Source of the DNA: an uncultured Pelagibacteraceae bacterium
GTDB taxonomy: Bacteria; Pseudomonadota; Alphaproteobacteria; Pelagibacterales; Pelagibacteraceae
Direction: 5' to 3'
Assembly: GCA_902627045.1 (NCBI GenBank)
Contig: CACOHP010000002.1
Span: forward strand, 1 to 52,961
Length of the DNA: 52,961 nucleotides
Program-made: the position numbers and the translations under genes
Shown: positions 1 through 52,961 of the stretch, piece by piece
How positions within the stretch are numbered: position 1 is the first letter of the stretch
Layout of the letters: every line of letters begins with the position of its first letter
The notes under the pieces: generated by a model
The model's input: the letters and a program-made list of their open reading frames with translations, nothing else
What the model was told of the DNA's origin: nothing
The model's database searches: none

Positions 1-1
1 T

Positions 2-751
2 TTTAGAGTGATAGGTATGGGAGGATCTTCTTTGGGTACCCAGGCTATTTATGATTTTTTAAGGAAAAAAATAAAAAAAAATTTTTCTTTTGTGAATGAT
101 TTAGATGTGAGCAATAAAAATAAGAAAAATAAAAATTGTTTAAATCTAGTAGTGTCTAAATCAGGTGAAACCTTAGAAACTATAGTAAACACCAATCTTA
201 TTATAAATAAACAAGATAAAAATTTAATTATAACAGAAAATAAAAATAACTATCTTTATAAATTAGCTCAAAAATTAAAAGCTGAAGTGATACATCACAA
301 TAATTTTATTGGTGGAAGATATTCAGTTTTATCTGAAACAGGAATGTTACCTGCAGAGTTAATGGGATTGGATTCGAAAAAGTTTAGACAATTAAATAGT
401 TTAGTTAAAAACAAAAAATATTTAAACGCTTTAATCTCTAACGTTAGTTCAACTATTTTTTTTTTAAAAAAGAAAAAACATAATTCAATTATCATAAATT
501 ATGCCATTAGTAATCATCAATTTTGTTTAATTTTTTCTATAATTGAATTTTCGAAATTCTTGTCTTGTACCCCAGAACTTTCTGGAGAATTATTATTTGA
601 TATTAATTTTTCAATATTACTTCCAGACTCATTTTCTTTTTCTTCAATATTTTCAGATATTTTGGGTAATGGTAGCTCATTAAAATCTGGTGGCATAACT
701 AAAGGAGATTTTTTTTCTACTAAAAATTCATCTGTACTCTTTTTTTTTTGA
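2..751 (+). pseudogene. pgi: Glucose-6-phosphate isomerase fragment, C-terminal half missing
   Basis: The frame is open at the left window edge, so the true start lies outside. What remains is the first sugar-isomerase (SIS) half of phosphoglucose isomerase, which interconverts glucose-6-P and fructose-6-P. It shows the MGGSSLG loop, the phosphate-binding V-S-K-S-G-E-T-L-E-T stretch and a GGRYSVLSE...LPAELMG segment. Recognisable Pgi sequence stops near base 502, just after an I-I-I-N-Y stretch. The catalytic C-terminal part (the usual W-Y-Q-Q-L...E-S-L-G-K region and beyond) is absent. From about 517 the frame merely runs antisense through the DUF3035 lipoprotein gene to a chance stop at 749-751. 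The enzyme cannot be functional as read. Real deletion or chimeric assembly cannot be told apart here. Confidence 0.7.
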
Positions 752-837
752 GATGTGAATCCTTCTTTGACAGTCTGACAACTTTGAAAAGTAAAAAATA
801 CTATTGTCAAAAACAACATTACTTTAATTTTTTTCAT
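517..837 (-). CDS. DUF3035 (BamF-type) outer-membrane lipoprotein
   Basis: A 106-residue lipoprotein. The start at 837 was chosen because it gives a classic signal peptide (MKKIK, hydrophobic stretch, lipobox F-Q-S-C with Cys20) and forms an ATGA overlap with the lspA stop; the longer frame upstream lies inside lspA. The mature part carries the DUF3035 signature D-E-F-x-V-x-x-K-x-P-L-x-x-P-P-D-F-x-x-L-P-L-P (about residues 40-65), followed by an acidic, Asn/Ser-rich tail. In Caulobacter this family is the BAM-complex accessory BamF. The gene directly follows lspA, the peptidase that would process it. In other alphaproteobacteria M16 peptidase genes often come next, but here the next sequence is the broken pgi. 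Confidence 0.8.
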   Translation of the reverse strand: MKKIKVMLFLTIVFFTFQSCQTVKEGFTSQKKKSTDEFLVEKKSPLVMPPDFNELPLPKISENIEEKENESGSNIEKLISNNNSPESSGVQDKNFENSIIEKIKQN

Positions 838-1328
838 TTTAAAGACTCTTTCTTGTTTGAAACAATTTCTAAAATAATCATGAATATAACACCTAAACAA
901 ATAAATATATCTGATACATTAAAAATAAACCAATGAAAATTTTCTACATGAAAATCTATAAAATCAGGTACAGCCTCAAAGACAATTCGGTCATAAAAAT
1001 TACCTAAAGCTCCGCCTAATATCATTATAAGAGAATATTTTTTAAGTCCTTCACTTCTATCAAGCATTACAATAATAACCAATATTACGGCTCCTATGAG
1101 AAAGCTTAAAATATGATAAAAAAATTTATCACTAAAAGAAAAGAGACCAAAAGCAATGCCCTCATTCCATATCAAACTTATATTTAAAAATTTTGAATTA
1201 TATAGGTCAGAACCATAATTTTTCTCATAAAAATTGATCACATAAATTTTTGAAAATCTATCAAGAAAAAAAATTATCAAAATTAATAAAAAATTTATTA
1301 TGAAGTTTTTACTTAAATATTTTACCAT
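834..1328 (-). CDS. lspA: Lipoprotein signal peptidase II
   Basis: A 164-residue inner-membrane aspartyl protease that cleaves signal peptides from diacylglyceryl-modified prolipoproteins. It has four predicted transmembrane segments and both catalytic aspartates in their family motifs: G-N-x-x-D-R (Asp113) and F-N-V-S-D (Asp140). These match the spacing of the E. coli active site. The N-terminal F-L-D-R-x-S-K motif is also present. Its start codon overlaps the ileS stop by one base, and its stop overlaps the start of the DUF3035 lipoprotein, so ileS-lspA-lipoprotein is read as one coupled unit. The ileS-lspA arrangement is widespread in bacteria. Confidence 0.96.
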   Translation of the reverse strand: MVKYLSKNFIINFLLILIIFFLDRFSKIYVINFYEKNYGSDLYNSKFLNISLIWNEGIAFGLFSFSDKFFYHILSFLIGAVILVIIVMLDRSEGLKKYSLIMILGGALGNFYDRIVFEAVPDFIDFHVENFHWFIFNVSDIFICLGVIFMIILEIVSNKKESLK

Positions 1329-4045
1329 TATTGAGAATGTCTCTCACAAGGCTCAACACTAATTTTCCAACATACTGGACATTTGTCACCAAGAGCTTTA
1401 TTGGTCTCAACTAAAATATCTGATGCATCATCAAAATAAACATGAGTTTTTGAAACAATGCAAAGCTCAGATAAATCAATATTTGTGATCGTATCTTTAT
1501 ATTTCTCATTTAATTTGATATTAAGTTCAGCCTCTAAACTTGAACCAATTTCTTTACTCGCCCTTTTTTCTTCAATACTAATATTACATACATCTCTTAT
1601 CTTTATCAATTCAGACCATTTTACCTCAAGATTTTCGTCTTTAAATTTTTCTGGAAATTTTAAAAATTTTTCCAAATGGATACTCTTATTATTCTTTGAT
1701 ATTAATTGATAAATTTCTTCTGTAGTGAAAGATAAAATTGGTGCAAACCACCTAAGTAAAGATTTTAATAAGATATTTAAAATCATGACACATGACTTTC
1801 TTTTTTCAGAGTTAATTGGATCGCAATATAAAGTGTCTTTTCTAATATCAAAATAAAAAGCAGATAAGTCTACTGTGCAAAAGTTTAGTAATTCCTTGTA
1901 AAGATTGTGAAAATCGTATTTTTGAAAACAAGCTTCAAATTTTTGATTTAATAAATATATCTTATTTAACATGAACCTTTCTAGCTCTGGCAAACTCTTA
2001 ATGTCAATTTTATCCAAATTAACATCTTCAAATTTATCATTTACATTTCCTAACAAATATCTAAATGTATTTCTAATCTTACGATAAGATTCGGAGTGCT
2101 GATCCAATATAGAATAATCTATTCGCAAATCTTCGGCATAATTTGATGCGGCAACCCAAATTCTTAAAATATCTGCACCGTATTTTTTTAAAATATCCTC
2201 GGGTGCAATTACATTTCCAAGAGATTTTGACATTTTAAGACCTTTTCCATCCACAACAAAACCGTGAGATAGTATAGACTCGAATGGTGCCCTGCCTCTT
2301 GTTCCACAAGCTTCTAGTAAAGAGGAATGAAACCAGCCTCTATGTTGATCAGAACCCTCTAGATACATTGATGCAGGCCATTTTAGATCTTTTCTTTTCT
2401 CTAAAACGAAAGAATGGGTTGAACCACTATCGAACCAAACCTCAACTATATCACTAAGCTTTTCAAAGTCTTCTGATTTATATTTTTTACCCAAAAATTT
2501 TTGAGGATCGTCTGCAAACCAACAATCCGAACCCTCTTTTTCATAAATTTTCGCAATATTTTCAAAAACTTCATCATCTATCAAAATTTCATTAGACTTT
2601 TTATTTACAAAAATTGGCAAGGGCACGCCCCACACTCTTTGTCTTGACACACACCAATCGGGTCTTGTTTCAATCATTGATTTTAATCTTTCTTTACCTT
2701 TGCTTGGATAAAAAGTTGTATCATCTATCGCTTTTAAAGCTTTACTTCTGAGCTTGTGACTTTCCATGGAGATAAACCATTGTGGTGTTGCTCTATGAAC
2801 TAAAGGCGCTTTTGATCTCCAAGAATGAGGGTAAGAATGTACTAATTCACCATTTGACAAAAGTTTATTTTGGTCTTTTAATTTTTCAATAACGATTGGA
2901 TTGGCCTTAAAAATATGTAAACCTTTAAATAAAGAAACATTTTTTGTATATTTTCCGTCATCATCTACTGTTTCAATAGCTTTTATTCCATTGTTTAAAC
3001 AAAGATTAAAATCATCAGGTCCATGACTTGGTGCACAATGAACAATTCCAGTTCCTTGTTCAGTAGTTACAAAACGAGCTTCTAACATTGGAATATCGTA
3101 TTCATAACCTAAATCAAAAAATGGATGCTTACAAATAGTATCCTTTAAATCTTTACCTTTGAATTTCTTGATGATTTTGAATTCTTTAATTTTGCAATCT
3201 TTTAAAACCGAGTCTAATAATGCTTCAGCAATAATAATTCTTTTATTTTTAAAATTTCCTTCATCGTTAATTTGAATTATTAAGTAATTCAAGCTTTCAT
3301 TATAAGCTAAGGCTTTGTTCGCTGGAATCGTCCAAGGAGTGGTTGTCCATATAATAATATTACAATCATTTAGTTCTCTAAATTTTGATGATTTAACTGG
3401 AAAACAAGCATAGATCGTATCAGATTTGTGATCCTGATACTCAACTTCAGCATCAGCTAAGGCAGTCTTTTCTACGGTAGACCACAAAACTGGTTTAAAT
3501 CCTCTATAAAGACTTCCTTCTTTTAAAAATTTTCCAAGCTCTCTTACGATCTGAGCCTCAGCATCATAGCTCATTGTGGAGTAGTAATTTTCCCAATCAC
3601 CAACAACACCTAATCTTGTAAACTGGTCTTTGTGAACCTCAATCCATTTTTCAGCAAACGTTCGACACTCCTTTCTAAATTCTACAATTGGAACATCATT
3701 TTTATTTTTTTTATTTTTTTTATATTGTTCTTCAATTTTCCACTCAATAGGTAAACCATGGCAGTCCCAACCTGGAACATAAACAGAGTCTTTACCATCC
3801 ATTTGATGGAACTTGACGATGATGTCTTTTAATATTTTATTTAATGCAGTGCCCATGTGTATATTTCCATTTGCATACGGGGGGCCATCGTGTAAGACGA
3901 ATTTTTCTTCTCCTTTTCTTGAGTTCCTTAACTCTTTATAAAGATCAATCTTCTTCCAAAATCTTAATATTTCTGGCTCTTTGATTGGTAAATTAGCTTT
4001 CATTGAAAAAGCTGTTTTTGGTAAATTAATTTGGCTTTTACTCAT
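1328..4045 (-). CDS. ileS: Isoleucyl-tRNA synthetase
   Basis: A 905-residue class I aminoacyl-tRNA synthetase charging tRNA-Ile in the cytosol. It shows the HIGH-type motif H-M-G-T (residues 63-66, in P-P-Y-A-N-G-N-I-H-M-G-T) and K-M-S-K-S (604-608). Between them is the CP1 editing domain, including T-T-T-P-W-T and the G-T-G-I-V-H-C-A-P-S-H-G-x-D-D signature. The C-terminus has a reduced zinc-finger-like segment (C-P-V-C-W-K followed by C-E-R-H). Length is normal for a bacterial IleRS. It starts immediately after the ribF stop with no gap and overlaps lspA by one base, so it lies in the middle of an operon. Confidence 0.98.
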   Translation of the reverse strand: MSKSQINLPKTAFSMKANLPIKEPEILRFWKKIDLYKELRNSRKGEEKFVLHDGPPYANGNIHMGTALNKILKDIIVKFHQMDGKDSVYVPGWDCHGLPIEWKIEEQYKKNKKNKNDVPIVEFRKECRTFAEKWIEVHKDQFTRLGVVGDWENYYSTMSYDAEAQIVRELGKFLKEGSLYRGFKPVLWSTVEKTALADAEVEYQDHKSDTIYACFPVKSSKFRELNDCNIIIWTTTPWTIPANKALAYNESLNYLIIQINDEGNFKNKRIIIAEALLDSVLKDCKIKEFKIIKKFKGKDLKDTICKHPFFDLGYEYDIPMLEARFVTTEQGTGIVHCAPSHGPDDFNLCLNNGIKAIETVDDDGKYTKNVSLFKGLHIFKANPIVIEKLKDQNKLLSNGELVHSYPHSWRSKAPLVHRATPQWFISMESHKLRSKALKAIDDTTFYPSKGKERLKSMIETRPDWCVSRQRVWGVPLPIFVNKKSNEILIDDEVFENIAKIYEKEGSDCWFADDPQKFLGKKYKSEDFEKLSDIVEVWFDSGSTHSFVLEKRKDLKWPASMYLEGSDQHRGWFHSSLLEACGTRGRAPFESILSHGFVVDGKGLKMSKSLGNVIAPEDILKKYGADILRIWVAASNYAEDLRIDYSILDQHSESYRKIRNTFRYLLGNVNDKFEDVNLDKIDIKSLPELERFMLNKIYLLNQKFEACFQKYDFHNLYKELLNFCTVDLSAFYFDIRKDTLYCDPINSEKRKSCVMILNILLKSLLRWFAPILSFTTEEIYQLISKNNKSIHLEKFLKFPEKFKDENLEVKWSELIKIRDVCNISIEEKRASKEIGSSLEAELNIKLNEKYKDTITNIDLSELCIVSKTHVYFDDASDILVETNKALGDKCPVCWKISVEPCERHSQ

Positions 4046-4969
4046 TTATTTTTTTGCAATTTCGAGATCAACTTTAATCTGTTTTCTCAATTGATCTACA
4101 TTTTTAAATTTTTTTTCAGCTCTTATAAATTTTAAAAATTCCACTCTTAGATACTTATTATACAAATTTTCAGAAAAATTAAATAAATGAACCTCTAACA
4201 ATATTTTTTTTCCGTTAAATGTAGGTCGATATCCTAAATTTGCTATCCCTCTTATATATTTTGAACTTTTTTTTTTCTTAACTTTGACGGCATAAACGCC
4301 TGGTTTAGCCAAAATGTAATTATTAATGTCTAAATTAGCTGTTGGGAAACCAATCTTTGTTCCTAACTGTCTACCTTTTTGAATTTTTCCCTCAATAGAC
4401 CAATTTCTATTTAAAAGTTTATTTACATAATTAAGTTTACCACTCTGTAGATACTTTCTTAGTAAAGAAGATGAAATCACTTTTTTTTTAATTACCAAAG
4501 GTTGTGGTTTAACAATTTTATAATTACATAAACCCTCATACTTCATTAATTGTTTTACGTCCCCTTCTCTTTTGTTTCCGAACCTAAAATTATTACTTAC
4601 AAAAATAAATTTTGGATTTATTTTTTTACCTAAAGTTTCTTTAATAAATGAAATTGATTTTGTCTTTGAAAATTTACGATCAAATTTTTTAATAATAACA
4701 AAATCGACATTGAGTTTACCTAAATTTTCAATTTTTTGGTTTAGATTAGATAATCGGAAATTTTTTAAATTTGGGTTAAAAAACATTTTGGGCATTGGCT
4801 CGAAAGTTAAAACACCAATCTTAAATGAGTATTTTTTTTTGTACATTTTTGCGAGTTTAAATAATTTTTGATGCCCTAGATGAATTCCATCGAAATTACC
4901 AATTAGAATAATTGAGTTTTTATGTTTTTTTTTTATATTAAAACTATTATATAACTTCATCTTTACCAT
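4046..4969 (-). CDS. ribF: Bifunctional riboflavin kinase / FAD synthetase
   Basis: A 307-residue bifunctional enzyme making FMN from riboflavin and then FAD. The N-terminal nucleotidyltransferase part has G-N-F-D-G-I-H-L-G-H (His30 and His33) and the conserved S-S-S-x-L-R-K segment near 167-172. The C-terminal flavokinase domain has G-x-x-x-G-x-P-T-A-N (PTAN at 209-212). The chosen ATG overlaps the stop region of the HAD gene; a second Met three codons downstream is an alternative start. The stop directly abuts ileS. The ribF-ileS-lspA order is common in proteobacteria. The protein is unusually Lys-rich, as expected in this genome. Confidence 0.95.
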   Translation of the reverse strand: MVKMKLYNSFNIKKKHKNSIILIGNFDGIHLGHQKLFKLAKMYKKKYSFKIGVLTFEPMPKMFFNPNLKNFRLSNLNQKIENLGKLNVDFVIIKKFDRKFSKTKSISFIKETLGKKINPKFIFVSNNFRFGNKREGDVKQLMKYEGLCNYKIVKPQPLVIKKKVISSSLLRKYLQSGKLNYVNKLLNRNWSIEGKIQKGRQLGTKIGFPTANLDINNYILAKPGVYAVKVKKKKSSKYIRGIANLGYRPTFNGKKILLEVHLFNFSENLYNKYLRVEFLKFIRAEKKFKNVDQLRKQIKVDLEIAKK

Positions 4970-5781
4970 TTTAACTCAGATTGAATATAGTTGCAGATTG
5001 TTTCATAGGATTTAGCTGTTGCTTCAATTCCTTTATCTTTAATTTCATTTTTATGAATACCATTAGAAATGATTAATGAGTCATAGTTTAAAAGATTTGC
5101 ACCTTTAATATCTGTATTTAAATTATCACCAACTGAAAGAATTTTTTTCCCTTTGTTATCAATAGATAAATTGTAGACCTCTGGGTATGGTTTGCCAAAA
5201 TATACTACCTTGCCACCCATTTTTTCAAAAACCATAGCTACCGACCCTGCACAAAGTTCTCTCTTGTTACCTCTGTCCACAATTAAGTCTGGATTGGTGC
5301 AAATCATCTCTTTATTTAAGTTTTTTTCAAATAATTCTTTATAGTAATTTAAATCCTTATCAAATTTTTCAAATAAACCTGTGCATAAAATATAATCACT
5401 TCTGTCAATATTTTCTGACTTCAATTCATAAAAATCATTAAACAAATCAAAATCTCGGGGTGGACCTACATGAAAAAATTTTTTATTTGATAAATCTTTT
5501 CTAAGATAATTCAATGATGCTTGCCCAGATGTAAAAACGTGGTCTCTAATTTCTTTTTCCATGCCCATTTTTTCTAAAAAGGATTTAACGACATCATTGG
5601 GTCTTGGAGCATTTGTGAGTAGAATATATTCTTTGCCTTTTTTTGCTATTTCTTTTAAAACGTTAATTGCTTCTTTATGAAGTTTTATCCCATCATGAAT
5701 GACGCCCCATAAATCGATGTAAAAAAGTTGATAATTATCGACTATTGAGCAGAAACCATCTTTATCTAAATTTTTAGTCAT
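4963..5781 (-). CDS. HAD-superfamily class IIA hydrolase (TIGR01459-type)
   Basis: A 272-residue haloacid-dehalogenase-like protein. Motif I reads D-L-W-G-V-I-H-D-G (Asp23). The second Asp of the usual D-x-D is Trp25, which is the signature of this CECR5/TIGR01459-like subfamily, so its catalytic chemistry is uncertain. A capping domain follows, then a Lys in the G-K-P-Y-P-E-V-Y segment and motif IV V-G-D-N-L-N-T-D-I-K-G-A near the C-terminus. The family is common in alphaproteobacteria and its substrate is unknown. It heads the minus-strand run into ribF-ileS-lspA and is divergent from groES across a 125-bp region. Confidence 0.85.
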   Translation of the reverse strand: MTKNLDKDGFCSIVDNYQLFYIDLWGVIHDGIKLHKEAINVLKEIAKKGKEYILLTNAPRPNDVVKSFLEKMGMEKEIRDHVFTSGQASLNYLRKDLSNKKFFHVGPPRDFDLFNDFYELKSENIDRSDYILCTGLFEKFDKDLNYYKELFEKNLNKEMICTNPDLIVDRGNKRELCAGSVAMVFEKMGGKVVYFGKPYPEVYNLSIDNKGKKILSVGDNLNTDIKGANLLNYDSLIISNGIHKNEIKDKGIEATAKSYETICNYIQSELKW

Positions 5782-5850
5782 TAAATTAATCTATAAACCA
5801 TAAAATCGCGAATTTCCTTTATTTTTTAACAATCTATTTTTTATCTATAT

Positions 5851-5878
5851 CTTGAAAATGTATGTCCAATCTCTATAT
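5851..5878 (+). promoter_or_regulatory. Putative heat-shock (RpoH/sigma-32) promoter of groESL
   Basis: CTTGAA at 5851-5856 and TCTATAT at 5872-5878 are separated by about 16 bases and lie about 30 bases upstream of the groES start. This fits the alphaproteobacterial RpoH pattern (CTTG-AA, then a CYTATnT-like -10). The same CTTGAA element recurs ahead of hsp20 at 23431, the other heat-shock gene in the window. No CIRCE inverted repeat was seen between the promoter and groES, so control by HrcA is not indicated. Confidence 0.65.
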
Positions 5879-5906
5879 GAGATCAATATTTATAAAGGAG
5901 AATTCA

Positions 5907-6200
5907 ATGAAGTTTAAACCGTTACACGATAGAGTTTTAATCGAAGTTTTAGATAGCAGCGAAAAAACTGCTGGTGGAATAATTATTCCTGACACAGCTC
6001 AAGAAAAACCTCAGGAGGGTAAAGTGGTTGCTGTTGGTGGAGGTGCCAAAACTGAAGAAGGCAAATTGATACCAATGGACGTCAAAGTTGGTGATCGAGT
6101 GTTATTTGGTAAATGGTCAGGAACTGAAGTTAAAATCGACGGTAAGGAATACAGCATAATGAAAGAATCTGACATTATGGGTATTTCAAATAAAAAATAA
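5907..6200 (+). CDS. groES: Co-chaperonin GroES
   Basis: A 97-residue Cpn10 that forms the heptameric lid of the GroEL folding chamber. The start at 5907 is preceded by a clear AAAGGAG at 5894-5900 and begins [13 protein letters not shown], the usual Cpn10 N-terminus. An in-frame upstream ATG at 5862 lies inside the putative promoter and is rejected. The mobile loop ([12 protein letters not shown]) and the [13 protein letters not shown] segment are intact. It is separated from groEL by 20 bases, as in a classic groESL operon. Confidence 0.98.
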
Positions 6201-6208
6201 TTTATTAA

Positions 6209-7882
<1,674 letters not shown>

Positions 7883-7932
7883 CACTTTTCCATCTAGAAA
7901 TCACACCAAAAAACTTACTAAATAAAAATTAG

Positions 7933-7964
7933 AACCCCTGAAACGAGAGTTTCGGGGGTTTTTT
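7933..7964 (+). terminator. Rho-independent terminator of groESL
   Basis: A 12-bp stem (AACCCCTGAAAC paired with GTTTCGGGGGTT, one U-G pair) closes a GAGA loop, a GNRA-type tetraloop, and runs straight into a TTTTTT tract. It is the strongest hairpin seen in the window and lies between groEL and the FkbM gene. Confidence 0.92.
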
Positions 7965-8007
7965 ATTAAATTGAGTTAAATTGTAATTTAGACTATTTAA
8001 ATTAATA

Positions 8008-8712
8008 ATGATTACGGAGTATTTAAAAAATTTATATAGAAAAATATATATATTCCACAATCTTTACCTTAAAAATAAAGTTCACATTAAAAAAAATTTT
8101 TATGCTCAAAATAAAGAAGATGTTTTTGTATTAAACTATTTTAAAAAAAAAAGTGAAGGCTTTTATGTAGATGTTGGCTGCCATCATCCAACGAGGATCA
8201 ATAACACTTATCTATTATATAAACATGGATGGAGAGGTGTTAATATAGATATGAGTAAGTTATCTATTGATTTGTTCAATATATTGAGAAAAGATGATAT
8301 TAATATTCATTCTGCAGTATCTACAAAAAATAAAAAAATAAATTATTACACAAATAAAGGGTTATTTTTAAGTGCAAGTATAATTCAAAAAAAAGGTGGC
8401 GCTAAATTTAAATACAAAGAACAAGTATCATCGAAACCACTCACCGTTATTTTGGACAAAACAATTTACAAAAGAAAACAAATAGATTTCTTAAGTATTG
8501 ATGCAGAAGGTGCAGATTATGAGGTCCTAAGGTCTCTAGATTTTAAAAGATACAAACCGAAATTGATTTGTATTGAAATATGGGGTGACTGGAAAAATCA
8601 AAAAAAAAATTTAAAAATTAAAAAACATAAAATTTACAAATATTTAATAGAAAAAAATTATAAATTAGCGGCAAATTTCGCAGAAAATTTCATTTTTAAA
8701 AAAGTCAAATAA
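8008..8712 (+). CDS. FkbM-family SAM-dependent methyltransferase
   Basis: A 234-residue protein with the FkbM-type Rossmann methyltransferase layout. The SAM-binding motif is G-F-Y-V-D-V-G-C-H-H-P (about residues 50-60), followed by N-N-T-Y and W-R-G-V-N-I-D; motif D-F-L-S-I-D-A-E-G-A-D-Y-E-V-L lies near 160-175. Members methylate hydroxyl groups on sugars or natural products, often in surface-polysaccharide loci, but the substrate is not predictable here. It stands after the groEL terminator with no obvious Shine-Dalgarno and is followed two bases later by a tiny basic gene on the same strand. Confidence 0.85.
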   Translation: MITEYLKNLYRKIYIFHNLYLKNKVHIKKNFYAQNKEDVFVLNYFKKKSEGFYVDVGCHHPTRINNTYLLYKHGWRGVNIDMSKLSIDLFNILRKDDINIHSAVSTKNKKINYYTNKGLFLSASIIQKKGGAKFKYKEQVSSKPLTVILDKTIYKRKQIDFLSIDAEGADYEVLRSLDFKRYKPKLICIEIWGDWKNQKKNLKIKKHKIYKYLIEKNYKLAANFAENFIFKKVK

Positions 8713-8714
8713 AT

Positions 8715-8831
8715 ATGTCTAAACGATATAGCGGAAAATCATTCAAAGACTCTAGTATTAAAAAAAAACCAAAATTAACCTTTAAAGAAAAAAGAAAAAT
8801 TAAACGTGAAAAGCGAAAAAGTAATAATTAA
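8715..8831 (+). CDS. Small very basic protein (38 aa), function unknown
   Basis: The frame reads MSKRYSGKSFKDSSIKKK at the start and ends K-R-E-K-R-K-S-N-N, 38 residues in all. It begins two bases after the FkbM stop. Close to half of the residues are Lys or Arg, and no hydrophobic segment is present, which suggests RNA or DNA binding or ribosome association. The lack of in-frame stops over 38 codons in such AT-rich DNA, and its position in an otherwise unexplained gap before typA, support a real gene. I do not recognise a family. The alternative is a chance AT-rich frame. Confidence 0.6.
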   Translation: MSKRYSGKSFKDSSIKKKPKLTFKEKRKIKREKRKSNN

Positions 8832-8916
8832 GTAAAAATTAATCAATTTATACAAGCAATACAGGAGTTTTTTTAAGTTTCCAAAACCAATTAAATATGT
8901 ATAAGAGCTCCAATTT

Positions 8917-10743
8917 ATGAATAATACTATTCGAAACATCACCATCATTGCGCATGTCGATCATGGCAAAACAACTCTTATTGATAATTTAATGAAACAA
9001 AGTGGATCTTTTCGTGAAAATGAGGTTGTCGATGAAAGATTAATGGACTCTGGAGAGTTGGAAAAAGAAAGAGGTATAACAATCTTAGCTAAGCCCGCTT
9101 CAATTAATTGGAATAATTCAAGAATAAACATTATTGACACTCCAGGACATAGAGACTTTGCTGCAGAAGTAGAGAGAGTCTTAAGTATGGCCGACGGTGC
9201 ATTATTGCTGATAGACTCAGCTGAAGGAGTAATGCCTCAAACAAAGTTCGTTTTAGCAAAAGCATTAAAACAGGGCTTAAAGCCAATTGTAGTTATAAAT
9301 AAACTAGATAAAGCTGATCAAAGAGCAAATGAAGTTTTAGATGAAACTTTTGATTTATTTGTGAGCTTAGATGCTAACGAGGAGCAATTAGATTTCCCAG
9401 TATTATATGCTAGTGGAAGATCTGGATGGGCTGATATTGAAGTTGATGGTCCAAGAGAAAATTTAAATCCACTTTTAGATAAAATTATAGAACATGTCAA
9501 ACCAGCTGAATTGGATAAATCCAAACCTTTTGCTATGCTTTCTACACTTCTTTATGCTGATAGTTTTTTAGGAAGAAGTTTAGTTGGAAGAATTTCTCAA
9601 GGAACTGCCAAAGCAAATCAGGCTATTAAAGCTATCAACTTAAAAGGAGAGAAAGTTGATGAAGGTAGATTAACTAAAATTTTTAGATACGAAGGTACCA
9701 AAAAAGTTCCAATTGAAATTGGTGAAGCTGGGGATATTGTGGTAGTTGCAGGTTTGGAAAAAGCTAATGTTGCAGATACTATTTGTGATCTTGGAGTAAA
9801 TGAACCAATAGAAGCTACACCGATAGATCCCCCAACTATGTCAATTACAATTACTGTGAACACATCACCTTTAGCAGGTACAGAAGGTAAAAAACTTACA
9901 AGCACACAAATTAGAAATCGTTTAGTTCAAGAGGCACAAAATAATGTGGGAATTACGTTTACCGAAAATGAGGGAAATGACTCTTTTGTGGTAAGTGGTC
10001 GCGGTGAATTAATGTTAGAGATTTTACTTACCCAAATGAGAAGAGAGGGTTTTGAAATGACTGTGAGCCCCCCAAAAGTTCTCTATAAAAAAGATGAAAA
10101 TGGTAACAAGCTTGAGCCAATAGAAGAAATCACAATGGATCTTGATGAAGAGCATTCCTCAAAAATAATTGACTCGATGAATAGAAGAAAAGGTAAATTA
10201 ATAGAGTTAAAAGATACTGGTAAAAATAAAAAGAGATTAATATTTCACGCACCAACAAGAGGTTTAATGGGATATACAAGTAGATTTTTAACACTCACAA
10301 AAGGAAACGGTGTTATCAACAGAATTTTTTATGAATATGGTCCATTTGAAGGTGAAATGGAAGGACGAAGAAATGGTGCTCTTATTTCTATGGAACAAGG
10401 AAAGGCAGTTGCTTTTGCAATATTTAATTTGCAAGCTAGAGGAGAAATGTTTGTAACTCATAACGATCCTGTTTACCCGGGAATGATTGTAGGTTTGTCG
10501 CCTAAACCAGGAGATATGATCATTAATGTTATGAAAGGTAAAAAATTAACTAACATGAGAACGCAAGGTACTGATGAAAATGTTGTCTTAACTCCAGTAA
10601 GAAAGATGTCGATTGCAGAACAACTAAGCATGTTAAACACTGATGAAGCTTTAGAAATTACTCCAGAGTCTTGTAGATTGAGGAAAGCCATTCTTGATCC
10701 CCATGAAAGAAAAAGAAGTGAGAAATCAGGCGCTGCTGCCTAA
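8917..10743 (+). CDS. typA: Ribosome-associated GTPase TypA/BipA
   Basis: A 608-residue translational GTPase related to EF-G that binds 70S ribosomes and assists growth or ribosome assembly under stress and cold. It has the G1 loop A-H-V-D-H-G-K-T-T (residues about 12-20), switch segment E-R-G-I-T-I-L, G3 D-T-P-G-H-R-D-F, and G4 N-K-L-D-K-A-D. The TypA-type C-terminal region includes R-G-E-L-M-L-E-I-L and G-L-M-G-Y-T-S-R-F. There is no clear Shine-Dalgarno directly upstream. A 7-codon frame (8897-8920) ends in a TGA that overlaps the typA ATG. Its stop overlaps the 3' end of the convergent YczE-like gene by 4 bases. Confidence 0.97.
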   Translation: MNNTIRNITIIAHVDHGKTTLIDNLMKQSGSFRENEVVDERLMDSGELEKERGITILAKPASINWNNSRINIIDTPGHRDFAAEVERVLSMADGALLLIDSAEGVMPQTKFVLAKALKQGLKPIVVINKLDKADQRANEVLDETFDLFVSLDANEEQLDFPVLYASGRSGWADIEVDGPRENLNPLLDKIIEHVKPAELDKSKPFAMLSTLLYADSFLGRSLVGRISQGTAKANQAIKAINLKGEKVDEGRLTKIFRYEGTKKVPIEIGEAGDIVVVAGLEKANVADTICDLGVNEPIEATPIDPPTMSITITVNTSPLAGTEGKKLTSTQIRNRLVQEAQNNVGITFTENEGNDSFVVSGRGELMLEILLTQMRREGFEMTVSPPKVLYKKDENGNKLEPIEEITMDLDEEHSSKIIDSMNRRKGKLIELKDTGKNKKRLIFHAPTRGLMGYTSRFLTLTKGNGVINRIFYEYGPFEGEMEGRRNGALISMEQGKAVAFAIFNLQARGEMFVTHNDPVYPGMIVGLSPKPGDMIINVMKGKKLTNMRTQGTDENVVLTPVRKMSIAEQLSMLNTDEALEITPESCRLRKAILDPHERKRSEKSGAAA

Positions 10744-11387
10744 TCAAATACTTTATCAACCAAAAACAACCCTAAAGCAACACATGGGCCAATTCCAAAA
10801 GCGAATAAAAGAGTTCCGATACCCACCGTTCCACCTAAATACCAACCAATACTAACAACAGAAATTTCTAAAAAGGCTCTAACGGCTGCCACTGGCAAAT
10901 TAGTTACTTTTTGTAAACCAATCATTAATCCATCTCTTGGTCCTGCACCAAGGTTAGAAACTAAATAAATGCCTCCACCTATTCCAACCATTATCACAGA
11001 AATTACTGCTAACAATAATTGATTAAAATAATTAGATGGAGTTGGTACATACTTTATGCATAGGTCAATCATAAAGGCTATTATTAAGGCATTAAATATT
11101 GTGCCCATTCCTGGCCTTTGTCCCAGAGGTATCCACAAAATCAAGACAGCAATACTTATTAAAAGAGTAATTGTTCCAATGCTTAAATTAACATTTAAGG
11201 AAATACCTTGAGCTAAAACACTCCAAGGAGAAGCGCCTGTAAAGGAAACAATTAGTAACCCTTCACCCAGACCAAATAACGTCAGACCAAAACATAAAAA
11301 AAAGAAAGTGGAAAATTTTGGTTTAAAATTATATGGTTTATCAGAACTCCAATTAACTTTTGGTATTTTCTTTATTTTTAAAAACAT
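10740..11387 (-). CDS. YczE/YitT-like integral membrane protein
   Basis: A 215-residue protein with about five hydrophobic helices. Conserved small-residue segments are G-A-S-P-W-S-V-L-A-Q-G and G-A-G-P-R-D-G-L-M-I-G, typical of the YczE/YyaS family of membrane proteins (COG2364 type). A cytosolic, basic N-terminus of about 25 residues precedes the first helix. The function of the family is unknown; transport has been suggested. It converges on typA with a 4-base overlap and is divergent from the DUF6134 gene. Confidence 0.8.
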   Translation of the reverse strand: MFLKIKKIPKVNWSSDKPYNFKPKFSTFFFLCFGLTLFGLGEGLLIVSFTGASPWSVLAQGISLNVNLSIGTITLLISIAVLILWIPLGQRPGMGTIFNALIIAFMIDLCIKYVPTPSNYFNQLLLAVISVIMVGIGGGIYLVSNLGAGPRDGLMIGLQKVTNLPVAAVRAFLEISVVSIGWYLGGTVGIGTLLFAFGIGPCVALGLFLVDKVFD

Positions 11388-11437
11388 TTTAATAAGTTAT
11401 TTCTATTATAGATAAAGTCCACTAATGTAATTGCCAA

Positions 11438-12118
11438 ATGAGAAAATTTATAGCCATTTTTTTTATTGTGATTTTTCCAGTTATTTCTATGGCACATATA
11501 GGTCACTACAATAAATATAACAAAATTGAAATGGAGATTTTTAGAAATGGTGAACTAATTGGATACAATTATTATTTTTTTGAAAGAAATGGCGAAGAAA
11601 CTATTATTACAAATCAATTTAAATTTTCTGTTGATCTATTGGGAACAACAATTTTTAAAGTTGAGTCATATGGTGAAGAAAAATATATCAAAGATCAATT
11701 AATATCCTATAATTCTAAAACTATACAAAATGACAAAGAGAAATTTGTAAATTTAAAATTAAATAAAAATAATAAAAAATTTGTTATTAAAGGCTCTTCA
11801 TTCAATGGTGAGGCATCCATAAATAATGTTATTGGAAATTGGTGGAATCATAAAATTTTACAAGCAGAGTCTCAAATAAGTCCAATATCAGGAAGTATTA
11901 AAGAACAAGTCGTTACTTTTGTAGGAAAAGAAAAAATTGACCTTTATGGAAAAATTTATGATGTTGATCATTTTAAAATTAAATCCAAAGATGTGAATAT
12001 TCCAAAAGATAAACGATTAGACTTTGACATTTGGTATGATAAAAAAAATTTAAGAATCTTAAAAGTGTCTTACTCAAGAATGGGAAATTGGGAATACAGA
12101 TTGAAAAGCTTTGAATAA
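11438..12118 (+). CDS. DUF6134 family exported protein
   Basis: A 226-residue protein with a Sec signal peptide (MRKFIAIFFIVIFPVISMA, cleavage expected after Ala19). The mature region is predicted all-beta, with N-G-E-x-I-G near residue 40, N-x-F-K-F-S-V-D, and a W-W-N-H segment near residue 145 followed by a D-I-W-Y-D motif. The pattern fits the DUF6134 family of periplasmic proteins in alphaproteobacteria, some of which sit beside YceI- or lipocalin-like functions; the role is unknown. It ends one base from the convergent renalase-like gene. Confidence 0.65.
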   Translation: MRKFIAIFFIVIFPVISMAHIGHYNKYNKIEMEIFRNGELIGYNYYFFERNGEETIITNQFKFSVDLLGTTIFKVESYGEEKYIKDQLISYNSKTIQNDKEKFVNLKLNKNNKKFVIKGSSFNGEASINNVIGNWWNHKILQAESQISPISGSIKEQVVTFVGKEKIDLYGKIYDVDHFKIKSKDVNIPKDKRLDFDIWYDKKNLRILKVSYSRMGNWEYRLKSFE

Positions 12119-12119
12119 T

Positions 12120-13091
12120 TTATCTTGAAATTTTTTTATATAAGTCGTGTGCACTTATCCATCCCGACTCTAGTCTTGGTCCTACAAACCAATCAGCACA
12201 AACACCTATTTTTTTCTTTGGATCCCAAAAACTTTTAATTTTGAAAGGTTTTGAATTCGAAGAGTATTTCCAACCATGATTAAGAGAGAAATTGATTTTT
12301 GTTTTTTTAATATTTAAAAGTTTAAAGAACTTATCGATCATAATTTTTGAATTCTTTTTCTTATTATTTTTATTTTGATTAATCTTTTTATTTGCCCACT
12401 TAAAGGTACTTTGTAGAGTCCATAAATCATATTTTGATTTAAATCTTTTTTTCGAGTTTTCATTACCAGCCCAACCAAGAATTGGATCTTCGAAAAGGTA
12501 GCTACTACTAGATTTTTTGTTTTTTTTTATAGCGATCATGGTAGTTATATTTGCATCCATTTTTATTGATTTTTTTATAAAAGAATTATTTATGACTTTT
12601 TTAGAAAGTTTTTTTAATTGTGGAAAAGGACAGGTCAAAATAATACTTTTAAAAGATTTCAATTTTCCATCAGCAAATGATAAATGCCAAAGTTTGTTTT
12701 TATAATGAATTTTTTTTAATTCACTTTGATAGTTGCACTTAATCTTTTTTAATAAATACTTGCTAATATCATTATTTCCACTTCGACCTATAATTTTTAG
12801 ATGTTTTCTATCCTCTTTTTTTTTGGAGTTAAGAAAAACGTGTTTACCACCCCAAACCTTTAAAATTTTTTTTTTAATTAAATGTTTAGTAAATTTTTTG
12901 AATTCTGGGGTTTTTGGGGAAAAGTACTGAGTACCATGATCAAAGCCTATGTTGTCTTTCATTCTTTTGAAAGATGCACGACCTCCTGGACCTCTCGCTT
13001 TGTCAAATAGGATTACTGTATTTTTTTTATTAAGAAGATTAGCAATTGTAGCTCCAGAAATACCTGAGCCGATTACACAGAATTCACTCAT
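12120..13091 (-). CDS. Renalase-like FAD-dependent oxidoreductase
   Basis: A 323-residue flavoprotein. The N-terminus carries the dinucleotide-binding G-S-G-I-S-G-A-T-I-A (residues 8-17), then F-D-K-A-R-G-P-G-G-R-A-S and F-D-H-G-T-Q-Y-F, the hallmark of COG3380 renalase-like amine oxidoreductases. The C-terminal FAD segment G-V-C-A-D-W-F-V-G-P-R-L-E-S-G-W is present. Bacterial renalases oxidise dihydro-isomers of NAD(P)H, but this subfamily is not assigned to a substrate. Its ATG overlaps the TldE stop (ATGA), so the two are translationally coupled. The middle of the protein is unusually Lys/Asn-rich. Confidence 0.85.
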   Translation of the reverse strand: MSEFCVIGSGISGATIANLLNKKNTVILFDKARGPGGRASFKRMKDNIGFDHGTQYFSPKTPEFKKFTKHLIKKKILKVWGGKHVFLNSKKKEDRKHLKIIGRSGNNDISKYLLKKIKCNYQSELKKIHYKNKLWHLSFADGKLKSFKSIILTCPFPQLKKLSKKVINNSFIKKSIKMDANITTMIAIKKNKKSSSSYLFEDPILGWAGNENSKKRFKSKYDLWTLQSTFKWANKKINQNKNNKKKNSKIMIDKFFKLLNIKKTKINFSLNHGWKYSSNSKPFKIKSFWDPKKKIGVCADWFVGPRLESGWISAHDLYKKISR

Positions 13092-14404
13092 TTACCAGCA
13101 ACAACCATTCCCTCAATCATCATAGTTGGTGAATTGGTTGCATATTTGAACTCTAAATCATTTGCCAGGGTAATATGCTGAAACAAGTCTCTAAAATTGC
13201 CTGCAATGGTAATTTCGTTTATAGGATACTTAAACTCACCGTTTTCCACTAAAAACCCTGTTGCGCCAACAGAATAATCACCAGTTACTATATTAGTTCC
13301 GTGACCTATAGTTTCTGTAATATAGAGACTTTTCGATTTTGAATTCAACAAATCTTTAAAACTTATCTTTCCATTTTCAAAATAGAGATTACTTGTCCCT
13401 CCGTATCTTCCATTTGATTTGAGGTTTAATTTTTTTCCATTGTAAGTATCAACCAAATAATGTTTTAAGACTCCTTGCTCAACTAATTTAAGAGTATCAG
13501 TTTTAACCCCTTCCCTATCAAAATTTCTTGAACCTAAGCCTTTAAGTATATCTGGTTTATCTAAGACATTAATTGAATTAGAAAATATTTTTTGGTTAAC
13601 TTTATCTTTCAAAAAAGAGGTCCCTCTTGATATCGCTGATGATGAAATCGCACTTGCAAAGGTATTTAATATTCCCTTGGCTATTCTTTTATCAAAAATT
13701 ATAGCAATTTTTTCGCTGCCTATTTTTTTAGGGCTTAATTTTCTGATAGTTTGATCAGCAGCTTGTGTGCCTAATTCTTCTGAATCTTCCAAGTCTTTAA
13801 AAAAACATTTATTAGAATACTCATAATCTCTCTCCATGCTTTTTTCATCTTTTGCGACTGTAACGCTCGAAGCTGTAAATGAGGATGTTTTGTAACCAGC
13901 ACAAAAACCTTCGGTATTAGCTAAAATAAAATTTGATTTATTTTGAGTAAAACTAGACTCAGTATTAATAATTTTTTTATCATTAGAAGCAGCAGATTCT
14001 AATTTTTTTAAATAATCTATTTTTTGATCATTTTCTATATGGGTGTCATCATAGAGATTCAAATCTTTAACTTCTCTAGCTAGCAGATCTTTATCTGGTA
14101 ATGAATTGAATTCATCTTCCGGAGTATTTTTTGTTGTCTCAACACATTTTTCAATTAAAATGTTTAGGTTATCATCAAGTAGATTAGACGAAGATATTGA
14201 TGATTTTTTTTTTCCAATGTAAGTGGTAATGCTTATTCCAAGATCATCTGACCTATTAGACTCATCTAGTTTTTTATTTCTAAAATTAACAGTTTCAGAT
14301 ACAGAGTTGTTAACAATCACACTAGACTCAGTTGCCCCTAATTTCTTGGCTAAGCTTATACAATACGATGCTTTTTTCTCCAAAAATTCTTGATCTTTGA
14401 CCAT
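13088..14404 (-). CDS. tldE: TldE/PmbA subunit of the TldD-TldE metalloprotease
   Basis: A 438-residue PmbA/TldE homologue. It contains the family landmarks K-K-L-G-A-T-E-S-S-V, R-G-T-S-F-L, V-G-A-T-G-F-L-V-E-N-G-E and the C-terminal P-T-M-M-I-E-G-M-V-V-A-G-K. As in other TldE proteins it lacks the HExxxH zinc site, which is supplied by TldD. The heterodimer digests unfolded peptides within its cavity and matures some peptide natural products and CcdA in enterobacteria. It abuts tldD with no spacer and overlaps the renalase-like gene downstream. No peptide precursor was recognised nearby. Confidence 0.95.
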   Translation of the reverse strand: MVKDQEFLEKKASYCISLAKKLGATESSVIVNNSVSETVNFRNKKLDESNRSDDLGISITTYIGKKKSSISSSNLLDDNLNILIEKCVETTKNTPEDEFNSLPDKDLLAREVKDLNLYDDTHIENDQKIDYLKKLESAASNDKKIINTESSFTQNKSNFILANTEGFCAGYKTSSFTASSVTVAKDEKSMERDYEYSNKCFFKDLEDSEELGTQAADQTIRKLSPKKIGSEKIAIIFDKRIAKGILNTFASAISSSAISRGTSFLKDKVNQKIFSNSINVLDKPDILKGLGSRNFDREGVKTDTLKLVEQGVLKHYLVDTYNGKKLNLKSNGRYGGTSNLYFENGKISFKDLLNSKSKSLYITETIGHGTNIVTGDYSVGATGFLVENGEFKYPINEITIAGNFRDLFQHITLANDLEFKYATNSPTMMIEGMVVAGK

Positions 14405-15817
14405 TTAAAGTTTTGTACCGCCAACAGTCATCTTATTAATTAATATAGATGGTTGAGCAACACCTACTGGAACACCTTGGCCAGCTTTTCCACATGTTCC
14501 AATACCAGGATCCATCATCATGTCATTTCCTACCATAGAAACTTCTTTTAAACTCGAAGGACCATCTCCGATGAGAGTTGCACCTTTTATTGGAGATCCA
14601 ATTTTGCCATTAACAATCTCATAAGCTTCAGTGCAATTGAATACAAATTTTCCAGAGGTAATGTCAACTTGTCCGCCACCAAAACTAACTGCAAAAATAC
14701 CTTTGTCCACAGCTTTTATCATCTCATCTTGGGTCCGATTACCACTTAGCATCATTGTGTTTCTCATTCTTGGAAGGACGATATGTCTATAATTTTCTCT
14801 TCTTCCACTACCAGTAGATCTTGTTTTCATCAAACGTGCATTGAGTCGATCTTGCATAAAATTTTTTAAAATCCCATTCTCAATTAAAACTGTTTTTTCT
14901 GTTGGTGTCCCCTCGTCATCAATCGTAAGACTACCTCTTCTATTGTCGATGGTACCATCATCCACAATCGTAACTCCTTCACTCGCAACTTTTTGGCCCA
15001 TTAAGTTATGAAAAGCAGAAGTTTTCTTTCTATTAAAATCCCCCTCTAAACCATGACCAATGGCCTCATGAATCAATATTGCTGGCCAACCAGGTCCTAG
15101 TACAACTTTCATTTCACCAGCTGGTGCAGGTTTGCTCTCTAAATTTACTGAGGCTATTCTCAAAGCCTCATCACAAACACTTTTCCAATTGTCATCTTTT
15201 AAATAAAAATCGTAGGATTGTCTTCCTCCAACACCATACACACCTGACTCTTTTCTTCCATTTTTCTCAAGCATGACTGATACATTGAATCTTATTAAAG
15301 GACGGACATCAGTTAAAGATTCTCCGCCAGATCTAATTATTTCAACTGATTTTTGTTCACCTAAAAAATTGGCTGTTACCTGTTTAATTTTATCGTCTTT
15401 AGAGCGTAAATAGTTATTTACTTCATTAAGTATTTTAATTTTTTCATTAAGGGATTTTTGTTCAATAGGATTTATATTTTCATAATATTTTTTATTAGAT
15501 TTAGGAATTTCATGATTATAAGTGCCTTTGACAGATTTTAATGTTGATTTTAAATTTTCTGAAGATTGCCTTAATGAATTTTTTGATATTTCATTAGAGT
15601 GAGAATATGCAACTACTTCATCAGAAATAGCTCTAAATCCAAAACCTAAATCAGAATTATAACTCGAATTTTTAATTTTATTATCATCTAATAATAATGT
15701 CTCTGATTTTGTATTTTCTAGATATAGTTCTCCATCATCACACTTATTAAGTGTATCTGATACAATGTTTTCTGCTTCTGATCTAGATATGTCAGATTTT
15801 TCAAAAAAATTATTCAT
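14405..15817 (-). CDS. tldD: TldD metalloprotease subunit
   Basis: A 470-residue zinc peptidase subunit. The catalytic H-E-A-I-G-H motif (HExxxH) is at residues 250-255, followed by G-L-E-G-D-F. The C-terminal G-x-x-G-K-x-G-Q-G-V-P-V-G-V-A-Q-P segment, typical of TldD, is intact. TldD pairs with TldE to form a heterodimer with one active site. The gene heads a tightly packed tldD-tldE-renalase run. The 92 bases between it and the DCC-family gene would contain divergent promoters; no specific site was recognised. Confidence 0.97.
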   Translation of the reverse strand: MNNFFEKSDISRSEAENIVSDTLNKCDDGELYLENTKSETLLLDDNKIKNSSYNSDLGFGFRAISDEVVAYSHSNEISKNSLRQSSENLKSTLKSVKGTYNHEIPKSNKKYYENINPIEQKSLNEKIKILNEVNNYLRSKDDKIKQVTANFLGEQKSVEIIRSGGESLTDVRPLIRFNVSVMLEKNGRKESGVYGVGGRQSYDFYLKDDNWKSVCDEALRIASVNLESKPAPAGEMKVVLGPGWPAILIHEAIGHGLEGDFNRKKTSAFHNLMGQKVASEGVTIVDDGTIDNRRGSLTIDDEGTPTEKTVLIENGILKNFMQDRLNARLMKTRSTGSGRRENYRHIVLPRMRNTMMLSGNRTQDEMIKAVDKGIFAVSFGGGQVDITSGKFVFNCTEAYEIVNGKIGSPIKGATLIGDGPSSLKEVSMVGNDMMMDPGIGTCGKAGQGVPVGVAQPSILINKMTVGGTKL

Positions 15818-15909
15818 AAAAGGAATAATTAGAAGTTTTATCCACTAATTTCAATATGAGTATTTTACGCATATACATTATTAAAATAAATAGTAATAAA
15901 TCTACTTAT

Positions 15910-16257
15910 ATGAAAGTTTATTTTAATAATTCATGCAAAATCTGCAAAGCTGAAATTGATTTATATAAAAAAGAGAAGATTCAAGAAATCGATTGGATTG
16001 ATATAACGGGTAATGAGGTAGCTGAAAAAGAGACCTCTAGAAGTAATAAAGAACTTTTGCGAAGGCTACATGTCAAAGAAGGTGAGACAATTTTAAAAGG
16101 AGCTGAGGCTTTTCTTGCTGTGTGGAAAAAGATACCCAAATATAACTTTTTATATAATTTTTTTAAACTGCCAATAATTTTTACTTTATTTTCATTTTTT
16201 TATGAAATTATTGCATTCTTCTTATATCTTAAAAATAAAAAACAATTAAAAAACTAA
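15910..16257 (+). CDS. DCC-family (DUF393) thiol-disulfide oxidoreductase-like protein
   Basis: A 115-residue protein starting M-K-V-Y-F-N-N-S-C-K-I-C-K-A-E, matching the DUF393 signature Y-x-x-x-C-x-x-C-x-x-E with Cys9 and Cys12. The start at 15910 was chosen because family members begin directly before this motif; an in-frame ATG at 15856 would add 18 residues of unlikely sequence. The C-terminal third has a hydrophobic helix (around residues 80-105). The biochemical role of the family is unknown, though a redox CxxC function is assumed. Its stop overlaps the convergent small membrane gene by 4 bases. Confidence 0.82.
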   Translation: MKVYFNNSCKICKAEIDLYKKEKIQEIDWIDITGNEVAEKETSRSNKELLRRLHVKEGETILKGAEAFLAVWKKIPKYNFLYNFFKLPIIFTLFSFFYEIIAFFLYLKNKKQLKN

Positions 16258-16547
16258 CTAAAAAAAAATAATAAAATTTCACTTAACAAAGACATTGAAG
16301 TTATAAACATTACGAGAACTATTGAATACATTAATAAGATAATCTTATTTTTTTTTCTTCTTAACCTTACAAAATCTTTGTCATCTAAGTCAGAGATATC
16401 TCTTTCGCCTAGAACAGGGTAATCATAAGTAAATCGCCAAGTACTGTCACCAAGTCTCGGATCTAATTTGTTATAATAAATAATCCATGCCAATACATAC
16501 TTTAAAATTAAAAAAAGTATTATCATAATGATCGATCCAAAAAACAT
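16254..16547 (-). CDS. Small two-helix membrane protein, unknown
   Basis: A 97-residue protein with hydrophobic helices at about residues 5-25 and 70-93. These flank a conserved-looking polar loop with D-P-R-L-G-D-S-T-W-R-F-T-Y-D-Y-P-V-L-G-E-R-D-I-S. I do not recognise the family. It is the last gene in the minus-strand run behind the Lys-rich coiled-coil protein (31-base gap), so the two may be cotranscribed. The tyrosine/arginine-rich loop is unlike random translation. Confidence 0.6.
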   Translation of the reverse strand: MFFGSIIMIILFLILKYVLAWIIYYNKLDPRLGDSTWRFTYDYPVLGERDISDLDDKDFVRLRRKKNKIILLMYSIVLVMFITSMSLLSEILLFFFS

Positions 16548-16578
16548 ATAAAAGTTCTACCTTGTTATTTAAAAAAAA

Positions 16579-17766
16579 TTAATCGTTATTTTGCGATCTT
16601 TTGCTGGCAATTAATTGTGTTAAAGCGTCCACCATTGTGTCTGAGGCTTTAAAAATATCAATATTTTTAAATTCATACGAATGATTTTTTTCAGGATTTG
16701 TTTTATCTTCTATTACTATTCCTTCATCAGGTGAATTATTTTTAATGTAAATTAATAATAACCAATCTTCATCTTCAGCTTCATCCCACTTTATAAAAAT
16801 CTCACCAGTTTCAAATCTTCTGTCTATACATCGCAAAATCGACATATCTCTTGTAATGTGTCTTTTGTTTAATTGAAATACGAGACTGCTTGCACTTCTA
16901 TAAAAACTTTCCAACGCAAACTCAACTTTTTGTCTTGCTAAAGTATATTCTTTTTCCTTAATTAATAATGTTTCTCTGTCTTCGTTACCTTGTAATTTAA
17001 CTCCAAGGGCTTCTACTCTCTCCTTAATCTTCTGGTCTCTGATAACTCGGTATTTTTCTTTAAGTTTATCAATCCTTTCTTGTAACCCTTGATAATCCTC
17101 TCTCTTCTCTTTAAGTGCTATTCTCTCAAGTTTTTCTAATTCTTTTACTTCTCTTATTCTAAACTTTTCAATTTGACGCTCTAATTGAAGTTGCTTTAAA
17201 AATTGTTTTTGTTTTTCAGCTTGTTCTCTTCTTAAAATTGCTTGTTCTTTTCTTAAAAATAATTTTATATCTTTATTTCTTTGCTTCTCTAACCTAGCTT
17301 CTTCTTTTAATACCTTCTCTTTTAATCTAGTTTTTTCAAGCAACTCGTCTTGTTTTGCTTTTTGTGACTCAATTTTCTCAATTCTCTCTTTTTCAATCTG
17401 TTCTATCTTAATTCTTCTTTTTTCCTCTTTTTTAATTACTTTATAATTTGAAATTGTTTCTGAAATTTTGTCAAAAAATCTTTGAATGTATCTTTCTGGA
17501 TTTAAATTAATTTTAAAATCAAAATTTGATTTAATCGATAACTGAAATCTTACGATTTTTGATATTAAACTTTGATCTTTAGTTTTAGAAATGTAGTTTT
17601 TATATTTTTTACGATTTGTATTTTTTCTCTTATTTTTCTTTTGTTTATTCCTTTTTTTTTTCCTTGTAGTATTTATCTTCTTTCTGAATTTTTTGACAAT
17701 TTTCGGTTTAGTTTTTTTTCTTTTCGCTATTTTTTTTCTTTTTGAATTTTTATTTTTTTTTTTCAT
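16579..17766 (-). CDS. Extremely Lys-rich coiled-coil protein, unknown function
   Basis: A 395-residue protein in three parts. Residues 1-60 hold 34 Lys/Arg (for example M-K-K-K-N-K-N-S-K-R-K-K) and resemble a histone H1-like or nucleic-acid-binding tail. Residues about 105-270 form a long charged helix rich in E, K, R, Q and L with no prolines, a likely coiled coil or single alpha-helix. Residues about 285-390 look globular, with W-D-E-A-E-D-E-D-W-L-L-L-I-Y-I and an acidic segment. There is no signal peptide or membrane segment. I do not recognise the family. It lies 29 bases behind cfa in the same direction. The well-formed C-terminal domain argues against a low-complexity artefact. Confidence 0.8.
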   Translation of the reverse strand: MKKKNKNSKRKKIAKRKKTKPKIVKKFRKKINTTRKKKRNKQKKNKRKNTNRKKYKNYISKTKDQSLISKIVRFQLSIKSNFDFKINLNPERYIQRFFDKISETISNYKVIKKEEKRRIKIEQIEKERIEKIESQKAKQDELLEKTRLKEKVLKEEARLEKQRNKDIKLFLRKEQAILRREQAEKQKQFLKQLQLERQIEKFRIREVKELEKLERIALKEKREDYQGLQERIDKLKEKYRVIRDQKIKERVEALGVKLQGNEDRETLLIKEKEYTLARQKVEFALESFYRSASSLVFQLNKRHITRDMSILRCIDRRFETGEIFIKWDEAEDEDWLLLIYIKNNSPDEGIVIEDKTNPEKNHSYEFKNIDIFKASDTMVDALTQLIASKRSQNND

Positions 17767-17795
17767 TTTAAAGGAAGATAAATTCTATCAATAAT

Positions 17796-18983
17796 TTATT
17801 GATAAATATAGTCCCTAGTGACTGGAGTAGATCCATAATTTTTTGTGAGTTGAAATTGATATACAACTTGATCACCCCACTTAAAGGCCATCTCACATCC
17901 TGCAAGATAAAATTCCCACATTCGAAAAAATTTCTCATCAAACATTTTAATAATTTTTTCTCTATTTCTTATGCAATTTTCTTTCCAGTGTCGTAGGGTG
18001 TGTGAATAATGTAATCTCAAAACCTCAATATCTGTAACAACTAGACCTGCTTGCTCTATGGGAGTTGTGACCTCACTTAAGCTTGGTGTATAACCGCCTG
18101 GAAAGATATACTTAGTTATCCATGGATGAGGATCCCTAGGTGGATTTACTGATCCAATGGTATGTATTAATGAAACACCATTGTCATTTAATAAATTTTG
18201 AATTTGTCTAAAAAATTTTTTGTAAAATTTACGTCCCACGTGTTCAAACATTCCAACGCTTACAATTCTATCAAATTTTTCCTTAAGTTCTCTGTAGTCA
18301 ATTAATCTGAACTTCACTTGATTTTCTAAATTTTGTTCAGCTGCTTTTTTTTTACAATAGTTAAGTTGATTTTCTGATAAAGTAATACCAGTTACCTCAC
18401 ATTTTGAATTTTTAGCAATGTCAATTGCTAATGAGCCCCATCCACAACCAATATCTAAAACTTTTTGATTTGGTTTTAAATTTAATTTTTTAATTATATG
18501 TTGAATTTTATTATTTTGTGCTATTTCAAGACTATCATTTTCATTACGAAAATATCCACACGAATATTGCCTTTTAGTATCTAAAAATAAATCATATAGA
18601 TCATCTGATATATCATAATGATGTGAGACATTCATTTTAGACTTTTTGATAAAATTAAAATTTGTTAAGTATCTGTATGAACCTCTTAGCCTATTGATTA
18701 TATAACTAAAAAAATTTACTTCTCCTCTTCCAATATTCCTCAAAGCAAGATCTAAAAAATCGCTAATAGTACCGTTTTCAATAATTATTTCACCATTTGT
18801 ATATGCCTCTCCTAAATATAAATCTGGATGGAGTAATAATTTATAATGAAGTTTTTTATTTAAAATTTTCAATCTTATAGGATTATCATTTGGTTTTCCG
18901 ATTATATAATCCCTGGAATTTGCATCAGTTAGAATAAAACCACCGTCTTTAAAAACTCTATTTAAAAATCTTGCAAGTTGCAT
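17796..18983 (-). CDS. cfa: Cyclopropane-fatty-acyl-phospholipid synthase family methyltransferase
   Basis: A 395-residue SAM-dependent enzyme of the Cfa family, which adds a methylene bridge across double bonds of membrane phospholipid acyl chains. The N-terminal lipid-binding region (L-L-L-H-P-D-L-Y-L-G-E-A-Y) precedes Y-D-I-S-D-D-L-Y and Y-S-C-G-Y-F. The SAM motif V-L-D-I-G-C-G-W-G-S-L-A lies near residue 175, followed by G-I-T-L-S-E-N-Q. The conserved S-V-G-M-F-E-H-V-G and C-terminal H-Y-x-x-T-L-R-H-W segments are also present. It starts one base after the upstream lyase gene, indicating one transcript. Confidence 0.93.
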   Translation of the reverse strand: MQLARFLNRVFKDGGFILTDANSRDYIIGKPNDNPIRLKILNKKLHYKLLLHPDLYLGEAYTNGEIIIENGTISDFLDLALRNIGRGEVNFFSYIINRLRGSYRYLTNFNFIKKSKMNVSHHYDISDDLYDLFLDTKRQYSCGYFRNENDSLEIAQNNKIQHIIKKLNLKPNQKVLDIGCGWGSLAIDIAKNSKCEVTGITLSENQLNYCKKKAAEQNLENQVKFRLIDYRELKEKFDRIVSVGMFEHVGRKFYKKFFRQIQNLLNDNGVSLIHTIGSVNPPRDPHPWITKYIFPGGYTPSLSEVTTPIEQAGLVVTDIEVLRLHYSHTLRHWKENCIRNREKIIKMFDEKFFRMWEFYLAGCEMAFKWGDQVVYQFQLTKNYGSTPVTRDYIYQ

Positions 18984-18984
18984 A

Positions 18985-19881
18985 TTAAGCCGCCAATAAA
19001 GGTTTAATTTTAAAATTTAAAGTTTTTAAATTTTCAAATAATTCTTTTTCATCCTCTTTACTCAAAAGTCTTAACGGGGGTAATACATTTCTAAAAATAT
19101 CGTTCTCTTTAGCACAATATGAATGTAAACCAGAAATAAGATTATATTTATCAAAAGCAGATCTAACACTAATCAATTTTTTATTTTCAGTTTGTGCTTT
19201 TTTCAAAACAAAGTCATCATAAACTCTTCTAGATAATTCTGCAGTAACATTACATGTAGCTGTGATAATTCCTGAACAACCTAGTTCTAAACCTTCAACA
19301 AGCTTAGTTTCTGATCCAGGAAGAATTGAAAAATCTTTTAATTTTAAATCTTTATATATATTATAGGAGCTATCTTTTATACCAATTATTTGTTCAGGAA
19401 ATTTTCGGACTAACTCTCTCACACATTCTAAACTAAATTTATAACCACATAACTTTTCAAAATTATAAAGTACAATCCTTGAATTTGGAGCTGCCTCCAC
19501 AATTTTTGAGTAAAAAGTAATTACTTCTTCATCGTCATATTTATAATATGCAGGTGGCATAATTAAGAAATTCTCAAAATTTAACGATAAAGCTATTTTT
19601 ATATAGTTTATTGTTTCACTTAAAGAATTAAGCCCATTACCTATTATAAAATTATTTTTGTATTTACTTTTTGATAACTTATTTAAAAGCTTAATTTTTT
19701 CTGAGATTGAAATTAATTGTGCTTGCCCTGTGCTCCCAAATATTGCAACACCATGACATCCTTTATCTATAATGTTTTCAGCATGTAAAATTGTTTTATC
19801 TATATTAAGGCTTAAATCTTTATTAAAGATTGACATTCCCGCTGCATAAATCCCATTAATTTTAGACATATATTTTTTCAT
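18985..19881 (-). CDS. DapA/NanA-superfamily class I aldolase (lyase)
   Basis: A 298-residue TIM-barrel aldolase of the dihydrodipicolinate synthase / N-acetylneuraminate lyase superfamily. The Schiff-base lysine is Lys169 (G-I-K-D-S-S) and the catalytic tyrosine is Tyr139 (V-L-Y-N). The G-S-T-G-Q loop (49-53) replaces the usual G-T-T-G-E. The Arg that binds aspartate semialdehyde in true DapA (five residues after the Tyr) is Leu144 here, as in NanA-type enzymes, so lysine biosynthesis is unlikely. The substrate is probably another 2-keto acid. It heads a run with cfa and the Lys-rich protein. Confidence 0.85.
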   Translation of the reverse strand: MKKYMSKINGIYAAGMSIFNKDLSLNIDKTILHAENIIDKGCHGVAIFGSTGQAQLISISEKIKLLNKLSKSKYKNNFIIGNGLNSLSETINYIKIALSLNFENFLIMPPAYYKYDDEEVITFYSKIVEAAPNSRIVLYNFEKLCGYKFSLECVRELVRKFPEQIIGIKDSSYNIYKDLKLKDFSILPGSETKLVEGLELGCSGIITATCNVTAELSRRVYDDFVLKKAQTENKKLISVRSAFDKYNLISGLHSYCAKENDIFRNVLPPLRLLSKEDEKELFENLKTLNFKIKPLLAA

Positions 19882-19907
19882 CTAAGTATAATAGAAAAAT
19901 TACATTT

Positions 19908-20834
19908 ATGAAAACAGGAATATTTTTAAGTTATAAGGGTCTAGGTGCTAATTTACTTCATCTTAGTTACTGTCATCAAATTGCAAAAAAATTTGGTAAA
20001 GTCAAACTGATCACATTGTGTCCAAATTTAAATAGAGTTTTAATGGATGACCCTTTTATTGAAAGTATTAATTATTTAGATAAGTTCCAGAAGAATTTTT
20101 TTGATGTAATAAGTCTCTCAACTTATATAAAAAAATTTAATTTTGAAAATATCTTTATATTTTATCCAAGTTTAAGACATTATTTAGCTTGTAAAATTGC
20201 TGGTATAAAAAATATCTATCATTACCCCTTATTTAAAAAAAAAAATTTACATTTGGTAAATGCTGCAAAAAATTTTACAGAAAAATCTATAAATATCAAA
20301 AATTGTCCAACTGAAACTCAAATTTTTTTAAATAATGAAAAAATTAAAAATTATAATCTTAGTAAAAAAAAAAAAATTATAATTGGAATAGGCTCTTCTG
20401 GTCCAACAACTAAATGGGGATACGATAATTTCGCATCTTTAATCAATAAACTTAATGAAATTGGAGATTATCACTTTTATCTAGTTTGCGGAAAAAATGA
20501 GGAAGAAGGTGCAATTAAAATAATAAACCAAATTAAAAAAAATAATTGTGAATCTTTAAGCTCTAAAGATGTATCAGAAATAATATATTATATATATTTA
20601 AGTGATATTTTTATTGGAAATGACTCTTTCGGGCACCATGTTTCAAGTCAAATGAATAAACCCAGTTTTGTAATTTTGTTAGATACACCAAAAGCTTATT
20701 CTGATTACAGTAAAAATCAATTTAGGATTATCCCACCTGATGCCGACATAAATAAAATCACTCATGGATCAAGCTTTGATCCAGATTCAATAACAGTTGA
20801 AATGATAATAAATAGAGTTAAGAACTTTATATAA
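19908..20834 (+). CDS. Glycosyltransferase family 9 (heptosyltransferase-like)
   Basis: A 308-residue GT-B fold protein similar to ADP-heptose:LPS heptosyltransferases. The N-terminal G-L-G-A-N-L-L-H-L segment, central I-G-I-G-S-S-G-P-T-T-K-W-G-Y-D-N-F-A nucleotide-sugar region and C-terminal F-I-G-N-D-S-F-G-H-H-V-S-S-Q (where family members read G-x-D-T-x-x-x-H-x-A) are visible. It would act on the inner face of the cytoplasmic membrane on a lipid-linked acceptor. The acceptor and donor are unknown. It overlaps the convergent J-protein gene by 8 bases and is divergent from the aldolase with only a 26-base gap. Confidence 0.82.
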   Translation: MKTGIFLSYKGLGANLLHLSYCHQIAKKFGKVKLITLCPNLNRVLMDDPFIESINYLDKFQKNFFDVISLSTYIKKFNFENIFIFYPSLRHYLACKIAGIKNIYHYPLFKKKNLHLVNAAKNFTEKSINIKNCPTETQIFLNNEKIKNYNLSKKKKIIIGIGSSGPTTKWGYDNFASLINKLNEIGDYHFYLVCGKNEEEGAIKIINQIKKNNCESLSSKDVSEIIYYIYLSDIFIGNDSFGHHVSSQMNKPSFVILLDTPKAYSDYSKNQFRIIPPDADINKITHGSSFDPDSITVEMIINRVKNFI

Positions 20835-21330
20835 TTTCCTTTAACAAAATGTCTCTAGCTTCATTAACTAAAGTAGATAATCTTGCGGTTTCTGGTGAAA
20901 TATCTGGATGAATTTTTTTTTGAATTTTTGTGTAAGCTTTGTTTATGTCCTCTTTGGTAACCTTTTTTTTTTGATCTAAATTTAAAATTTTAAAAGCTTC
21001 ACTTACAGACATAGTAGACATATTATTGTTTTGAGATTGATTAAATGAAAATCTACCTGATCTTCTTAATGTTTGAATTAATCTAAAAAGAGAGATTAGT
21101 TGAAAGATCGATAAACCCTTTAACTTTAATAAAGCAAGACTAGCAAGTGTGAGTGGCAAAGTTAGCAGAAATCTGCCTCCAATTGCAAATAGAATTGCTA
21201 ATAAAATTAATCCGATTATTATCAGCAGTCTTAAACCTTTTGAAAGTTTTTTTGATGAGATATTACTGATGTATCTCAAAAGAAAATAAAAAATGACTAA
21301 TATTACTACTGTATAAATAATTATATTCAT
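20827..21330 (-). CDS. Membrane-anchored J-domain protein
   Basis: A 167-residue protein with two hydrophobic segments (about 2-20 and 35-70) and a C-terminal J domain. The J domain holds A-F-K-I-L-N-L, the A-Y-x-x-x-x-K-x-x-H-P-D motif (HPD present) and a final helix. This resembles TIM14/DjlA-type co-chaperones that stimulate a DnaK partner at the membrane. The start at 21330 was preferred to one at 21360, since the longer form would overlap the divergent oligopeptidase start. Even so, only 15 bases separate the two starts, so promoters must lie inside coding sequence. Confidence 0.85.
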   Translation of the reverse strand: MNIIIYTVVILVIFYFLLRYISNISSKKLSKGLRLLIIIGLILLAILFAIGGRFLLTLPLTLASLALLKLKGLSIFQLISLFRLIQTLRRSGRFSFNQSQNNNMSTMSVSEAFKILNLDQKKKVTKEDINKAYTKIQKKIHPDISPETARLSTLVNEARDILLKEII

Positions 21331-21345
21331 ATAACTGTTTTCATT

Positions 21346-23421
21346 ATGAAAATACCACAACTAAAAAAAAAACCAGAAAGAAAATCTTGTCACAATGTTG
21401 CATGGGAAGATAATTATAGTTGGATTCATCAAGAAAATATACTCGAGGTTTTAAAAGACGGATCAAAATTACTTCCTGAAGTAAGAAAATATTTAGAAGA
21501 AGAAAATAGTTACACAGATCATATTTTGAAGAATAATAAAGAGATTGAAAAAAAATTATTTCATGAAATTAAAGGTCGAATAAAATTAGATGACGTTTCA
21601 CTTCCATTTAAGGATATTAGATATGAGTATTGGACTAAAACTACAACTAAAGGAAATTATTCTATAAAACTTAGAAAAAAAATTGGTTCCGATGAAATAG
21701 AAGAAATTTGGAACGGAGATAAAGAAAAAGAAAAATTAAAAACAGAGTACTTTGGAATTGGAGATTTAGAAGTAAGTTATAATGATAAATATTTAGGATA
21801 CTCTTTAGATCTAAAAGGCTCTGAATATTATACAATTTATTTAAGAAATATTTCGACTGGAAAAGAAATAACAGAAAAAATAGAGGAAACTAGTGGCAGC
21901 ATAACTTTCAGTTTAGATGATAAATATATATTTTACTCAAAACTTGATGAGTTTCATAGACCTAGAAAAATTTATAGGCATAAAATTGGGACACCTGTAA
22001 AAAGCGATGAATTAATTTTTGAAGAAAAAAGTGAGGCATTCACAGTAAGCATAAGTTTGAGTTCGGATGAAAAATATTTTTTTATTACAACCTCAGATCA
22101 CAATACTTCAGAACAATATTACTTTTTAGTTAATGAAAATAAACCAAAACCAAAGTTAATTAAAAAAAGAAAAAGGGGTATAATTTATTCGATTTCATCT
22201 TGGGATAATTATTTTTATTGTCATACAAACGAGGATGCTGAAGACTTTAAAATAGATAGATGCAATGATTTATCTAATCAAAATTGGGAGACCTATATAG
22301 CTGCTAAAGATGAAGTGCTTTTAGGAGGCTTAGTATTTTTAAATGATTGGATTATTAGAAGTGAAAAATCAAATGCTCTTGGGAAATTATACTTAAGAAA
22401 TATAAAAACAAGTTTAGAAGAGGAGTTAATATTTTCTGAAGAAAAAGTAATTGTTCCTGGTATTTCATTGACACAAAGAGATAGAAATACTGATCTAGTT
22501 TATTTGTCATATTCATCACCGAAGACACCAGGAAAAACCTATCTTTATAATTTAAAGACAAAAGAAAAAAAATTAATCAAAGAACAAGAGATTCCATCAG
22601 GACATAATCCTGATGATTATATTGTTGAAAGAATAGAATGTGCTTCGCACGATGGAAGATTGATACCTATTACAATAACAAGACACAAAAAAACTAAAAT
22701 TGATGGATCAGCAAATTTACTACTATATGGTTATGGATCTTACGGTAATTCAATGTCTCCTGATTTTTCATCAACTAGACTCAGTCTAATTAACAGAGAT
22801 ATCATTTGGGTTACTGCTCATATCAGAGGCGGGATGGAAAGAGGAATGAAATGGTGGAAAGAAGGTAAACTTCTTAATAAAAAAAATACTTTTAAAGATT
22901 TCATTTCTGTTGCAAAAAACTTAATTGAAAGAAATTATACATCAAAAGGTAAAATAATAGGCATGGGTGGTTCAGCAGGAGGCTTATTAATGGGCGCAGT
23001 TGTAAATGAAGCACCCGAATTATTTCTTGGCATAGTGATGGCAGTACCTTTTGTAGACTCATTAACTACAAACTTAGACCACTCACTTCCATTAACAGTT
23101 GGAGAATTTGATGAGTTTGGAAATGCAAAAGATAATAAGGATCATTTTGAATACATATATTCTTATGCTCCATATAATAATATAAAAAAAATGGATTATC
23201 CTCATATTTTAATTACAACAAGCCTAAGTGATAACAGAGTTTTATTTGATGAACCTGCAAAATTTACAGCAAAACTTAGAGATTACAAAACTGATAACAA
23301 TCTTCTTTTGCTTAAGACAGAAATGAATGCGGGTCATGGTGGTAAATCTGGTCGAGATGGTGCTATAGAAGAAATTGCTTTTGATTATGGATTTATTTTA
23401 AAAATTTCAAATAAAATTTAA
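21346..23421 (+). CDS. ptrB: Oligopeptidase B (prolyl oligopeptidase family, S9A)
   Basis: A 691-residue serine peptidase that cleaves short peptides, typically after Arg or Lys. The N-terminal half is the seven-bladed beta-propeller (repeated S-x-D-x-K-Y and Y-S-x-L-D-E patterns). The C-terminal alpha/beta-hydrolase domain has G-G-S-A-G-G with nucleophile Ser543, Asp629 in S-D-N-R-V, and His664 in A-G-H-G-G. The L-L-Y-G-Y-G-S-Y-G oxyanion region and H-I-R-G-G segment are conserved. No signal peptide is seen, so it is probably cytosolic. It converges with nothing and is followed by the hsp20 promoter. Confidence 0.95.
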   Translation: MKIPQLKKKPERKSCHNVAWEDNYSWIHQENILEVLKDGSKLLPEVRKYLEEENSYTDHILKNNKEIEKKLFHEIKGRIKLDDVSLPFKDIRYEYWTKTTTKGNYSIKLRKKIGSDEIEEIWNGDKEKEKLKTEYFGIGDLEVSYNDKYLGYSLDLKGSEYYTIYLRNISTGKEITEKIEETSGSITFSLDDKYIFYSKLDEFHRPRKIYRHKIGTPVKSDELIFEEKSEAFTVSISLSSDEKYFFITTSDHNTSEQYYFLVNENKPKPKLIKKRKRGIIYSISSWDNYFYCHTNEDAEDFKIDRCNDLSNQNWETYIAAKDEVLLGGLVFLNDWIIRSEKSNALGKLYLRNIKTSLEEELIFSEEKVIVPGISLTQRDRNTDLVYLSYSSPKTPGKTYLYNLKTKEKKLIKEQEIPSGHNPDDYIVERIECASHDGRLIPITITRHKKTKIDGSANLLLYGYGSYGNSMSPDFSSTRLSLINRDIIWVTAHIRGGMERGMKWWKEGKLLNKKNTFKDFISVAKNLIERNYTSKGKIIGMGGSAGGLLMGAVVNEAPELFLGIVMAVPFVDSLTTNLDHSLPLTVGEFDEFGNAKDNKDHFEYIYSYAPYNNIKKMDYPHILITTSLSDNRVLFDEPAKFTAKLRDYKTDNNLLLLKTEMNAGHGGKSGRDGAIEEIAFDYGFILKISNKI

Positions 23422-23430
23422 AAAAAACTA

Positions 23431-23458
23431 CTTGAAAAAAAAAATTTAGTTCCCACAT
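23431..23458 (+). promoter_or_regulatory. Putative heat-shock promoter of hsp20
   Basis: CTTGAA at 23431-23436 and CCCACAT at 23452-23458, spaced about 15 bases, resemble an RpoH promoter. The element lies just after the ptrB stop and about 64 bases before the hsp20 start. It shares the CTTGAA -35 with the groES promoter at 5851. It would give a leader of roughly 55-60 bases. Confidence 0.6.
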
Positions 23459-23465
23459 AAGTTTG

Positions 23466-23517
23466 GTAAGTCGCCTTATGGGGCTTGCATAAATAAACTT
23501 GCTTAAAAAAAAGGAGG
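23466..23517 (+). promoter_or_regulatory. ROSE-like RNA thermometer candidate in the hsp20 leader
   Basis: Two hairpins fill the leader. The first pairs 23466-23472 with 23482-23488, with extra C-G pairs inside and a bulged G. The second pairs CTTGCTT (23498-23504) with AAGGAGG (23511-23517) around a six-A loop and so covers the Shine-Dalgarno. It pairs C-G, U-G, U-A, then a G-G mismatch, then C-G, U-A, U-A. ROSE thermometers upstream of alphaproteobacterial small heat-shock genes have just this UUGCU opposite AGGA with a G-G pair. The pairing was worked out by hand. Confidence 0.55.
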
Positions 23518-23521
23518 ATAT

Positions 23522-23968
23522 ATGACAAGTAAGGATCTATCTATATTCAACTCATTAAGACCTTTCTCAATTGGTTTTGACGACATGTTTGACCAATTTG
23601 AAAGTATGTTGGGTAATGGAAATTTGACTATGCAGTCGAATTATCCGCCATACAACATAAGAAAAACTGGGAAAGACAACTACTCAATAGAAGTTGCTCT
23701 TGCCGGTTTTAGTAAAAAAGATGTTGAGGTTGAGTTTGAAGATAATTTGTTAACAGTAAGGACAAAACAAGTTAACAAATCTGATGAAAAAAATGAAGAC
23801 GGTGAAATAATTCATAAAGGCATTTCGCAAAGACAATTTGCTAGATCATTCACTATAGCGGATGATGTCAAAGTAAATGGTGCTGAGTTAAAAGATGGTC
23901 TTTTAACAGTAGCTTGTGAAAGAATTTTACCAGATCATAAGAAAAAAAGACTTATCGAAATTAGATAA
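23522..23968 (+). CDS. ibpA: Small heat-shock protein Hsp20/IbpA family
   Basis: A 148-residue alpha-crystallin-type chaperone that holds unfolding proteins for DnaK/ClpB. The N-terminal arm contains R-P-F-S-I-G-F-D-D-M-F-D-Q-F. The alpha-crystallin domain (about 38-137) includes Y-P-P-Y-N-I-R, Y-S-I-E-V-A-L-A-G-F, and the G-x-L-T-V type end strand (D-G-L-L-T-V-A). An F-A-R-S-F-x-I segment is typical of IbpA-type proteins. Strong GGAGG lies four bases before the ATG but is predicted to be masked by a hairpin. A hairpin terminator follows. Confidence 0.95.
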   Translation: MTSKDLSIFNSLRPFSIGFDDMFDQFESMLGNGNLTMQSNYPPYNIRKTGKDNYSIEVALAGFSKKDVEVEFEDNLLTVRTKQVNKSDEKNEDGEIIHKGISQRQFARSFTIADDVKVNGAELKDGLLTVACERILPDHKKKRLIEIR

Positions 23969-23980
23969 GTAGAGGCCTTG

Positions 23981-24004
23981 CTTGCGGGGAGAGATCCTCG
24001 CAAG
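23981..24004 (+). terminator. Hairpin after hsp20, probable terminator
   Basis: CTTGCGGGGA pairs with TCCTCGCAAG (10 bp, one G-U) around a GAGA loop, the same loop as in the groEL terminator. The following sequence (TAAACTTTAAAAAC) is only partly U-rich. It sits between hsp20 and the convergent lipoprotein gene and may serve both, though no T-tract follows on the minus strand. Confidence 0.65.
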
Positions 24005-24010
24005 TAAACT

Positions 24011-24316
24011 TTAAAAACATCCATTAGACACAAAGCCAATTACAATATTATCTGGATTTATTTCAAATCTTCTTTCACAGGGAATTAAGTATTTTTTTGT
24101 ATTATAAATTACCTCTAGATTACCTTTTACATTTTTGAAATCTTCATCAGGTTGACCTAATTCCATCTTAACTTCGCTTAATGATTTTCCTATAAATGCA
24201 CTTAATTTTTCGTTTTCTTTTTGGACTATGTTGTCTGTTTTTTCTTTAACAGTCTGACACCCTGTTAGTAAATTAACAAATATGATTGTTATCAAGATAG
24301 TTATTAATTTATTCAT
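24011..24316 (-). CDS. Small lipoprotein, possibly BamE/SmpA-like
   Basis: A 101-residue lipoprotein with signal peptide MNKLITILITIIFVNLLTGC (lipobox L-T-G-C, Cys20). An ATG one codon upstream is an equal alternative start. The mature part has G-K-S-L-S-E-V-K-M-E-L-G-Q-P-D, reminiscent of the helix-turn in SmpA/BamE-like domains (G-x-x-x-x-x-V-x-x-x-L-G-x-P). Two cysteines, at I-P-C-E-R-R and near the C-terminus (N-G-C-F), could form a disulfide. The family is not firmly recognised. It converges on hsp20 and is divergent from the purine permease. Confidence 0.75.
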   Translation of the reverse strand: MNKLITILITIIFVNLLTGCQTVKEKTDNIVQKENEKLSAFIGKSLSEVKMELGQPDEDFKNVKGNLEVIYNTKKYLIPCERRFEINPDNIVIGFVSNGCF

Positions 24317-24442
24317 CATTATAAGTTAACAACATAATTATGGCATAAATATAAACTTCTTAGTTGAATTTTGTGAATAAAGTATACTTATAAAGAGTAT
24401 TTTTAATCAGAATCAAATAATTATCATTCATGAGGAGGATTT

Positions 24443-25753
24443 ATGCTTGATAAGTATTTCAATTATAAAAAACACAAAACTGATTTTAAAACAGAAGTAA
24501 TCGCTGGTACTACAACGTTTTTAACCATGGCTTACATCATGTTTTTAAATCCATTTATTTTGTCGGGAGAGTTTGCCGGACCCGAAAAAGGTTTCTTTGA
24601 TTTCGGCGCAGTTTATACAGCAACTATTTTAGCGACTGCATTAGCATGCTTTATTATGGCTTTCTATGGAAAAACATGGCCAATAGGATTGGCACCAGGA
24701 ATGGGAATTAATGCATTCGTTGCCTTTGGAGTTTGTGCTGGAATGGGATATACGCCGCAGGAAGCTCTAGGTGCTGTATTAGTAGCAGGTGTATTGTTTT
24801 TAGTAATATCATTAACCCCTTTAAGAGCTTGGTTAATAAATTCAATTCCAAGAAGTTTAAAGTTAGGTATTGGTGCTGGAATTGGTTTATTCTTAGCAAT
24901 CATCGGCCTTCAAATAATGGAAGTGGTTGTCGACAATCCAGTAACCTTGGTGCAACTAGGTAACTTAAGTGATCCTCTTGTGTTATTAGGATGTGCAACT
25001 TTTATTGCAATCATAGTTTTGGATAAGATGAATATTAAAGGTAATATCATTATTGGAATCTTAGTTTTTAGTATTATTGCTTGGGTGACAGGCCTTGCAA
25101 AATTTAACGGTATTGCAAGTTCTCCACCGCCGATGACTTATCTTTTTGAATTTGATCTATCTGCCGCTATGACTGCAGGAATGTCTACGGTAATATTTAC
25201 ATTATTATTTATAGACTTCTTTGACACTGCAGGAACATTAACCTCAGTGGCGAATGTTGCTGGAAAGGTTAGCAAAGATGGAAAAGTTCAAGACATAAAT
25301 AAAGCAATGTTATCTGACAGTGTAGGTACTGTTGCAGGAGCTATGATGGGAACTACTACAGTTACTAGTTACGTGGAGTCTGGTGCAGGAGTTAAAGCTG
25401 GTGGAAAAACAGGGATGACATCACTAGTAATTGGTATACTCTTTTTGGCATGTATATTTTTCGCTCCATTAGCAACTAGTTTACCTAAACAAATAGATGG
25501 TGCTGCTTTACTTTTTGTTTCAGTTTTATTTATTAGAAATATAACTGATATTGAATGGAACGATGTTTCAGAGTCTGCCCCAGCTATTCTTGCGATGATT
25601 ACTATGCCTTTAACTTATAGTATAAGCAATGGTATTGCCTTAGCATTTGTGTCCTACGCTTTAATCAAAATATTCACTGGTAAGTTTTCAACTACTTCAC
25701 CAGCTATATGGTTAGTAGCGGTTTTAAGTGTTATAAGTTTTGTAGTTGCCTAA
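24443..25753 (+). CDS. NCS2-family purine (guanine/hypoxanthine/adenine) permease
   Basis: A 436-residue AzgA/PbuG-like permease with about 12-14 membrane helices. The N-terminal T-E-V-I-A-G-T-T-T-F-L-T-M-A-Y-I segment, G-L-A-P-G-M-G-I-N-A-F and F-I-D-F-F-D-T-A-G-T-L are signatures of this NCS2 subfamily, as is T-T-T-V-T-S-Y-V-E-S-G-A-G-V. Substrates are nucleobases driven by proton symport. GAGGAGG lies just before the ATG. No purine-riboswitch-like structure was seen in the 123-base divergent leader. The gene faces a purine-type phosphoribosyltransferase across a shared terminator, suggesting base uptake plus salvage. Confidence 0.93.
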   Translation: MLDKYFNYKKHKTDFKTEVIAGTTTFLTMAYIMFLNPFILSGEFAGPEKGFFDFGAVYTATILATALACFIMAFYGKTWPIGLAPGMGINAFVAFGVCAGMGYTPQEALGAVLVAGVLFLVISLTPLRAWLINSIPRSLKLGIGAGIGLFLAIIGLQIMEVVVDNPVTLVQLGNLSDPLVLLGCATFIAIIVLDKMNIKGNIIIGILVFSIIAWVTGLAKFNGIASSPPPMTYLFEFDLSAAMTAGMSTVIFTLLFIDFFDTAGTLTSVANVAGKVSKDGKVQDINKAMLSDSVGTVAGAMMGTTTVTSYVESGAGVKAGGKTGMTSLVIGILFLACIFFAPLATSLPKQIDGAALLFVSVLFIRNITDIEWNDVSESAPAILAMITMPLTYSISNGIALAFVSYALIKIFTGKFSTTSPAIWLVAVLSVISFVVA

Positions 25754-25762
25754 ACATTAATA

Positions 25763-25792
25763 AAATAGGGCTAGTTTTTACTAGCCCTATTT
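25763..25792. terminator. Bidirectional terminator between permease and phosphoribosyltransferase
   Basis: AAATAGGGCTAGT pairs perfectly with ACTAGCCCTATTT (13 bp) around a TTTT loop, with A/T tracts on both sides, so it can act on both strands. The TAG stop of the minus-strand phosphoribosyltransferase lies inside the stem. Confidence 0.85.
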
Positions 25793-26308
25793 ATTTTGTT
25801 TTAATATTTCCTCAATTGATAATTCTTCATAATGTTCAGTAGGTTGGACAATCCATGGATCTGAATTTAGTCTTATAGGACAGAAATCGGGTTCAAAAGT
25901 TGAGGATTTTTTTTTCCATAAACAAGCGGTTTTTACCTCTTTTATATAATCTTTTGTTGGGCCGTAATTTTTTAGCCATTCGATGCTTTTGTTTAATGTC
26001 AACCCAGTATCAGAGAGATCATCTATTAAAAGCACTTTGTTAAAATCCTCATTACTTGCTAAAGAGCTTATTTCTCTTGCAAACATCAATTGGCCTTGTT
26101 GATCCTCCATACCTTCACCTGAATAACTTTGAATGACAATGTATGCGATAGGTAGTTTTAAAATTCTAGACAAAATATCAATGATTGGAGCTGCTCCTCT
26201 CATAATGCCAACTAATACTGTAGGTTTATATTTTTGATGAATTTGTATTGCTAGTTTTTCAACTATTTTAGTATACTCATTAAAGCTGATAATCAATTTC
26301 TCTGCCAT
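25787..26308 (-). CDS. Purine phosphoribosyltransferase (Gpt/Hpt-like)
   Basis: A 173-residue type I phosphoribosyltransferase that would convert a free nucleobase (probably guanine, xanthine or hypoxanthine) and PRPP into the nucleotide. The PRPP loop V-L-L-I-D-D-L-S-D-T-G-L-T-L is intact, with the N-terminal G-I-M-R-G-A-A-P segment and a C-terminal W-I-V-Q-P-T-E region. The start M-A-E-K-L at 26308 is preferred to an upstream Met at 26323. The exact base specificity cannot be read from sequence. It pairs functionally with the convergent purine permease. Confidence 0.85.
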   Translation of the reverse strand: MAEKLIISFNEYTKIVEKLAIQIHQKYKPTVLVGIMRGAAPIIDILSRILKLPIAYIVIQSYSGEGMEDQQGQLMFAREISSLASNEDFNKVLLIDDLSDTGLTLNKSIEWLKNYGPTKDYIKEVKTACLWKKKSSTFEPDFCPIRLNSDPWIVQPTEHYEELSIEEILKQNK

Positions 26309-26351
26309 GAAATTTATTATCATAATTGAAATTATTTAAAAAGGAGAAATC

Positions 26352-26648
26352 ATGAAAGCATATTGGATAAGTTTATACTTAAAAGTTGATAATCAAGAAA
26401 ATTTAAAAAAATATGCGGAGACTGTTACCCCAATAATAAAAAGTTATGGTGGTTCGCCTCTTGTTAGAGGAGGAAAACATACAACTTTTGATGGTGATGA
26501 TTTTTTAAGAACAGTGGTTTGGGAATTTCCTAGTTTCGAACAAGCATTAAAGTGTCATGAATCAAAGGAATATAAAGCTGGTTGGGAATTAGCAAGAAAA
26601 ACAACTATTAGACATATGCAAATAGTAGAGGGTTTTAATACTGAATAG
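26352..26648 (+). CDS. DUF1330 family protein
   Basis: A 98-residue ferredoxin-like-fold protein with a clear AAGGAG Shine-Dalgarno. It begins K-A-Y-W-I-S-L-Y and includes the DUF1330 pattern Y-x-x-x-V-x-P-I-I-K-S-Y-G-G-S-P-L-V-R-G-G, then V-V-W-E-F-P-S-F-E-Q-A and S-K-E-Y-K. Function of this family is unknown. Its 3' end overlaps the convergent glycosylase gene by 14 bases. Confidence 0.93.
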   Translation: MKAYWISLYLKVDNQENLKKYAETVTPIIKSYGGSPLVRGGKHTTFDGDDFLRTVVWEFPSFEQALKCHESKEYKAGWELARKTTIRHMQIVEGFNTE

Positions 26649-27270
26649 GTTCTGGATCAATACTTCTCCATAAATACCATGTTGCTACAGAACAATAAGG
26701 TGAAAATTTTTTTTTTAAAAGCATTACAAATTTTTCTGGTGGTAAATATTTTTTTTTATAATTTTTTGAAATTGCTCTTAAAAGGCCAATATCTTGGATA
26801 GGCCAAATATTAGATCTGTTATATGTAAAAAGTAAAATCATTTCTGCTGACCATCTTCCAATTTGTTTTAATTGAGAAAGATAAAGTATTGCCTCTTCAT
26901 CACTCATATTCTTTATTAATTTTGGATTAAAAGATTTATTTAAAGTCTTTTTTGCTAAATTCTTAATGCCAGACACCTTTTGACGGCTCAGACCACAACT
27001 TTTTAATTGAAGTGTAGTTAATTTAGATACTATCTTTGGATTTATTTTATTATTACACTTCTTTTTAAATTTTAAAAAAACAGCATTTGCGGCAGCAACA
27101 CTAATTTGTTGACCAATAATACTTTTACACAAGGAAAAGAATATATTTCTTCTAGAAGTAAGAATTATTTCTGATGGACTTTGATAGCTTTTAATTAACT
27201 TTGCTAATACTTTATCTTTTTTTGATAGGTAATTTTTTGCTTTTTTCCAATATTTTGGAACTTTAGTCAT
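26635..27270 (-). CDS. DNA-3-methyladenine glycosylase II (AlkA-like)
   Basis: A 211-residue HhH-GPD base-excision glycosylase removing alkylated purines. The helix-hairpin-helix reads L-K-Q-I-G-R-W-S-A-E-M-I-L-L, and the catalytic Asp lies in W-P-I-Q-D-I-G-L-L-R-A-I. S-I-I-G-Q-Q-I-S-V-A-A-A-N-A precedes them as in AlkA/MAG proteins. There is no iron-sulfur C-terminal cluster. It overlaps the EamA gene's stop at its start and DUF1330 at its end. Length matches the short bacterial MAG-type enzymes without the AlkA N-terminal domain. Confidence 0.92.
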   Translation of the reverse strand: MTKVPKYWKKAKNYLSKKDKVLAKLIKSYQSPSEIILTSRRNIFFSLCKSIIGQQISVAAANAVFLKFKKKCNNKINPKIVSKLTTLQLKSCGLSRQKVSGIKNLAKKTLNKSFNPKLIKNMSDEEAILYLSQLKQIGRWSAEMILLFTYNRSNIWPIQDIGLLRAISKNYKKKYLPPEKFVMLLKKKFSPYCSVATWYLWRSIDPEPIQY

Positions 27271-28147
27271 TTATTGTTTTAGAAGTAATTATTTTTTTAT
27301 TATAAATTTCTCTTCTAAAAATAATCAATGTAGATGCAATTACTAGTAATGCTCCAAGAAGCGTTTTATATGTGGGCACCTCTCCCCATATGAAGTAACC
27401 AAAGACTATAGCAAATAATAAAGCTAAATATTTTAATGGAGTTACAAGAGAAACTTCAGAATATTTATATGACTGACCCAGCCATAGATTAGCTACTCCA
27501 CCAAAAATACCAACAAAAGATAAAAATATAAAATCTTTCAAACTTGGCATAACCCATCCTTGTGGAATACTTAAAAAACTTAATAACATAATTGATAAAG
27601 AAAAATAAAAAGAAATTAACCATACAGGTTCTGTTGTTGATAATTGTCTTAAAGTAATGGCAACATAAGATAAACCAAGACAAAATATTACTGGGAAAAC
27701 ATAATAAATATTTAATTGGCTTATACCTGGCTCAGTAATAATTAATATCCCTATGAAACCAACTATTACTGCGAGCCATCTGTAAATCCCAACTTTTTCA
27801 CTTAATAAAAATATTGATAGGATTGTTGTGAATATTGGTGCAGCAAATGAGATACTAACAACTGTTGCTAAAGGTAGTTTTCTTAAAGCTATAAAAATTG
27901 CGACTAAAGCAACAAGGCCCGACATACAACGTAAAAAATGCAAACCAGCCCTTTTTGTATAATAAAAATTATGTAGTCTTTCTTTAGGTATTATGAGGAA
28001 ATAAAATAAGATACCAAAAAATCCTCTAAAAAATAAAACTTGTCCAATTGGGTAATCAACCGACCACTTAACAATTATGTCCATTAATGAAAATGCACAA
28101 ACCGACATAAACATGTACAAAAAACCCAATTGATTTTTACTTAGCAT
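27263..28147 (-). CDS. EamA/DMT-superfamily transporter
   Basis: A 294-residue inner-membrane protein with ten hydrophobic helices and two EamA repeats, typical of the 10-TMS drug/metabolite exporters. The first repeat includes M-D-I-I-V-K-W and F-F-R-G-F-F-G; the second has S-L-V-T-P-L-K-Y-L-A-L-L-F-A and G-E-V-P-T. Such proteins move amino acids, nucleosides or S-adenosylmethionine, but the substrate is unknown. It is coupled to the glycosylase gene by an 8-base overlap and is divergent from msrA across 35 bases. Confidence 0.9.
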   Translation of the reverse strand: MLSKNQLGFLYMFMSVCAFSLMDIIVKWSVDYPIGQVLFFRGFFGILFYFLIIPKERLHNFYYTKRAGLHFLRCMSGLVALVAIFIALRKLPLATVVSISFAAPIFTTILSIFLLSEKVGIYRWLAVIVGFIGILIITEPGISQLNIYYVFPVIFCLGLSYVAITLRQLSTTEPVWLISFYFSLSIMLLSFLSIPQGWVMPSLKDFIFLSFVGIFGGVANLWLGQSYKYSEVSLVTPLKYLALLFAIVFGYFIWGEVPTYKTLLGALLVIASTLIIFRREIYNKKIITSKTIND

Positions 28148-28182
28148 ACGAATAATTTGTAAATTAATTTAAATCTTTATCA

Positions 28183-28626
28183 ATGGAAATAGCAGTTTTA
28201 GCTCTTGGATGTTTTTGGGGACCTGAAATAAAATTCAGTAGAATTGATGGGATAATTAAAACAGAAGTTGGCTATTGCGGAGGCGATAGCAAACAAACTA
28301 CCTATAAAGAAGTTTGCACAGGAAAAACTAATCATGCAGAGGTTGTTAAGCTCGATTTTGATGAAAAAATGATCTCATACGAAAAAATTTTAAATATTTT
28401 TTTTGATATTCATGACCCAACCACACTAAATTCTCAAGGGCCTGATTTTGGAACTCAATATAGGAGTGAGATATTTTATTTAAATGATAATCAAAAAAAA
28501 ATAGCTGAAAAGGTTTTAAATGAAGTTAATCAAAAATTGTCAGGCAGAGTCGTAACAAAAATATCATTACTTAAAAATTATTGTGTTGCTGAAGAATATC
28601 ACCAAAGATATTTGGAAAAAAGATAA
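28183..28626 (+). CDS. msrA: Peptide-methionine (S)-S-oxide reductase MsrA
   Basis: A 147-residue MsrA repairing oxidised methionine. The active-site G-C-F-W-G is at residues 8-12, followed by G-Y-C-G-G and H-A-E-V-V; the D-P-T-T-L-N-x-Q-G-x-D-x-G-T-Q-Y-R-S segment and C-terminal A-E-E-Y-H-Q-R-Y-L are intact. It lacks the long C-terminal extension with resolving cysteines of larger MsrA forms, but one Cys precedes A-E-E-Y-H. The ATG of the sulfurtransferase follows its stop directly. Confidence 0.96.
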   Translation: MEIAVLALGCFWGPEIKFSRIDGIIKTEVGYCGGDSKQTTYKEVCTGKTNHAEVVKLDFDEKMISYEKILNIFFDIHDPTTLNSQGPDFGTQYRSEIFYLNDNQKKIAEKVLNEVNQKLSGRVVTKISLLKNYCVAEEYHQRYLEKR

Positions 28627-29442
28627 ATGTCTTTAGTAGAGACTGAATGGTTGGAGAAGAATCTAGATAATGTAAAAATTATTGATTGTTCATGGCATAT
28701 GCCTTTAACAAAAAGAAATGGTTTTGAAGAGTACAAAATTAGGCATATACCAAATTCTATATTCTTTGATTTAGATTCTAATTCTAACAAAAAAACAAAC
28801 CTTCCCCACATGTTAGTTGATAAGTATGATTGGGAAAAAATAGTTTCATCAATGGGAATTAAAAATGATGATAAAATAGTAGTTTACGATAATTCTGATG
28901 TATTAAGTTCTTGTCGATGTTGGTATAATTTTATTTATTTTGGTCATGATCCAAATTTAATCCATATACTAAACGGTGGTCTGAACAAATGGATTAAAGA
29001 AAAAAGAACGACTACAGTTGATTTACCTTTGATAAATAAGTCCAGATATAAAAGTTTAGAAAAAAAGGAATTGGTTAAAGATAAGAAAATGATAAATCAA
29101 AATATAATTAAACCCAGCTTTAAAGTTATAGATGCTAGAAGCAGAGAAAGATTTGATGGTAGAGTTGCGGAACCTAGAAAAGGATTAAAAAGTGGAAATA
29201 TTAAGAATTCTTTTTGTATACCATTCAGTTCCTGTTTAAATGAAGACAAAACATTTAAAGATGTAGATGAACTTAAAAAAATTTTTCATTCGTGTTTAAA
29301 TGATATTGTTGATAAGAATATAGTTTTTTCTTGTGGATCTGGAGTTACTGCGTGTGTTTTGGCACTAGCTTATTCCCTAATAAATGATAAATATCTACCT
29401 TGCATTTACGATGGTTCTTGGGCTGAATACGGATTAATTTAA
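28627..29442 (+). CDS. sseA: Thiosulfate / 3-mercaptopyruvate sulfurtransferase
   Basis: A 271-residue two-domain rhodanese. The active-site loop is C-G-S-G-V-T-A with Cys236; this loop type is typical of 3-mercaptopyruvate sulfurtransferases. The N-terminal domain has W-L-E-K-N, I-P-N-S-I-F-F-D-L-D, and V-V-Y-D-N-S-D, and the second domain V-I-D-A-R-S-R-E-R-F-D-G-R. The gene begins immediately after msrA, so both are likely cotranscribed. Both proteins act in sulfur redox chemistry; cooperation between them is inferred, not shown. Confidence 0.93.
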   Translation: MSLVETEWLEKNLDNVKIIDCSWHMPLTKRNGFEEYKIRHIPNSIFFDLDSNSNKKTNLPHMLVDKYDWEKIVSSMGIKNDDKIVVYDNSDVLSSCRCWYNFIYFGHDPNLIHILNGGLNKWIKEKRTTTVDLPLINKSRYKSLEKKELVKDKKMINQNIIKPSFKVIDARSRERFDGRVAEPRKGLKSGNIKNSFCIPFSSCLNEDKTFKDVDELKKIFHSCLNDIVDKNIVFSCGSGVTACVLALAYSLINDKYLPCIYDGSWAEYGLI

Positions 29443-29446
29443 AAGT

Positions 29447-30316
29447 ATGAAAAGATCTACAAAAACAATATCGATAATTTTAATATTTTTCCTTGTAATT
29501 GCAGCTGTGATTATTTCAAGAACTTTAATAGCTAATCATTTTAAAAAAAAATTTAGTAAGGTTCCTCCTCCTGGAATAATAGTTACAGAGGTGATTAACA
29601 AAGAATTTTCAGAAAAAATTGAAACTTTTGGCACTGCAATTCCTAAAAAATCACAAACTTTCAAAATTAAAAAAGACGACCTTCTGAATGATTTAGAGCT
29701 AAAAGATTTTGTAAAAAAAGGAGATAAATTGATAAAGTTAAAAAGTGGAGATATTATTGCACCATTTAGTGGTGTGCTTGGTTATACCGGGCTTACTGAG
29801 GACATTTTAGTCTCAAATAATATATTCATTATTACCCTGGATGATAATTCTGTAATTTATTCAGATATAAAGATTCCTGAGAGTTATTCTGCATCAATCA
29901 AGAAAGGACTTCCTGTAGAAGTAAGATTATCAAGCTACAAAAATAAAGTTTTTTCTGGTGAAGTTGATTTTGTTTCAAGTAGAATAAATGCAGATACACG
30001 AAGTTTATTATCTAGAATTAAAGTAAACAATTCAAATCAAGAATTAATTTCAGGATCGTTGTTGGAGGTTAGTATAAAGTTTAATTTAAGAAATTCATTA
30101 AGTGTGCCTGATACTAGTGTGATGATTGAAGGTGATAAATCATATGTTTATAAAATTAATGGTTCAAATATTGCTAATAAAACTGAAGTAAAGACGGGGT
30201 TAAGAAGTAATAAAAGTATTGAGATAGTCTCTGGACTTAATGAGGGAGAGACTATTGTAGCTGAGGGCCTTAAAAAAGTTAGACCTAATGGAAAGATTAA
30301 ACCTATTACAAAATAA
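29447..30316 (+). CDS. RND efflux periplasmic adaptor (HlyD/MFP family)
   Basis: A 289-residue membrane-fusion protein with an N-terminal signal anchor (residues about 7-27), the motif E-T-F-G-T-A-I-P-K-K-S near residue 60, and a lipoyl-like segment with G-D-I-I-A-P-F-S-G-V-L-G. It is shorter than typical adaptors (350-400), and the alpha-hairpin is essentially missing. The membrane-proximal domain with G-L-N-E-G-E-T-I-V-A-E-G is present. It is adjacent to, and ends directly before, the pump gene. How it contacts an outer-membrane channel without a hairpin is unclear. Confidence 0.88.
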   Translation: MKRSTKTISIILIFFLVIAAVIISRTLIANHFKKKFSKVPPPGIIVTEVINKEFSEKIETFGTAIPKKSQTFKIKKDDLLNDLELKDFVKKGDKLIKLKSGDIIAPFSGVLGYTGLTEDILVSNNIFIITLDDNSVIYSDIKIPESYSASIKKGLPVEVRLSSYKNKVFSGEVDFVSSRINADTRSLLSRIKVNNSNQELISGSLLEVSIKFNLRNSLSVPDTSVMIEGDKSYVYKINGSNIANKTEVKTGLRSNKSIEIVSGLNEGETIVAEGLKKVRPNGKIKPITK

Positions 30317-33300
30317 ATGTTTATTACTGAATTAAGTATAAAAAGACCTGCGGTATCTTGGGTAATGTCCCTAATACTAATTATTTTTGGATTATTTGTG
30401 TTTTGGAAATTGCCTGTTAGAGAGCTACCTAACGGTATTCAGCCGCCCGTGGTTCAAGTTCAGGTAAACTATAACTCAGCATCTGCGTCAATAATAGATC
30501 AAGAAGTGACACAAGTTGTTGAGGATGTAATAGGAGGTGCTGAAGGGATAAAGAATATAGATTCTAAATCTGAAAATGGCAGGAGCACAATAAATGTTGA
30601 GTTTGATACAAGTATTGATTTGGATAATGCAGCGAATGATATTAGAGAAAGAGTTGCAAGAGTTGTGGATAATTTACCAGCAGAGTCTGAGCCCCCACAA
30701 ATATTAAAAAGAGCAGCAGGTTTTACAACAACAATGTGGTTATCTTTATCCTCTTCTACTTGGAGTGATCTTGAATTAGGAGATTATGCAAAGAGATATT
30801 TAGTAGATCAATTTTCAAGTATAAAAAATGTTGGACGAATATTGGTTGGTGGTCTAAGAGAATTAAGTATTAGAGTTTGGATAGATCCAATTAAATTAGC
30901 AGCAAATGATTTAACAATAAATGAAGTTGAAGTTGCCATGCGGGGAGAAAATATTAGTCTTCCAGCTGGAACTCTTGAGGCAGATAATATTGATCTAACG
31001 CTTAATTTAGATAAATCTTATAATGATATAGACTCAATTAAACAATTACCGATAAAAAAGACTGGTAATAAAGTTATTTTATTATCTGATGTTGCAAATA
31101 TTGAATTTGGACCTGTTTCAGAAAAAACTCTTTTTAAAGCTCAAACTAAAGATCAAGTAAATTTAAAAACTGTAGGAATTGGTATTTATGCAAGAAGCGG
31201 TGCATCAACAGTTGAACTTTCTAAAGATATTAAAAAAAAAATAATTGAAGTAAGGAAATCTTTACCTGAAGAATTGGACTTAAGAGTCTCTTTTAATAGA
31301 GCTAACTATGTCGAGGCTGCAATTGAAGAAGTATACAAAACATTAGTTATAGCATTTATTTTAGTGGTTTTGATAATCTATTTATTCTTAGGGAATCTCA
31401 AAGCTGTAGTTGTGCCGGCTATTGCTCTTCCAGTCAGCTTAGTTGCATCTTTCTTGGGTATTTATATTTTTGGTTTATCAATAAATATCTTTGTACTTTT
31501 AAGTTTTATATTGGCCATTGGCATAATTACAGATGACTCCGTGATCATGACGGATGCAATTTATAGAAGAATAGAGAATGGAGAAACACCACTTGTTGCA
31601 GCGTACAAGGGATCTAAACAAATATCATTCGCAATAATCGCAACAACATTAATTTTGATTGCAGTGTTTCTTCCGCTAATTTTCATTGAGGGAATCTCTG
31701 GAACATTATTTAGAGAAACTGCAATCGCTTTGACATTTTCAATAGTAATTTCATCTTTTGTAGCATTAACACTGTCTCCAATGCTTGCTAGTAAATTCTT
31801 AAATAAAAAAAGTTCAAAGAAAATTTTTATACAAAAATTTGAGAAAATTTTTTTAAATTTTGCCAAATTTTATAAAGAAACTTTAGATGTCATTGTTCAC
31901 AAAACTAAATTAGTTGGTATTTTTATAGTCTTCATAATTATTTCCTCTATCTTATTATTTAATTTTTCAAAAAAGGAATTGTTGCCTATGGAAGATCGTG
32001 GCGCTTATTTAATCATAGGAGCTACTGATGAAGGAAGCTCTTTTGAATACACCCAAGAACAAGCACAAAAAGTTGAGGCTAGATTAATTCCACTTTTACA
32101 ATCTGATGATAGTCCTTATTCAAGATTTATTATGAGGGTGCCTGGGTTTGGAAATTCAGCGAACTCGTTTAATAGTTTTATTATTATTGCTCTTTTAGAT
32201 GATTGGAAAAAAAGAAAAAAAGGCCAGCAAGTAATATTGAGAGAAGCAATTGGAAAAATTGTGACCCTACCACAAGCTCTAGCTTTTCCTATATCTCCAC
32301 AATCTATAAGAGTTTCTAATTACAATAAGCCAGTGCAAATGGTTATTTATGGTAACAGCTACGATGAACTTGAAGAAATTCAAACACAAATAATTCGAAA
32401 AATTAGATCTAATAAAAACCTCTCAAGAATTGAGTCTGATTACAATAGAAATAAACCTGAAGTAAAATTGATAATAAATAAAAATAAAGCTAAAGATCTA
32501 GGGGTTTCGACGAAAGCTATTGGAGAAACTCTTGAAACTCTTTATGGTGGGAAAAAAATTACAACTTTCAATAAATTAGGAAGGGAATATCCAATTATCG
32601 TCCAACAATATTTATCAGATAGAAGAAATAAAGAAGGTGTTTCAAAGATATATGTTCGCTCTGATACCACAGGAAAATTAATATCACTTGCAAATTTAGT
32701 TAGCTTTAAGGAAGAGGGCTCTGCAAAAGAATTATCAAGATATAACAGACAAAGAGCTGTAACAATCTCTGCAAATATTAACGAAGGTTATACATTAATT
32801 GAAGCAATAAGATTTTTTGAAGATGTTATGGAAAATTTAGCCCCAAAAAATCAAATTGCTTGGAAAGGAAAATCTGAGGAAATAAAAGAGACAAGTAATG
32901 AATTGTTTATAATATTTGTTTTATCTTTATTAACTGCTTATTTGGTAATGGCTGCAACCTTTAATTCTTTTATTCATCCATTTATAATAGTTTTAACTGT
33001 TCCATTAGCAATATTTGGTGGATTAGTTTTCATATTATTTTTAAACAGCTCTGTGAATATTTTTTCTCAAATTGCTCTCATCATTCTTATAGGTATCTCT
33101 ACAAAAAATAGTATTTTAATAGTCGATTATGCCAATCGAATAAGAACTACAGGCAAAAATATTGAGTCAGCAGTCAAAGAGGCATGCTCAGTAAGATTTA
33201 GACCAATCATTATGACATCTTTGAGTACTATGATTGCAATGATGCCTCTTGTTATAGGAAACATTGGACCGGGTGCAGGTGAGGGTTCAAGATTGGCTGT

Positions 33301-33445
33301 GGGTTCAACAATTTTAGGTGGAATGATTATTTCGACATTTTTTACATTATATATTACTCCATCAATGTACTTAGCTTTAGCTAGAAATACGAAGAGAATA
33401 GATGAAGTTGATTTAGAATTAAAAAAAGAATTATCTAAAAAATAA
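30317..33445 (+). CDS. RND-family efflux permease (AcrB/MexF-like)
   Basis: A 1042-residue inner-membrane pump with twelve helices and two large periplasmic loops. The proton-relay residues are present: Asp-Asp in G-I-I-T-D-D-S-V-I-M-T-D-A (helix 4) and Lys in G-I-S-T-K-N-S-I-L-I-V-D-Y-A (helix 10). The N-terminus I-K-R-P-A-V-S-W-V and R-F-R-P-I-I-M-T-S motif are typical HAE1 features. It follows the adaptor with no spacer. No TolC-like gene is nearby, so the outer-membrane partner must be encoded elsewhere. Substrate is unknown. Its end overlaps the SLT lipoprotein by 11 bases. Confidence 0.96.
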   Translation: MFITELSIKRPAVSWVMSLILIIFGLFVFWKLPVRELPNGIQPPVVQVQVNYNSASASIIDQEVTQVVEDVIGGAEGIKNIDSKSENGRSTINVEFDTSIDLDNAANDIRERVARVVDNLPAESEPPQILKRAAGFTTTMWLSLSSSTWSDLELGDYAKRYLVDQFSSIKNVGRILVGGLRELSIRVWIDPIKLAANDLTINEVEVAMRGENISLPAGTLEADNIDLTLNLDKSYNDIDSIKQLPIKKTGNKVILLSDVANIEFGPVSEKTLFKAQTKDQVNLKTVGIGIYARSGASTVELSKDIKKKIIEVRKSLPEELDLRVSFNRANYVEAAIEEVYKTLVIAFILVVLIIYLFLGNLKAVVVPAIALPVSLVASFLGIYIFGLSINIFVLLSFILAIGIITDDSVIMTDAIYRRIENGETPLVAAYKGSKQISFAIIATTLILIAVFLPLIFIEGISGTLFRETAIALTFSIVISSFVALTLSPMLASKFLNKKSSKKIFIQKFEKIFLNFAKFYKETLDVIVHKTKLVGIFIVFIIISSILLFNFSKKELLPMEDRGAYLIIGATDEGSSFEYTQEQAQKVEARLIPLLQSDDSPYSRFIMRVPGFGNSANSFNSFIIIALLDDWKKRKKGQQVILREAIGKIVTLPQALAFPISPQSIRVSNYNKPVQMVIYGNSYDELEEIQTQIIRKIRSNKNLSRIESDYNRNKPEVKLIINKNKAKDLGVSTKAIGETLETLYGGKKITTFNKLGREYPIIVQQYLSDRRNKEGVSKIYVRSDTTGKLISLANLVSFKEEGSAKELSRYNRQRAVTISANINEGYTLIEAIRFFEDVMENLAPKNQIAWKGKSEEIKETSNELFIIFVLSLLTAYLVMAATFNSFIHPFIIVLTVPLAIFGGLVFILFLNSSVNIFSQIALIILIGISTKNSILIVDYANRIRTTGKNIESAVKEACSVRFRPIIMTSLSTMIAMMPLVIGNIGPGAGEGSRLAVGSTILGGMIISTFFTLYITPSMYLALARNTKRIDEVDLELKKELSKK

Positions 33446-34034
33446 TAAATTTATTTTTATTAAGAGATTTACTGCACTCTGATAATTGTCTCTTATAAAC
33501 ACCAGCTTGTTTTTCCACTTTTTTGGCTAATCCAATTACCTTCTTATTCTTTTTGTAATGTTTGAAATTCCCCCAACCCTCATGGTAAGCAAGATACTGC
33601 TTGAAAGCATCTTTTTTTGAAATTTTTAAAATTGTTTCAGATTTATTAGTATACCAACCAATAAAGTCTACACTATCCTTAAATCTTGCTCTTGTAGCTA
33701 ATTTGTTTCCAGTCTCTTTTTTATATTGCTCCCATGTTCCCTTAACTGCTTGTGAATAACCAAATGAACTTGATGGTCTTTTATAAGGAATAACTTTAAA
33801 AATTTTTTGTCTTGCAGGTTTTGCTAACCAATCGAAATCGGACTCCATTTTTATAATTGCAAGTTGAATATAAATCGGGGTGCCCCATTTTTTTTCAACT
33901 TTTTTTGTGTGCTTATACCAAAGATATCTCTCATTAAATATTGAGCAACTATTTGAAGTGTTTGATGGAATAGATGAACACCCTACTAGTAAAAAAAAAA
34001 ATAAAATAGTTAATTTATTTTTTAAGAAGTCCAT
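33435..34034 (-). CDS. Lytic transglycosylase-like lipoprotein (SLT fold)
   Basis: A 199-residue lipoprotein with lipobox L-V-G-C (Cys19). The mature domain has I-I-K-M-E-S-D-F with a candidate catalytic Glu64, S-S-F-G-Y-S-Q-A-V-K-G-T-W, and Y-H-E-G-W-G-N-F near residue 155, matching SLT-type transglycosylases that cleave peptidoglycan at MurNAc-GlcNAc bonds. It would be in the outer-membrane inner leaflet. It overlaps the VanZ-like gene by 20 bases at the start and the RND pump at the end. Confidence 0.85.
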   Translation of the reverse strand: MDFLKNKLTILFFFLLVGCSSIPSNTSNSCSIFNERYLWYKHTKKVEKKWGTPIYIQLAIIKMESDFDWLAKPARQKIFKVIPYKRPSSSFGYSQAVKGTWEQYKKETGNKLATRARFKDSVDFIGWYTNKSETILKISKKDAFKQYLAYHEGWGNFKHYKKNKKVIGLAKKVEKQAGVYKRQLSECSKSLNKNKFIIF

Positions 34035-34410
34035 AATTATTTATAATTTTCTTAATAAAAATTACAACTAACACTCCTAACAAATTTCCAAAAAGGTCTT
34101 GCCATTGAAAACTTCTTTCAGGTATTAGTAAGTGAAAAATTTCAAGAATTATTGACAATACAACCAGATAAATTATTAATATTTTTGTTTGGTTAAATTT
34201 ATTGAATGAAAGAAGGCCAATCACTGATAGCAAAATAAAAGCATAAAAATGATTCGATGATACTATAAAATCAGGTGTTATTCGGGGTTGGAATCTAATA
34301 TCTCCGTATAAAAGAAATCCAATTAAACTACCAGGAAAAACATATAAAAAAATGAGACAAAAGTTAAAAAAATAAAAAATAATTTTATATTTAGAAAAAA
34401 ATTTTCTCAT
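34015..34410 (-). CDS. VanZ-like membrane protein
   Basis: A 131-residue protein with four hydrophobic helices. The C-terminal stretch E-I-F-H-L-L-I-P-E-R-S-F-Q-W-Q-D-L-F-G-N-L-L-G matches the VanZ-like family (usual E-x-x-Q-x-x-x-x-x-R-x-x-x-x-x-D-x-x-x-N-x-x-G). Function in gram-negatives is unknown. It precedes the SLT lipoprotein with an overlapping reading frame, so they are coupled. It diverges from gpmA across 43 bases. Confidence 0.8.
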   Translation of the reverse strand: MRKFFSKYKIIFYFFNFCLIFLYVFPGSLIGFLLYGDIRFQPRITPDFIVSSNHFYAFILLSVIGLLSFNKFNQTKILIIYLVVLSIILEIFHLLIPERSFQWQDLFGNLLGVLVVIFIKKIINNYGLLKK

Positions 34411-34453
34411 TAATTTTATAGTTTTATATATAAATATATTTTAAAAATATAAT

Positions 34454-35167
34454 ATGAGTTTTTTAATTCTTGTAAGACATGGACAAAGTACTTGGAATCT
34501 TGAGAAAAAATTTACAGGATGGGTTGACGTAGATATTACAGAAACAGGCAAATCTGAAGCTAAAAAAGCGGGTCAACTTATTAAGGAACAAAATCTTAAA
34601 ATAAATTATTATTATTCATCTGTTCAATTAAGAGCAAAACATACCCTAAAAATTATAAAAGAAATTTTAAATGATGAAAAAGAATTCAAATCCGCCTGGC
34701 AACTTAACGAGAGACACTATGGAGCCCTTACTGGATTAAATAAGATTGAAATGGCAAAAAAAATTGGGGAAAAGAAAGTGCACGAGTTTCGTAGATCTTG
34801 GGATATGAAACCAGATGCCCTAAGTAAAGAAAGTCCATACCATCCTAGTAACATAAGTATTTATAAAGATGTTCCAGAGAAGCTTATTCCAAGCACAGAA
34901 TCTTTGAAAGATACTTACAACAGAGTCGTTAAATTTTTTGAGGAAGAAATCCAAGAAAAATTGAGAAATACTAACATTTTAATTTCTGCCCATGGCAATT
35001 CTATTAGAGCTTTATGCAAAAAACTTTTTGAATTAGATAACAATCTGATTTCAAATCTTGAAATACCTACGGGAAATCCTTTATTGATAAAGTTAGACAA
35101 CAGTTTAAAAATCATAAAATGTGAGTATCTTGATAAAGAAAGGGCTAAAGATCTTTTAGTTTTTTGA
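34454..35167 (+). CDS. gpmA: 2,3-bisphosphoglycerate-dependent phosphoglycerate mutase
   Basis: A 237-residue histidine phosphatase-superfamily enzyme interconverting 3- and 2-phosphoglycerate in glycolysis. The phosphohistidine motif L-V-R-H-G-Q-S-T-W-N places the catalytic His at residue 9. F-T-G-W-x-D-V-x-I-T-E-T-G, N-E-R-H-Y-G-A-L-T-G-L-N-K, and the second histidine in S-A-H-G-N-S-I-R-A are all present. Its last 23 bases overlap the convergent murU gene. Confidence 0.96.
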   Translation: MSFLILVRHGQSTWNLEKKFTGWVDVDITETGKSEAKKAGQLIKEQNLKINYYYSSVQLRAKHTLKIIKEILNDEKEFKSAWQLNERHYGALTGLNKIEMAKKIGEKKVHEFRRSWDMKPDALSKESPYHPSNISIYKDVPEKLIPSTESLKDTYNRVVKFFEEEIQEKLRNTNILISAHGNSIRALCKKLFELDNNLISNLEIPTGNPLLIKLDNSLKIIKCEYLDKERAKDLLVF

Positions 35168-35834
35168 AAGTTTCTAAATTAGTTAAATGATAGAATTTAT
35201 TTGAGCTTTCATATCCATTAAGTTGATTCTTGTTTCGTAATTCTTTCCATACTTCTACAATTGAAAAATTTTTAACATCATAATTTTCAAACAAACTTTT
35301 ATTGAAAATTTTACAACCAATATAAATAAAATTATTATCCTCACCTTTTTGCAATAAATTATCTTTTAATTTAAAATCTCCATTAAAACTCTTATCAAAA
35401 CTTAATTTCTTATCTGCAACTAAAAGAATGCAATTCAATTTATTAGAAAAATAAAATTCTTGCATTTCATTTATTTCATTAACATATTTATAGTTCCACA
35501 ATGTATCAGGATTAAAAACTAAAAAATCTTGATCTGTAGTATCTTTCACTAAATTCATTATACCACCACCTGTATCCAAAATGTTCTTTCCATCTTCTTT
35601 AATCTTAATATCTACTTCAAAATTTTTCGTTTTAATAAATTCATTTATTTGATCTCCAAGGTGAAATGTGTTTATGAGAATTTTTTTGATACCAAGTTTG
35701 GAAATTAAATTAATACAGTTTTCTAAAATTGTAGTATCTTTAATTTTCAGCAGAGGTTTTGGGGTTTCAAGAGTTAGAGGATTCAGTCTTTTACCAAAAC
35801 CTGCACATAATATTAATGCAGTTCTAATTCTCAT
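35145..35834 (-). CDS. murU: Sugar-1-phosphate nucleotidyltransferase, MurU-like
   Basis: A 229-residue nucleotidyltransferase. The signature L-I-L-C-A-G-F-G-K-R-L-N-P-L-T-x-x-T-P-K-P-L-L (residues 7-30) and D-T-G-G-G-I segment (near 86) are those of MurU, which makes UDP-MurNAc from MurNAc-1-phosphate in cell-wall recycling. The neighbour is an AmgK-type sugar kinase, the usual partner. A role as mannose-1-phosphate guanylyltransferase is the alternative. The gene starts four bases inside the end of the kinase and overlaps gpmA by 23 bases at its 3' end. Confidence 0.8.
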   Translation of the reverse strand: MRIRTALILCAGFGKRLNPLTLETPKPLLKIKDTTILENCINLISKLGIKKILINTFHLGDQINEFIKTKNFEVDIKIKEDGKNILDTGGGIMNLVKDTTDQDFLVFNPDTLWNYKYVNEINEMQEFYFSNKLNCILLVADKKLSFDKSFNGDFKLKDNLLQKGEDNNFIYIGCKIFNKSLFENYDVKNFSIVEVWKELRNKNQLNGYESSNKFYHLTNLETFKKLKDL

Positions 35835-36772
35835 TTAATTTTTTTTTCAAAATTTTGACTTAATAAATTTTTTAAATCAAAGAATACTTCGTTTTCTTTA
35901 ATACGCATATTTATTAATTCCCATGTATATGGAATTAATTTAATATACTTTTTTTTTCCATCTCTCAAAGATAAACGTGTAAAAATTCCAATTATTTTAA
36001 GATTTCTTAAAACTGATAATATTTCAAAATCATTTTTAAATTTATTCTTTATCAAATTTTTTTGTTTTTTAAGGTAGTAATCATAGACTTTTTTTTTAAA
36101 TGATTTTGATGTCTTAAATCTTACATCATCAATTAGAGATGCTAAATCATATGCTCTATTTCCAATTAAAGCATCTTGACTATCTATAACTCCTATTTCA
36201 TCCCGGACTAACATAAGATTTGATACATGAAAATCTCTATGAACAAAAACATTATTTTTTAATTGTATATTTGATACTAATTTCTTAATTATCTTGTCAA
36301 ATTTTTTTGTAAAAATTTTTTTTTTAGAATTTTTTAGATTTTGCTCAGCATACCATTTGCTAAATAAATTGGCCTCGTCGATTAGAATTTTTTCGTTATA
36401 TTTAGGAATATGGTAAATTTTATTTTTAAAATTTGTTATGTTTTTATTCTTTATTGATTGTATCCTAAGCAACAAATTTATTATTTTTTTAAAATATAAC
36501 AGTTTATTAATTTTTTTCTTTTTCAAAATTTTAAATATTGAGTCGTCACCAAAATCCTGAATTTCGATATAATTTTTTTTGTAATTTTCTTTAAATAATT
36601 TTGGAGTTAAAATTTTATTTTTATTTAAAATTCTATTAATTGCTTCATATATGATTAAATTTTTAAATTTTTCTTTTTTTGCTAGGACTATTATAGAATT
36701 AGTGTTCTTACCTTTTTTTCTGTAAAATTCTCTGAAAGATGCATCACCCTTTAATTTTTTTAAATTTTTCAT
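35831..36772 (-). CDS. amgK: Aminoglycoside-phosphotransferase-like kinase, AmgK-like
   Basis: A 313-residue kinase-fold protein. The catalytic loop H-R-D-F-H-V-S-N-L-M and the metal-binding G-V-I-D-S-Q-D-A segment (near residues 195-220) are typical of the APH family. In Pseudomonas and alphaproteobacteria such a kinase phosphorylates anhydro-sugar-derived MurNAc/GlcNAc at C1 and feeds MurU. The gene lies directly between tsaE and murU, the standard alphaproteobacterial order. The protein is extremely Lys/Asn-rich in its N-terminal half. Confidence 0.8.
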   Translation of the reverse strand: MKNLKKLKGDASFREFYRKKGKNTNSIIVLAKKEKFKNLIIYEAINRILNKNKILTPKLFKENYKKNYIEIQDFGDDSIFKILKKKKINKLLYFKKIINLLLRIQSIKNKNITNFKNKIYHIPKYNEKILIDEANLFSKWYAEQNLKNSKKKIFTKKFDKIIKKLVSNIQLKNNVFVHRDFHVSNLMLVRDEIGVIDSQDALIGNRAYDLASLIDDVRFKTSKSFKKKVYDYYLKKQKNLIKNKFKNDFEILSVLRNLKIIGIFTRLSLRDGKKKYIKLIPYTWELINMRIKENEVFFDLKNLLSQNFEKKIK

Positions 36773-36778
36773 GAAAAA

Positions 36779-37234
36779 TTATAAATTTATACCTTTAATT
36801 AGTACTGATCTTTTTTTGTAATTATCTTCATATTTAAAAAATAATTCTATTAATTTTTCAGGTTTTTTTTGAATAATCTCTGGCCATTCTATTAATGTAA
36901 TTGTATTTAAATTATCTTCAAATAAACCAAGATTCTTTAATTCATCATCGTTTTTTAACCTAAATAAATCATAATGGTTTATAATAAATTTATTAACATC
37001 ATACTGGTTTAAAAGGTTAAATGTAGGGCTTGTCACCTCAGTTGTTTTTATTTTATTCTTTTGTTGAAAGGCATTCACGAGATATTTTATAAAAGTAGTT
37101 TTGCCTACTCCCATTTCACCATATACATACACTATATAACCTGGTTTAATTTTATCTAAAAAAATATCAGCAAATTCTTTGGTATCTTTTTCAGAGTTTA
37201 AAATTACTTTATCACTGTTAGTAGCGATAGGCAT
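36779..37234 (-). CDS. tsaE: tRNA threonylcarbamoyladenosine biosynthesis ATPase
   Basis: A 151-residue P-loop protein that with TsaB and TsaD makes t6A37 on ANN-decoding tRNAs. Walker A reads [12 protein letters not shown], followed by S-P-T-F-N-L-L and H-Y-D-L-F-R-L, then a W-P-E segment. The start at 37234 is preferred over 37264, which would extend deep into ahcY; even so it overlaps the ahcY end by 17 bases. It is followed by amgK six bases later. Confidence 0.93.
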
Positions 37235-38504
37235 TTGGTTTGAATGGACCATTAACGCCGACACTTATATAGTCTGCTTGATCTTTAGACAGTTTAGTTA
37301 ACTTTGCACCAACTTTCTTTAAATGTAGAGTAGCAACTTTTTCATCTAAATGTTTTGGCAAAACATATACTTTATTTTCATAATTTTTGTGATTGTTCCA
37401 AAGTTCTATTTGAGCAATTACTTGATTTGTAAATGATGCACTCATAACGAAGCTTGGATGCCCAGTTGCACATCCTAGATTGACTAGTCTGCCCTCCGCT
37501 AAAAGAATTATCCTTTTTTTACTTGGTAATTCGATTTCATGAACTTGAGGTTTAATCTCTGTCCATTTATAATTTTTTAAAGCATCAACCTGAATTTCAT
37601 TATCAAAATGACCGATATTACATAGTATTGCTCTATCTTTCATTTCTCTCATATGATCAGCAGTAACAATATCTTTGTTTCCAGTGGCTGTGACTATAAT
37701 ATCAGCTTGAGCTATAGCATCCTCCATTAGAACAACTTCATAACCTTCCATAGCTGCTTGTAGTGCACAAATTGGGTCTGCTTCAGTGACTAAAACTCTA
37801 GCGCCACTTTGTCTAAGTGAGGCAGCGCTACCTTTTCCCACATCACCAAAGCCTGCCACAATAGCGACTTTTCCAGACATCATTACATCTGTTGCCCTTC
37901 GTATTCCGTCAACTAAACTTTCTCTACAACCATAAAGATTATCAAATTTTGATTTTGTGACAGAGTCATTAACATTTATGGCTGGAACTAACAGTGATTT
38001 GTCTTTTTCCATTTTGTTAAGCGCTTTAATTCCAGTTGTAGTTTCTTCAGAAACGCCTTTAACGTCTTTTAATAAATCTTTATATTCTTTGTGCATTATT
38101 GCAGTAAGATCACCACCATCATCTAAAAGCATATTCGGTTTCCAATCTTTATTTCCTATGATTGTTTGTTTAATACACCATAAATATTCTTCTTCTGTCT
38201 CACCTTTCCAAGCATAAACAGGTATACCTGCTTTAGCTATAGCAGCAGCTGCGTGGTCTTGAGTAGAAAAAATATTGCACGAGGACCACCTTACTTCTGC
38301 ACCTAAATTTGTTAATGTTTCGATTAAGACTGCTGTTTGAATAGTCATGTGCAAACAACCAATAATCTTTGCTCCTTTTAGTGGAGATTTACCTTTATAT
38401 TCGTCTCTTAGTGCCATCAATCCAGGCATCTCACTTTCAGCTATTGAGATTTCCTTACGACCAAATTCTGCTTGAGATATATCTTTAACTTTAAAATCTG
38501 ACAT
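37218..38504 (-). CDS. ahcY: Adenosylhomocysteinase
   Basis: A 428-residue NAD-dependent hydrolase that splits S-adenosylhomocysteine to adenosine and homocysteine, completing the methyl cycle. The NAD site [10 protein letters not shown] and the substrate segment [14 protein letters not shown] are present, as is the C-terminal F-K-P-N-A-Y-R-Y that reaches across the dimer. The 45-base leader behind the kinase stop holds only a short inverted repeat (GTTGT / ACAAC) at the start codon and no recognisable SAH riboswitch. Confidence 0.98.
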
Positions 38505-38549
38505 GTTGTGGATCTTCTAACAACAAAGTTTTAATTAATCAATAGAACT

Positions 38550-40091
38550 TTATAACATTGGAAAAATGACTTCCATTCTTGCACCCTTTTTATCAGTTCG
38601 ATTTGATGCTTTGATGGAACCATTATGTAGGTCAACTAAATTTTTAACAATATTCAATCCTAAACCAGAATGTTGGCCAAATTTATTCGGTCTATTACTG
38701 TAAAATCTCTTGAAAATTTTGTTAGTGTCTTTCTCCTTAAATCCCTCCCCTTCATCTAAAATATCAATATAAATTTTTTTGTCCTCCAATTGTGACACTT
38801 TTACAATTATATTTTTATTATCCTCACTAAACGATATTGCATTATCTAAAAGATTTGCAATAATTTGTTCTATTCTATTTTCAATACCGTTAATGAAGTA
38901 ATTTTTCTTACCATTATTTTCATAAGAAATTTCTATTCCTCTCTTCACTTTGTAAATATTATTAAAATCATCAACAACAGACTTAATGATAGGTTCAATA
39001 TCCAATTTTTTTATCTTTTCTTTGCTTAAGGCCACCTCATCTTTAAGCATTTGAGAATAGTCTGTGATTAATCTCTCTATTCTCTGAACATCGTGACTTA
39101 AAATATTTACCAATTTTACTCTTTGATCTATATCATTTGTATCTTGTAGAATTTCTGATGCACTTTTAAGAGAGGCTAATGGATTTCTGATCTCATGTAC
39201 AAGATCTGTTGAAAAATTTTCAGCTTGTGAAATTCTTTTTTGTAATTCTAAAGTCATATCATCTAGAGAGCTGGAGAGTAATCCAAGTTCATCATTCCTA
39301 AGTTTTAAATTCTCAATATTTGTTATCTTTGAATTTTTTTCTTTAATTGTTTTTGTATAAGTAACCAAATTTTTTATTGGTTTCAAAAAATATCTATTTA
39401 AAACAAATGAAAAAATTAAGATTACTATTCCAACAGCAATGGCTGTTCTAATAATAAATGTTTTTCTCTCGTCAATGGCAGCTTTAATATCATTTGCATT
39501 TTCGCTAATTGCTAGATATCCGATGTTTTTATCATTTTTCATTACATTTTTAATAGTTGTTAGTTTAAATTTATTAAATTCATCTTCGGTGAACGTAAAG
39601 GGTATCCCATAATTTTTAGACCCTGCATAATTAGACAAGATATCTTTTAGTGATACATTATTTTCATTGCCCACATTTATATTCTTATCCTCGGTGATTT
39701 CTTTTGTTTTATCTTCATTCGATATATCTAATTCTACAATATCTAATCTTGTTGAAAATGATCGTGGGTCAAGGTCTAACGTATCTGTATCTCCAATTAA
39801 GTTTAATTTATTATCAAAAAAAATTACTCTATCTAAGTTTTGAAAAAGAAATCTTGTAGAAAACAAAAATTTCCTTATATCTTCTTCAATAAATTTAATG
39901 TTTAATCTATTAAGATTATCAATAGTGTTATTAATAATTTCGATATGATTAGATGATTTTTTCTTTATTAAGTTTGGTTGGACATTTTCTAAATATATAA
40001 ATGTAAACAATCCAATTACTGTAAAAAAAATTAAGTTAATAAATAAAAATTTTTTTAATATGGAAAAATTTTTAAAAAGGTTGCTTATCAT
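38550..40091 (-). CDS. chvG: ChvG-like sensor histidine kinase
   Basis: A 513-residue membrane sensor kinase. Hydrophobic helices at about 12-35 and 213-235 flank a periplasmic sensing region of roughly 175 residues. HAMP follows, then the H-box V-H-E-I-R-N-P-L-A-S-L-K-S-A (His299), the N-box N-L-L-D-N-A-I-S-F-S, and G-boxes D-E-G-E-G-F and G-L-G-L-N-I-V. The pairing with a ChvI-type regulator and downstream ahcY points to the ChvG/ChvI acid- and envelope-stress system of alphaproteobacteria. The assignment rests on context. Its ATG overlaps the regulator's TGA. Confidence 0.88.
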   Translation of the reverse strand: MISNLFKNFSILKKFLFINLIFFTVIGLFTFIYLENVQPNLIKKKSSNHIEIINNTIDNLNRLNIKFIEEDIRKFLFSTRFLFQNLDRVIFFDNKLNLIGDTDTLDLDPRSFSTRLDIVELDISNEDKTKEITEDKNINVGNENNVSLKDILSNYAGSKNYGIPFTFTEDEFNKFKLTTIKNVMKNDKNIGYLAISENANDIKAAIDERKTFIIRTAIAVGIVILIFSFVLNRYFLKPIKNLVTYTKTIKEKNSKITNIENLKLRNDELGLLSSSLDDMTLELQKRISQAENFSTDLVHEIRNPLASLKSASEILQDTNDIDQRVKLVNILSHDVQRIERLITDYSQMLKDEVALSKEKIKKLDIEPIIKSVVDDFNNIYKVKRGIEISYENNGKKNYFINGIENRIEQIIANLLDNAISFSEDNKNIIVKVSQLEDKKIYIDILDEGEGFKEKDTNKIFKRFYSNRPNKFGQHSGLGLNIVKNLVDLHNGSIKASNRTDKKGARMEVIFPML

Positions 40092-40798
40092 CAGCTAACA
40101 TTCCATCTGTACCCACTTCCATATCTAGTCTCAATAGCTGAAAAATCTGGATCAACTTTTTTAAATTTTTTTCTTATTCTTTTTACATGACTATCAATAG
40201 TGCGATCTTCAATATCTGTATCCTCTCTGTAAGCAATATCCATCAATTGTGCTCTTTCTTTTATAATACCAGGTCTTTTTGCCAATTCTTTTACAAGTAG
40301 GAATTCTGTGGTAGTTAATTTATCGGGTAATTGTTTGCCATTCCATTCGCATTCTAATTGTGAAGGATCTAGTTTTAATTTTCCGTGAGAGATAATGCTT
40401 TTATTCTCTTCAATAGTATCTTTCGCATCTTTTTTTCTCAGTTGAACTCTAATTCTCTCAATTAATACTTTTATTGAAAAACCTCCAGATTTTTTGACAA
40501 AATCATCTGCCCCCAACTTTAATCCAAGCAATTCATCTATCTCGTCATCTTTAGAAGTTAAAAATATCACTGGCAATGAAGTTTTTTTTCTTAATTTTTT
40601 TAACAACTCTTCTCCATCCATCTTTGGCATTTTTATATCGATAATCGCCAAATCTGGAGGAGTTCTTGTTAATCCAATTAACGCACTCTCACCATCTATA
40701 TATGTTTGAACCTTAAAACCTTCTTTTTCTAAAGCTATACTGAGGCTTGTCAGGATGTTTCTGTCATCATCAATCAAAGCAATTGTTTGTTTATGCAT
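40091..40798 (-). CDS. chvI: ChvI-like OmpR-family response regulator
   Basis: A 235-residue two-domain regulator. The receiver has D-D-D (residues 10-12), phospho-acceptor Asp54 in I-I-D-I-K-M-P-K-M-D-G, and L-T-S-K (about 101). The C-terminal winged helix contains L-T-T-T-E-F-L-L-V-K-E-L and D-R-T-I-D-S-H-V-K-R-I-R-K-K-F, ending R-Y-G-S-G-Y-R-W-N. It leads the kinase by an overlapping stop/start. The 50-base gap to polA shows no recognisable promoter. Confidence 0.92.
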   Translation of the reverse strand: MHKQTIALIDDDRNILTSLSIALEKEGFKVQTYIDGESALIGLTRTPPDLAIIDIKMPKMDGEELLKKLRKKTSLPVIFLTSKDDEIDELLGLKLGADDFVKKSGGFSIKVLIERIRVQLRKKDAKDTIEENKSIISHGKLKLDPSQLECEWNGKQLPDKLTTTEFLLVKELAKRPGIIKERAQLMDIAYREDTDIEDRTIDSHVKRIRKKFKKVDPDFSAIETRYGSGYRWNVS

Positions 40799-40848
40799 TC
40801 TACAATATAAAAATACTAAATTGTTCTAATTTGGGCAATCAAATTAAA

Positions 40849-43623
40849 TTAATGAAGTGAACCCCAATTATCGCCAGTATTTAAATCTACTGTTAAAGGT
40901 ATCGAAAATGAATGGTGATCGCTATTTATAACACTAGACATTTCATCAATAATTATTCTGCTTATTCTTTTTACATCTGATTTTGGAGTTTCAAAAATCA
41001 ACTCATCATGAATTTGCAAAAGTATTTTTGTCTTTTTATTCTTTTCCTCTAATAGTTTTTTTTGCAATCTTATCATTGCTAATCTCATAATTTCAGCCGC
41101 AGATCCCTGTATTGGAGCATTTATAGCTGCTCTTTCTTGAAAATTTCTTACATTATAATTTTTATCATTAATGTTAATGAAATGTGATTTTCTTCCAAAA
41201 ATATTATTCACAAAACCACTTTTTCTACAAAATTTAATTGTACCCTCCATATAAACTTTAATTTCAGGAAATTTTGCAAAGTATGAATTCAAAAATTCTT
41301 CTGCTTCATGGTTGGAAACATTTATCTGTTTTGCTAATCCATATTGTGAAATTCCATAGATTATACCAAAGTTAATTGCTTTTGCTTTTCTTCTCTGATC
41401 ATCATTAACTTTTCTGATATCAATATTGAAAATCTGACTTGCTGTTAAAGAATGTATATCTTCATTATTTTTAAAAGCTTTTTTAAGTTCTTTTACATCG
41501 GCAATATCTGCTAAAATTCTCATTTCAATTTGATTGTAGTCTGCCGAGATCAAAGTATGTTCTTTTTCTGCTATAAATGCTTTTCTAATATTTTTTCCAT
41601 CCTCAGACTTTATTGGAATATTTTGTAAGTTTGGTTCACTAGACGCTAATCTTCCTGTAGTAGTAGCAGCAAGTAAAAAGGAAGTGTGAACTCTTTTTGT
41701 TTTAGGATTAATGTGCTCTGGAAGGGCATCTGAATAAGTATTTTTTAATTTTGATATTTGTCTCCAATCTAAAACTAATTGTGGGAATTTATGACCTTTA
41801 AAGGCCAAATCCTCTAATACCGTTGCACTAGTAGCGAAGCTACCCTTTTTAGTTTTTTTTAGATCAGCAATTTTAAGCTCATTATACAAAATTTCACCAA
41901 GTTGTTTTGGTGATGCAATATTGAATTCTTTTTTTGATATTTTAAAAACTTCTTTTTGAATTTTATAAATCTTTTTTTCAAAATTTGAGGACAGAATTTT
42001 AAGAAATTTATAGTCAATTTTTATTCCCTCAATCTCCATATTTGCAAGTATTGTTATCATTGGTTTTTCAAAAAGTTCGTAAACATTAATCATTTTTTCA
42101 TCTTTTAGACTTTTATGAAATTTTTTATAAAGTCTATAAGTAATATCAGCATCTTCAGCAGCGTAATTTTTTGCTTTTTCAAGATCGACCTCACTAAAAT
42201 TTATTTCTTTTTTTCCAGTTCCCACTAAATCTTTAAAAGCTATTGTTTTATGGCCTAAATGGATTTCAGATAGTGTATCCATGTTATGCCTATTTTTTCC
42301 TGCATCGAGAACATAAGACATAAGCATTGTATCTTCTATTGAAGTAAGTTTTATGCCTTGATTGAGTAAAACTATAAAATCAAACTTTATATTTTGACCA
42401 ATTTTTTTGATACTCGGATCCTCAAGTAAAGGTTTCAATTTTTTCAAAACAAGATCCTTATTTATATTTTTTTTTGAATTATGGTTAATAGGTATGTAGC
42501 AAGCCCTACCAATTTTTGAGCTTAAAGAAATTCCTATCAGATCTGCTTGATGAGGATCTAATGAACTTGTTTCAGTGTCAACTGCAACCTCTCCAACCTC
42601 CTCGGCTTCTTTAATCCAATTATCTATTTCTTTTATGTCTTTAATTAGAAAATAATTCTTATTTGAGATTTTTTCTTGAGTTTTAATAATTTTACTATCG
42701 TTGTTTTTATCCTCAAAATTAGGCTCACCATAAGTTGAAATAGCTGAACTAAGTAATCTATTAAATTCCATTTCCCTTAAAAATTTGTAAAGCTTTTCTT
42801 TATCAATTTGTTTTAATTGAAATTCCTCCAAATTTTTTTCAATTGGAGCGTCATTTTTCAACGTTACTAATTTTTTACTGATTATGGCTTTATCTTTATT
42901 TTCAAGTAAAGTTTCTCTTCTTTTGTTTTGCTTTATCTCACTTGCAGATTTCAAAAGAGTATCTAAATCTCCGTATTTATTAATCAGTTCGGCTGCAGTC
43001 TTTACACCAATGCCCGGAACACCAGGCACATTATCACTACTATCTCCAGCTAATGCCTGCACATCTATCACCTTATCAGCTGTTACACCGAATTTCTTTT
43101 GAACATCATCGTCATTAATGAATTTATTTTTCATTGGATCATAAATTCGAACACCTTTTTTATATAATTGCATCAAATCTTTATCTGAAGAAACTATCGT
43201 CACCTTGGCTCCAAGTCTTAAAATCATATCTGTATAGGTTGCTATTAAATCATCTGCTTCATAATTCGTTAGTTCAACTGAAGGTAAATTAAATGCTAAT
43301 ACAGACTTTCTAATATAGTCGAATTGAGGAGCTAAGTCATCAGGTGCCTCCGCTCTATTGGCTTTATAATCTTTATAAATTTCATTCCGAAATGTCTTTC
43401 TGGCTGAGTCAAAAATAACTGCAAAGTGCGATGGTTTTTGTAAATTTTCTTTTGACTTAGAATCTTCAAGAAGTTTGAAGAGCATACTGCAAAAGCCACT
43501 CACAGCTCCAGTCGGCAAGCCATCACTTTTTCTTGTTAAGGGCGGAAGAGCATAGTAAGCTCTGAATATATAGCCAGATCCATCAATCAAGTAAAAGTGA
43601 TCTGTTTTTTGAATCTTGCTCAT
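40849..43623 (-). CDS. polA: DNA polymerase I
   Basis: A 924-residue three-domain polymerase for Okazaki fragment processing and repair. The 5'-3' nuclease domain has F-R-A-Y-Y-A-L-P-P-L, the D-Y-K-A-N-R segment and G-D-S-S-D-N-V-P-G-V-P-G-I-G. The proofreading domain keeps acidic residues in V-A-V-D-T-E-T-S-S-L and A-A-E-D-A-D-I-T-Y, so it looks active. Polymerase motifs A (D-Y-N-Q-I-E-M-R), B (R-R-K-A-K-A-I-N-F-G-I-I-Y-G) and C (Q-I-H-D-E-L-I-F-E) are intact. Length is normal. Confidence 0.98.
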   Translation of the reverse strand: MSKIQKTDHFYLIDGSGYIFRAYYALPPLTRKSDGLPTGAVSGFCSMLFKLLEDSKSKENLQKPSHFAVIFDSARKTFRNEIYKDYKANRAEAPDDLAPQFDYIRKSVLAFNLPSVELTNYEADDLIATYTDMILRLGAKVTIVSSDKDLMQLYKKGVRIYDPMKNKFINDDDVQKKFGVTADKVIDVQALAGDSSDNVPGVPGIGVKTAAELINKYGDLDTLLKSASEIKQNKRRETLLENKDKAIISKKLVTLKNDAPIEKNLEEFQLKQIDKEKLYKFLREMEFNRLLSSAISTYGEPNFEDKNNDSKIIKTQEKISNKNYFLIKDIKEIDNWIKEAEEVGEVAVDTETSSLDPHQADLIGISLSSKIGRACYIPINHNSKKNINKDLVLKKLKPLLEDPSIKKIGQNIKFDFIVLLNQGIKLTSIEDTMLMSYVLDAGKNRHNMDTLSEIHLGHKTIAFKDLVGTGKKEINFSEVDLEKAKNYAAEDADITYRLYKKFHKSLKDEKMINVYELFEKPMITILANMEIEGIKIDYKFLKILSSNFEKKIYKIQKEVFKISKKEFNIASPKQLGEILYNELKIADLKKTKKGSFATSATVLEDLAFKGHKFPQLVLDWRQISKLKNTYSDALPEHINPKTKRVHTSFLLAATTTGRLASSEPNLQNIPIKSEDGKNIRKAFIAEKEHTLISADYNQIEMRILADIADVKELKKAFKNNEDIHSLTASQIFNIDIRKVNDDQRRKAKAINFGIIYGISQYGLAKQINVSNHEAEEFLNSYFAKFPEIKVYMEGTIKFCRKSGFVNNIFGRKSHFININDKNYNVRNFQERAAINAPIQGSAAEIMRLAMIRLQKKLLEEKNKKTKILLQIHDELIFETPKSDVKRISRIIIDEMSSVINSDHHSFSIPLTVDLNTGDNWGSLH

Positions 43624-43669
43624 TATAAATTAATATAGATTATTAAAAAAATAAGAGTATTATTATTTT

Positions 43670-44221
43670 ATGGAACTTACTAAAAACATTATCAGCAATT
43701 CAAAAATAATCAAATCAGCTATTTTTGTGTTAATTGGGACAGCTTTGCTAGCTATATCGTCCAAGATACAAACTCCATTTACTTTAGTGCCTGCAACGAT
43801 GCAAACTTTTGTGGTCATGTTTCTTGGGATTATATTGGGATATAAGTTGGCAACACTAACTGTCATTTTATATTTAATCGAAGGATCCTTTGGATTGCCA
43901 GTTTTTGCAAAAGGCGGAGGGATTGGATATCTTTTAGGACCCACTGGAGGATACTTAATTGGTTTTATATTTACAGCATATTTTGCAGGTCATGTAAATA
44001 AGAATAAAGATCCAATAGTTGTGTTTTTATATTTATTATTTTCGGTAAGTATAATTTATGTTCTTGGATTAGGCGGTTTGTGGAATTATATGGGATTTGA
44101 TAAACCTTTCAATGACGTTTTCACAGTTGGAGCAAAACCGTTTTTAATCATAGAAATTTATAAAATTTTAATTCTCGCTGTACTATCAAAACAATTGCTA
44201 AAAATTAGAAAATTTATTTAG
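43670..44221 (+). CDS. bioY: BioY-type biotin transporter (ECF S component)
   Basis: A 183-residue membrane protein with about six helices. Signatures of BioY are visible: Q-T-P-F-T-L-V-P-A-T-M-Q-T, Y-L-I-E-G, G-L-P-V-F-A, and G-P-T-G-G-Y-L-I-G-F. No EcfA/EcfT genes are adjacent, so it may work alone or with a shared energising unit. It diverges from polA across 46 bases, and its end overlaps the convergent RegA-type regulator by 8. Confidence 0.94.
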   Translation: MELTKNIISNSKIIKSAIFVLIGTALLAISSKIQTPFTLVPATMQTFVVMFLGIILGYKLATLTVILYLIEGSFGLPVFAKGGGIGYLLGPTGGYLIGFIFTAYFAGHVNKNKDPIVVFLYLLFSVSIIYVLGLGGLWNYMGFDKPFNDVFTVGAKPFLIIEIYKILILAVLSKQLLKIRKFI

Positions 44222-44777
44222 GAGATCTTTTAGATAGAATTCTTTGTAGCGTCCTTCTATGCATTTTTAATCTTCTTGCCGTTTCAGAGACATTTCTGTT
44301 ACATAATTCAAAAACTCTGTGAATATGTTCCCATTTTACTCTGTCAGCAGACATTGGATTTTCTGGCGGAACTGCTTTTTTATTTGGATCAGCTAAAAGA
44401 GCTTTTTCTACATCATCTGCGTCGGCAGGCTTAGCCAAATAATCTATTGCACCCTCTTTAATAGCAGCTACCGCAGTCGGAATATTTCCATAACCAGTTA
44501 ACATTATTATTCTGCTTGATGAGTTGTTTGATTGTATTTCTTTTACAACCTCTAATCCATTACCATCATTCAACCTGAGATCAACCACGGCAAAACCTGG
44601 TTTTTTTGATTTTACTGACTCTATTCCTTTTTGCACACTCTCAGCTTGAAATACCTCAAAGCCTTTTTTTTCCATTGCTCTAGCTAATCTTTCTCTAAAA
44701 GGATTATCATCATCGACAATTAACAGTGATTTATTCTCAAAATCACTCAAATTTTGCAATGTAGCTTCTACTCTCAT
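44214..44777 (-). CDS. regA: RegA/PrrA/ActR-family redox response regulator
   Basis: A 187-residue regulator of the alphaproteobacterial RegA/ActR family, which controls redox and respiration genes. The receiver has V-D-D-D-N-P-F-R-E-R-L-A-R-A (Asp22-24), Asp66 in V-V-D-L-R-L-N-D-G, and L-T-G-Y-G and L-A-K-P-A-D. The C-terminal Fis-type helix-turn-helix reads N-V-S-E-T-A-R-R-L-K-M-H-R-R-T-L-Q-R. The cognate sensor kinase (RegB) is not adjacent. It is divergent from the polyamine operon across 147 bases. Confidence 0.93.
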   Translation of the reverse strand: MRVEATLQNLSDFENKSLLIVDDDNPFRERLARAMEKKGFEVFQAESVQKGIESVKSKKPGFAVVDLRLNDGNGLEVVKEIQSNNSSSRIIMLTGYGNIPTAVAAIKEGAIDYLAKPADADDVEKALLADPNKKAVPPENPMSADRVKWEHIHRVFELCNRNVSETARRLKMHRRTLQRILSKRSPK

Positions 44778-44924
44778 TACTTATATATGGTGTTTTTTTT
44801 CCACAATTCAATGGGTTATTATTTTCTTTACATTAAGCTAGTATTGAATTAATTGCTCGAATTATTAAAGTTTTTTTAAATAAAAAGCTTTTTTTTTGTT
44901 AAATTTTTTTTAGGGAGCATTTTA

Positions 44925-46109
44925 ATGCAAAAATTTACATCAGTTGAAAGTTTAATAAATCAGCTGAAACCAGATAAACCGGTCTATTGTATAAGAAAGA
45001 AATCAATTCTTTCTGCATCAAAATTTTTTCAGAAAAAATTTCCTGGCAAAATCTTATATGCCGTTAAGACAAATCCTCATCCAGAGGTAATTAAAACTCT
45101 TGTGAAAAGCGGTATCAGTGAATTTGATGTCGCATCAATCTCGGAAATTAAATCCGTTAGAAAATTTAGCCAAAGTGCAAAATGTTCCTTCATGCACACA
45201 GTAAAAAGTCGTGAGGATATTCGAGAAGCTTATTTTAAGTATGGCGTTAAAACATTCGCACTAGATACAAAAGATGAATTAATAAAAATAATTGAGAGCA
45301 CTAAAAATGCTAAAGATCTTGAAATTTTCGTAAGGGTTGCTGTATCAAATGAACACGCAGAGATAGACTTATCAAAAAAATTTGGAGCCATGAACAATGA
45401 GGCTAGTGGATTATTAAGACTCACAAAACAATACGCAAATAAAATTGGCTTGAGCTTCCATGTTGGATCACAATGTATGCATCCAATTTCTTATACAAAA
45501 GGAATAGCTGAGATAGGTAATATAATTAAGAAAACAAAAATTGTACCAGATTACATAAATGTTGGCGGAGGATTCCCAACTATATACCCAGACTTAGTTC
45601 CACAATCATTAGATAATTATTTTCAAGAAATAAAAATGAGTTTAGATAACTTAAAATTAAATGATTTACCTGAAATTATATGTGAACCAGGAAGAGCATT
45701 AGTTGCTGAAAGTGGATCAACAATTGTTAGAGTTAACTTAAGAAAAAAACAAAAACTTTATATTAATGATGGTACTTATGGTACTCTTTTTGATGCTGGG
45801 ACACCAAATATAGTTTTCCCGTCAAAATTAATTAAAGAAAGTTCTAATAAAATAATTTCTAAAAAGTTAACAGCTTTTGATTTTTATGGTCCAACTTGTG
45901 ACAGTATGGATTACATGAAAGGTCCTTTTATTTTACCCAACAATATTAAAGAAAATGATTATATTGAGCTTGGTCAGCTCGGTGCATATGGTCTTACATT
46001 TAGGACAGAATTTAATGGTTTCTTCTCTAATGAAATTTATGAGGTTGAAGATAATCCAATAATGAGTCTATATGATAAAGACGCTAATAAAGCTATATTA
46101 GTTGCTTAA
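44925..46109 (+). CDS. Type III PLP-dependent decarboxylase (ornithine decarboxylase-like)
   Basis: A 394-residue fold-type III PLP enzyme like eukaryotic-type ornithine decarboxylase. The PLP lysine is Lys48 in Y-A-V-K-T-N. The glycine-rich phosphate loop G-G-G-F-P, E-P-G-R-A-L-V-A, and the active-site Cys in G-P-T-C-D-S-M-D are present. A preference for ornithine, arginine or lysine cannot be read with confidence. AGGGAG precedes the ATG by about 8 bases. It begins a tightly packed three-gene run with the next gene overlapping at ATG/TAA by one base. The product would be putrescine or agmatine. Confidence 0.9.
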   Translation: MQKFTSVESLINQLKPDKPVYCIRKKSILSASKFFQKKFPGKILYAVKTNPHPEVIKTLVKSGISEFDVASISEIKSVRKFSQSAKCSFMHTVKSREDIREAYFKYGVKTFALDTKDELIKIIESTKNAKDLEIFVRVAVSNEHAEIDLSKKFGAMNNEASGLLRLTKQYANKIGLSFHVGSQCMHPISYTKGIAEIGNIIKKTKIVPDYINVGGGFPTIYPDLVPQSLDNYFQEIKMSLDNLKLNDLPEIICEPGRALVAESGSTIVRVNLRKKQKLYINDGTYGTLFDAGTPNIVFPSKLIKESSNKIISKKLTAFDFYGPTCDSMDYMKGPFILPNNIKENDYIELGQLGAYGLTFRTEFNGFFSNEIYEVEDNPIMSLYDKDANKAILVA

Positions 46110-47152
46110 TGTCTGAAAAAAAAAACCTCGGCCATAATAGCAAAAAAGATTTTCTTAAAAGCCCAGTTGAGCACATAGATATTACCTCATTTGACTCTAG
46201 AAAAATTGTTTCTTCTATGAAAAAAATGTCTTTTGTTTCAAGAGAAGTTGCTAATGCATCTGAGATTTATAATGAGATGTTGAAAGATAAGGATTGTACA
46301 ATATTTTTAACCTTAGCTGGATCTACTTCTGCAGCGGGATGTATGCATATTTACCGAGATATGGTGAAGTATAATATGGTTGATGCAATTGTAGCAACGG
46401 GTGCATCAATAATTGATATGGATTTTTTTGAGGCGCTTGGATTTAAACATTATCAAGGTTCTCAGTACCAAAATGATAATGAATTAAGAAATAATTACAT
46501 AGATAGGATTTATGATACCTATATTGATGAAGAAGAGCTTCAAATGTGTGATAAAATAATAAGTGAAATAGCCGACAAATTGCAACCTAAAGCTTATACA
46601 TCGAGAGAGTTTATAAAAGAAATTGGAAAATATTTAAAATCAAACGTAAAAAAAAAGGGATCTTTAATAGAAACAGCATACGATAATAACGTTCCAATAT
46701 TCTGTCCAGCATTTACAGATTCCAGCGCAGGTTTTGGCTTGGTAATGCATCAAGAAAGAAATCCTAATAGCCATATTACAATAGACTCTATTAAAGAATT
46801 TAGAGAATTAACTGAAATAAAGATTAAATCTAAAGGTTCTGGATTGTTTATGATTGGTGGTGGAGTTCCAAAAAATTTTATTCAGGACACTGTTATATGT
46901 GCTGAACTTTTAGGCAAAAATGTTGATATGCACAAATATGCTGTGCAAATTACAGTTGCGGACTCAAGAGATGGCGCTTGTAGCAGCTCAACTCTTAAAG
47001 AGGCAAGTTCATGGGGTAAAGTTGATACAACTAAAGAACAAATGGTTTTTGCTGAGGCAACAACTGTTTTACCCTTAATTGCAAGTGATGCTTATCACAC
47101 AGGTGAGTGGAAAAATAGAGATAGAAAAAATTTCTCTAAAATATTTGGATAG
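46109..47152 (+). CDS. Deoxyhypusine-synthase-like enzyme (homospermidine / bis-guanidino-azanonane synthase type)
   Basis: A 347-residue member of the deoxyhypusine synthase family, which transfers an aminobutyl group using NAD. The active-site lysine is Lys304 in S-S-W-G-K-V, matching the catalytic Lys of the family. G-S-T-S-A-A-G-C-M, V-A-T-G-A-S-I and G-G-G-V-P-K-N-F are conserved. Bacteria have no eIF5A to modify, and bacterial homologues are described as making homospermidine or 1,9-bis(guanidino)-5-aza-nonane, so a small-molecule polyamine is the likely product. It lies between the decarboxylase and the ureohydrolase, four bases before the latter's start. Confidence 0.88.
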   Translation: MSEKKNLGHNSKKDFLKSPVEHIDITSFDSRKIVSSMKKMSFVSREVANASEIYNEMLKDKDCTIFLTLAGSTSAAGCMHIYRDMVKYNMVDAIVATGASIIDMDFFEALGFKHYQGSQYQNDNELRNNYIDRIYDTYIDEEELQMCDKIISEIADKLQPKAYTSREFIKEIGKYLKSNVKKKGSLIETAYDNNVPIFCPAFTDSSAGFGLVMHQERNPNSHITIDSIKEFRELTEIKIKSKGSGLFMIGGGVPKNFIQDTVICAELLGKNVDMHKYAVQITVADSRDGACSSSTLKEASSWGKVDTTKEQMVFAEATTVLPLIASDAYHTGEWKNRDRKNFSKIFG

Positions 47153-47155
47153 AAA

Positions 47156-48031
47156 TTGAATTATTTGTCTAATAAAAAAGGTTTTTTAGGAATTGATAAT
47201 AAATTTAGTATAAGTGAAAAAGCTATAGTCATCCCATTTGGGCTTGAAAAAACAGTTAGTTATGGGAGTGGTACAAAAAATGGACCTAAGGAAATTATAA
47301 AAGCGTCTCATCAAGTGGAATTATATGATGAGGAATTCAATTGTGAACCATTTAAGAAAATAGGAATTAAAACAATTAAACCATTTAAAATTAATAAGAA
47401 TATTAAAATTGCTTTAAATCAAATCTCTAAATTAAATGAAAGAATTTTAAGTAAAAAAAAATTTCCTTTAACACTAGGTGGTGAGCATTCTATAACTCCT
47501 GGTTGTATTGAACCTTTTGTAAAAAAATTTAACAAAATTTTGGTACTTCATTTTGATGCACATGCAGATCTAAGAAACAATTATAATAATAAAAAATTTT
47601 CTCATGCGTCGGCAATTAGAAGATGTTTAGATCATAAAAATGTATCTTTAGTGTCATTTGGTATAAGAAATATATCAAAAGAAGAAATCCTATATCTTAA
47701 AAAAAATTCGAAAAGAATAGAAATTTTTTGGGCTAAAGATAAAAAAAAATGGAATTTAGAAAAATTCAAAAGAATAATTTCAAACAAAATTGTCTATTTA
47801 ACATTTGATGTTGATGGATTTGACTCAAGCCTAATGCCAGCAACTGGAACTCCTGAGCCAGGCGGTCTATTCTGGGATGAGACTTTAGAAATTATAAAAA
47901 TTGCAGCAAAAAACTCTAATATTGTTGGAGCAGATATTAACGAACTTGCACCTATTAAAGGGTTTAACTCTTGCAATTTTTTAGTCGCAAAACTAGCTTA
48001 CAAAATTTTATCCTATAAATTTTTAACTTAA
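47156..48031 (+). CDS. speB: Agmatinase-family ureohydrolase
   Basis: A 291-residue binuclear-manganese ureohydrolase. Metal-binding motifs are G-G-E-H-S, H-F-D-A-H-A-D and F-D-V-D-G-F-D, with S-H-A-S-A-I-R-R. It would remove urea from agmatine or from a guanidino polyamine. The start is a TTG at 47156, four bases after the previous stop, because no ATG gives the conserved N-terminus; the predicted first residues are M-N-Y-L-S. It ends directly at the convergent queuosine transporter gene. Confidence 0.9.
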   Translation: MNYLSNKKGFLGIDNKFSISEKAIVIPFGLEKTVSYGSGTKNGPKEIIKASHQVELYDEEFNCEPFKKIGIKTIKPFKINKNIKIALNQISKLNERILSKKKFPLTLGGEHSITPGCIEPFVKKFNKILVLHFDAHADLRNNYNNKKFSHASAIRRCLDHKNVSLVSFGIRNISKEEILYLKKNSKRIEIFWAKDKKKWNLEKFKRIISNKIVYLTFDVDGFDSSLMPATGTPEPGGLFWDETLEIIKIAAKNSNIVGADINELAPIKGFNSCNFLVAKLAYKILSYKFLT

Positions 48032-48580
48032 TTAGGCAGCTTTAAGAGTGCCAAGTAACATTCTAAAAGGTATTAACATTATTAAAGCGACAAAAATTTT
48101 TACTGCTAAATCTCCTAATAATAGAGTGGTCCAAGGTATTCCTGTTCCATAAAATGATATCGAGAAGAAAAGAAATGTATCTACTGTTGAGCCAATTAAA
48201 GACGATGTTAAAGGAGCTATGTACCATTTTCTTTTTTTCAACTGATCAAAAATTTGAACATCTAAAAGTTGAGCGATTATAAATGCCGTACCTGATCCTA
48301 TTGCAATTCTAATTGAAATGAGATCAGTAAAATTTGTCGAGAATATTAATGTAAACAAAATTCCTATAGTAAAACCAATATAGACAATCTTTCTTGCCAC
48401 AATTTTTCCAAAAGATCTATTAGCCAAGTCTGTGATTAAAAAGGCAATGGGATAACTAAAAGCACCGTAAGTTAATAGCTCTTCTAAACCATAATAGTTA
48501 ATTGGGAACTGAACTAAGTAGTTTGAAGCTAAAACTACAACCCCCATGATCAATGAGAGTAACAAAAATAACTTATTCAT
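48032..48580 (-). CDS. Queuosine precursor transporter (VUT family, YhhQ-like)
   Basis: A 182-residue protein with about five to six helices. The characteristic Y-G-A-F-S-Y-P-I-A-F-L-I-T-D-L-A-N-R segment of the VUT/DUF165 family, which imports preQ0/preQ1, is present, with R-I-A-I-G-S-G-T-A-F-I and a D-T-F-L-F-F motif. Its start overlaps the rpmB stop by one base, giving an rpmB-transporter pair. Its stop abuts the convergent ureohydrolase gene. Confidence 0.88.
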   Translation of the reverse strand: MNKLFLLLSLIMGVVVLASNYLVQFPINYYGLEELLTYGAFSYPIAFLITDLANRSFGKIVARKIVYIGFTIGILFTLIFSTNFTDLISIRIAIGSGTAFIIAQLLDVQIFDQLKKRKWYIAPLTSSLIGSTVDTFLFFSISFYGTGIPWTTLLLGDLAVKIFVALIMLIPFRMLLGTLKAA

Positions 48581-48894
48581 CAGGCGTTTTTAGATTGGAT
48601 TATTCTTTTTTGAAATGGCGACTTAATTAATAGGCTTTTTTTTAATTTTTTTAATCTTGGTGATAAATTTTTATTTTTTACAGTCTTTAAAAATTCATCA
48701 AAACTACCTTTCTTGTCAACTGATCTTACTCCAGCATTACTAACTGTTAATTTTAAACTTCTTTTTAAAATTTCACTGGTGAATCTTACTTTTTTTAAAT
48801 TTGGTAAAAATCGTCTTTTTGTCTTATTGTTGGCGTGACTAACATTATGGCCTTTCATGGGAATTTTTCCAGTGAGTTCACATTTTTTTGACAT
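48580..48894 (-). CDS. rpmB: Large-subunit ribosomal protein L28
   Basis: A 104-residue L28. The N-terminus [10 protein letters not shown] and [15 protein letters not shown]-x-P-N-L are the L28 signature, and [14 protein letters not shown] closes the core. The C-terminal tail is Lys-rich and longer than in E. coli (78 residues), as in other alphaproteobacteria. The 58 bases to pyrD hold nothing recognised beyond the leader. Confidence 0.98.
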
Positions 48895-48952
48895 AATAGA
48901 TCGACTATATAAGATTAGAAAATGCTTGCGTCAAGTTTATAAAATTCAAATT

Positions 48953-49999
48953 TTATTTTTTTCCTATAATTTCTGAGAAATTCTTAACACCGTCTTTTAT
49001 TAGTAATTCTTTAAGCTCTTTTTTAATTAAATTTACAATATTAGGCCCTCTATAAACCATTCCTGTGTAGAGTTGAACATAATTGGCACCCGCTAAAAAT
49101 TTTTCATAAGCGCTTTTTCCTGAATCAACTCCACCAACACCTATAATTTTAATTCTTCCATTAAGAATCTTGTAAAATTTATTAATTAAATTAGTAGATT
49201 TTTCCTCAATTGGTTTTCCAGATAGACCCCCTTTTTGATGCTTTTGTATATTATTTAAACTATCCCTAGTCGAGTCAGAAGTATTTGAAATAATAACAAC
49301 CTCAATGTTATTATTTAATAATACATCTGAAATGTTATTAATTTCTTTATCTTCTATATCAGGAGAAACTTTTACTGCTAATGGTACTGTTGAATTTAAT
49401 TCTTTTTTTTCATTCTCTATTTCTTTTAACAATTCATTTAATTTTGATTGATTGTGAAAATTTCGTAGATCTTCAGTATTTGGTGAAGAAATATTTATAG
49501 TAATATAATCAGCAACATCATGGAAGGTTTTAAGACACTTTAAATAGTCCTCAAGTCTATTTTCAGTATCTTTATTTGGTCCAATATTTATACCTAGTAA
49601 ACCAATTTGTTTATTAGATTTAATTCTATGGACTATATTTTCTGCACCAGAGTTATTAAAACCAAGTCTATTTATTAATGCCTCATCCTCTTCTAATCTA
49701 AATACTCTTGGTTTAGGATTTCCGTATTGCTTTAAAGGAGTTACGGTGCCGACCTCAACAAATCCAAATCCCAATTTAAATAACGAATTATATACTTCAG
49801 CATTTTTATCAAAACCTGCTGCCATACCAATAGGATTTTCCAATTTTTTATTAAATAATTTTGTTTCAAACAAGGGATTATTTTTTTCACGATCTAAAAT
49901 ATTTGGAATAAAATTAAATTTTAATGATTTTATAGCCAAATTATGAGCTGTCTCTGGATCTAATTTAAAAATTAAAGATCTTAAGTTTGTAAACATCAT
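48953..49999 (-). CDS. pyrD: Dihydroorotate dehydrogenase (quinone), class 2
   Basis: A 348-residue FMN enzyme oxidising dihydroorotate to orotate in pyrimidine synthesis, coupled to ubiquinone at the membrane. Features are N-P-I-G-M-A-A-G-F-D-K, G-F-V-E-V-G-T-V-T-P, the active-site serine in N-I-S-S-P-N-T-E, and the FMN segment I-I-G-V-G-G-V-D-S-G. The amphipathic N-terminal helix of class 2 enzymes is present. The first ATG is used because its codon overlaps the lysS TGA, giving translational coupling. Confidence 0.97.
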   Translation of the reverse strand: MMFTNLRSLIFKLDPETAHNLAIKSLKFNFIPNILDREKNNPLFETKLFNKKLENPIGMAAGFDKNAEVYNSLFKLGFGFVEVGTVTPLKQYGNPKPRVFRLEEDEALINRLGFNNSGAENIVHRIKSNKQIGLLGINIGPNKDTENRLEDYLKCLKTFHDVADYITINISSPNTEDLRNFHNQSKLNELLKEIENEKKELNSTVPLAVKVSPDIEDKEINNISDVLLNNNIEVVIISNTSDSTRDSLNNIQKHQKGGLSGKPIEEKSTNLINKFYKILNGRIKIIGVGGVDSGKSAYEKFLAGANYVQLYTGMVYRGPNIVNLIKKELKELLIKDGVKNFSEIIGKK

Positions 50000-51558
50000 T
50001 TAACTCTTTTTTGTATGAGGTCTTTTGTTTCTTGGACACCGAAAAAACTTATAAAAAATCCCATTCGCGGTCCATTCTGATCACCAAAAACAACCTCATA
50101 AATTAATTTAAACCAGTCTCTTAAATTTTTTGAGTATCCATTTTCTTTACCAGTTGAATAAATTAATGTTTGGATATCCTCTGGTGACATTTCATCAGTA
50201 CAATTATCTAATGTACTAACTAAAGCTTTAAGTGCAATTTTTTCATCATTATTTGGTATTTTATATTTTTTTTGTTTTTTTATAACATCATTGAAATAAT
50301 TAATTGCATATCCTACTAAATCGTTAAAGATTGGATAATCTTTTTCTTCAATATCTTTTTTATATTTTTTAACAAATTTCCAAAGAAGCTCTTTACTATC
50401 AGCATTGCTTGTTTCAACAAGATTTAAGAGCATTGAGAAAGACATTATCAATTTTTCGTTAGGAACTTTACTATTATGTACATGCCATACTGGATTCATT
50501 AATAATTTTAAGTCATCTTGATTTTTTGCTTTATCTAATAACTCTAAATATTCATCAACAGTTTTAGAAACAATTTCTTTATAGAGTTTTTTTGCTCTTT
50601 TTGGATTTTGATACATATATAAAGAAAGACTTTCGGGTGAGGCATATTTTAACCACTGATCAATCGTAATTCCATTTCCTTTTGATTTAGAAATTTTCTC
50701 CCCCTTTTCATCCAAAAATAATTCGTAAGCAAATCCAGATGGGTTTGTTTTTCCTATTAATTTTATTATTTTTGAAGATAAAATCGCGCTCTCAATAAGA
50801 TCTTTTCCGTACATTTCAAAATCTACATCTAAAGCATACCATCTCATTGCCCAATCAACTTTCCATTGAAGCTTGCAATTCCCATCTAAAATACTCTTCT
50901 CTAAATTACTTCCATTATTATCAAAAATTATTATTGATTTTTCTTTATTGATTTCTTTAACTGGAATTTCTAAAACATGACCTGTGTCAGGACAAATAGG
51001 TAAAAAAGGACAATATGTTTTCTGACGTTCCTTTCCCAATGTTGGCAATATAATATTCATAATTCCATCATAATTTTTTAAAATTTCTTGAAGTGATGAA
51101 TTAAAAAAACCTGACTTGTAGAGCTTTGTTGAACTTTTAAAAATATATTTAAAGTTAAAATTATCTAAAAAATTTTTAAGCATTTGATTATTATGCTCAC
51201 CAAAGCTATCAAACTTTTTAAACGGGTCTGGAACTTTAGTTAGTGGTTTATGTAAGTTTTCTTCAAGCAAGTTTTTATTTGGTACATTGTCTGGTACTTT
51301 TCTTAGTCCATCCATATCATCAGAAAATGTTATAATTTCAGTAGGAAGATCAGTAAGATGTTTCAAGGCATTAACAATCATTGAGGTTCTAGCAACTTCA
51401 CCAAAAGTTCCTATGTGAGGAAGTCCACTAGGGCCATAGCCTGTTTGTAGAGTAATTTTACCTTTTTTTTCTATTAAGGACTTTCTTTCTCGAAGCATTT
51501 TTTTTGCCTCAACAAAAGGCCATGCACTTGTTTTCTCTAAATTTTCTTTTTTTATCAT
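49996..51558 (-). CDS. lysS: Lysyl-tRNA synthetase, class I
   Basis: A 520-residue class I LysRS (the archaeal/alphaproteobacterial LysK type, unrelated to class II LysRS). HIGH reads P-H-I-G-T-F-G-E-V-A-R-T and the second motif K-I-S-K-S-K-G-N. A C-P-F-L-P-I-C-P-D-T-G-H segment lies in the catalytic core as a metal-site remnant. It charges tRNA-Lys. The pair lysS-pyrD overlap at ATGA. The 88-base region to trkH contains divergent starts; no specific site was recognised. Confidence 0.95.
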   Translation of the reverse strand: MIKKENLEKTSAWPFVEAKKMLRERKSLIEKKGKITLQTGYGPSGLPHIGTFGEVARTSMIVNALKHLTDLPTEIITFSDDMDGLRKVPDNVPNKNLLEENLHKPLTKVPDPFKKFDSFGEHNNQMLKNFLDNFNFKYIFKSSTKLYKSGFFNSSLQEILKNYDGIMNIILPTLGKERQKTYCPFLPICPDTGHVLEIPVKEINKEKSIIIFDNNGSNLEKSILDGNCKLQWKVDWAMRWYALDVDFEMYGKDLIESAILSSKIIKLIGKTNPSGFAYELFLDEKGEKISKSKGNGITIDQWLKYASPESLSLYMYQNPKRAKKLYKEIVSKTVDEYLELLDKAKNQDDLKLLMNPVWHVHNSKVPNEKLIMSFSMLLNLVETSNADSKELLWKFVKKYKKDIEEKDYPIFNDLVGYAINYFNDVIKKQKKYKIPNNDEKIALKALVSTLDNCTDEMSPEDIQTLIYSTGKENGYSKNLRDWFKLIYEVVFGDQNGPRMGFFISFFGVQETKDLIQKRVK

Positions 51559-51646
51559 TAATAAACTTAATAAATTCTCAAAATTACGAACAACTTAATT
51601 CTTATAGAGTTGAAATTTATTTACCATAAAATAATGTTCTTTCAAA

Positions 51647-52961
51647 ATGTCTAATTATAAAACTGTTTTTTTCACACTTGGAATTCTGCAAATAATACTA
51701 GGAATTTTTATGTTCATTCCAGTTGGTGTACAATTTTTATATAATGAAATTGATTCCTCCTTTTTTGGTGCTTCAATAGTAACAATTATTTTTGGAACTT
51801 TATTTTTTCTATCGAACCTAGATCATAATAAAAAATTAAATCTTCAGCAGGCCTTTTTATTAACTGCTTTGTCTTGGTTAAGTATTGCTATATTTGGTTC
51901 ACTTCCTTTTTTGTTTTCAAGTATTAATTTTTCGTTTACTAACGCATTTTTTGAGAGCATGTCTGGTATAACTACTACAGGCTCTACTATTATTTCTAAT
52001 CTTGAGGATATGCCAAAAAGTATATTATTATGGAGAGCTTTACTACAGTGGTTAGGTGGCATTGGTATCATAGTAATGGCAATCACATTAATGCCAATTA
52101 TGAATGTTGGTGGTATGCAACTTTTTAAAATTTCAAATAATGACTCATCTGAAAAAATTCTACCTAAATCAAAAGAAGTAGCATTAAGATTAATACTTAT
52201 TTACACAGCACTAACAATATTTTGTGCAACATCTTACAAAATCTTTGGTATGAATTTCTTCGATAGTATAACACACTCTATGACTACAATAGCTACCGGG
52301 GGATTTTCAAACTATAATGAATCGTTAGGTTTCTTTAACAGTAGATTTATTGAAAGTTCAGCAATAATTTTCATATTATTAGGGAGTATTCCTTTTATTT
52401 CCTACATAAAATTTTTAAATGGAGATAGAGAAATTTTTTTCAGAGATATACAAATCAAAACATTTTTAAAAATAATTTTTTTTTCAATAGTAATTTTATC
52501 AATTTATCTTAATTTTAATGGGTCAATAAAATTTGATTTTATTGCAGTGTTATTTAACGTAATTTCAATATTAACTGGTACAGGTTATGTTAATGCTCAA
52601 TTTGATAGTTGGGGAAGTTTTTCGCTCGTATTATTCTTAATATTAATGTTTATAGGTGGTTGTGCAGGTTCAACAACATGTGGTGTTAAGATATTTAGAA
52701 TACAAATCTTATACACTTTTGTGACTAATAATATAAAGAAAATTATTTATCCAAAAGGAATCTTTATTCTTAAATACGACCAAAACCCAATCGATAATAA
52801 ATTTATTTCATCAATAATTTCCTTTATTTATATGTATCTAATTATATTTTTTCTTCTGGCTGCTATGCTATCTTTAACTGGACTAGATTTTGTAACTTCA
52901 ATTTCTGGTGCAGCCACATCAATATCTAATGTGGGACCAGGTTTAGGTTCAACTATTGGTC
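51647..52961 (+). CDS. trkH: TrkH-type potassium uptake subunit, cut by window end
   Basis: At least 438 residues are in the window with no stop; the end lies beyond it. It starts MSNYKTVFFTLGILQIILG. The four selectivity-filter loops of TrkH/KtrB are visible: T-T-T-G-S-T (109-114), A-T-G-G-F-S (216-221), T-G-T-G-Y-V (310-315) and S-N-V-G-P-G (427-432). About ten hydrophobic helices surround them. It is a channel-like K+ subunit that normally works with cytosolic TrkA, which is not seen here. A nearby upstream ATG at 51634 runs into a stop and is rejected. Confidence 0.96.
   Translation, partial: MSNYKTVFFTLGILQIILGIFMFIPVGVQFLYNEIDSSFFGASIVTIIFGTLFFLSNLDHNKKLNLQQAFLLTALSWLSIAIFGSLPFLFSSINFSFTNAFFESMSGITTTGSTIISNLEDMPKSILLWRALLQWLGGIGIIVMAITLMPIMNVGGMQLFKISNNDSSEKILPKSKEVALRLILIYTALTIFCATSYKIFGMNFFDSITHSMTTIATGGFSNYNESLGFFNSRFIESSAIIFILLGSIPFISYIKFLNGDREIFFRDIQIKTFLKIIFFSIVILSIYLNFNGSIKFDFIAVLFNVISILTGTGYVNAQFDSWGSFSLVLFLILMFIGGCAGSTTCGVKIFRIQILYTFVTNNIKKIIYPKGIFILKYDQNPIDNKFISSIISFIYMYLIIFFLLAAMLSLTGLDFVTSISGAATSISNVGPGLGSTIG

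Follow-up and report, generated by a model that had tools for sequence, protein, structure and literature searches.

The locus examined here raises the question of whether the leader of a small heat-shock gene in the SAR11 order carries both a heat-shock promoter and an RNA thermometer. The window, that is, the whole stretch of DNA analysed, comprises 52,961 nucleotides from an uncultured Pelagibacteraceae bacterium. In this window an ORF assigned by Pfam to the prolyl oligopeptidases ends at 23421, and 100 bases separate it from the start of hsp20 (23522–23968, plus strand, 148 amino acids; Pfam PF00011, E = 1.7e-17, 63.8 bits, cut-off 20.8). The protein encoded there gave the only HSP20 match in the 913-kb assembly, which is about 82% complete. 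An initial annotation had read this interval as a CTTGAA promoter, an upstream hairpin and a ROSE-like hairpin masking the Shine–Dalgarno (SD) sequence; its coordinates for CTTGAA, CTTGCTT, the six A's and AAGGAGG were all exact, and the ATG stands at 23522. Our analysis indicated that the leader is quite probably a short two-hairpin RNA thermometer of the ROSE type, placed before hsp20 under an RpoH-type heat-shock promoter, with thermosensing deduced from its features. A further 10-bp hairpin (CTTGCGGGGA/TCCTCGCAAG, loop GAGA, 23981–24004) was seen just past the hsp20 stop; judged by eye, it is not followed by a T run.

Sigma-32 promoters combine a CTTGAA-type −35 element with a C-rich ATA −10 element. 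Upstream of hsp20, on the plus strand, we identified a −35-like box, CTTGAA (23431–23436), of the RpoH (sigma-32) type and a −10-like box, CCCACATA (23452–23459), in the layout CTTGAA-N15-CCCACATA; the commonest form of the −10-like box in the family is close to CCCATATA. Transcription of hsp20 would then start near 23465. An NTTGWA box was present in 165 of 168 leaders from relatives (described below), and in 140 of those 165 it lay 28–30 nt upstream of the first hairpin, hairpin I; in leaders of the window's family a CCCATAT-like box comes after it. The window's genome also contains an rpoH gene, which scored above the cut-off. A loose promoter pattern, set after the hsp20 box had been seen, produced 90 matches in 451 kb of this genome, 25 of them starting with CTTGAA. 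Four of the 25 were located at most 70 nt upstream of an ORF of at least 70 amino acids: groES (named by Pfam Cpn10), hsp20, hslV (Pfam Proteasome family, the name HslV being given by eye) and one unnamed ORF. A stricter first pattern found two sites in the 451 kb and missed hsp20; it also had no match upstream of the presumed groEL, lon, hslU and ftsH ORFs. The heat-shock promoter proposed at the outset is supported by its CTTGAA-type −35 and C-rich ATA −10 boxes, the near-fixed spacing between box and hairpin I in most leaders, the presence of RpoH and the occurrence of the same promoter type before groES and hslV, all of which suggest that hsp20 is RpoH dependent. The groES promoter (CTTGAA-N16-CTATAT, 5851–5878) is situated 28 nt upstream of its gene, and in the short groES leader no ROSE-like motif was noticed by eye.

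Relatives were collected by protein search, which detected HSP20 in 155 of 201 genomes of the same genus (28 of the 29 good ones), and by Pfam, which detected it in 216 of 247 genomes of the order (139 of the 149 good ones). Six genomes from SAR11 genera g4, g6 and g8 (G229, G302, G340, G284, G346 and G206; 92–100% complete) gave no HSP20 match. A start was found in 200 of 201 loci; L094, without a start, was left out. We set aside 30 loci of a sister family, f2, together with L001 (a duplicate of L002) and the truncated L120, and retained 168 leaders of the window's own family, f1. All 168 were parsed, none failed, and they represent 149 distinct 70-nt sequences. Close relatives are over-represented in this set because 80 of its rows are the best 80 protein matches, and the named and unnamed collections overlap. 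From genera g2–g4, 13 of 14 loci were parsed (L237 failed); 10 of these are new, and L228, L229 and L239 repeat loci within the 168. For f2, whose hsp20 is about 40–46% identical to that of f1, 30 leaders were fetched and 29 were intact, L060 being truncated.

Hairpin I (GTAAGTCGCC / TTAT / GGGGCTTGC) occupies 23466–23488 on the plus strand and has a bulged G at 23473. A first MAFFT alignment of the leaders was dropped because the A-rich loop had led to misplacement of the SD, and RNAalifold on that alignment found hairpin I only; pairs were counted by anchored parsing and on a 35-leader subset that aligns cleanly. By anchored parsing of f1, all 63 distinct arm pairs retained the bulged G, and 93% of hairpin I cells were paired, compared with 84% after column shuffling; one position was T-G in 37 of the 63. 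One parsimony reconstruction on a tree built from 149 different hsp20 genes counted 157 changes to the pairs of hairpin I; pairing survived 31 two-sided and 91 one-sided changes and was broken by 34. When the whole structure was considered in the 35 diverse leaders, 96.3% of cells were paired against 87.6% after shuffling (0 of 500 shuffles as high), two-sided cells numbered 42 against 7.2, and the best slid register reached 65.3%. The upstream hairpin of the initial annotation thus covaries strongly around an invariant bulged G. Hairpin I also echoes the logic of the SD hairpin, with UYGCC/GGG and a bulged G, and in genus g2 (L227–L234) it reads, by eye, UYGCU...AGGA or AGGG. This SD-like form in g2 raises the possibility that a single module is present twice, in tandem, in the leader.

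The second hairpin is made up of the anti-SD CTTGCTT (23498–23504), which contains the ROSE motif UUGCU and is conserved in relatives, an A6 loop (23505–23510), which varies among relatives in length and sequence, and the SD itself, AAGGAGG (23511–23517), as its 3′ side, all on the plus strand. The UUGCU motif, as CTTGCT or GTTGCT, stood ahead of the SD GGAG in every one of the 168 intact f1 leaders that were parsed. Among the 13 parsed g2–g4 loci, L236, L238 and L240 (two g3 genomes and one g4) have CUCGCUU and the remainder have CUUGCU; the U-to-C change in these three, at the Y position of the motif, converts a U-G pair opposite the SD to C-G. The unmatched G in the anti-SD motif was invariant among the relatives parsed. 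The proposed UUGCU–AGGA geometry was borne out by these leaders, but its drawing with a G-G mismatch fits the relatives less well than a bulged G does. Across 50 distinct SD hairpins, the bulged-G register (5′-CUU[G]CUU / AAGGAG) formed a mean of 6.16 of 7 pairs and the 7x7 register with the G-G mismatch a mean of 5.6 of 7; the last SD position was T or A, not G, in 15 of the 50, and the full G-G register was possible in 35. The two drawings may be one structure: at the corresponding G of rhizobial ROSE, PMC9450479 reports a non-canonical G-G pair for one element and a bulge for a second.

No relative with an unpaired SD, the observation that would speak against masking, occurred among the 50 distinct SD hairpins, all of which keep at least five of seven pairs. 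Compensatory changes, which would strengthen the case, were two-sided in hairpin I; in the SD hairpin none was found among the 35 leaders, which a fixed SD would lead one to expect. Its pairs are nearly invariant, so covariation cannot prove this hairpin, and its support comes from conservation: the motif's variable position alternates between U and C, either of which can pair with the G of the SD, and across the 50 hairpins pairing holds up better in the bulged-G register than with the G-G mismatch. A trade-off between the terminal pairs of the SD hairpin was also considered and rejected as not significant (variance test 0.20).

We constructed a covariance model, R1, from 35 leaders that excluded the window's leader and included its genus. 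R1 matched the whole element (23464–23525, plus strand) with 55.4 bits, compared with 18.6 bits for the runner-up site in 451 kb of the same genome, where no further copy was convincing. At E ≤ 0.1 it matched 180 of 247 SAR11 genomes, including 130 of 149 high-quality ones, which indicated that the leader is conserved upstream of hsp20 in SAR11; the matches in G229, G283, G340 and G389 (E 0.007–0.04), counted among the 180, are probably due to chance, because none of the four belongs to the genomes in which Pfam detected HSP20. Across the class, R1 matched 30 of 337 genomes, 26 of them outside the SAR11 order. Nine of these 26 loci precede hsp20 and one precedes dnaK (Pfam); by eye, the other 16 comprise one terminator-like hairpin and 15 that look like chance or other genes. 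The six best matches outside SAR11 (E ≤ 6.4e-5; three from one genus) were all upstream of Pfam-confirmed hsp20. Because hsp20 leaders outside SAR11 match the model, a thermometer-like leader appears to predate the order.

We then compared the leader with the ROSE families of Rfam. At gathering scores, Rfam had no match in the window. At a relaxed threshold, ROSE_3 (RF02523; gathering score 43 bits) had the best bit score of five Rfam matches in a 400-base stretch (17.5 bits, E = 0.32), whereas SCARNA7, an unrelated family, had a lower E-value there (0.042); classical ROSE (RF00435) was not among the matches listed at E ≤ 10 for that stretch. The ROSE_3 alignment (23465–23527, plus strand; below the gathering score) was full length and ran over both hairpins through the ATG. 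Over the whole assembly of 913 kb, too, a cut-off of E ≤ 10 left a single ROSE_3 match, the hsp20 leader (17.5 bits, E = 0.175). Since all 14 control genomes (14/14) have a ROSE_3 match at E ≤ 10 too, it is the position of the match, not its E-value, that counts. At the same threshold ROSE_3 matched 6 of 20 relatives' loci, each at the hsp20 leader and with 28.3 bits at best, and had no match in the other 14. It matched 2 of 12 other loci, one at an hsp20 leader (28.6 bits) and one at a clpB leader (29.4 bits), and none of the remaining 10, nor did it match any of three f2 loci; f2 scores poorly with both R1 and ROSE_3. Over 289 genomes of the class there were two sub-threshold ROSE_3 matches, one of them ahead of clpB. 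None of the leaders scanned reached the gathering score. The covariance search suggested by the initial annotation therefore produced a full-length ROSE_3 match at the leader, but at 17.5 bits this falls below the 43 bits of the family: the architecture, with an unpaired G in each of two hairpins, agrees with ROSE_3 and the score does not reach it.

Together, a 3′ hairpin that sets U(U/C)GCU against the SD, an unmatched G, a small heat-shock protein (sHSP) gene whose leader has an upstream hairpin, the similarity to ROSE_3, and the comparable hsp20 leaders beyond SAR11 support the earlier description of the leader as ROSE-like, from which we infer thermosensing. The SAR11 hsp20 leader is real, widely conserved and of the ROSE type, with a heat-shock promoter; its function is read from anatomy and kinship. 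In the mechanism that we propose, RpoH would drive hsp20 transcription under stress, and the 5′ UTR of about 60 nt would fold into two hairpins, hairpin I and the SD hairpin; in the latter, UUGCU would pair imperfectly with AGGA around the unmatched G. In the cool the SD would be hidden; upon warming the weak hairpin would open and ribosomes would bind. Both the sequestration of the SD in the cell and the response to temperature are what these features lead us to infer.

The anti-SD may have a second partner. Codons 2–4 of hsp20 (23525–23533) are nearly frozen at the DNA level, and they contain AAGTAAG (23527–23533, plus strand), which as AAGUAAG is complementary to the anti-SD CUUGCUU and is predicted to form a 7-bp helix with it. 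Among consensus-residue sequences from 128 gapless genes, codon 2 was ACA in 125 of 126, codon 3 AGT in 126 of 126 and codon 4 AAG in 124 of 125; in the rest of hsp20 the usage of these codons was 43%, 13% and 22%, respectively. The early lysine codons of three neighbouring genes were AAA in 146 of 154 cases, and codon 4 of hsp20 at the same loci was AAG in 80 of 80. One explanation is that the anti-SD alternates between the SD and codons 2–4, the latter serving as an anti-anti-SD or adding a second lock on the start codon. Besides the nearly frozen ACA AGT AAG, used less consistently elsewhere in the gene, and the mostly AAA early lysine codons of the neighbours, this switch would account for a complement of at least 7 bp in 156 of 168 leaders and for the three CUCGCU leaders in which only a 3-bp complement is left and the lysine codon is AAA. 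However, 32 CCUUGCUA leaders have lost the partner of the last base of codon 2 and still have ACA (32 of 32), L235 has CUUGCU yet AAA, and the complement is absent, by eye, from outgroup leaders. Unusual conservation is also found without any partner, at codon 6 (CTA), and a neighbouring gene likewise has invariant early codons (ATA in 41 of 41, CCA in 66 of 66). The folding balance, moreover, varies with segment length. We regard such a switch as unlikely. The fuller proposal, that SAR11 hsp20 mRNA is a two-partner thermometer whose anti-SD is common to the SD and codons 2–4 and which is tuned to ordinary sea temperatures, not a simple heat-shock zipper, strikes us as doubtful.

Folding predictions constitute the main weakness of the thermometer reading. 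The fold energy of the leader was ordinary (z = −0.95; 30 of 200 shuffles as good), and the minimum-free-energy z-score, not being significant, was dropped as proof of structure. The isolated SD hairpin was predicted to be stable, with a median ensemble energy of −5.6 kcal/mol at 20 °C and −3.3 kcal/mol at 37 °C. For SD burial at 20 °C, hsp20 ranked 42nd among 70 ORFs with an SD-like motif, in a comparison where many of the 70 starts may be wrong. Shuffled upstream sequence, in which the bases of hairpin I are freed, tended to bury the SD better than the native sequence, both in the window and across a test set of 40 leaders; in 0 of the 40 did under a tenth of the upstream shuffles bury the SD as well. 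When the leader was trimmed to begin at −58 and at most 12 coding bases were included, the SD hairpin was the predicted minimum. With 18 coding bases it was displaced by the anti-SD:codon helix, with 30 the fold differed between 15 and 37 °C, and with at least 40 other folds won over it; with 80 upstream and 18 coding bases, the SD hairpin was again the predicted fold. Because the predicted fold changes with the coding sequence included, no melting temperature is given here. Nearest-neighbour rules do not model the non-canonical pairs of ROSE.

Hairpin I was present in every leader fold tried across these coding lengths, whereas the SD hairpin depended on context, and covariation, too, favours hairpin I over the SD hairpin. 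Both observations fit a structured, conserved leader that is no thermometer: hairpin I would shield the mRNA or serve as a protein-binding site, and the UUGCU–SD pairing would do no more than set basal translation. A generic leader of this kind would not be expected to keep U(U/C)GCU unchanged together with an unmatched G, to precede an sHSP gene and to be linked to ROSE_3, and we consider this explanation distinctly improbable. That a repressor binds the leader's inverted repeats as a DNA operator, the RNA having no role, is very hard to credit: a survey of SAR11 motifs warns that single-stranded DNA may be the form in which some protein-binding candidates act (PMC6429828), but the arms of hairpin I accept G-U pairs and carry an unpaired G that does not vary, features that fit a role at the RNA level, and the second pairing covers the SD.

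For the ROSE-type thermometer that we favour, the closest functional model, by analogy, is provided by the ibpA leaders of Pseudomonas. In PMC3669281, thermometer activity is shown for these ROSE-like leaders, which are short, have two hairpins and contain U(U/C)GCU; the authors propose a sigma-32 promoter for them. The SAR11 leader resembles them in its 5′ UTR of about 60 nt, two hairpins, U(U/C)GCU facing the SD in the 3′ hairpin, sHSP gene and proposed sigma-32 promoter. It differs in being AT-rich, in having an invariant bulged G in hairpin I, and in that its 5′ end and its function are deduced from sequence. Its alignment with Rfam ROSE_3 spans both hairpins, hairpin I as UGCC/GGG with a bulged G and the SD hairpin ahead of the ATG; unlike members of that family, it scores 17.5 bits and its relatives at most 28.3, below 43. 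Classical rhizobial hspA ROSE, partly described in PMC9450479, likewise has UYGCU opposite the SD, an unmatched G and an sHSP gene, but it has up to four hairpins, compared with two in SAR11. ROSE-G, as described in PMC12857270, places a G opposite the SD's G, which is one possible drawing for SAR11; its motif is CUGCU before ABC transporter genes, whereas SAR11 has UUGCU or UCGCU before hsp20.

The initial annotation had suggested that such an element was not described for SAR11. In the open literature on ROSE elements and RNA thermometers in SAR11 and Pelagibacter, as far as it was accessible, we found no description of this leader; however, a 2019 survey of SAR11 strain HIMB5 refers to 'a possible RNA thermometer' whose gene its main text leaves unnamed (PMC6429828), and this may be the hsp20 leader. 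In a survey of P. ubique intergenic regions, Table 1 covers regions longer than 100 bp, and the terms 'heat shock' and 'hsp' are absent from the main text (PMC2704228).

If the thermometer reading is right, translational control by temperature has outlasted strong genome streamlining in most of the SAR11 genomes examined, and the leader would be a small, direct target for measuring how these cells sense warming. The comparison also links Rfam ROSE_3 to a wider group of alphaproteobacterial hsp20 leaders that score under its threshold.

The leaders of sister family f2 (L032–L061) differ from those of f1 and have further hairpins, yet they carry the same UCGCU–SD module, with AAUCGCUUAAGGAGGAUU (UCGCU) preceding the start in 29 of 29 intact leaders. 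In other alphaproteobacteria, ROSE-like matches also lie before other genes: R1 matched ahead of dnaK in L264 (1501–1555, minus strand), and ROSE_3 matched ahead of clpB in L203 (1501–1570, plus strand).
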